Virus record (IMG/VR): IMGVR_UViG_3300030102_000152
Location: 1-29,285 of that record
Length of the DNA stretch: 29,285 nt
Direction: 5' to 3' (one strand)
Origin: a virus
The position numbers and the translations under genes were made by a program. The notes under the pieces were generated by a model that saw nothing but the letters and a program-made list of their open reading frames with translations, was not told the DNA's origin and made no database searches. Below are positions 1 through 29,285 of the stretch, in pieces; position 1 is the first letter of the stretch; each line of letters begins with the position of its first letter.

Positions 1-98
1 GGACACGATACTATTGTGTGTTTAGGTAGTGTTAATGGAATGGAACTTAATGCAGGTACTATGGATAGTGGAAGCGATTTTGGTTCAAGAAATGGTTA
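1..98. repeat. Left copy of terminal direct repeat
   Basis: Bases 1-98 are identical to bases 29187-29284; base 99 is C where base 29285 is T, a synonymous change in a Tyr codon. The repeat lies inside one gene and the reading frame continues across it. This is what a circularly permuted or circular phage genome looks like after assembly, so the repeat is more likely assembly overlap than a biological element. Confidence 0.95.
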
Positions 99-210
99 CA
101 CTTTAACCTTTGATGGTTTAGAGCAACAACCATTCCAATTTGTACCTGACTATAGTACTAATCCATTTGATAATGCAGGATTTACATTAGGAGGTGTAGA
201 TAGCAACTAG
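1..210 (+). CDS. Tail-tube-like protein, C-terminal part (continues from 28830)
   Basis: This open frame has no start of its own. It is the C-terminal part of the gene that begins at 28830 and runs off the right end; joining both gives a 188-aa protein. The segment contains NGYTLTFDGLEQQPF, the type of glycine/aromatic strand found near the C-terminus of phage tail tube proteins (lambda gpV/T4 gp19 fold). It ends in TAG just before a terminator hairpin, so it is the last gene of the block that includes protease, scaffold and major capsid. The tail-tube call rests on remembered family resemblance and genome position; a capsid-associated structural protein is the alternative. Confidence 0.7.
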   Translation, partial: GHDTIVCLGSVNGMELNAGTMDSGSDFGSRNGYTLTFDGLEQQPFQFVPDYSTNPFDNAGFTLGGVDSN

Positions 211-241
211 ACTTGGTAGTTTTCATATATTTCTTAGATTA

Positions 242-268
242 GGGTGGGCATTGTCCACCTTTTTCTTT
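242..268 (+). terminator. Rho-independent terminator after tail-tube-like gene
   Basis: Stem GGTGGGC (243-249) pairs with GTCCACC (253-259), with one G-U, around an ATT loop, followed by TTTTTCTTT. It lies 32 bases after the tail-tube-like stop codon and closes the capsid block. Confidence 0.85.
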
Positions 269-273
269 CAGTA

Positions 274-326
274 TTGACAAGGGTGTTACGACTTGTTCGT
301 ATATAGTAAAACCTAGCGCTTGTCAA
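274..326 (+). ncRNA. Compact structured element between two terminators
   Basis: TTGACAAG (274-281) is the perfect inverted complement of CTTGTCAA (319-326). Inside lie GGT (282-284)/ACC (311-313) and a hairpin TACGA (287-291)/TCGTA (297-301) with loop CTTGT. That loop is also complementary to ACAAG (277-281), so two mutually exclusive folds are possible. The element also carries TATATAGTA (300-308), the 3' part of the proposed late-promoter motif. No tRNA cloverleaf or convincing ORF is seen. It could be a short RNA ending at the terminator 333-359, a regulatory leader, or a DNA site. Confidence 0.4.
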
Positions 327-332
327 GGGATT

Positions 333-359
333 AAGGTGGTTATACCACCTTTTTCTTTT
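333..359 (+). terminator. Second, near-duplicate terminator
   Basis: AAGGTGGT (333-340) pairs with ACCACCTT (344-351) around a TAT loop and runs into TTTTTCTTTT. Stem and tail resemble the terminator at 242-268 (both GGTGG/CCACC then TTTTTCTTT), suggesting duplication. It ends the 60-base structured stretch and insulates the next block starting at 398. Confidence 0.85.
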
Positions 360-383
360 AATAAGCAAATAAAAACGGAGTTT

Positions 384-398
384 TTCTATTATATAGTA
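384..398 (+). promoter_or_regulatory. Proposed phage late promoter motif, copy 1
   Basis: TTCTATTATATAGTA, preceded by TTT, directly after the double terminator. The final A is the A of the ATG of the gene at 398. If TATTAT (387-392) acts as a -10 element, transcription would begin at or next to the ATG and the mRNA would be leaderless. The same 15 bases occur at 15604 and 17204. Confidence 0.6.
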
Positions 399-877
399 TG
401 ATACAAGCAGTAACTGAAACTGATTTAACTACATATCTACAAACAGAAGATAACCGTATTGATACTTCTGTTAGTTCTGACAAGATAAGATATTTAGTAA
501 AGTTTACTAATGATATGGACAAATCAGTACAATATGCTTATTCTAATGTTCATTTGGTTTATGATAGATACACAAAATTTAATTTTACATATAACGCAAC
601 ACCTGATGTATATGCAGGAGATGTAAACTTTAAACCATCAGGATATTGGAAATATGAAGTATATGAGGTTAGTTGGACAGGAGCAGTAGCTATAAGCGCA
701 GGAAACGCACCTGTAAACGAAGATGATGTACTTCCAGTAGGTAGTACTCACGGAGTAGTTCAAGGGCTTGTAACGAAAGGAAAAATGTATGTAGCAGACA
801 AATCAGGAACTGCACAAGTACAATATACACAACATCCTGAACCAAGTGGAACAAATTATATATATTACGGAAATTAA
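398..877 (+). CDS. Putative structural protein of the head region
   Basis: A 159-aa acidic protein with no signal peptide or membrane segment and a strand-rich, aromatic composition (YTKFNFTYNATPD, YWKYEVYEVSW), as in virion proteins. I recognise the type as a conserved protein encoded beside capsid genes in flavobacterial phages, but no defined function can be assigned; a decoration, neck or fibre-base protein is possible. The start is the ATG overlapping the last base of the promoter-like motif; the next in-frame Met is about 39 residues on, so this start is the only sensible one. It is the first gene of a block running to portal and lysis, so it was probably made late. Confidence 0.7.
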   Translation: MIQAVTETDLTTYLQTEDNRIDTSVSSDKIRYLVKFTNDMDKSVQYAYSNVHLVYDRYTKFNFTYNATPDVYAGDVNFKPSGYWKYEVYEVSWTGAVAISAGNAPVNEDDVLPVGSTHGVVQGLVTKGKMYVADKSGTAQVQYTQHPEPSGTNYIYYGN

Positions 878-887
878 AAAATAAATT

Positions 888-1163
888 ATGGCAATCGAAA
901 ACGTACAACAATTATTAACTGAGCAACTAGGAAAAAATGGTGGCACAGTAGTATTTACAACAGCAGCACAAACTAGTAAAGATTTTTATGCAGTTTACTT
1001 TCCTGTTGAAAGTGTAATTTCAGCAATAACAGCAGCAGATGCAACAGGTGAAAGTGCTTTACAAACCACAATGCCTGCTGGAACTACTTTGTTTATGAAT
1101 ATTACTGCAATCACTTTAACTAGTGGTATTGGAATAGGTTATCACGAAGGAGTAACTACATAG
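888..1163 (+). CDS. Small structural protein, possible head decoration
   Basis: A 91-aa protein rich in Ala, Thr and Gly with alternating hydrophobic strands (TTLFMNITAITLTSGIGIGY), no cysteine and no membrane helix. Size, composition and position between virion genes fit a capsid decoration or head-completion protein, but this is inferred from context, not from a motif. It starts 10 bases after the stop of the upstream gene behind an A-rich leader (AAAAAATAAATT) and is followed two bases later by the next small gene. Confidence 0.65.
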   Translation: MAIENVQQLLTEQLGKNGGTVVFTTAAQTSKDFYAVYFPVESVISAITAADATGESALQTTMPAGTTLFMNITAITLTSGIGIGYHEGVTT

Positions 1164-1165
1164 AA

Positions 1166-1333
1166 ATGAAATTAGCTTTAGGAAACACATTAAGTTCAAA
1201 CAAACCTGGAGGTGGAAGATCTACTGCTTTAATAGTAGATGCTTTTAAAAGAAGGGTAGAAGCGAGAGATGGTGTATTTGAAGCAAAGTCTTGTTTGACT
1301 ACACAATTAAACGCAATTAAAAACATAGCATAA
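1166..1333 (+). CDS. Small 55-aa phage protein
   Basis: ATG at 1166, two bases after the upstream stop; TAA at 1331-1333. The 55-aa product begins MKLALGNTLSSNKPGGG and continues with a likely amphipathic helix (LIVDAFKRRVEARDG) and a C-terminal helix (LTTQLNAIKNIA). I recognise this class as a short conserved protein encoded upstream of fibre-like genes in Bacteroidota phages; its role is unknown. The one-base gap to the ATG at 1335 and absence of any other reading for this stretch support it being a gene. Confidence 0.75.
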   Translation: MKLALGNTLSSNKPGGGRSTALIVDAFKRRVEARDGVFEAKSCLTTQLNAIKNIA

Positions 1334-1334
1334 T

Positions 1335-3473
1335 ATGAGTTTATTAGATGATGTAAGTTTAATGATAACTCCTAATGGGGTAGCAGAAGATGTGTTATTT
1401 GGAGTATTACCTCAACCAATAATAGGTGCAGAAAAAGTAACTGATGGGGATTTTCCAACAGGTACTTCTGCTTGGACAACTGCTCCTGGATGGGCGATAG
1501 CGAATGGTTCTGCTACTTGTAGTAGTGGGAATGATAATTTGAGTCAAAATGTAAGTGCTGTTGCAGGTAAAACTTATAAAATAACTTTAGATGTAACTCT
1601 AACCTCTGGAAGATTAGATATTGATATAGGAGATTGCACTAAACAATCTACCGAGAGTTCTGGAACTAAAACCTTTTATATGGTAGCAGTTAATACTGAC
1701 GCTTTAAGATTTTATGGAGGTGCGTTTAGAGGTTCGATTTCTAATGTTTCTGTAAGAGAATACACATCAGCAGATATGGACTTTACTAGAGCAACTACTG
1801 CTACAAGAGTTAATAGTAGTAGTAATATTGAAGATGTTCCTAGAAATTTACTTGAATATAGTGAGGATTTAACTAATTCGTTTTGGAATGCTGTTAACTC
1901 AGATGCTATTGTTGCAAGTACAATACCATCTCCTGATGGTGCTAATTTTGGGTTTAAAGCAATACCTAATACAGAAAACAATCACCATTACGTTGATTAT
2001 GATTATGCTAATGTATCACTAGCATCTCCAGGTTCAGAAGTTACTTATAGTGTATATGTTAAACCTTTTGGATATACAAATTTCCAATTAGCACCTTCAA
2101 CAGGTTTTAATTCAAATTCTTTTGTGTTATACCAAAACTTTGAATTAACAGGAGATGGAGTAAAAGGAACAGGAAATGTTAATGGTGCAACAATAGAAAA
2201 AATAGGAGATTGGTATAGATGTTCAATTACAGAAACAACAACAGATTACAACCCAAGAGTTTTAAATATTGCACTTCCTTCTTCAGGTTTAGGGAGAAAC
2301 CCAACATTTGAAGGTAATGGTAATGATGGTGTTTTATTATGGGGTGGTCAAATAGAAAAAGGAACATCACCAACAACATATATTCCAACAACAGATAGAT
2401 TAAATGTACCTAGACTAGACTATACAGGGGGTGGATGTCCACATATATTAGTAGAACCACAAAGAACAAATATTTGTTTACGAAGTGAATTATTAAATGG
2501 TACTTCTTGGACTAAACAAAACGTAACAGTAACTGCTAATTCAACTACAAGTCCTGATGGTACTGTTAATGCAGAAAAAGTAGCGAAAGATGGTGTTAGT
2601 GCTGATGATAAAATAGAACAAGGAATATCAATAAGTAATTCAACATCATATAGTGTAAGTGCTTTTTTAAAAAATAATGACAATCCAACAGGAGGTAAAA
2701 CTACATTATCATATAGGGTAAATAGTGGAACATTATTTAGAAAAACTTACGAATGGACAGGTTCTGCACTTGCTGCCACTACAACGTATGATAATGGTAC
2801 TAGAACTAATGAATTTTTAGAAGATTATGGAAATGGGTGGTATAGAGTTGGGTTTAGTTTTACTTCTGATGGAACAGCAGGTGATGTAGAAATAGATGTA
2901 GATAGAAGTGGTGGAACATCAACAACAAGTATATATGTGTGGGGATGTCAATTAGAAGAAGGTGCTTATGCAACATCATACATACCTACATTAGGAAGTA
3001 CAGTAACAAGAAATGCAGAAGTATTTACAAGAACAGGAATTGGAGATTTAATTAATAGTTCTGAGGGTGTTCTTTTTATAGAAATGGCTGCAATAGCAGA
3101 TGATGGAACACATAGACAAATATCTTTATCTGATGGAAGTGCAGATAATAGAGTAACTATTGGATTGTCAAATGCTAGTGGTAATTTATCAGCACAAATA
3201 AAGTCAGGAGGTGCTTTTTCTATGAATAAAGCAAAAACAGCAACGCAAACAAACTTTAATAAAATTGCTGTAAAATGGAAGGTTAATGATATGGCTGTAT
3301 GGTTAAATGGCTCGGAAGTAGATACTGATGTAAGTGGAGCAGCACCTATTGGATTAGATACATTAACTTTTAATAGAGGGGATAATTCTAATTATTTTTA
3401 CGGTGAAGTTAAACAAATACAAGTATATAAAACAGCATTATCAGACACTCAATTAGGTGCTTTAACAACATAG
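1335..3473 (+). CDS. Modular fibre-like protein with carbohydrate-binding-like domains
   Basis: A 712-aa protein. Residues about 29-143 look like a CBM4/9-type jelly roll (LSQNVSAVAGKTYKITLDV). A linker with DFTRATTATRVN follows, then two related modules: about 165-355 (NLLEYSEDLTNSFW to WGGQIEKGTSPTTYIPT) and about 375-562 (NICLRSELLNGTSW to WGCQLEEGAYATSYIPT). Residues about 565-712 resemble a LamG/concanavalin-like sandwich. Such chains occur in phage fibres and surface-displayed capsid proteins that bind glycans. It sits among head genes, before the portal, not with the other tail genes, so a head fibre or capsid-displayed adhesin is as likely as a tail fibre. Modules are seen in the sequence; glycan binding is inferred. 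Confidence 0.75.
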   Translation: MSLLDDVSLMITPNGVAEDVLFGVLPQPIIGAEKVTDGDFPTGTSAWTTAPGWAIANGSATCSSGNDNLSQNVSAVAGKTYKITLDVTLTSGRLDIDIGDCTKQSTESSGTKTFYMVAVNTDALRFYGGAFRGSISNVSVREYTSADMDFTRATTATRVNSSSNIEDVPRNLLEYSEDLTNSFWNAVNSDAIVASTIPSPDGANFGFKAIPNTENNHHYVDYDYANVSLASPGSEVTYSVYVKPFGYTNFQLAPSTGFNSNSFVLYQNFELTGDGVKGTGNVNGATIEKIGDWYRCSITETTTDYNPRVLNIALPSSGLGRNPTFEGNGNDGVLLWGGQIEKGTSPTTYIPTTDRLNVPRLDYTGGGCPHILVEPQRTNICLRSELLNGTSWTKQNVTVTANSTTSPDGTVNAEKVAKDGVSADDKIEQGISISNSTSYSVSAFLKNNDNPTGGKTTLSYRVNSGTLFRKTYEWTGSALAATTTYDNGTRTNEFLEDYGNGWYRVGFSFTSDGTAGDVEIDVDRSGGTSTTSIYVWGCQLEEGAYATSYIPTLGSTVTRNAEVFTRTGIGDLINSSEGVLFIEMAAIADDGTHRQISLSDGSADNRVTIGLSNASGNLSAQIKSGGAFSMNKAKTATQTNFNKIAVKWKVNDMAVWLNGSEVDTDVSGAAPIGLDTLTFNRGDNSNYFYGEVKQIQVYKTALSDTQLGALTT

Positions 3474-3475
3474 AT

Positions 3476-3829
3476 ATGGAAGAAATAAAAAATAAAATAT
3501 ACAAATTACATTATACAGATAAAGCAACAGGAGATGCTGACTTAATAGCAAAAGGTGTTTATGAAGTTATTGAAGTAGATGGGATTAATCAAGATATTTA
3601 TGTTAATGGAACACAATCAGTAGTATACATAGGCAAGATTGTAGAAATTCCTGGAACTTATGATCCTGATGGACACGAAATAACACCACCTGTATATTAT
3701 GATGGTGTATTTTATGATGTAATGACAACAGCAGAAATAGATTTTTCACCTAATGAAGTGTTTCCTGAGAATTATGTTCATACATTTGCAGGTTATCTAA
3801 CACATCCTGAAGTAGAAGAAAAAATATAA
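3476..3829 (+). CDS. Hypothetical protein between fibre and portal
   Basis: A 117-aa acidic protein starting two bases after the upstream stop. It has a strand-rich pattern (KIYKLHYTDKATGDADLIAK, VVYIGKIVEIPGTYDPDG) and no membrane segment or cysteines. The tight spacing to the 712-aa fibre-like gene suggests a partner or chaperone, as short genes after fibre genes often are, but nothing in the sequence proves it. A structural role in the neck or head is equally possible. Confidence 0.65.
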   Translation: MEEIKNKIYKLHYTDKATGDADLIAKGVYEVIEVDGINQDIYVNGTQSVVYIGKIVEIPGTYDPDGHEITPPVYYDGVFYDVMTTAEIDFSPNEVFPENYVHTFAGYLTHPEVEEKI

Positions 3830-3839
3830 AATATAAAAT

Positions 3840-5873
3840 ATGAAAGACAATATCATTAATATTAACTTAGAAACATCAACTTCACCAATAGTACAAGAGG
3901 TACGTGGTAGAGATTGGATTGAGTATGGTACAGAAGATTGGAGAAACCTTTATCCACAATTCCTTATAGACTTATATTATTCTAGTTCTATTTCAGCAGC
4001 TATTATTAATGCAACAGCAGAAATGATTGCAGGGGAAAATCTTATTATAGAAAATGAAGAAGATAGAGATTTAGAAGCAAGAGTTAAATTACAGAACTTT
4101 ATGGATAGAGCAAACGGAAATGAAAGTTTGCACGAAGTCTTAAAAAAGGTAGCTTTTGATTTTAAACTACAAGGAGGGTTTTGTCTTAATATTGTATGGT
4201 CAAAAGATAGAACACAAATCTCTGAAATATACCACGTAGATGTTTCTAAAATTCGTTGTGCTAGACCTGATGAATTTGGTAAGACTAAAGGATATTACAT
4301 ATCAGCAGATTGGTCAAATACAAGACAAAACAAACCATATTACGTTCCTGCTTTTAATGTTAATGATAGAACATCAGCTAATCAAATAATGTATTCAGGA
4401 TTATATAGTCCTAATATGAACTCTTATTATACACCTGATTATGTAAGTTGTAATAATTGGGCTTTAATTGATTCAAGAGTTTCTGAATATCATCTTAATA
4501 ATATCAGCAATGGATTTGCAGGTAGCTATATGATTAGTTTCGCAAATGGGATTCCATCTCAGGAAGAACGCCTACAAATAGAAAGAAGTCTTACTGAAAA
4601 ATTTTGCTCAGAAACCAATAGTGGCAAATTTGTGCTTACATTCAGCGATGATAAAACAAGAACACCTGAAATAACACCAATAAGTACAAGTGAACTAGAT
4701 AAACAATATTTAGCACTTCAAGAGTTACTAACTCAAAATATACTTTCAGGACATAGGGTTACAAGTCCTATGTTGATGGGTATTAAAAATGATACAGGAT
4801 TAGGTAGCAATGTAGATGAATTAAATAGTGCATCTAATTTTTATTTAAATACAGTAGTTAAACCATTCCAAGATCATATTGTTAAAATGCTTAGAAAAAT
4901 ATTCCAAGTTAATAATATGGATATGCCTGTTAATTTTGTACAACTTAAACCAATCACATTAGAATTTACATCTGAGGACTTAAAAGCAGTAATGACAGAA
5001 ACAGAAATTAGAGATGAATTAGGTTTAGAACCTTTAGATGTAGAAGTAAGAGAGGATTTTAGTAAAGTAGGAATGATTGATGGAGAACCTGTTTTTAGCA
5101 CAATAGAAGAAGCTGAAGCACACGCAAAGACTTTAGGGTGTGAGGGGTACCACGAACACGAATATGAAGGGAAAACAGCTTATATGGCTTGTAAAGACCA
5201 TTCAGAAGCTACTGAATTAAATGATTGTGATTGCGAAAAAACAAATCTGAAAGTTGAAAAAACAGAACTAGAAAAATTTATAGAAGAATATGGTGAGGAT
5301 ATGCCTGATGATTGGGAATTAGTAGATGAAGAAGTAGTAGATGGAGAACATCAAGACTTTAATTTTGAACAAGTTTTAAATGAAGCAGCTAATGAAAAGT
5401 TAGAATTAGCATCAACAGGAACTGCAAGACCAAATGCTAGAAGTAGTCAAGATGGATTAAATAGATCAGGTAATGATTTTTATAAAGTTAGATATGTTTA
5501 TACTAAAGATAACTTCTTAAAACAAGAAGGAGAAACTAGAGAATTTTGCAGATTAATGTCATCTAGCAAAAAGATTTATAGGAAGGAAGATATTTTACAA
5601 ATGACAGATAGAGCAGTTAATCCAGGATGGGGGCCTCGTGGTGCAGCTACATATTCTATATGGCTATACAAAGGTGGTGGTAATTGTCATCACTTTTGGT
5701 TAAGACAAATTTATAAAACATCATTAAGAGGGGCAAAAAGTAAGATTAATTCTAGTCAATTAATATCATACACAAAAGCAAGAAGTGAAGGTTTTACTGC
5801 TGAAAAGAATGACAATTTAGTAGCAAGACCACCAAAAAGAATGAAGAATCAAGGATTTTTAGAACCAAGATAA
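3840..5873 (+). CDS. Portal protein with extra C-terminal metal-binding and morphogenesis-like domains
   Basis: A 677-aa protein. Residues 1 to about 400 read as a phage portal: N-terminal WIEYGTEDWRNLYPQFLIDL, a wing/stem region, and SGHRVTSPMLMGIKNDTGLGSN, as in portals of Bacteroidota phages. The portal forms the dodecameric DNA gate. Beyond it is a Cys/His cluster, C434-x3-H438-x-H440 and C451-x2-H454, then an acidic linker, then a second domain from about N545 with YRKEDILQM and C616-H617-H618-F-W, ending GFLEPR. This tail domain recurs in structural or head-morphogenesis proteins of Bacteroidota phages as I remember them. The portal is thus longer than usual. It is not next to terL, which is unusual. 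Confidence 0.9.
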   Translation: MKDNIININLETSTSPIVQEVRGRDWIEYGTEDWRNLYPQFLIDLYYSSSISAAIINATAEMIAGENLIIENEEDRDLEARVKLQNFMDRANGNESLHEVLKKVAFDFKLQGGFCLNIVWSKDRTQISEIYHVDVSKIRCARPDEFGKTKGYYISADWSNTRQNKPYYVPAFNVNDRTSANQIMYSGLYSPNMNSYYTPDYVSCNNWALIDSRVSEYHLNNISNGFAGSYMISFANGIPSQEERLQIERSLTEKFCSETNSGKFVLTFSDDKTRTPEITPISTSELDKQYLALQELLTQNILSGHRVTSPMLMGIKNDTGLGSNVDELNSASNFYLNTVVKPFQDHIVKMLRKIFQVNNMDMPVNFVQLKPITLEFTSEDLKAVMTETEIRDELGLEPLDVEVREDFSKVGMIDGEPVFSTIEEAEAHAKTLGCEGYHEHEYEGKTAYMACKDHSEATELNDCDCEKTNLKVEKTELEKFIEEYGEDMPDDWELVDEEVVDGEHQDFNFEQVLNEAANEKLELASTGTARPNARSSQDGLNRSGNDFYKVRYVYTKDNFLKQEGETREFCRLMSSSKKIYRKEDILQMTDRAVNPGWGPRGAATYSIWLYKGGGNCHHFWLRQIYKTSLRGAKSKINSSQLISYTKARSEGFTAEKNDNLVARPPKRMKNQGFLEPR

Positions 5874-5875
5874 CT

Positions 5876-6439
5876 ATGGCATACGTATTATTTATATCAG
5901 AACAGAAGCTTAAAGACTCAACAGCAATCAATTTAAATGTTGATGTTAACCTATTACTACCTTATGTAAGACAAGCACAGAAACTTTATGTTGAACCTAA
6001 ACTAGGTACAGATTTATATGAAGCATTAAAAACTAAAATAACAGGAAGTTCATTAACAGGAGCATATAAGACTTTAGTTGATGACTATATTGGCGATATG
6101 TTACCTAATTGGGCGTTTTATCACGCAATACCTTTTTTAAGATTTAAGATAGAAAATGGTAATATATATTCTAAGACTTCAGAAACAGGAACAGCTTTAA
6201 GTACAGAAGAAGCACAACACCTTAGAGAGGAAGTTAGAAATACAGCAGAATATTATACTGAAAGAATGATTGAATATGTAACTAATAATCTAACTGACTT
6301 TCCTGAATATAGCACAAATAGTGGTGCAGAAATAAGTCCTGATAGAAATGCTTATTATGCAGGAATGAATCTTGAAAAACCAACACCACAAGGAACTAAA
6401 TTAACTTTAAGAAATTTTTTAACTTCTGATTTAACATAA
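5876..6439 (+). CDS. Head-tail connector (DUF6712-like adaptor)
   Basis: A 187-aa mostly helical protein starting two bases after the portal stop. The opening LFISEQKLKDSTAINLNVDV and VRQAQKLYVEPKLGTDLYE, then a helix pair and NAYYAGMNLEKP near the end, match my memory of the DUF6712 family, regarded as the gp6/gp15-type adaptor that docks on the portal. Position right after the portal supports this. It belongs in the neck of the virion. Confidence 0.75.
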   Translation: MAYVLFISEQKLKDSTAINLNVDVNLLLPYVRQAQKLYVEPKLGTDLYEALKTKITGSSLTGAYKTLVDDYIGDMLPNWAFYHAIPFLRFKIENGNIYSKTSETGTALSTEEAQHLREEVRNTAEYYTERMIEYVTNNLTDFPEYSTNSGAEISPDRNAYYAGMNLEKPTPQGTKLTLRNFLTSDLT

Positions 6440-6561
6440 TGAAGAAACATTATAAACCTAAATTAATTAACATAACGAAGCTAAAATCCTACTTGGATAA
6501 GCAGACAAAGAGCAAAGCAAATGACAGACCTAAAAGACACAATACAAGTAGGAATAGCTAA
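6439..6561 (+). CDS. Small basic protein (40 aa)
   Basis: The ATG overlaps the connector's TAA (TAATG at 6437-6441), the same coupling seen all over this genome. The product is 40 aa and very basic (MKKHYKPKLINITKLKSYL, then KRHNTSRNS) and overlaps the next gene by 41 bases in another frame. No function is recognised. The coupling and full use of otherwise unassigned bases make it plausible. Confidence 0.5.
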   Translation: MKKHYKPKLINITKLKSYLDKQTKSKANDRPKRHNTSRNS

Positions 6562-6685
6562 CGGATCAGCTATTGGAGTATCATTAGTAGAAGCAAATGA
6601 AATGTTAACTTTTGTTTCACTATTACTAGCAATAGCTTTTACAATTTACAAATTTTTTATATATGAAAAAAAGAAAATTAAATAG
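6521..6685 (+). CDS. Holin candidate (single membrane segment)
   Basis: A 54-aa protein with a short polar N-terminus, a hydrophobic stretch at about residues 29-48 (LTFVSLLLAIAFTIYKFFIY) and a lysine-rich tail (EKKKIK). Size, one helix and positive C-terminus fit small phage holins, which make the inner-membrane hole at lysis. It sits directly before the endolysin candidate. It overlaps the upstream small basic gene. A second holin-like gene follows at 7206, so which one forms the hole is open. Confidence 0.65.
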   Translation: MTDLKDTIQVGIANGSAIGVSLVEANEMLTFVSLLLAIAFTIYKFFIYEKKKIK

Positions 6686-6791
6686 CAAAAATCCTAAATA
6701 TTTAAAAAATAATGAAAAACCTCGTGAAGTTCGTAAAGAATTGGCTCAAGAAGTTAAGGGGTGTAAAATCTACAAGGTCTACTATCTCTAA
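6663..6791 (+). CDS. Nested small ORF of uncertain status (42 aa)
   Basis: ATG at 6663, inside the 3' end of the holin candidate; TAA at 6789-6791, 80 bases inside the endolysin candidate in another frame. The product is basic (MKKRKLNSKNPKYLKNNEK). Bridging two genes fits the coupling seen in this operon, but its second half lies in the lysin's N-terminal region, so it may simply be a shadow frame. Confidence 0.25.
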   Translation: MKKRKLNSKNPKYLKNNEKPREVRKELAQEVKGCKIYKVYYL

Positions 6792-7203
6792 TTCTAACAA
6801 CATAAACTTATTGCTTCTAAGAGATACTTTTAGTGATGAAAGTACAATTGGAGAATTATTTTTAAATGGAGAAAGGTTTTGTGATACTTTAGAACTACCA
6901 TATAGAGATAACCAAAGAAGTATATCCTGTATTCCAACAGGAGAATATAAGGTAAGGTTAAGATTACCAAGAGAAAGTGCTACAAGAGATTATTTGCACT
7001 TATTAGTAAAAGATGTAAAAGATAGGTCGCATATATTATTTCATAGAGGTAATACAGCTAAAGACTCAAGGGGGTGCATCCTAGTAGGTCAAGGAACTCA
7101 ACAAGACATTGTTTATAATTCAACTTTAGCTATGGATTTACTAATCAAAGAAATAATTAATTTAGGTGGTAAGAATATAAATTTAATAATCAAAAATAAA
7201 TAA
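6712..7203 (+). CDS. Endolysin candidate (DUF5675 family)
   Basis: A 163-aa protein. After a basic, amphipathic N-terminus (MKNLVKFVKNWLKKLRG) comes the DUF5675 pattern: LFLNGERFCDTLELPYRDN, CIPTGEYKVRLR, then H111-R-G-N and S119-R-G-C122-I-L-V-G. DUF5675 resembles the L,D-transpeptidase (YkuD) layout of a His followed by S-x-G-C, and is common where phages carry lysis genes, so peptidoglycan cleavage is inferred. There is no signal peptide, so export would depend on the holin. Genes on both sides encode membrane proteins, which strengthens the lysis assignment. Confidence 0.7.
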   Translation: MKNLVKFVKNWLKKLRGVKSTRSTISNSNNINLLLLRDTFSDESTIGELFLNGERFCDTLELPYRDNQRSISCIPTGEYKVRLRLPRESATRDYLHLLVKDVKDRSHILFHRGNTAKDSRGCILVGQGTQQDIVYNSTLAMDLLIKEIINLGGKNINLIIKNK

Positions 7204-7205
7204 TT

Positions 7206-7394
7206 ATGAAAAATTACATTATTTCACAACTTTTAACTTCTAAGAAAGTGTGGCTAGGAATCAGTTCAATTTTAATTCCAATGATAGCTACTTGGCTAGG
7301 AGTTGATGAAGAATCAGTATCTAAAATTTGGTGGAGTTTAATCGCAATGTTAGGTGGACAATCATTAGCAGATTTTGGAAAATCAAACAAATAG
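7206..7394 (+). CDS. Second holin-like membrane protein
   Basis: A 62-aa protein with a membrane helix at about residues 15-33 (VWLGISSILIPMIATWLGV) and a second hydrophobic/amphipathic stretch at 40-56 (KIWWSLIAMLGGQSLADFG). This fits small two-helix holins encoded beside lysins. It starts two bases after the lysin stop. The earlier 54-aa candidate may be an antiholin, a regulator, or the holin itself. Its 3' end overlaps the start of the metallophosphoesterase by 20 bases. Confidence 0.65.
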   Translation: MKNYIISQLLTSKKVWLGISSILIPMIATWLGVDEESVSKIWWSLIAMLGGQSLADFGKSNK

Positions 7395-8124
7395 ATATAG
7401 ACTAAAACCACACGAGATTGAAGTGATTAAAAATCTTCGTAGTAAAAAGGTAAATCGGTTGGTGGTGGGAGATATTCATCTTCCATACACTCACCGAAAT
7501 TATCTAAAGCATTGTATTGATATTTATCACAAATACAATTGTAATGCTGTCAGTATGACTGGAGATATAATTGACTCACATTTTGCCAGTTTTCATCATA
7601 CCAGTACAGAAACAGATGGAAAATATGAATTGACTATGGCGATAGAACAAGTAAAAGATTGGTATGAAGCGTTTAATAATGATACTGTACCTAACGGAAT
7701 AACTATATCTTTAGGAAATCACGATTTAATCGTAGCACGTAAAAGTGAAGAAGCAGGAATAGATAAGCGTTGGGTAAGAAATCTTAACGAAGTTCTTGGT
7801 TGTCCTGATTGGAAATTTGAAGAACAATTTGTTCACGATAATGTCTTATATACTCACGGAACTGGTTGTAGTGGTAAAGGTATAATGAAAAGAGTACAAA
7901 ATTGGGGAACTTCAATGGTTCAAGGTCATATACATACCCAAAGTTTTGTAGATTTTACAGCATCTCTTAATGATCTTAAATTTGGCTTACAATGCCCAAA
8001 CGGCATAGATTATAAGTCTTTTGCGTATGGATATGCTAAGTTTCATACTGCTAAACCTATACTTGGTTGTGCTGTTATATTAGATTCAGGAAAATTACCT
8101 ATAATAGAAACAATGCCTTTATAA
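7375..8124 (+). CDS. Calcineurin-like metallophosphoesterase
   Basis: A 249-aa protein with the full motif set of this superfamily: D33-x-H35 in VVGDIHLPY, G63-D64-x-x-D67 (GDIID), G114-N-H-D117, H161 in YTHG, and G184-H-x-H187 (GHIH). These residues bind two metal ions and hydrolyse phosphodiesters or phosphomonoesters; the substrate cannot be read from the sequence. Candidates are nucleic acid ends, cyclic nucleotides (including defence signals) or nucleotides. It overlaps the upstream holin-like gene by 20 bases and is the last sizeable gene of the late block, so it is probably expressed with lysis genes unless the downstream early promoter region has another source upstream. Confidence 0.92.
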   Translation: MENQTNRYRLKPHEIEVIKNLRSKKVNRLVVGDIHLPYTHRNYLKHCIDIYHKYNCNAVSMTGDIIDSHFASFHHTSTETDGKYELTMAIEQVKDWYEAFNNDTVPNGITISLGNHDLIVARKSEEAGIDKRWVRNLNEVLGCPDWKFEEQFVHDNVLYTHGTGCSGKGIMKRVQNWGTSMVQGHIHTQSFVDFTASLNDLKFGLQCPNGIDYKSFAYGYAKFHTAKPILGCAVILDSGKLPIIETMPL

Positions 8125-8222
8125 TGCCTAAAATACCTAAACATCCTGATTGGATAGAAACATATAGATTATTTGTATTGTATTTTATCATTATGTTATT
8201 TGTCTTTTTACTTTCTATATAA
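8124..8222 (+). CDS. Small single-pass membrane protein (32 aa)
   Basis: The ATG overlaps the phosphoesterase stop (TAATG at 8122-8126); TAA ends at 8222. The 32-aa product has a polar head (MPKIPKHPDWIETY) and a hydrophobic helix from about residue 15 to the end (LFVLYFIIMLFVFLLSI). It has no homologue I can name. It could be a spanin-like, antiholin-like or superinfection-exclusion peptide. Confidence 0.5.
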   Translation: MPKIPKHPDWIETYRLFVLYFIIMLFVFLLSI

Positions 8223-8348
8223 TTTAAACTTCTTATCTAGCTAAAACACTATTAACATTAATATTGTTAATAACTTTGTGTGTAAAGTTGTGTATAACAA
8301 TATTTTTTTATATCTTTGTACCATAATTAATAACTAAAAACAAATAAA
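8223..8348 (+). promoter_or_regulatory. Early control region with two dyads
   Basis: This 126-base non-coding stretch separates the lysis block from the early genes. It contains ATTAACA (8251-8257)/TGTTAAT (8265-8271), a perfect 7-bp dyad with a 7-base spacer, and AACTTT (8272-8277)/AAAGTT (8284-8289), a 6-bp dyad with spacer GTGTGT. The second dyad overlaps the -33 element of the promoter at 8288. There is no terminator-like T tract after either dyad. Operator function is inferred. Confidence 0.55.
8288..8318 (+). promoter_or_regulatory. Flavobacterial-type early promoter
   Basis: TTG at 8288-8290, 20 bases, then TATCTTTG at 8311-8318, matching the Bacteroidota housekeeping consensus TTG/TAnnTTTG. 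It would start a transcript near 8323-8326 with a leader of about 25 bases before the ATG at 8349. It would let host polymerase transcribe the replication genes first. A lone TAACTTTG at 8271-8278 lacks a TTG at the right distance. Confidence 0.65.
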
Positions 8349-8561
8349 ATGAAAACAAAAAACTTAACATTAACAGAAACTCTTGAACAATTAAAAGTTT
8401 GGATAGAAGATTGTCAATTTGATTTAAGTTCTGATTGGATTGAAGAAGAAGATAAAAGAGAAATGACACAACAATTACAAAACCTCTTAATTGCAAAAGC
8501 AAATTTAGAAATTATACAAAATACAGGAGGACAAATATTAAAATCTGTAATAACTAATTAA
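8349..8561 (+). CDS. Early hypothetical protein, helical (70 aa)
   Basis: The first gene after the early promoter. The 70-aa product is charged and likely helical (TETLEQLKVWIEDCQFDLSS, EEDKREMTQQLQNLLIAKA), with one cysteine and no membrane segment. Its ATG follows the leader AAAAACAAATAAA, repeated exactly before the next gene. First early genes of phages often encode host-takeover factors, but no motif supports a specific role. Confidence 0.6.
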   Translation: MKTKNLTLTETLEQLKVWIEDCQFDLSSDWIEEEDKREMTQQLQNLLIAKANLEIIQNTGGQILKSVITN

Positions 8562-8579
8562 TAATAAAAAACAAATAAA

Positions 8580-8807
8580 ATGAAATTAATTAACAAAAAG
8601 ACAGGACATAGCTTTAAATTAAATCCAAAAGAATCAGCAAAATTTTTCTATGCTAAAAATGCTAAAGGAAAATACATCAACTTTAAAGATGATTATAGAA
8701 TAGTTGAAGAAGATGTTATTAGTGATATGCAATTTTTTATATTAACCTTTGCTTTGATTGCATTATCAATAGCATCATTTTTACTATACATTCAATGGAA
8801 TTACTAA
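8580..8807 (+). CDS. Early membrane-anchored protein (75 aa)
   Basis: Residues 1-50 are soluble and basic (MKLINKKTGHSFKLNP); residues 51-71 form one strong membrane helix (FFILTFALIALSIASFLLY), ending IQWNY. This is the layout of a tail-anchored inner-membrane protein. Expressed early, it might act in superinfection exclusion or membrane take-over, which is inference. It overlaps the next gene by 13 bases. Confidence 0.6.
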   Translation: MKLINKKTGHSFKLNPKESAKFFYAKNAKGKYINFKDDYRIVEEDVISDMQFFILTFALIALSIASFLLYIQWNY

Positions 8808-9082
8808 TTTGCGAGGACTACTATTTTTATAATAACGGAATGTTATATAAAACAATAAAATCATTATCATTATCAGGTGCTTTTACTGATTTAGTTAAAG
8901 TTGAACCAAAGATTAGAGTATTTGGTACAAGAGAACAAATAGATAAAGCTGTTGATGAATATTCAGAAATGACAGATTTAAATGTTGATGAAGTGTTTGA
9001 TTATGAAGATAAAGAAAAGTTAAAAGAATATAAAGAACGATATAATAAGATAAAAACTAATAAAGCATTAATAATAATATGA
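8795..9082 (+). CDS. Early hypothetical protein (95 aa)
   Basis: A 95-aa acidic protein, overlapping the membrane protein before it and the gene after it (ATGA at 9079-9082). It has a strand-rich start (ICEDYYFYNNGMLYKTIKS) and a helical, charged end (FDYEDKEKLKEYKERYNK). No family is recognised. Tight coupling places it in the same early operon as the annealing-protein candidate. Confidence 0.6.
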   Translation: MELLICEDYYFYNNGMLYKTIKSLSLSGAFTDLVKVEPKIRVFGTREQIDKAVDEYSEMTDLNVDEVFDYEDKEKLKEYKERYNKIKTNKALIII

Positions 9083-9465
9083 AAACGGAAATACTAAAAG
9101 AAAAATATATTAAATACAACTTAACAAAAGATGATGTGTTTAAGCACCAACACTATATAATAATAACAAGAAGTGGGATAGAAAAAATACAAGCATTAGA
9201 AAACATACATATAAATTATGATGTTATAAAATGTGAACCTAATTTTGCATCAGTAAAAGCAACAGCAATTAAAGATCAAAATACAATACAAACTTTTGGT
9301 TCAGCACTTAAAGGGAGTAACTTTAAAGATGGAAACACTAACACCTGGTATGTATTAGAAATGGCAGAGAAAAGAGCAATGTCAAGGGCTGTATTAAAAC
9401 TTACAGGATTTTATGAGTTAGGAGTATTTGGTGAAGATGAATCAGAAGATTTTAAAAAGAACTAG
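9079..9465 (+). CDS. Candidate single-strand annealing/recombination protein
   Basis: A 128-aa protein with a beta-rich N-terminal half (YIIITRSGIEKIQALENIHI, YDVIKCEPNFASVKATAI), a QTFGSAL strand, and a long helix EMAEKRAMSRAVLKLTGFYE. A strand sheet followed by an A-x-KRA-x-x-RA helix is reminiscent of the Rad52/Erf-type core of phage annealing proteins, and an SSB-like gene follows at 9577, a common pairing. I cannot prove homology; it is shorter than typical Erf or RecT. The alternative is an unclassified early protein. A large RNA hairpin follows its stop directly. Confidence 0.5.
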   Translation: MKTEILKEKYIKYNLTKDDVFKHQHYIIITRSGIEKIQALENIHINYDVIKCEPNFASVKATAIKDQNTIQTFGSALKGSNFKDGNTNTWYVLEMAEKRAMSRAVLKLTGFYELGVFGEDESEDFKKN

Positions 9466-9468
9466 CAT

Positions 9469-9553
9469 AGGTGGTGAAAGGGTTAGATAATCAATTAATA
9501 ACTGAGCAGTTATACTTTGTGATTTTATCAATTCCTTTTCACTACCTTTTTTT
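9469..9553 (+). terminator. Long structured terminator or attenuator before SSB-like gene
   Basis: The 14 bases 9469-9482 pair without interruption with 9534-9547 (two G-U pairs). Inside are GATAA (9486-9490)/TTATC (9525-9529) and ATAACT (9498-9503)/AGTTAT (9508-9513) with loop GAGC. Seven T (9547-9553) follow. The tail makes it a credible intrinsic terminator. Its size and layered stems are more than a terminator needs, and no clear promoter lies between it and the gene at 9577, so partial read-through is required. Confidence 0.7.
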
Positions 9554-9576
9554 AATAATTAAATAAATAAATAAAT

Positions 9577-9909
9577 ATGGAAATTTCAGGAACAATTAAA
9601 AAAATCTTACCACTACAAAGTGGAACAAGTAAAGCAGGAAACGAATGGAAAAAAAGAGATGTTATAATAACACAATTAGATGAATATGCTAAAGATGTTT
9701 GTATTACAGCTTTTGGTGATAAATCAGTACAATCAATTAGTAGATTTATTATAGGTGATACTGTTGATGTAAAAGTAAATGTAGAAAGTAGGGAGTTCAA
9801 TGGTAAATACTACACTAATCTTAATGGATATTGGTGGGCAAATAAAAATTCACATAATGAAGAATCAGATCAATTTGTAACAACTGATGATGATAATTTA
9901 CCATTTTAA
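9577..9909 (+). CDS. Single-stranded DNA-binding-like protein (DUF3127 type)
   Basis: A 110-aa OB-fold-type protein: MEISGTIKKILPLQSGTS, KKRDVIITQLDEYAKDVC, then FGDKSV and TVDVKVNVESREFNGKYYTN. It fits DUF3127, an SSB-like family of Bacteroidota and their phages. It ends in the acidic tip DDDNLPF, close to the DDDLPF tip by which SSBs recruit partners. It would coat single-stranded DNA in replication and recombination. The leader before the ATG is a tandem AAAT array (AAATAAATAAATAAAT). It follows the structured terminator, so its amount may be set by read-through. Confidence 0.85.
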   Translation: MEISGTIKKILPLQSGTSKAGNEWKKRDVIITQLDEYAKDVCITAFGDKSVQSISRFIIGDTVDVKVNVESREFNGKYYTNLNGYWWANKNSHNEESDQFVTTDDDNLPF

Positions 9910-9911
9910 TT

Positions 9912-10421
9912 ATGACAGAAGAATTAAACTTTAAAGCAATTTGTGATTTAGCAATTAATGTTTGTGATGTTTCTAAAGATACATTACTTTCTAAAACCAG
10001 GAAAAGAAAGGTACAAGCAGTTAGAGCATCAGTAGCTTATATTGCAAGAACTGAAGAAGATATACATAGAAATATAATTGCTAAAGTTTTAAATAGAGAT
10101 AGGACTGCAACTTATCACTATGAAAGAAACCACAAAAACCTTTATAGTAGATGTATAATTTATAGAAATATATTTACTAAAATCTACAAAGCATATAAAG
10201 ATATTGATGGCACAAAAGAAATATTTATTGACAAAGATTATATGAAGTCTTTTTTACTTAAAGGAGGTGTTACAGAAAAACTTGATCCTGATGTATTACT
10301 AGAAGTAAAAAGTGGTGAAGTTAAATGTATTATTAAGACTTCTTACTTTGATTTTTCTAATCAATTAAAAATAATTAATTTTGTGCTGAAGAATTATCAC
10401 TTTAGTGTAAAGATTATATAA
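9912..10421 (+). CDS. DnaA domain IV-like DNA-binding protein
   Basis: A 169-aa protein. Residues about 24-76 carry LLSKTRKRKVQAVRASVAYI, then IIAKVLNRDRTATYHY, matching the DnaA C-terminal pattern (SKxRKRxxVxAR...GRDHTTVxHA). That domain binds DnaA boxes. No AAA+ ATPase domain is present, so it is not a full initiator. The remaining 90 residues are unfamiliar and strand/helix mixed. It could mark a phage origin, recruit or block host DnaA, or act as a regulator. It lies between the SSB-like and replisome-organiser-like genes, which supports replication. Confidence 0.75.
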   Translation: MTEELNFKAICDLAINVCDVSKDTLLSKTRKRKVQAVRASVAYIARTEEDIHRNIIAKVLNRDRTATYHYERNHKNLYSRCIIYRNIFTKIYKAYKDIDGTKEIFIDKDYMKSFLLKGGVTEKLDPDVLLEVKSGEVKCIIKTSYFDFSNQLKIINFVLKNYHFSVKII

Positions 10422-11026
10422 TGGAAAAACCAAACTATTATGCAGTTATTCCTGCACAGGTAAGATATAGTAAAAAGCTAACACCTAATGCTAAATTACT
10501 TTATGCAGAAATAACTGCTTTATGTAATATGAATGGTAAATGTACAGCATCAACTGAATACTTTTGTAAATTATATGAAGTTAGTAGAGTATCAATTCAA
10601 AAATGGTTAAAGATTTTAGAAGATAATAAGCATATTAAGCGTGTTAACATATATAAACAGGGTAGTAAAGAAATATTAACAAGGGTGATAACTTTGGTTA
10701 ACATACCCAGTAAAGAAAAGTTAACAGATAATATTAATACTAAAGTATATAATAATACTAATACTACGTATAGTAATAAGGGGCGTTTTAAAAAACCAAC
10801 TTTAGATCAAGTTAATGATTATTGTATTGAAAGAAAAAATAATGTAGATGCAGAAGCGTTCTTAGATTTTTATGCAAGCAAAGATTGGAAAATTGGTAAG
10901 AATAAAATGAAAGATTGGAAAGCTGCAATAAGAACTTGGGAACGTAGAGAAACAAAGAAACCAACTATGAGTAAATTACATTCACAAATAAATGAATGGC
11001 AAGAAGCTAAAAAATTATTAAAATGA
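10421..11026 (+). CDS. Replisome organiser-like HTH protein
   Basis: A 201-aa protein. The N-terminus YYAVIPAQVRYSKKLTPNAK, followed by LLYAEITALCNMNGKCTAST and VSRVSIQKWLKILEDN, is the winged-helix form (HTH_36/DnaD N-domain type) of phage replication-initiation proteins. After an Asn/Thr-rich linker, residues about 125-172 (LDQVNDYCIERKNNVDAEAF to WKAAIRTWERR) match the conserved C-terminal segment of such proteins, with its DWKAAIRTW helix. It would bind the origin and help load helicase. The start is coupled to the upstream stop (ATAATGG). Confidence 0.8.
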   Translation: MEKPNYYAVIPAQVRYSKKLTPNAKLLYAEITALCNMNGKCTASTEYFCKLYEVSRVSIQKWLKILEDNKHIKRVNIYKQGSKEILTRVITLVNIPSKEKLTDNINTKVYNNTNTTYSNKGRFKKPTLDQVNDYCIERKNNVDAEAFLDFYASKDWKIGKNKMKDWKAAIRTWERRETKKPTMSKLHSQINEWQEAKKLLK

Positions 11027-11394
11027 AACCACTAAAACAAGAGAACGACAAAGACTTGACTAACAAAGTGTTAGACTTAATTGCTAAAACATCAGTAGAG
11101 ATAGGACACAAAATAGATAGAGATACTTTAGCTAGTTTAAGTAAAATATTTGCATCAGACTTAATACAAGAAAAAAGATTTGGAAATATGACTTTTAATC
11201 AAATAGAAGATGCTTTTAGATTAGGAGTTAGATTTGGAAAAGATGAACCATTTTTAAATATAAGAACATTTTACAAATGGGTTTATAGTCATAAAAAAGA
11301 AAGAATAGATAATGCTTATTATCAAGTTCATACATTAGGGCAAAACCCAAAAGAAGTTAAATATTATCAAAAACCTATAAAATTATTAAAATGA
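11023..11394 (+). CDS. Early hypothetical protein, possible helicase-loader partner
   Basis: A 123-aa protein, overlapping the preceding gene by ATGA. It is helical (DLTNKVLDLIAKTSVEIGHK, DRDTLASLSKIFASDLIQE), then MTFNQIEDAFRLGVRFGKDE and FLNIRTFYKWVYSHKKER. The second half resembles small replication-accessory proteins encoded after organiser genes, which sample a threshold of similar helices, but I see no Walker motif, so it is no AAA+ loader by itself. Note that no replicative helicase or polymerase is seen in the window; the phage must borrow these from its host. Confidence 0.55.
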   Translation: MKPLKQENDKDLTNKVLDLIAKTSVEIGHKIDRDTLASLSKIFASDLIQEKRFGNMTFNQIEDAFRLGVRFGKDEPFLNIRTFYKWVYSHKKERIDNAYYQVHTLGQNPKEVKYYQKPIKLLK

Positions 11395-12116
11395 ATAAGA
11401 ATTTATTAAATGGAGTAATAAAGTCTATACCTAGAAAATGGACAAAAGAAAATATAAAACAACTATTATATTTAAAAAAAGAAAAATCTATTAAAGAAAT
11501 ATCTAAAATAATAAATAGAACTGAAACATCAATAACAATTAAATTGAAAAGATTAAAATTTTCTAATGATACTTATAATGAAAAACATAGAACAGACAAA
11601 TATAAATGTAATAGATTATTTATATCAGAAATAAAACCTAAAAATATTTTAGATGTTTATGCAGGAAATTCTTATTATAAAAAAACAACTAACATAGAGG
11701 TAATAGATAATGATATAAAAGGAATAGAAACAAATTATAAATTAGATGCTTTTGACTTTCTATTTAAATTTAAAAAAAAGAAATTTGATTTAATTGACTT
11801 GGATCCATTTGGTAGTGCTTTTAATTGTTTTGATTTAGCATTACAAATAGCACAAAAAGGTTTAATTATTACATTCGGTGAATACGGACACAAAAGATGG
11901 AGAAGAAGTGATTATGTAAAAAATAGATATAATATAAAAACTTATCAAGATTTTACTCCAGAAAAATTTAATAATTATGTTATTAAAAGAGCAAAAATAT
12001 ACAATAAAGATTTGTCTATTTTTATTTCAAAAGATTATGGAAATATAATAAGAACTTATTTTAAAATTAAACTTGTAGAAAAAAGCGTTTCAGGAAAAGA
12101 ATATTATAAAAAATAA
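11391..12116 (+). CDS. HTH plus Trm1-like methyltransferase
   Basis: A 241-aa protein. Residues 15-57 form an HTH/Myb-like unit (KWTKENIKQLLYLKKEKSIK, RTETSITIKLKRL). The rest is a Rossmann methyltransferase: motif I-like NILDVYAGN (85-93), acidic loop IDNDI (105-109), and DLDPFG (136-141). DPFG is the motif IV form of the Trm1 family (tRNA guanine-26 N2 methyltransferases), not DPPY or SPPY of adenine/N4-cytosine enzymes. Trm1 enzymes are much longer and lack this HTH. Here the target is more likely DNA, to evade restriction, but RNA is possible. It is coupled on both sides. Confidence 0.7.
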   Translation: MNKNLLNGVIKSIPRKWTKENIKQLLYLKKEKSIKEISKIINRTETSITIKLKRLKFSNDTYNEKHRTDKYKCNRLFISEIKPKNILDVYAGNSYYKKTTNIEVIDNDIKGIETNYKLDAFDFLFKFKKKKFDLIDLDPFGSAFNCFDLALQIAQKGLIITFGEYGHKRWRRSDYVKNRYNIKTYQDFTPEKFNNYVIKRAKIYNKDLSIFISKDYGNIIRTYFKIKLVEKSVSGKEYYKK

Positions 12117-12120
12117 AAAT

Positions 12121-12417
12121 ATGAAAACAAAAGACAAGGTAAGATATTGGCTTACAAAACACGAACACCTAAGAGATAATGATTATAAATTATGCTGTAA
12201 TATTTGGAATCAAGAATTAAAAGAATATATTATTATGGATAATTCAACTGCTAGAGATTTTCTAAGAATATATGCTTTAGGAAAACTAACATCAGCACCA
12301 AGTATTAAAAGAGCAAGAGCAAAACTTCAAGAAGAAGAACCTGAATTAAGAGGTAGTAAATATAAGTTAAGAAAGAAAACTTATAACAAAGAATGGCGTA
12401 AAATAGCAGGGGTATGA
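12121..12417 (+). CDS. Conserved phage protein beside ninG
   Basis: A 98-aa basic protein (TKDKVRYWLTKHEHLRDNDY, then SAPSIKRARAKLQEEEPELR, GSKYKLRKKTYNKEWRK). The SIKRARAKLQEE stretch is a recognition-helix-like pattern found in small conserved proteins encoded before NinG or HNH genes in phages. A DNA-binding role is likely from charge and context. It overlaps NinG by four bases (ATGA). Confidence 0.6.
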   Translation: MKTKDKVRYWLTKHEHLRDNDYKLCCNIWNQELKEYIIMDNSTARDFLRIYALGKLTSAPSIKRARAKLQEEEPELRGSKYKLRKKTYNKEWRKIAGV

Positions 12418-12821
12418 AAAAAACCATAACTAAACTAAAAAAAGAATTAGATAAATTTTTTAGTCTATATATTAGGTTAAGAGAAGCAACAGATACTGGA
12501 ATGTGTCAATGCTTTACTTGTGGTAAAGTAGATCACTATAAAAAAATGCAATGTGGTCATTTTCAAAGTCGAAGACACTTATCTACAAGATGGAATGAGC
12601 AAAACTGTCAAGTACAATGTCCTGCTTGTAATGTATTTAGATATGGAGAACAATGGAAGTTTGGTTTAAGGTTAGAATATAAATATGGTGAAGGAACATC
12701 AGAAGAATTAGAAGTATTATCATTAACAACACATAAGAAAGCAAGGTGGGAATATGATGATGATATAAGTTATTACAAAAGTTTTGTTAATAATTTAAAA
12801 AAGGAAAAAGGTATTTTGTAA
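12414..12821 (+). CDS. ninG: NinG-like recombination protein (Rap type)
   Basis: A 135-aa protein with the NinG cysteine/histidine signature: C31-x-C33-x2-C36, K44-K-M-Q-C47-G-H49-F, then N64-C65-x3-C69-x2-C72-N-x-F-x-x-G. These bind zinc. Lambda NinG (Rap) is a Holliday-junction endonuclease that shifts recombination outcomes and shortens branches in replicating phage DNA. With SSB-like, annealing candidate and NinB in the same block this forms a lambda-style recombination set. The C-terminal half is a WKFGLRLEYKYGEGTSEEL segment typical of the family. Confidence 0.9.
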   Translation: MKKTITKLKKELDKFFSLYIRLREATDTGMCQCFTCGKVDHYKKMQCGHFQSRRHLSTRWNEQNCQVQCPACNVFRYGEQWKFGLRLEYKYGEGTSEELEVLSLTTHKKARWEYDDDISYYKSFVNNLKKEKGIL

Positions 12822-12831
12822 ATTATTCTTT

Positions 12832-12839
12832 TAAATTTG
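12832..12839 (+). promoter_or_regulatory. Possible -7 box before gene 12843
   Basis: TAAATTTG (12832-12839) fits TAnnTTTG, and ends three bases before the ATG at 12843. A TTTTG (12814-12818) is only 13 bases upstream, too close for a normal -33 element. If active it would give a leaderless or near-leaderless mRNA. Chance in this AT-rich DNA is a fair alternative. Confidence 0.25.
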
Positions 12840-12842
12840 GAT

Positions 12843-13199
12843 ATGCTAAATCCAATATATACAAGTGAAGAACATAAAACACTTATAAATTTATATTTAA
12901 GCACTTGTAAAGAGTTTTGCAAAGACATCACTACTAAATCTAAATACAATAATTATTTAGAAGTGTTAGATACTATAATAGAATACCATAACAATTATGG
13001 TTCAGGAGTTAAGGAAAACAATTTTTATGATTGGATAATGATTATACCTATAAATGTATCAGTAGCAACAAATGCTTTTTTTGCAGGAGTAGAAACAAAA
13101 AGAAATGCTGCAACATTAAGAAGTTATAAGGTTATTTTAGAACAATTAGTAGAAGAAGTTGCAGACAAGATAAATGATTTTGAATTAACTAATGAATGA
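12843..13199 (+). CDS. Hypothetical protein, helical (118 aa)
   Basis: ATG at 12843 chosen over a TTG two codons upstream. The 118-aa product is helical (TSEEHKTLINLYLSTCKEFC, then NVSVATNAFFAGVETKRNAA, SYKVILEQLVEEVADKI). No family is recognised. It overlaps the sigma-like gene by eight bases. Adjacency to a sigma-like factor makes a regulatory partner possible but unsupported by motif. Confidence 0.6.
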   Translation: MLNPIYTSEEHKTLINLYLSTCKEFCKDITTKSKYNNYLEVLDTIIEYHNNYGSGVKENNFYDWIMIIPINVSVATNAFFAGVETKRNAATLRSYKVILEQLVEEVADKINDFELTNE

Positions 13200-13767
13200 T
13201 ATATATATAGAAATATCAAAATTATCAGATAAGTTTAAAGAAATGTGTTATGGTCTTACAACAGATGAAAACAAAATAAATAATTGTGTCCAGGAGTTAA
13301 TGTTGTATTTTTTACAAATGAATCCTGACACATTGAAAAGTATTTGGGAAAAAGATGGAAAGCAAGGAATTATAAGATATGGTGCAGTAGTTTTAAAAAG
13401 AGCATTAACAAGTCCTAGAAGTCCATTTTATTATAAGTATGAAAAGTATTATACACGTATTGATAAATTCCATTGTGATCCTAAATCGGATATTACTAAT
13501 ATTGATTATAGAGGTCATAATATTTATTATAACAATTTATCAAACATTTCAGAAGAAGAACAAAAATATCAATGGGAAAAATTAGAAGAAATAGATAAGC
13601 AGTTAGATAAATTAGATAGTTGGTATGATAGAGAATTGTTTAAGCTATACTATTATGAAGGAAACACATTAGATAGTTTAGCAGCTAAAACTAAGATAAG
13701 TAGGAATAGTTTGTTTACAACAATAGATAAAGTCAGATCAATATTAAAAAAAGAATTAAATGAATAG
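13192..13767 (+). CDS. Sigma-70-like transcription factor
   Basis: A 191-aa protein. Residues about 28-50 (KINNCVQELMLYFLQMNPDT) resemble sigma region 2.1 (DLxQE-type helix). Residues about 134-190 carry DKLDSWYDRELFKLYYYEGN, then TLDSLAAKTKISRNSLFTTI and DKVRSILKKEL, a region-4 HTH. The middle (TSPRSPFYYKYEKYYTRID) is a conserved stretch in this phage protein family. It would redirect host RNA polymerase. The dispersed TTCTATTATATAGTA motif upstream of late blocks is the natural candidate target; the link is inference. It lies near the end of the early block, right timing for a late switch. Confidence 0.75.
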   Translation: MNDIYIEISKLSDKFKEMCYGLTTDENKINNCVQELMLYFLQMNPDTLKSIWEKDGKQGIIRYGAVVLKRALTSPRSPFYYKYEKYYTRIDKFHCDPKSDITNIDYRGHNIYYNNLSNISEEEQKYQWEKLEEIDKQLDKLDSWYDRELFKLYYYEGNTLDSLAAKTKISRNSLFTTIDKVRSILKKELNE

Positions 13768-14158
13768 ATTTTTTGTGCCTAATGAAGTCTATGAAGATAG
13801 AATAGAAATATGCAAAGAATGTATTTACTATTTTAAACCAACAGGAACTTGTAAAAGGTGTTTATGCTTTATGAAAGTTAAAGCAAGATTAGCACCTATG
13901 GCTTGTCCACAAAAGTATTGGGATAAAACAACTGAAGTAGAAACACCTGATGATTTACCTCAAGAGATAATAGATGAAATATTAGATATGTGGGATGATT
14001 TAAAAACAGGTAAAGCAAAGAACCAAACAGCTAAAAAAAGAATGATTGAAACTTACAACACAATTTTTATGACCTCTTATTCACCAGGCACTAATTGTGG
14101 TTCTTGTATATCTACTTGCTATGAAGGTATTAAAAAATTATATAACAAATATAAATGA
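13760..14158 (+). CDS. Zinc-ribbon-like cysteine-rich protein
   Basis: A 132-aa protein with C18-x2-C21, C31-x2-C34-x-C36 and C49 in the N-terminal half (EICKECIYYFKPTGTCKRCL), and a second cluster C113-x2-C116-x3-C120 at the end (NCGSCISTCYEGIKKLY). The N-terminal form with MKVKARLAPMACP is a recurrent small zinc-binding module of Bacteroidota phages. Function unknown; nucleic-acid or protein binding is likely. It starts eight bases before the sigma-like stop, so both are co-translated. Confidence 0.7.
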   Translation: MNRFFVPNEVYEDRIEICKECIYYFKPTGTCKRCLCFMKVKARLAPMACPQKYWDKTTEVETPDDLPQEIIDEILDMWDDLKTGKAKNQTAKKRMIETYNTIFMTSYSPGTNCGSCISTCYEGIKKLYNKYK

Positions 14159-14286
14159 TAGAAATTTTAAAACACTTAACAGGATTTTGTGGCGAACCAC
14201 ATCCAAGTTTATTAACTTTGATATTTGGAACTCCTTTTGTTGGTTTTGTGTTATATAAATTTAAAAACAATAAAAATGACAAATAA
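14155..14286 (+). CDS. Small membrane protein (43 aa)
   Basis: ATG overlaps the upstream TGA (ATGA at 14155-14158); TAA at 14284-14286. The 43-aa product starts MIEILKHLTGFCGEPHPSLL and continues with one membrane helix at about residues 19-35 (LLTLIFGTPFVGFVLYKF), then a basic tail. The FCGE-HPSLL pattern is one I recall in small phage membrane proteins of Bacteroidota phages. It overlaps the DUF3310-like gene by 11 bases in another frame. Role unknown. Confidence 0.65.
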   Translation: MIEILKHLTGFCGEPHPSLLTLIFGTPFVGFVLYKFKNNKNDK

Positions 14287-14539
14287 AAAAGACTATAAAA
14301 AACAAGCACAACCAAGTTATTATTCAGGAACACTATATGGATATTCAGCTAAGGATATTGTAGATGATTTTAAACTTACTGCTTGGACAGCACAAGCTGT
14401 ACAATATATATTAAGAGCAGGTAAAAAAGATGGTAGTCCTGCTGAACAAGATATACAGAAAGCTATCAATGTACTGCAATTTGAATTAGATAAATTATAT
14501 GAAGAAAGTAAAACTAGAACAGGAGGATTAGTAAGATGA
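14276..14539 (+). CDS. DUF3310-like protein
   Basis: Starts at ATG 14276 (MTNKKDYKKQAQPSYYSG), not at the in-frame upstream start that would add 17 hydrophobic residues from the overlapping gene. The 87-aa protein carries DIVDDFKLTAWTAQAVQYIL and RAGKKDGSPAEQDIQKAINV, the DUF3310 pattern (WxxGxAxKYLxRAGxKxxxxxDLxKAxxYL) of phage proteins near nucleotide-metabolism genes. It is helical and presumably soluble. The mechanism is not established. Confidence 0.75.
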   Translation: MTNKKDYKKQAQPSYYSGTLYGYSAKDIVDDFKLTAWTAQAVQYILRAGKKDGSPAEQDIQKAINVLQFELDKLYEESKTRTGGLVR

Positions 14540-14766
14540 TTAATAAAGACACAATAGAATTAGTAAGCTGGAAGCAAATAGTAAAAAGATATGGATATAA
14601 AGAAACTAAAAATAAAGGTACTAGATTTGGCATAAAATTAGAACTAGATGGAATGTATGATACTCAATTTATTTGGTGTCAAACTAATTTAGAAAGAAAA
14701 AAACTTTTTAAAACTATTGTGAGAATAGCTAAAAAAGAAGGTAGAAACTTAATTGTAATAGAATAA
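14536..14766 (+). CDS. Hypothetical protein (76 aa)
   Basis: A 76-aa basic protein overlapping the DUF3310-like gene by four bases (ATGA). It contains VSWKQIVKRYGYKETKNKGT and FKTIVRIAKKEGRNLIVIE, alternating helices and strands, with one cysteine. No family recognised. Context is the tail of the early operon. Confidence 0.55.
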   Translation: MINKDTIELVSWKQIVKRYGYKETKNKGTRFGIKLELDGMYDTQFIWCQTNLERKKLFKTIVRIAKKEGRNLIVIE

Positions 14767-14767
14767 T

Positions 14768-15025
14768 ATGACATTATACAAATGCGAATGTGGTAAAACT
14801 AAGGAAATAGGTAAAGCAACCTTAGCTTTTAGGGAAGGTAGATGGAGAACTATTCAAGCTATATGTGATTGTGGTAAATGGATGGATAGTGAACCTGAAG
14901 AAGGAATGCCACAATTAAAAAGAACTGAAGCATCACTAAGTAAAAAAAAAAGACACGATAAGTTGTGGGATGGCGCTAAAGAAAAACTAATAGGAGAACG
15001 AGGTGTTAACGAACCATTCAAATAA
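14768..15025 (+). CDS. Small zinc-ribbon-like protein
   Basis: An 85-aa protein with C6-x-C8 and C33-x-C35 (TLYKCECGKTKEI, AICDCGKWMDSE), a pair of CxCG knuckles likely holding one metal. A basic, helical tail follows (SKKKRHDKLWDGAKEKLIGE). Nucleic-acid binding is plausible. It starts one base after the upstream stop and overlaps the next gene by one base (TAATG). Confidence 0.6.
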   Translation: MTLYKCECGKTKEIGKATLAFREGRWRTIQAICDCGKWMDSEPEEGMPQLKRTEASLSKKKRHDKLWDGAKEKLIGERGVNEPFK

Positions 15026-15222
15026 TGAATAAAAGAAGATCAAGAACATATTTAAAAAGTCAAAGAAATAAAGCAGTAAAATATTATTTTGAAAATCCTG
15101 ATATTACATTAAAAAGTTTATGCGAAAAATTTAGAGTAAATCAAGATAAGTTAAGTAAAGATATAAGTGCAAAATTACAAGAAAGATTTAATAATTGCGT
15201 AGCAAGAAAATTTAACAAATGA
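15025..15222 (+). CDS. Small HTH protein
   Basis: A 65-aa very basic protein: MNKRRSRTYLKSQRNKAVKY, then a likely helix-turn-helix in YYFENPDITLKSLCEKFRVN and QDKLSKDISAKLQERF. It resembles a Psq/homeodomain-like HTH of transposase and regulator type. It might regulate the early-to-late switch or act in packaging. It overlaps the NinB gene by four bases (ATGA). Confidence 0.65.
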   Translation: MNKRRSRTYLKSQRNKAVKYYFENPDITLKSLCEKFRVNQDKLSKDISAKLQERFNNCVARKFNK

Positions 15223-15602
15223 ACTTTGTAGTAAATACAACCCAAGACAAGCAGACATTATTTAACTACTTAAAAGAGTTAGGAAACGATTATATAGTAA
15301 AGGTAAAGAAACAAAGAAACAATAGAAGCAATATGCAGAACAATTATTATTGGGCTTGTATAGTACAACCATTAGCAAATGAATTAGGATATTTTCCTGA
15401 TGAAATGCACGACACACTTAAAATAAAGTTTTCAAGTGAATGGCAAAGTATAGACATAAACGACAAACAGATAGGGCTTCAGAAAGTAAATAGCACAGCT
15501 AAGATGAACAGTAAAGAGTTTGAAATATATGCAGACCAAATAAGGATATGGGCAATGACAGAACTAGGTATAAGATTAATGCTACCAAATGAATATGAAT
15601 AA
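15219..15602 (+). CDS. ninB: NinB-like recombination protein
   Basis: A 127-aa protein with the family pattern VKKQRNNRSNMQNNYYWACI, ELGYFPDEMHDTLKIKF and a C-terminal STAKMNSKEFEIYADQIRIW. Lambda NinB (Orf) binds single-stranded DNA and SSB and replaces RecFOR functions. Together with NinG and the SSB-like protein this is the recombination kit of the phage. It is the last early gene; the late-promoter motif follows directly after its stop. Confidence 0.8.
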   Translation: MNFVVNTTQDKQTLFNYLKELGNDYIVKVKKQRNNRSNMQNNYYWACIVQPLANELGYFPDEMHDTLKIKFSSEWQSIDINDKQIGLQKVNSTAKMNSKEFEIYADQIRIWAMTELGIRLMLPNEYE

Positions 15603-15603
15603 A

Positions 15604-15618
15604 TTCTATTATATAGTA
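15604..15618 (+). promoter_or_regulatory. Proposed phage late promoter motif, copy 2
   Basis: TTCTATTATATAGTA, identical to the copies at 384 and 17204, at the early/late border and 28 bases upstream of the terS ATG. It is the only copy with a normal-length leader and contains a palindrome in that leader. Confidence 0.6.
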
Positions 15619-15622
15619 CAAC

Positions 15623-15634
15623 TTGATTAATCAA
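15623..15634. promoter_or_regulatory. 12-bp perfect palindrome upstream of terS
   Basis: TTGATTAATCAA is a perfect palindrome between the late motif and the terS ATG. It could be an operator in the terS leader, or a recognition site for packaging initiation, since pac sites often lie near terS. Nothing else in the sequence decides between them. Confidence 0.35.
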
Positions 15635-15645
15635 ATTATTTCAAA

Positions 15646-15903
15646 ATGAATACACACGGAGGTAAAAGAATGGGTGCAGGTAGAAAACCTAAAGCAGATG
15701 AACAAAAGCTAATAGAGAAACTTACACCATTAAATGAACTAGCATTAGACTCATTAAAAAAAGGATTAGAAAAAAAAGAACAATGGGCAGTTAAGTTATA
15801 CTTTGAATATTTTTATGGTAGACCACAACAAAGAGTTGATGTTACAACTAATGAAGAAAGTCTTAATATGCCATTAATAAACTTTGTAAAAACTGAATCT
15901 TAA
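15646..15903 (+). CDS. terS: Terminase small subunit
   Basis: An 85-aa protein beginning MNTHGGKRMGAGRKPKADEQ, an N-terminus typical of phage small terminases (GGxRxGAGRKP), followed by helices LNELALDSLKKGLEKKEQWA and VKLYFEYFYGRPQQRVDV, the conserved YGRPxQ motif of this type. It recognises phage DNA and stimulates TerL. It ends in TAA at 15901-15903, inside the proposed TerL start region. It is short, as in other Bacteroidota phages. Confidence 0.85.
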   Translation: MNTHGGKRMGAGRKPKADEQKLIEKLTPLNELALDSLKKGLEKKEQWAVKLYFEYFYGRPQQRVDVTTNEESLNMPLINFVKTES

Positions 15904-17095
15904 CGAAAAATATAATCCATTATTTGAATCTGATGCACGTTATTTTATAATAACAGGTGGTAGAGGATCAGGAAAGTCATTTGCTGTAACAGTATTTCTA
16001 ACACTACTTACAATGTCAGCAAACATTAGAGTATTGTTTACAAGATACACTATGGTATCAGCACACTTATCAATAATACCTGAGTTCCTGGAAAAGATAG
16101 GATTATTAGGATTTAATAACATATTTAATGTAAACAAAGCTGAAGTAGTAAATACTAAAAACAATAGTGATATATTATTTAGAGGTATTAAGACATCAGC
16201 AGGAAATCAAACTGCAAGTTTAAAATCATTAACAGGTGTTTCTAATTGGGTGCTTGATGAAGCAGAAGAATTAACAGATGAAGATATATTTGATACTATT
16301 GATTTAAGTATTAGAGAAAAAGACATACAAAATAGAATTATACTTATATTGAATCCTGTTACTAAAGAACATTGGATATACAATAGATTTTTTCAGAACA
16401 AAGGCGTAGAAGCAGGTTTTAATGGCGTTAAAGACAATGTATGCTATATCCACAGTACATACCTAGACAACATAGAAAACCTCTCTAATAGCTTCCTAGA
16501 GCGTGTAGAAGCTATAAAGCATAGAAACTTTAAGAAATACAAGCACAAAATACTTGGTGGATGGTTAGACAAAGCTGAGGGGGTAGTATTTGAGAATTGG
16601 AGTATAGGAGAATTTAATCCTGACAACCTACAAACATCTTGTGGAATGGACTTTGGTTTTAGTGTTGATCCTGATAGTCTTGTAGAAGTAGCAATAGATA
16701 AAAGAAAAAAGAAAATGTATCTTAAAGAACATATATATCAAAATGGTTTAAAATCACACGAATTAGCAAAGATAGTTTTAGACAAGGTAGATAATAAACT
16801 TATAATAGCTGATAGTGCAGAACCAAGATTAATTGAAGATTTAAGACACTTAGGGGTTAATATAAAACCTGTAAAAAAAGGAACAATTGAAAGTGGGATA
16901 ACCAGGATGCAAGATTATGAATTAATTGTATCACCTGAATCTATAAACATAGCTAAAGAATTAAACAATTATGTCTATGCAGATAAAGGTAGTAAATTAT
17001 ATGTAGATGCATACAACCACGCAATTGATGGTATAAGGTACAATGTTATTTATCATTTGGATAATCCTAATTATGGTAAGTACTTTGTACAGTAA
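15893..17095 (+). CDS. terL: Terminase large subunit (CTG start proposed)
   Basis: A 400-aa packaging motor. With CTG 15893 as start: Walker A GGRGSGKS at residues 22-29, Walker B LDEAEE (D122-E123), then RNase H-like nuclease with D253 (GMDFGF), D307 (IADSAEP) and D379 (HAIDGIRY). The first ATG (16013) would delete Walker A, so it cannot be the true start. Between the last in-frame stop (15887-15889) and Walker A there is no ATG, GTG or TTG; CTG 15893 gives the family-like N-terminus NLNEKYNPLFESDARYF. A +1 frameshift from terS or a base error are the alternatives. It overlaps terS by 11 bases. Confidence 0.95.
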   Translation: MNLNEKYNPLFESDARYFIITGGRGSGKSFAVTVFLTLLTMSANIRVLFTRYTMVSAHLSIIPEFLEKIGLLGFNNIFNVNKAEVVNTKNNSDILFRGIKTSAGNQTASLKSLTGVSNWVLDEAEELTDEDIFDTIDLSIREKDIQNRIILILNPVTKEHWIYNRFFQNKGVEAGFNGVKDNVCYIHSTYLDNIENLSNSFLERVEAIKHRNFKKYKHKILGGWLDKAEGVVFENWSIGEFNPDNLQTSCGMDFGFSVDPDSLVEVAIDKRKKKMYLKEHIYQNGLKSHELAKIVLDKVDNKLIIADSAEPRLIEDLRHLGVNIKPVKKGTIESGITRMQDYELIVSPESINIAKELNNYVYADKGSKLYVDAYNHAIDGIRYNVIYHLDNPNYGKYFVQ

Positions 17096-17164
17096 ACCCC
17101 CAAAGATAATAATAGAAAAGCGACAAGAGAAGAATTAGGGGATTTACTGAACTTAATAAAATGA
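17096..17164 (+). other. Coding-like in-frame extension after terL stop
   Basis: After the terL TAA (17093-17095) the same frame stays open for 22 codons and reads TPKDNNRKATREELGDLLNL, then TGA at 17162-17164. The composition looks protein-like. There is no start codon, so it is a gene remnant, a stop-codon read-through tail, or chance. The remaining bases to 17203 show nothing but A/T-rich spacer. Confidence 0.3.
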
Positions 17165-17203
17165 AGCAGCAAATATAATTATTTTAAACTAAAAAACAAC
17201 TTT

Positions 17204-17218
17204 TTCTATTATATAGTA
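17204..17218 (+). promoter_or_regulatory. Proposed phage late promoter motif, copy 3
   Basis: TTCTATTATATAGTA, with upstream TTT giving an 18-base match to copy 1 (TTTTTCTATTATATAGTA). The ATG of the tail chaperone begins two bases after it. It starts the tail block. Confidence 0.6.
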
Positions 17219-17219
17219 T

Positions 17220-17864
17220 ATGAAGGTCAAAATTAAGAAGCAGGGCAAAGTAAAAGAGTTCAAGCTAATAAAAAAATGGTCAGATGTAACTCTTGAAAAA
17301 TGGCTAAAACTAATAGACTTTCATAATGAAAGTAAAAGTGGTGAAGCACTAAAAACAATAGCAGCTTTATCTGATATTCCAAAAAAGTTAATTAAGCAAT
17401 TGGAATTAAAAGATGTAGCAGTTATAATGAGTAGTATTGCTGAACTACAAAAGAAGCAAGATAGTTCTTTAAAAAGATTAATTGAAGTAGAAGGTAAGGA
17501 ATATGGATTCCATCCTGATTTGGACAGTATAACATTAGGTGAATATGCAGATATTGAAACCTTTATAAAAGATGGAATTGAAAAGCATTTGCCTGAATTA
17601 ATGGCTATACTATATAGACCAATAGCAGAAAAAGGAGAAAATGGAGTTTATACAATCCAAGCGTATGATGGTAATATACGGATTAGGACAGAACAAATGA
17701 AAAAGATGTCAGCAGAGCAAGTGCAAAGTGCATTGGTTTTTTTTTATCATTTCGTGAACGTATTGTTAACGACTTTGCCATCGTATTTGATGGAACGGCT
17801 GAAGGAAATGAAGATGCAATTGCAACAGAATCATTCGCAGAAAAATGGGGATGGTTTGGCGTAA
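17220..17864 (+). CDS. Tail assembly chaperone, short form (gpG-like)
   Basis: A 214-aa protein: basic start (MKVKIKKQGKVKEFKLIKKW), EKWLKLIDF, SDIPKKLIKQL, LGEYADIETFIKD and LPELMAILYRPIAE. This is the gpG-like tail chaperone of Bacteroidota siphophages, which coats the tape measure. It contains nine T at 17737-17745 (codons GTT TTT TTT TAT), a slippery stretch, from which a -1 shift would give the longer form. The in-frame stop overlaps an ATG (TAATG, 17862-17866). Confidence 0.8.
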   Translation: MKVKIKKQGKVKEFKLIKKWSDVTLEKWLKLIDFHNESKSGEALKTIAALSDIPKKLIKQLELKDVAVIMSSIAELQKKQDSSLKRLIEVEGKEYGFHPDLDSITLGEYADIETFIKDGIEKHLPELMAILYRPIAEKGENGVYTIQAYDGNIRIRTEQMKKMSAEQVQSALVFFYHFVNVLLTTLPSYLMERLKEMKMQLQQNHSQKNGDGLA

Positions 17865-18001
17865 TGTATAGATTGACAAATGGAGAAATAGTAAATTTAG
17901 AAAGAATAACAAATCTTAGCTTGTTGGAATGTTTAACCTGGCTAAGTTATGAAACAGATTTGAATGCACAAAATAAAGTAAAATATGGCAGTAAACAATA
18001 A
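17220..18001 (+). CDS. Tail assembly chaperone, -1 frameshift form (gpGT-like)
   Basis: A -1 shift within T9 (17737-17745) leads into LSFRERIVNDFAIVFDGTAE, FAEKWGWFGVMYRLTNGEIV and LSLLECLTWLSYETD, ending TAA at 17999-18001; total about 260 aa. The KWGW-type motif and ECL-L helix match the T domain of Bacteroidota phage chaperones, and these residues lie before any ATG in that frame, so independent translation would lose them. Alternative: coupled start at ATG 17864 gives only 45 aa. Frameshifting is common in this gene class; here it is inferred from layout. Confidence 0.75.
17737..17745 (+). other. T9 slippery site for -1 frameshift
   Basis: Nine consecutive T; the codons in frame 0 are GTT TTT TTT TAT, so P- and A-site tRNAs re-pair perfectly after a -1 slip. 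It lies where the frame of the T-domain begins. A homopolymer also invites sequencing error, which reads should settle. Confidence 0.7.
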
Positions 18002-18533
18002 GACATATAATAACGTAGTAAACACAATAGCAAGACTAGGTGAATACCACGAACAAATATCAACAGTATCTATTGGAGATATATATGATATTAATTTAGA
18101 AAAGTTAGAGAAATTTCCTTTACTGCATATAAATCCTGTAAACGTAACAACAGGAGATAGTGAATTGGTTTATAACTTTCAATTATTCATAATGGATATG
18201 GTAAGTGAAAAAAGTGATTGGCAAACTGAACAACATTCATTACTTACTAAATTAGTAAACACTAAGAATAATGAACAAGAAGTATTTAATCAATGTTTAG
18301 AAATAGCAACAGACTTTATAGGTATGTTAAGACATAGTTCAAGACAATCATTAGAAGGAACAAATGATATTAATGCACCACTATATTTTACACAAGATCA
18401 ATTTACAATAGAACCCTTTAGTGAAAGGTTTGACAATCTTTGTTGTGGATGGGTGTTTAACATAGGTGTTAAAGTTATGAATGACTTTGATACTTGTAAT
18501 ATTCCTGTAACTAATGCAGGAGCAGGATATTAA
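17985..18533 (+). CDS. Tail/neck protein, possible tail terminator
   Basis: A 182-aa protein overlapping the frameshifted chaperone by 17 bases. Features: MAVNNKTYNNVVNTIARLGE, SIGDIYDINLEKLEKFPLLH and LVYNFQLFIMDMVSEKSDWQ, then CLEIATDFIGMLRHSS. Helix-strand layout with a central sheet fits the tail-terminator/tail-completion fold, and it is in the right place. I recall it as conserved in flavobacterial phages. The function is assigned from context. Confidence 0.6.
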   Translation: MAVNNKTYNNVVNTIARLGEYHEQISTVSIGDIYDINLEKLEKFPLLHINPVNVTTGDSELVYNFQLFIMDMVSEKSDWQTEQHSLLTKLVNTKNNEQEVFNQCLEIATDFIGMLRHSSRQSLEGTNDINAPLYFTQDQFTIEPFSERFDNLCCGWVFNIGVKVMNDFDTCNIPVTNAGAGY

Positions 18534-18598
18534 TGAAATTTAAAATAGGAAAATATACAATAGAAATAGGGTTTTTTAAAATAACTATAAGATTATGA
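18533..18598 (+). CDS. Microprotein of 21 aa coupled on both sides
   Basis: ATG overlaps the upstream TAA (TAATG 18531-18535) and the TGA overlaps the downstream ATG (ATGA 18595-18598). The product starts MKFKIGKYTIEIGFFKITI and ends RL: alternating basic and hydrophobic residues, i.e. a beta-strand-like peptide. It fills the whole gap between two tail genes. Being so short it may be a translated coupling leader rather than a functional protein. Confidence 0.45.
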   Translation: MKFKIGKYTIEIGFFKITIRL

Positions 18599-18945
18599 AT
18601 TACGAAGATGTACTACAACAATTAGAAGCAATCAGCATTAAGTTAGAATCTTATAATGATTATCCTCAATCAGCAACTAACAATGCTAAACGTGCTAGAA
18701 AATGGAAAGAAGAAAATGGTAGTGATTGTGGTACAAGAGTAGGATGGACAAGAAGTTCACAACTTGCAGATAGAAAACCAATAAGTAGAGATACAATAGC
18801 ACGTATGGCATCATTTAAAAGACATCAACAAAACAAAGATGTACCATATTCAGAAGGATGTGGTGGTCTTATGTGGGATGCTTGGGGTGGAACCTCAGGT
18901 ATCAATTGGGCAATAAATAAATTAAAACAAATAGATAAAAAATAA
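18595..18945 (+). CDS. Conserved virion-associated domain protein
   Basis: A 116-aa protein. After a helical start it reads YPQSATNNAKRARKWKEENG, CGTRVGWTRSSQLADRKPIS, MASFKRHQQNKDVPY and GGLMWDAWGGTSGINWAINK. This GTRVGWTRA...SFxRH...WGGxxGxxWA module recurs in many phages, often fused to proteases or capsid proteins, sometimes alone as here. Role unknown; association with the virion is likely from context. Its ATG overlaps the stop of the 21-aa gene. Confidence 0.75.
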   Translation: MNYEDVLQQLEAISIKLESYNDYPQSATNNAKRARKWKEENGSDCGTRVGWTRSSQLADRKPISRDTIARMASFKRHQQNKDVPYSEGCGGLMWDAWGGTSGINWAINKLKQIDKK

Positions 18946-18949
18946 AATT

Positions 18950-19399
18950 ATGGCAGACTTAGTAACAACAATAAGTGAAAGTGTAACCTTGAATGGTTCT
19001 GTAAGAGGTTCATCAAATTCACTAACTACAACAGGAATTGTAGATGTATTTGAAAGAATTGTAACCTGTACACAAAGTCAAGAAACAACGGTAGCGCTTT
19101 TTGAAACTACTCCTTACACACAACCTGGAGCATTAGATAGAGAAAATGTAGCGTATTGCAGATTGACTAATCTTAGTACAACAGATGCAATTAATTTAGC
19201 AGTAGTAGGTGTAGCAAAATCTTATACTGTAAAAATAAGACCAGGAGGTTCGCACATTCTTTTTAATGGTGAAGATGTAATGACAGGTGAAGAAGATACT
19301 TCCCCTGCATTTACAGGATTAGAAGACATAAATAAATTAATAGTAAAACCTGCAAGTTCAACAGATTGTCAGGTAGAAGTTTTTGTTGGACTTACATAA
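18950..19399 (+). CDS. Structural protein, tail or neck (149 aa)
   Basis: A 149-aa, serine/threonine-rich, strand-dominated protein (ADLVTTISESVTLNGSVRGS, VERIVTCTQ-type strands, VKIRPGGSHILFNGEDVMTG). Its repeat-free beta composition suits a virion component such as a tail tube-like, tail-tip or neck protein. No definite family. The final codons overlap the next gene's ATG (TAATG). Confidence 0.65.
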   Translation: MADLVTTISESVTLNGSVRGSSNSLTTTGIVDVFERIVTCTQSQETTVALFETTPYTQPGALDRENVAYCRLTNLSTTDAINLAVVGVAKSYTVKIRPGGSHILFNGEDVMTGEEDTSPAFTGLEDINKLIVKPASSTDCQVEVFVGLT

Positions 19400-19926
19400 T
19401 GAAAACTGAAAATATAGAAAGGTACTTAAATAGCTTTGGTAAACAAGTAGTTAATAGAGCTAAAGGTAATATACAGAAAGCAAAAGGTGGTGGTACAGCT
19501 TTAGAGCAATCTATAAGTTTTAAAGTGGTTACTGATACTGATGGCTTTAAAGTACAATTCTATATGGCAGATTATGGAACATTTGTAGATAAAGGTGTTT
19601 CAGGAAATAAAAAACAACAAAGGTTTAAAGATTATAAAAACAAAGTAATTACAAGTCCTTATAAATACACAACAAAACAACCACCACCAGGAATATTGGC
19701 TAAGTGGATAAGTAAAAAAAGTATAAAAGGTAGAGATAAAAAGACAGGAAGATTTATAAGTAATATGTCTTTAGCTTTTATAATAGGCAGAAAAATTAAA
19801 AGGGATGGTATCAAAGGAATTAGCTTTTTTCAAAAACCTTTAGCATTAGGACTTAAACAATTTGGTAAAGACTTACTAAGTAATGTAAAAGAAGATATAA
19901 TAGCAGGATTAACAACAGTAAAATAA
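19399..19926 (+). CDS. Tail completion protein (HK97 gp10-like)
   Basis: Start at ATG 19399, coupled to the upstream TAA; an earlier in-frame start would only add codons inside the previous gene. The 175-aa product reads ENIERYLNSFGKQVVNRAK, then MADYGTFVDKGVSGNKKQQR and PPPGILAKWISKKS, close to the HK97 gp10-type neck proteins with their DYGxFVDxGxxG core. It would bind the head-tail interface. Basic C-terminus. Confidence 0.75.
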   Translation: MKTENIERYLNSFGKQVVNRAKGNIQKAKGGGTALEQSISFKVVTDTDGFKVQFYMADYGTFVDKGVSGNKKQQRFKDYKNKVITSPYKYTTKQPPPGILAKWISKKSIKGRDKKTGRFISNMSLAFIIGRKIKRDGIKGISFFQKPLALGLKQFGKDLLSNVKEDIIAGLTTVK

Positions 19927-21353
19927 TGGCATATTCAAATTCAACAATAGAACAACAACCTTTATATACTCAACTACCTGTTGGGCAAGAAGTTATATTT
20001 GTAGTATCTAATGCTGCAATAATTGCTAATGAAACAAAGGTTAAGTTTTGTGCAGAAGTACACATAAGTGATTCAACACCACCTAATCCATCAGTAGCAA
20101 CTGATTTAATTGGAGTATTTAAAACAACACCAAATGGTGAAGGTGTTGGAATTTTTGATTTTAGAAATGTTGTAGAAAATTATGTTTCAGCAGATAATTT
20201 AGCAGGGCTAGGTAGTTCATACAAAACAAGTGTTGTAACAGAAAGTAATTCAAAACCTTTACACTTAATAGATAAGTATTCTACAAATACAAATAGCGTT
20301 AGACATTTGGTAATACAATTTTATGTTGAATATTTAGGTGCAGATACATCAAGGCCAAATATAGTATCAAGAGCAGATGGAACTTCTGTTAATTCAGACC
20401 AATTTACATTATTTAATGGTTATCTAAAATATACTGATGTATTGACAATGGGGGGTAGCACTAATCCTTATGATTTTGGTTATAATTTAAGCACTTTCAA
20501 TTTATCATCTGATTCAGATAAATTTCTTACTAATGCACCCACTTCACAAACTTGTAATTTGAATGACTATGGTACTATTGCGTTTTTAGCACCAAATGAT
20601 AATTTGGATTATTTTATTTTAACTTACTATGATTCTAATGGTAATTATTTAGGTTCTGAAGATGTTGACAGAACAGAAGCGAATGGTGCTTATGATCTTA
20701 TTACATCTGATGCGAAAAATCAAATATTATACTTTGGATGTTTTCCAGGAAACCTACAAAATTGGTCTATTACTTTCCGAGGATTAGTTGGGTTTGGAAC
20801 TATTGATGGAGGTTCTATAAGAGTACAAGCAAGAAGTAATGGTGCTACTCCTAGAATTTCAGCACCATATACTATTAATATAAATTGTGATGAACCAAAA
20901 GGATATGAACCAATAAGACTTTGTTGGTTAAATCAATGGAGTGCTTGGGATTATTACACATTCACTAAAAAATCAACAAGAAATATAACTACACAGGGAA
21001 CTACATATAATCAATTAGAAGGAACTTGGAATGAAAGCAGATATAGAATAGATAGTTATAAAGGTGGTAAGAAAGCATTTAGAGTTAATGCTATGGAACG
21101 TATATCTATGAATACAGATTTTGTAAGTGAGGATTTTAATCCAATGTTTGAAGAATTAGTTAATAGTCCTGAAGTTTATATGTTAGATGAATATCAAGAT
21201 ATAACTGAAACATTATCAGCATTAAATCAATATGTAACACCTGTAAGACTTACAACATCTAATTTTACAAGAAAGACAATAGCTAACGATAAATTAATTC
21301 AATATACTTTTGAAGTAGAAAAAAGTAAAACATTAAGAACACAAGCAGTATAA
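19926..21353 (+). CDS. Tail structural protein (475 aa)
   Basis: A 475-aa strand-rich protein (YTQLPVGQEVIFVVSNAAII, KVKFCAEVHISD), with a conserved late segment EPIRLCWLNQWSAWDYYTFT and NEDF-type helix near the end (VSEDFNPMFEELVNSPEVYM). I recognise it as a conserved minor tail/baseplate-like protein of Bacteroidota phages; the exact place in the tail is unclear. It overlaps both neighbours by one base (ATAATG). Confidence 0.7.
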   Translation: MAYSNSTIEQQPLYTQLPVGQEVIFVVSNAAIIANETKVKFCAEVHISDSTPPNPSVATDLIGVFKTTPNGEGVGIFDFRNVVENYVSADNLAGLGSSYKTSVVTESNSKPLHLIDKYSTNTNSVRHLVIQFYVEYLGADTSRPNIVSRADGTSVNSDQFTLFNGYLKYTDVLTMGGSTNPYDFGYNLSTFNLSSDSDKFLTNAPTSQTCNLNDYGTIAFLAPNDNLDYFILTYYDSNGNYLGSEDVDRTEANGAYDLITSDAKNQILYFGCFPGNLQNWSITFRGLVGFGTIDGGSIRVQARSNGATPRISAPYTININCDEPKGYEPIRLCWLNQWSAWDYYTFTKKSTRNITTQGTTYNQLEGTWNESRYRIDSYKGGKKAFRVNAMERISMNTDFVSEDFNPMFEELVNSPEVYMLDEYQDITETLSALNQYVTPVRLTTSNFTRKTIANDKLIQYTFEVEKSKTLRTQAV

Positions 21354-24022
21354 TGAGCATACAACTTATAGTATATCCACAATCTTATAAAGGTTCATTT
21401 AATCCAATAAGCAACACATCAACAGAATTTATTGCAGATGGTATAAATTTTGGAACTATAAACACATCTAATTCAAGTAAAAATTTATCAGGGTTATTAC
21501 CACAATCATATATATCCTCAAACTCTTTTATTGTTAACACCTGGTACAGATTTAGTGATACCAGTAATGAAGTAACTGAATCAGTACAAACTTTAATTGG
21601 AGTAACAGATACATATTTTTTACAAGCATTATCTAATTTAAGTGTTGGTACAACTTATGATTTAAGTTTAAACTTTACTTTAAACGCATCAGGGGTTATA
21701 GTTTATCATTTTAATGGTAATGTATTACAAAGCAGCACCACAATACCAACAGGAACAGGGATAAGCACAATACAATTTAATGCAACATCATCTAATAATG
21801 ATATAATAGTTGTAAAAAACTTGGGTGCTATTATTTTACAAGATATTTCAGTAACACAATCATCTCAACAACCAAGTGGTAATATAACTAATTTGGGTGT
21901 TGGTCAAGTAATATGTGATTTATATGAAAATGAAGATATACCTTTAAGTTTAAGTATTGATGATTTTAAAAATGCAGCAGAACAAGTTCAGTCATATTCT
22001 AAAGCATTTACATTACCTGGAACTAAAAGAAACAACAAAATATTTGACAATCTTTTTGAAATAACAAGATCAGATGATGGGGTTATATTTAACCCTTATG
22101 TAAAAACACAATGTAAACTAAAGCAAGATGGGTTTATAATATTTGAGGGTTATTTAAGGATGATAGATATTCAAGAAAAGCAAGGGGAAATAAGCTATAA
22201 TGTAAATTTATATTCTGAAGTCATTGCACTAGCAGATGTATTACAAGATAGAAAATTTAGAGATTTAGACTTTGATGAGTTAGCACATAACTATACAAAA
22301 ACTACAATTAAAAATAGTTGGGATAATAATACAGGATTGCCTTTAATTACACCATTGTCAACATCTAGTTTTGCTTATGATGCTACAATAGGCGTTAACA
22401 ATACTAATGTTTTAAAATATCCTTTTGTAGATTGGACAGGTCAAATAGCAATTTCAAATGGTTCTAGTGGAACAGCAGGTTATCCACAACTTACATCATT
22501 AGAACAAGTGTTTAGGCCATTTATTAATTTAAAATACTTAATACAAAAGATATTTGCAGATACACCTTTTACTTTTACAAGTGAATTTTTTGATTCTGAT
22601 GAATTTACTAATTTGTATATGGATTTCAATTGGGGTTCACCTGAGAATCCTCCATCAGAACTTTTTACAGGGGTGTTTTTTAATACAACGAACTTTGCAA
22701 CAACAAGTTATTCTAACCTTAAAATAGATAGCTTTGCAGCAATATTAGTATATAATGTTCCATCAAATTATAATACTACTACAAATATTCTAACTGCTAC
22801 TACGGATAATGAAAATTATGCAATAAATTATGCTTATAAATTTGAAAATACCGATTCTAGTTCACACACAATAGAATGTCAGTGGTTAAAAAATAGTACA
22901 CAAATAGTTTATTCAGGAATAATAACAATTCCTGCTAATAGTGATTGGTCTTGGTATGGAAATATGTCTGTAACATTAGATACAGGTGATACATTACAAG
23001 CACAATTTAAAGCAGATGCAGGTAGTGTTATAACACAAAAACAAACTACAAATATATTAACACAAGGTTTTGGAGCATACGTTACATTTACAACAAATCC
23101 AACTACATTAACAAGTAATACTCTTTTACAGAATTTAAGAGGTGATCTAGGGCAATGGGAGTTTTTAAAAGGGATAATAACTATGTTTAATTTAGTTACT
23201 GTTCCTGATAAGAACAATCCTAATCATATTCTTATAGAACCATATAATGATATTTTTTTAGAAAACTCAGATAGCAAACAATTAAATTGGACAGATAAAA
23301 TAGATGTAGAAGAAATAAAATTAGAACCATTATCTGATTTAAACAAAAACACTATTTTTAAATTTGTAGAAGATGATGATGATTATGCTTTTCAGATCTA
23401 CAAAAACTCAACAGGTGGACATTTATACGGAAGTAAAAAGTTTGATGCATCAACTTTTGATATACTAGAAGGTGAAAAAGAAATAATACCTGAACCATTT
23501 GCAGCAACAATAGTAAAACCTTTATTTGAACAATTTAATGATCTTGTAGTTCCTGCTATATTTACATCTAATGATGAAGCAACAGAATTTGAAGGGTTTG
23601 ATAATAGTCCAAGAATAATGTATAATAATGGACAAAAAACATTACAGGGGGGTGTTACTTATTATATTCCTGCACAAAATGGATTATCAAGTGAAAACCA
23701 ACCTGACTTTTTGCAATTTAGTAATTTTAAACATATTCCTGCTGTACCAAATTCAGATGATTATCATTTTGGAGAATGTCAAACAATAGGTAATATAGGT
23801 TCAACATCTAAAAATTTATTTAATTTATATTGGTTGCCGTATTTTAGTGAATTGTATAATGCTGACACAAGAACAATGACTATAAAGGTTAATCTAACAC
23901 CTGGAGATATTTCTACATTTAGATTTTATGATACAGTAATAATTAAAAATAGAGAATTTAGAGTTAATAAAATTGACTATAAACCAAACGATTTAGCAAC
24001 AATAGAATTTATACTTATATAA
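21353..24022 (+). CDS. Large minor tail protein (889 aa)
   Basis: The largest gene. The N-terminal 180 residues are Ser/Thr/Asn-rich strands resembling a carbohydrate-binding-like domain (NTWYRFSDTSNEVTESVQTL). Then VICDLYENEDIPLSLSIDDF and VQSYSKAFTLPGTKRNNKIF mark a conserved tail-protein core, followed by ISYNVNLYSEVIALADVLQD, a beta-rich middle and an ending like PNDLATIEFILI. Position between other tail genes and a fibre suggests a tail-tip/hub protein. It is coupled to the upstream stop. Confidence 0.7.
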   Translation: MSIQLIVYPQSYKGSFNPISNTSTEFIADGINFGTINTSNSSKNLSGLLPQSYISSNSFIVNTWYRFSDTSNEVTESVQTLIGVTDTYFLQALSNLSVGTTYDLSLNFTLNASGVIVYHFNGNVLQSSTTIPTGTGISTIQFNATSSNNDIIVVKNLGAIILQDISVTQSSQQPSGNITNLGVGQVICDLYENEDIPLSLSIDDFKNAAEQVQSYSKAFTLPGTKRNNKIFDNLFEITRSDDGVIFNPYVKTQCKLKQDGFIIFEGYLRMIDIQEKQGEISYNVNLYSEVIALADVLQDRKFRDLDFDELAHNYTKTTIKNSWDNNTGLPLITPLSTSSFAYDATIGVNNTNVLKYPFVDWTGQIAISNGSSGTAGYPQLTSLEQVFRPFINLKYLIQKIFADTPFTFTSEFFDSDEFTNLYMDFNWGSPENPPSELFTGVFFNTTNFATTSYSNLKIDSFAAILVYNVPSNYNTTTNILTATTDNENYAINYAYKFENTDSSSHTIECQWLKNSTQIVYSGIITIPANSDWSWYGNMSVTLDTGDTLQAQFKADAGSVITQKQTTNILTQGFGAYVTFTTNPTTLTSNTLLQNLRGDLGQWEFLKGIITMFNLVTVPDKNNPNHILIEPYNDIFLENSDSKQLNWTDKIDVEEIKLEPLSDLNKNTIFKFVEDDDDYAFQIYKNSTGGHLYGSKKFDASTFDILEGEKEIIPEPFAATIVKPLFEQFNDLVVPAIFTSNDEATEFEGFDNSPRIMYNNGQKTLQGGVTYYIPAQNGLSSENQPDFLQFSNFKHIPAVPNSDDYHFGECQTIGNIGSTSKNLFNLYWLPYFSELYNADTRTMTIKVNLTPGDISTFRFYDTVIIKNREFRVNKIDYKPNDLATIEFILI

Positions 24023-24024
24023 TA

Positions 24025-24891
24025 ATGACAAAAATATATGAAATACCATTTTTAATAGGTTATACAGTAAAACCATTATTAGTTTCTGAAACAGGAATTG
24101 TTTTATTTACAGATGGAACAAATGATGTTTTGCCTAATCAAAAACAATGTGAAGCGTATGGTTATACTTATGATAAGGAAACAGGCACTTGTTCAGCTTA
24201 TAAGTTTAATACTAATTTAGATAAAAATATTAGCAATACACAAAATAATATTAAAGGAAGCAAGAATACTACAATAGCAGGAACTAACAACACCTACATA
24301 ATGGGTGAAGATAATACTGTAAGAGGATTGTCCAGGAATAATATAATAGCAGGTAATAATAATGAAATACAAAATAGTATAAACAATACTATGGTATTTG
24401 GAACATTAGGAGAATCAACAGCAGACAATTCTATTGTTTTAGGTGGTAATAATGGTGCAACAGATAATTTAGGAGAAAGGCAAAGCATACAAGTGATGTT
24501 TGGAAGAACATCTACGCAAGGAACTAATATAGCATCATATATGAATAACACAACAAGTAGTTATTTTCCAATTCCTTTAAATACAGCTTTATATTTTCAT
24601 TCGGATGTAATAGCAGTAAGAGTAGGTGGTTCAGCAGGAGCAGGATCAGTAGGTGATTTTGCAAGTTGGGTAGAAAGAGGGGTTGTTATTAATAAATCAG
24701 GAACTGCAACAATATCAAGGGAGCGTGATTCAATTAAAAGTTCAGGTTCAGTAACTGGCTGGCAACCAACAGGTATAGTAGTATCAGGGACAACAAGCTT
24801 TAGTTTAAGAGTAAGGGGCGCAACAGATATGACTATTGAATGGGCAGCAACAGTAAATTTTACACAAATAAAAACAGGGGTAGCACTTTAA
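24025..24891 (+). CDS. Tail fibre with YadA-like repeats
   Basis: A 288-aa protein. An N-terminal attachment part (MTKIYEIPFLIGYTVKPLLV) is followed by Asn/Gly repeats with NTTIAGTNNTYIMGEDNTV, NNIIAGNNNEIQNSINNT and DNSIVLGGNNGATDN, the left-handed beta-roll pattern of trimeric YadA-head adhesins. The C-terminal part (SYFPIPLNTALYFHSDVIAV, RVGGSAGAGSVGDFASWVER) is a globular tip. It is a good receptor-binding candidate. Two-base gap to the upstream stop. Confidence 0.75.
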   Translation: MTKIYEIPFLIGYTVKPLLVSETGIVLFTDGTNDVLPNQKQCEAYGYTYDKETGTCSAYKFNTNLDKNISNTQNNIKGSKNTTIAGTNNTYIMGEDNTVRGLSRNNIIAGNNNEIQNSINNTMVFGTLGESTADNSIVLGGNNGATDNLGERQSIQVMFGRTSTQGTNIASYMNNTTSSYFPIPLNTALYFHSDVIAVRVGGSAGAGSVGDFASWVERGVVINKSGTATISRERDSIKSSGSVTGWQPTGIVVSGTTSFSLRVRGATDMTIEWAATVNFTQIKTGVAL

Positions 24892-24901
24892 AAATAAAGA
24901 T

Positions 24902-26332
24902 ATGGCAGATAAAATAGTAGTAGAAGCAGAAGTTAAATCAAATATAGGTGAAGTATCTAAAGATGCAAGTTCATTAGCAGGTGAATTTAAAATAATGGGC
25001 GTTTCTTTAAATTCTGTTAAAGCAGGATTTGTGTCAATAGGTAAAACAGCAAAAGCATCATTTGCAACTATAAAAGCAGGAATAGCAAGTACAGGAATAG
25101 GAGCATTAGTTTTAGCAGTAAGTGCATTAGCTTCTTTTTTTACAAATACTAAAAGAGGAGCAGACCAATTAACACAAGCATTTACTGCAATGGGTGCAGT
25201 TGTAGATGTTCTTAAAGATAGATTAAGTCAAGTTGGTGAAGCTATTAAGTTTGTTTTTTCAGGTGAATTTAAAAAAGCAGGAGAAGCATTAAAAGGTACT
25301 TTTTCAGGGATTACAGAAGAAATAAAAGAAGAAGTAGCTGCAATGGTTGCTTTAAAGAAAAGAACACAAGAACTTAGAGATGCTGATATGGAGTTTATGG
25401 TTCAAAAAGCAGCAACTAGACAAGAAATAGAAAAAGCTAGATTAAACGCAGAAGATGAAACAAAGTCAGCAAAAGAAAGGTTAGATGCTTTAAAAACAGC
25501 GTTATCTCTTGAAGAAAAAACAACCAAAAGAGAATTAGAACTTGCTAGAGAAAGGTTAGCTATACAACAAGAAGAAATGGCTTTAAGTGAAAATTCAGCT
25601 GAAGATGAAGCAAGATTAGCACAATTAAAAGTTGAATTAATTGAAAAAGAAACAGCTTCTGTTAAAATGAGAAGAAGGGTTGTTACTGAAGTTAATGCGT
25701 TAGAAAGAGAAATACAAGCAGAAGAAAAAGCAAGAGCAAAAGAAAAACAAGACCTTATAGATGCTGAAAACAAAAGAATACAAGAAGAAAAAGCAAAAGC
25801 AGATAAAGCAGCAGAAGAAGCTGCAAAAAAAGAAATAGAATTAGCAAAAAAAGTTGCAGATGAAAAAATGGCTATTATAAAAGCTGAAGAAGATTTTAAG
25901 AAAGCAACTATACAACAAGGGTTTGGTGCAGCAGCAGCATTAGCAGGTGAAAATGCAGCTTTATCTAAAGGGGTGGCAGCAGCACAAACTATATATCAAA
26001 CACAACAAGGTATAATGGCTGCAATGGGTGCAACTTCTGTAGCTGATAAATTATTACCTTACCCTATAAGATTAGCTAATGCAGTTGCAACAGGTGTTAT
26101 GGGTGCAGTAGCGTTACAAAAGATATTATCAACTAATCCAACAGGAGGTGGAGTTAGTGCAGGAGCAACACCATCAGCATCAGCACAAACACCTGCACCT
26201 CAGATGATGTCAGGAGCATTTGAATTAACAGGAGGACAAGCACCTGAACCATTACGTGCTTACGTATTAACTGATGAAATGACTAATAGTCAAAACCAAT
26301 TAGCAAACATAAGAAGAAGGGCGACAATTTAA
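24902..26332 (+). CDS. Tape measure protein
   Basis: A 476-aa protein: N-terminal region rich in A/S/G, hydrophobic segment at about 60-80 (GIASTGIGALVLAVSALASF), then long coiled coils (residues about 150-310, ARERLAIQQEEMALSENSAE, EKARAKEKQDLIDAENKR), then an Ala/Gly-rich hydrophobic part and an acidic C-terminus. This is the tape-measure plan. By the usual 0.15 nm per residue it predicts a tail of about 70 nm. It lies after the fibre genes rather than directly after the chaperone, which is not the usual order. Confidence 0.85.
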   Translation: MADKIVVEAEVKSNIGEVSKDASSLAGEFKIMGVSLNSVKAGFVSIGKTAKASFATIKAGIASTGIGALVLAVSALASFFTNTKRGADQLTQAFTAMGAVVDVLKDRLSQVGEAIKFVFSGEFKKAGEALKGTFSGITEEIKEEVAAMVALKKRTQELRDADMEFMVQKAATRQEIEKARLNAEDETKSAKERLDALKTALSLEEKTTKRELELARERLAIQQEEMALSENSAEDEARLAQLKVELIEKETASVKMRRRVVTEVNALEREIQAEEKARAKEKQDLIDAENKRIQEEKAKADKAAEEAAKKEIELAKKVADEKMAIIKAEEDFKKATIQQGFGAAAALAGENAALSKGVAAAQTIYQTQQGIMAAMGATSVADKLLPYPIRLANAVATGVMGAVALQKILSTNPTGGGVSAGATPSASAQTPAPQMMSGAFELTGGQAPEPLRAYVLTDEMTNSQNQLANIRRRATI

Positions 26333-26355
26333 AAATCAAATAAATATTAACTAAA

Positions 26356-26369
26356 TCTATTATATAATA
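26356..26369 (+). promoter_or_regulatory. Late promoter motif, degenerate copy 4
   Basis: TCTATTATATAATA, one base off copies 1-3 (G to A). Its last A is the A of the protease ATG, the same geometry as copy 1. It lies in the 36-base gap after the tape measure. Confidence 0.5.
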
Positions 26370-27091
26370 TGCCGTGTAAGAAATGTAAAGATGGAAAAGT
26401 AAAGTGGGGAAATACAGGAGAATGTAAATATGATACTATTGCTGAATGTGAAGAAGCAAATAAAGATTATTACGAAACCTTAAAAACCACTAAAATAAAA
26501 GAATTAGTTATTGCAAATGAAAATGAAGAATTAGCTATTGATGCTATTTCTTTAGTATCATCACCTGCAATAGAACAAGACTTTGTATATTTTGGGAAAG
26601 AAAAAAACAATTTAACTTTAGCAAAAATAGATGAAGAAAAAAGAATGCTAGTATCACCTGCTTTAATACCTAATAAGCAGATATTTAGATATGATCCTAA
26701 TACAGATTCAGAATACTATGTTTACTTTAGTCCTGAAACAGTAAGAAAAGCTAGTGAACTTTATTTAAAACACAACAATCATCATAAAGCAACGTATGAA
26801 CATCAAGATAGAGTAAGTGGAGTTTTAACAGTAGAATCTTGGATTAAAGAGGGTGAACAAGACAAGTCTAAACTTTATGGCTATGATCTTCCTAATGGAA
26901 CTTGGTTTGTTAAAATGAAAATAAACAATGATGAATTGTGGTCAAGAATTAAGGATGGCGAATTAAAAGGTTTATCAATTGAGGGTTACTTTGCTGATAA
27001 AATGGAAAAAATGTCAGAAAGAGAACCAACAAATGAAGAAATATTACACGCACTTAATGAGATAATAAACGAAAATCAAATAAATAAATAA
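26369..27091 (+). CDS. XkdF-like prohead protease
   Basis: A 240-aa protein. The N-terminus has C3-x2-C6, C19 and C27 (MPCKKCKDGKVKWGNTGECK), a small zinc-like module. The protease core starts AIDAISLVSSPAIEQDFVYF (57-75), the XkdF (S78-related) signature; likely catalytic H145 (YEHQD) and S203 (GLSIEGYF). It matures the capsid by cutting scaffold and capsid N-termini. It is followed by scaffold and capsid genes, the usual order. It has its own promoter-like motif. Confidence 0.85.
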   Translation: MPCKKCKDGKVKWGNTGECKYDTIAECEEANKDYYETLKTTKIKELVIANENEELAIDAISLVSSPAIEQDFVYFGKEKNNLTLAKIDEEKRMLVSPALIPNKQIFRYDPNTDSEYYVYFSPETVRKASELYLKHNNHHKATYEHQDRVSGVLTVESWIKEGEQDKSKLYGYDLPNGTWFVKMKINNDELWSRIKDGELKGLSIEGYFADKMEKMSEREPTNEEILHALNEIINENQINK

Positions 27092-27093
27092 CT

Positions 27094-27106
27094 ATTCTAT
27101 TATATT
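27094..27106 (+). promoter_or_regulatory. Late promoter motif, degenerate copy 5
   Basis: TTCTATTATATTA, matching the first 11 bases of the consensus, then diverging. It starts two bases after the protease stop and 12 bases before the scaffold ATG. It would boost scaffold and capsid expression. Confidence 0.45.
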
Positions 27107-27118
27107 AAAAAAGAAACT

Positions 27119-27820
27119 ATGGACATTAAAGAAAAAATTTTAGTAGCACTTGGTTTGAACAAAGCTGAGGATGAAATCAAATTAGCTTGGCAGGCAAAAT
27201 CAGAAGATGGTACAATCTTTGTTTCTACTGCTGAGGAGTTAGAAGCAGGTGTAGACATTTCAGTATTAACAGAAGATGGAACTACAATCTTATTACCTGT
27301 TGGAACTTACAAGACTGACACAGGAGTATCTTTTAGAGTTGAAGAAGAAGGTATTGTTGGTGAAGTTATTGAGTCAGAAACTGAAGAAAAAGAAGAAGCA
27401 TCTGAAGAAGTTAAAGAAGAATTAGCTGAAGAAGATGACAAAGACAATTATGATGAAGAAGCTGATGTAGCTGATTGGCAAGGTATGGAAAAGCGTATCA
27501 AAAACCTAGAAGATGCAGTAGCTGATTTAAAAAGAGAAATAGGAGAAACAGGTGATGTTGAAGAAATGGCTGAAGAAGTTGTTGAACCATCTACAAATCC
27601 TAAATCAATAAAGACTACTGAAGTAGTTGAATTTTCAGCAGAAGAAGAAATTGAAAAATTAAAAGCTGAGAATGAAGCGTTAAGAACTGAATTAGCAGAA
27701 TCTCCTGCTGATACACCAATTAACACAAATAAATTTAGTTCAGATAGACCTGCTTTAAGCAGAAAAGAATATAAAAAGTTATCTAAGAAAGAAAGATTCT
27801 TATACAACTTAAACAAATAA
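27119..27820 (+). CDS. Scaffold protein
   Basis: A 233-aa, very acidic protein. Residues 1-80 form a small strand domain (LAWQAKSEDGTIFVSTAEEL); residues about 85-130 are Glu-rich (SETEEKEEASEEVKEELAEE); residues 145-205 are coiled coil (MEKRIKNLEDAVADLKREIG, EIEKLKAENEALRTELAE); the C-terminus is basic (LSRKEYKKLSKKERFLYNLN), the typical capsid-binding end of scaffolds. Between protease and capsid, so scaffold is the natural reading. Confidence 0.8.
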   Translation: MDIKEKILVALGLNKAEDEIKLAWQAKSEDGTIFVSTAEELEAGVDISVLTEDGTTILLPVGTYKTDTGVSFRVEEEGIVGEVIESETEEKEEASEEVKEELAEEDDKDNYDEEADVADWQGMEKRIKNLEDAVADLKREIGETGDVEEMAEEVVEPSTNPKSIKTTEVVEFSAEEEIEKLKAENEALRTELAESPADTPINTNKFSSDRPALSRKEYKKLSKKERFLYNLNK

Positions 27821-27849
27821 CATTAATTAATAAATAAAAAAACAAAATT

Positions 27850-28764
27850 ATGGCGTTTACTACAACATCAAATTTCGCAGGAAAAGCAGCAGGGTTTTAT
27901 ATCTCAGCAGCTTTAAAAGAAGCGACATCATTGGATTATTTAACAATGATAGAAAACATTAAGTATAAGTCTAATATCCAACGTATGGCAGGAAGTTCAG
28001 TAGTTGCAGATGCAACTTGTGATTTTACTGATGCAGGTACATTAGCACTTACAGAAAAAGTATTAGAACCTAAAAATCTACAAATTAACTTAGACCTTTG
28101 TAAGTCTACGTTGCTAGATAGCTTCGAATCTTTACAAATGAGAGCAGGAGCAGGCGCACCACCACCTGCAAGTTTTGATGACTATGTTATCTCTTATATG
28201 GGAGAAATCATAGCACAAGCAACTGAAGAAAGTGTTTGGGAAGGAACTGCTGTTGCAGGGAAATTCAACGGATTTTTAGGAGCAGCAACAGGTCTTTTAT
28301 TACCAGGAGTTGATGCAACAGTTATTCAATCATCAGCATCAGGTGCTTATACAGCAGCTAACATTATAGCTAACCTACAAACATTAACAGCAGATATGGC
28401 TGCTAATATATCTCCTGTATTAAGAAAAGAGGACTTACATATTTATATGAATCCTAAAACTTATGCGTTTTATATTTCAGCAGTATCTACATTAGGATAT
28501 GTTAATGCTTACAATATGAATGGTGATTACGAACCAGTATTTGAAGGTTACAAAATTGCAGTTTGTCCAGGAATGGCTGACAATCAATTAGTAGCAGCAG
28601 AAAAGTCTAACTTATTCTTTGGAACTGATTTATTATCTGACCACACAAGAATTACTTTGATGGATATGGCTAATCTTGATGGTTCTGACAATATGCGTTT
28701 AGTTGCTAGATATTCAGCAGGTGTTCAAACAGGAGTTGGTGCTGATATCGTAAGACAATCATAA
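27850..28764 (+). CDS. Major capsid protein
   Basis: A 304-aa protein directly after the scaffold. MAFTTTSNFAGKAAGFYISA, TEKVLEPKNLQINLDLCKST and SYMGEIIAQATEESVWEG, later YMNPKTYAFYISAVS and YEPVFEGYKIAVCPGMADNQ, match the HK97-fold capsid type of Bacteroidota phages. No obvious cleaved delta domain is present, so scaffolding comes from the separate gene. Its A-rich leader (TAAATAAAAAAACAAAATT) and a stable hairpin after the stop fit very high expression. Confidence 0.9.
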   Translation: MAFTTTSNFAGKAAGFYISAALKEATSLDYLTMIENIKYKSNIQRMAGSSVVADATCDFTDAGTLALTEKVLEPKNLQINLDLCKSTLLDSFESLQMRAGAGAPPPASFDDYVISYMGEIIAQATEESVWEGTAVAGKFNGFLGAATGLLLPGVDATVIQSSASGAYTAANIIANLQTLTADMAANISPVLRKEDLHIYMNPKTYAFYISAVSTLGYVNAYNMNGDYEPVFEGYKIAVCPGMADNQLVAAEKSNLFFGTDLLSDHTRITLMDMANLDGSDNMRLVARYSAGVQTGVGADIVRQS

Positions 28765-28780
28765 TAAACTTAATTCAAGA

Positions 28781-28802
28781 AGTGGGTGCTTCGGCACTCA
28801 CT
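28781..28802 (+). terminator. UUCG hairpin after capsid gene
   Basis: AGTGGGTGC (28781-28789) pairs with GCACTCACT (28794-28802), one G-U, around TTCG closed by C-G, the exceptionally stable UUCG tetraloop. The following bases (CCTTTAACCTT) give only a weak U tract, so it is probably a leaky terminator or an mRNA 3'-end protector. Confidence 0.55.
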
Positions 28803-28829
28803 CCTTTAACCTTAAAAAAATAAAAAAAT

Positions 28830-29285
28830 ATGGCTTGTACAGCGTTAACAAAAGGTAGAGGACTTGATTGTAATAGAATTAGTGGTGGAATAAAATTTAT
28901 ATATTTCGCAGTTTATGACCAAGTAACTTCAATACCAACAGCAAATGGTGAAATTACTGATTTAGAAATGGGTAGTAATATGTTGTATAGATACACAATG
29001 CCTTTAGGTGTTGCTAGTCTTACAGATACTATTACAGGTTCAAGAGAGAACGGAACAATCTTTTATACACCAACAGTAAATATTATACTAAACAGACTGA
29101 CTAAAGCAGATCAGAATGAGATAAAATTATTAGGACAAACTAAAGTTATTATATTTGCACAATTAAACCAAACAGTAACAGCAACAGGACACGATACTAT
29201 TGTGTGTTTAGGTAGTGTTAATGGAATGGAACTTAATGCAGGTACTATGGATAGTGGAAGCGATTTTGGTTCAAGAAATGGTTAT
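28830..29285 (+). CDS. Tail-tube-like protein, N-terminal part (continues at 1)
   Basis: ATG 28830 follows an A-rich leader (AAAAAAATAAAAAAAT). The frame is open to the window end and continues in phase at base 1 to the TAG at 208-210; 188 aa in total. The start MACTALTKGRGLDCNRISGG, strands KFIYFAVYDQVTSI and a C-terminal NGYTLTF fit a tail tube or related virion protein. It sits after the capsid gene rather than with the tail genes. The family call is from resemblance, not certain. Confidence 0.7.
   Translation, partial: MACTALTKGRGLDCNRISGGIKFIYFAVYDQVTSIPTANGEITDLEMGSNMLYRYTMPLGVASLTDTITGSRENGTIFYTPTVNIILNRLTKADQNEIKLLGQTKVIIFAQLNQTVTATGHDTIVCLGSVNGMELNAGTMDSGSDFGSRNGY
29187..29284. repeat. 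Right copy of terminal direct repeat
   Basis: Identical to bases 1-98. Removing one copy leaves a circular genome of about 29,186 bases. The base after the repeat (29285, T) differs from base 99 (C), which does not change the Tyr codon. Confidence 0.95.

What the first reader, a model, noticed from the sequence alone, without database searches (positions are those of the whole stretch)
11391..12116. HTH fused to a Trm1-like methyltransferase with DPFG motif
DLDPFG (136-141) is the motif IV form of tRNA m2,2G26 methyltransferases, but the protein is short and carries an N-terminal HTH, and there is no THUMP or zinc domain visible. In an early phage operon this suggests a DNA-modifying enzyme acting on an exocyclic guanine amine, or a phage tRNA/RNA modifier. 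I know of no well-described phage DNA modification of that kind.
Basis: partly seen in the sequence, partly recalled or inferred. Interest (0 to 1): 0.62.

Follow-up and report, generated by a model that had tools for sequence, protein, structure and literature searches.

The report
Phage HTH–Trm1-type methyltransferase, probably DNA-directed
A group of environmental viruses, probably phages, carries a small methyl-transferring enzyme whose catalytic core descends from the Trm1 tRNA methyltransferases but is joined to a DNA-binding-type domain; cousins of it sit where a DNA methyltransferase belongs in restriction-like gene pairs, so it probably marks DNA by a chemistry not yet described for phages.

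Summary
ORF 11391-12116 (241 aa) has an N-terminal GcrA/Myb-type HTH and a Rossmann methyltransferase with DLDPFG. All 24 aligned members of its family match Pfam TRM and NCBIfam TRM1, and no other methyltransferase family. Profile comparison with archaeal Trm1 gives 98% probability (0-43% for neighbouring DNA methyltransferases). A model with pLDDT 86 has Trm1 as best structural match over residues 58-235. The Trm1 C-terminal domain is absent. About 47 IMG/VR loci carry the gene; tblastn found none in 50,697 annotated phage records. Catalytic-site residues are invariant or nearly so, and dN/dS is about 0.2.

New evidence on the substrate: a sister clade (HTHs plus Trm1-like domain) lies directly before a ~340-aa nuclease-like protein in three unrelated contexts, including the Conexibacter arvalis chromosome. 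In two other contigs the same nuclease-like family is preceded instead by an N4/N6 DNA methyltransferase. So the Trm1-like protein takes a DNA methyltransferase's place in a restriction-modification-like pair. Window-type genes are also enriched next to DNA methyltransferase genes.

Best reading: an orphan viral DNA methyltransferase on a Trm1 core, acting on an exocyclic amine. The base is not determined. An RNA substrate is not excluded.

The parts
11391..12116 (+). HTH-Trm1-like methyltransferase gene (241 aa)
   Evidence: ORF; TRM/TRM1 matches; dN/dS
11424..11561 (+). N-terminal helix-turn-helix, residues 12-57, GcrA/Myb/sigma-70-r4-like; W17 and R43 conserved in the family
11562..12095 (+). 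Trm1-type class I methyltransferase domain, residues 58-235
   Evidence: VIA-align Z 15.9 to Trm1 3axs over 175 residues; Foldseek 4.8e-8
11643..11678 (+). motif I region NILDVYAGNSYY (residues 85-96), presumed AdoMet site
   Evidence: alignment; role inferred from fold
11787..11816 (+). motif IV DLIDLDPFGS (residues 133-142); D138 presumed catalytic
   Evidence: D133, D136, D138, G141, S142 47/47
11859..11912 (+). post-motif-IV segment GLIITFGEYGHKRWRRSD (residues 157-174); T-F-G-E resembles the TFGGEY of the restriction-linked sister clade where Trm1 has T-A-T-D
10421..11026 (+). upstream replication-initiation protein (HTH_36), same co-oriented module
12414..12821 (+). downstream NinG/Rap-type DNA endonuclease, same co-oriented module

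Best explanation
It is a catalytically competent AdoMet-dependent methyltransferase with a Trm1-derived core. The C-terminal domain of Trm1 is missing and an N-terminal DNA-binding-type HTH has been gained. It most likely works as an orphan, sequence-guided DNA methyltransferase of the virus: the HTH helps to place the enzyme on DNA, the target base enters the pocket beside D138-P-F-G, and a methyl group is put on an exocyclic amine, which would protect viral DNA from host restriction or mark it for viral regulation. Shown by computation: homology, fold, conservation, architecture, linkage. Inferred: activity, DNA as substrate, base-flipping, biological role. Not determined: which base (N2-guanine, N4-cytosine or N6-adenine).
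For: Trm1 homology. Fold. Conserved catalytic-site residues and purifying selection. DNA as substrate: (1) N-terminal HTH with DNA-binding family matches; (2) the sister clade, closer to this family than Trm1 is (hhalign 98.7%, E 2e-16, 244 columns including the HTH, against 97.8%, E 1e-12) and grouped with it in a tree (93/80), is followed, with overlapping reading frames, by a conserved ~340-aa nuclease-like protein in L033, L042 (Conexibacter) and L072; (3) that nuclease-like family is preceded instead by N6_N4 DNA methyltransferases above the Pfam cut-off in L075 and L076; (4) DNA methyltransferase genes are enriched directly beside window-type genes (8 of 78 adjacent against 5 of 348 more distant ORFs after removing near-duplicates, Fisher p 5e-4); (5) no tRNA gene in the window and in 40 of 41 related loci; the gene lies between replication and NinG genes.
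Against: All characterised Trm1 enzymes act on tRNA. The restriction-linked proteins are a sister clade, so substrate identity is carried over by inference. The partner's nuclease nature rests on a D...EVR pattern: no Pfam, NCBIfam, PADLOC or credible PDB match, and a non-canonical (D/E)xK. An HTH can also serve other roles. The loci are partial contigs, so tRNA genes elsewhere in those genomes are not excluded. The Fisher test treats related loci as nearly independent, and the near-duplicates to drop were chosen by hand.
Confidence: 0.6

Rival explanations
1. An RNA methyltransferase: it puts m2G or m2,2G on host tRNA (at or near G26) or another RNA during infection, for example to stabilise tRNAs or to escape tRNA-targeting defence; the HTH binds RNA or a partner.
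For: The catalytic core is homologous to Trm1, all of whose characterised members act on tRNA; an active-site Asp is needed for catalysis in S. pombe Trm1 (PMC10652106).
Against: The Trm1 C-terminal domain is absent; the HTH families matched are DNA-binding; the sister clade sits in a restriction-like pair; no tRNA genes nearby.
Confidence: 0.22
2. A SAM-binding or non-catalytic DNA-binding regulator that uses the methyltransferase fold as a sensor or dimerisation module.
For: Motif I is degenerate compared with canonical GxG; the HTH is prominent; replication-module context; three of 47 members have P139 replaced by Ser.
Against: D138, G141, S142, E164, R169, R172 and D174 are invariant and P139 is kept in 44 of 47, which a mere sensor would not need; the sister clade is linked to a nuclease-like protein.
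Confidence: 0.1
3. A sub-case of the best explanation: a DNA methyltransferase making ordinary m6A or m4C through a Trm1-like core (a new sequence family with a known product).
For: In the sister clade's pair it is interchangeable with an N6_N4-type methyltransferase beside a nuclease-like partner 44-45% identical, which suggests that the same sites are protected by a comparable mark.
Against: The motif is DPFG as in Trm1, without the second Pro of (D/N/S)PP(Y/F/W); there is no profile similarity to those families (0-1% probability).
Confidence: 0.3

Closest known systems
Trm1, tRNA (guanine26-N2)-dimethyltransferase (PF02005, TIGR00308; structures 2dul, 2ejt, 2ytz, 3axs)
   Same: Methyltransferase core: fold over residues 58-235 (Z 15.9), DLDPFGS motif, FDLIDLDPFG and terminal RVYF-like strand; profile probability about 98%
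   Different: No C-terminal Trm1 domain and no zinc cysteines; added N-terminal HTH; TFGExxxxR replaces TATDxxxLCG; scores about 250 bits below the TRM1 cut-off; viral, and near DNA methyltransferases and nucleases
Orphan phage DNA methyltransferases (N6_N4_Mtase, C5 types)
   Same: Genomic place in replication modules beside NinG, VRR-NUC-like genes and other methyltransferases; presumed role of protecting or marking DNA
   Different: Unrelated by profile (0-1% for N6/N4, 43% for C5); DPFG instead of DPPY/SPPY/PC
Type II restriction-modification pairs
   Same: The sister clade forms an overlapping two-gene pair with a nuclease-like protein
   Different: The window family has no constant nuclease partner; the methyltransferase is Trm1-like; nuclease activity untested
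GcrA / Myb-like HTH proteins
   Same: N-terminal HTH of the W(T/S)xEE... type
   Different: There the HTH is not joined to a methyltransferase

Membership tests
Trm1 (tRNA m2,2G26 methyltransferase) | Trm1-type catalytic core with DPFG motif IV | tested here: met
Trm1 (tRNA m2,2G26 methyltransferase) | Score above the curated TRM1 family cut-off (280.65 bits in TIGR00308) | tested here: not met
   29.9 bits; Pfam TRM 26.9 against 27
Trm1 (tRNA m2,2G26 methyltransferase) | C-terminal Trm1 domain | tested here: not met
   Profile match ends at 221 of 375 and the protein ends at residue 241
Trm1 (tRNA m2,2G26 methyltransferase) | tRNA G26 N2-methylation activity | not testable with these tools
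   needs biochemistry
Known amino-DNA methyltransferases (N6_N4_Mtase, D12, N6_Mtase) | (D/N/S)PP(Y/F/W) motif IV and family profile match | tested here: not met
   No Pfam match in any of 24 members; hhalign 0-1%
C5-cytosine DNA methyltransferases | PC catalytic motif and PF00145 match | tested here: not met
   No PF00145 match in 24 members; weak hhalign 43% over 63 columns
Restriction-modification system | Cognate nuclease gene beside the methyltransferase | tested here: not met
   Window neighbours are a 98-aa ORF and NinG; no constant nuclease beside the family. Met only in the sister clade as a nuclease-like gene
DNA methyltransferase in the broad sense (works like one) | Methyl transfer to DNA | not testable with these tools
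   indirect genomic evidence only

The most novel reading that the evidence does not exclude
A new class of DNA methyltransferase on a Trm1 core that makes N2-methylguanine in DNA, used by viruses as an orphan mark and by bacteria and mobile elements as the modification half of a restriction-modification system with an undescribed nuclease family.
Probability: 0.25. Interest if true: 0.87.

Novelty: new variant of a known kind. Interest (0 to 1): 0.66.

Why it matters
Characterised DNA base methylation in prokaryotes is, to my knowledge, m6A, m4C and m5C. A Trm1-type enzyme recruited to DNA would be a passage from tRNA to DNA modification and might give a minor-groove mark on guanine that standard methylome pipelines are not trained on. 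It also points to an unannotated candidate restriction system, testable in one cloning experiment.

Tried and rejected
A single-sequence AlphaFold model was useless (pLDDT 34); the alignment-based one was good. tblastn of four family proteins (window, L015, L028, L033) against 50,697 phage records found nothing, nor did L072; the sister clade and its partner were not found in plasmids. Search of Actinomycetota genomes found the pair only in C. arvalis, plus one marginal partner match. The partner protein has no Pfam, NCBIfam, PADLOC or credible PDB match, so PD-(D/E)XK is an inference from DFVVP...FIEVRKS only. Two genome-contig scans gave no window-type relative in cellular genomes; the hits were archaeal Trm1 and L042. 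The literature library gave no paper pairing N2-methylguanine with restriction-modification, a 'DPFG motif' with methyltransferase, or N2-methyldeoxyguanosine with phage. Small Trm1-like proteins without HTH (L030 group, L032) lack the motif IV Pro and were left out of the argument; their place in the tree is unsure.

Full report
OBSERVATION. The ORF at 11391-12116 is real, 241 aa, and overlaps the upstream stop codon. It lies in a co-oriented module with a DUF3127/SSB-like gene, a DnaA-domain-IV-like gene, a replication-initiation gene and a NinG/Rap-type endonuclease. DLDPFG is at residues 136-141. 'Early' expression is an inference from the neighbours.

FAMILY. Iterated searches of IMG/VR gave about 47 loci encoding window-type proteins, 35-77% identical to it apart from near-copies, with the same HTH-methyltransferase order. 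tblastn found none in the INPHARED phage collection. Codon comparison shows purifying selection (dN 0.137, dS 0.802 against L005).

WHAT IT IS. All 24 aligned members match Pfam TRM and TIGR00308 TRM1; no other methyltransferase family is matched. A profile of the family finds Trm1 (2dul) first in the PDB, E 1.7e-4. hhalign against five archaeal Trm1 sequences gives 97.9%, E 5e-13 over 145 columns, against 1.1%, 0.2% and 43% for N6/N4, SPPY and C5 DNA methyltransferases. The AlphaFold model (pLDDT 85.9) matches Aquifex and Pyrococcus Trm1 best: Foldseek 4.8e-8, Z 15.9, 3.2 A over 175 residues. Next come RlmI- and Trm5-type RNA methyltransferases with fewer residues aligned (the best of them lies at Z 14.9, only 1 below Trm1, so fold alone would not decide; sequence does). 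The C-terminal domain of Trm1 is missing and an HTH related to GcrA/Myb/sigma-70 r4 precedes the core.

CATALYTIC COMPETENCE. D138, G141, S142, G163, E164, R169, R172, D174, Y180 and R221 are 47/47; P139 is 44/47 and position 140 is always aromatic. In S. pombe Trm1 a conserved active-site Asp (D201) is required for methylation (PMC10652106); its equivalence to D138 is assumed from the motif, not aligned here.

SUBSTRATE. A sister clade (about 405-417 aa, HTH region plus the same core) was found in L033/L034, L072 (set among phage tail-type genes, on the other strand) and the Conexibacter arvalis chromosome (L042). Profile comparison places it closer to the window family than Trm1 is, with the HTH included (98.7%, E 2e-16, 244 columns), and a tree groups the two (93/80; the root is drawn at the midpoint only). 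In all three contexts the next gene, whose reading frame overlaps the end of the methyltransferase gene, encodes a conserved ~340-aa protein (41-69% identical) with invariant RADFV...F.EVR.SS, resembling a PD-(D/E)XK core; it has no database match. In L075 and L076 a member of that same family, 44-45% identical to the L033 copy, is preceded by an N6_N4 DNA methyltransferase with SPPY (E 8e-8 and 6e-7, above the cut-off). Such replacement of one enzyme by another in a two-gene pair is what a shared DNA-modifying role predicts. In L033 a C5 DNA methyltransferase fused to a PP-loop domain lies upstream as well. In the window family DNA methyltransferase genes are concentrated at the adjacent positions (odds ratio 7.8, p 5e-4). 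No tRNA genes are in the window or in 40 of 41 related loci.

WHICH BASE. DPFG argues for guanine N2 by homology; interchangeability with an N4/N6-type enzyme argues for N4-cytosine or N6-adenine. N2-dimethylguanine would disturb G:C pairing, so in DNA a mono-methyl product is more plausible (own inference). I leave this open.

LIMITS. The partner's nuclease activity, the methyl transfer and the DNA substrate are all unproven. The sister clade has only three independent contexts and the alternative partner two. Relatives are metagenomic contigs, often partial.

Noticed in passing
L033:2799-7071, L034:608-4880: Candidate DNA-modification island between serine recombinases: Asn-synthase/QueC-like PP-loop fused to a C5 DNA methyltransferase, then HTH-Trm1-like protein, then nuclease-like protein.
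   Followed up: partly
L033:6046-7068, L042:8498-9559, L072:7184-8218, L075:1305-2324, L076:5983-7017: Unannotated ~340-aa nuclease-like family with invariant SLYAKDKMFSAINWKG, paired with two unrelated kinds of methyltransferase; no Pfam, NCBIfam or PADLOC model matched.
   Followed up: partly
L030:5875-6471, L035, L036-L039, L032:589-1203: Small Trm1-like proteins without HTH whose motif IV lacks the Pro (DIDSYG, DLDAYG); L032 follows a ParB-like gene as phage DNA methyltransferases often do.
   Followed up: partly
window 9912-10421: Phage protein with a DnaA domain-IV-like HTH (Bac_DnaA_C E 3e-5) just before the replication-initiation gene.
   Followed up: no
window 13192-13767: Weak sigma-70 region-4-like C-terminus (phrog_36 E 2.6e-5); similar genes lie near several related loci (cluster 12).
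   Followed up: no
L072:5986-8221: The Trm1-like/nuclease-like pair lies on the opposite strand among phage tail-type genes, like a moron.
   Followed up: no
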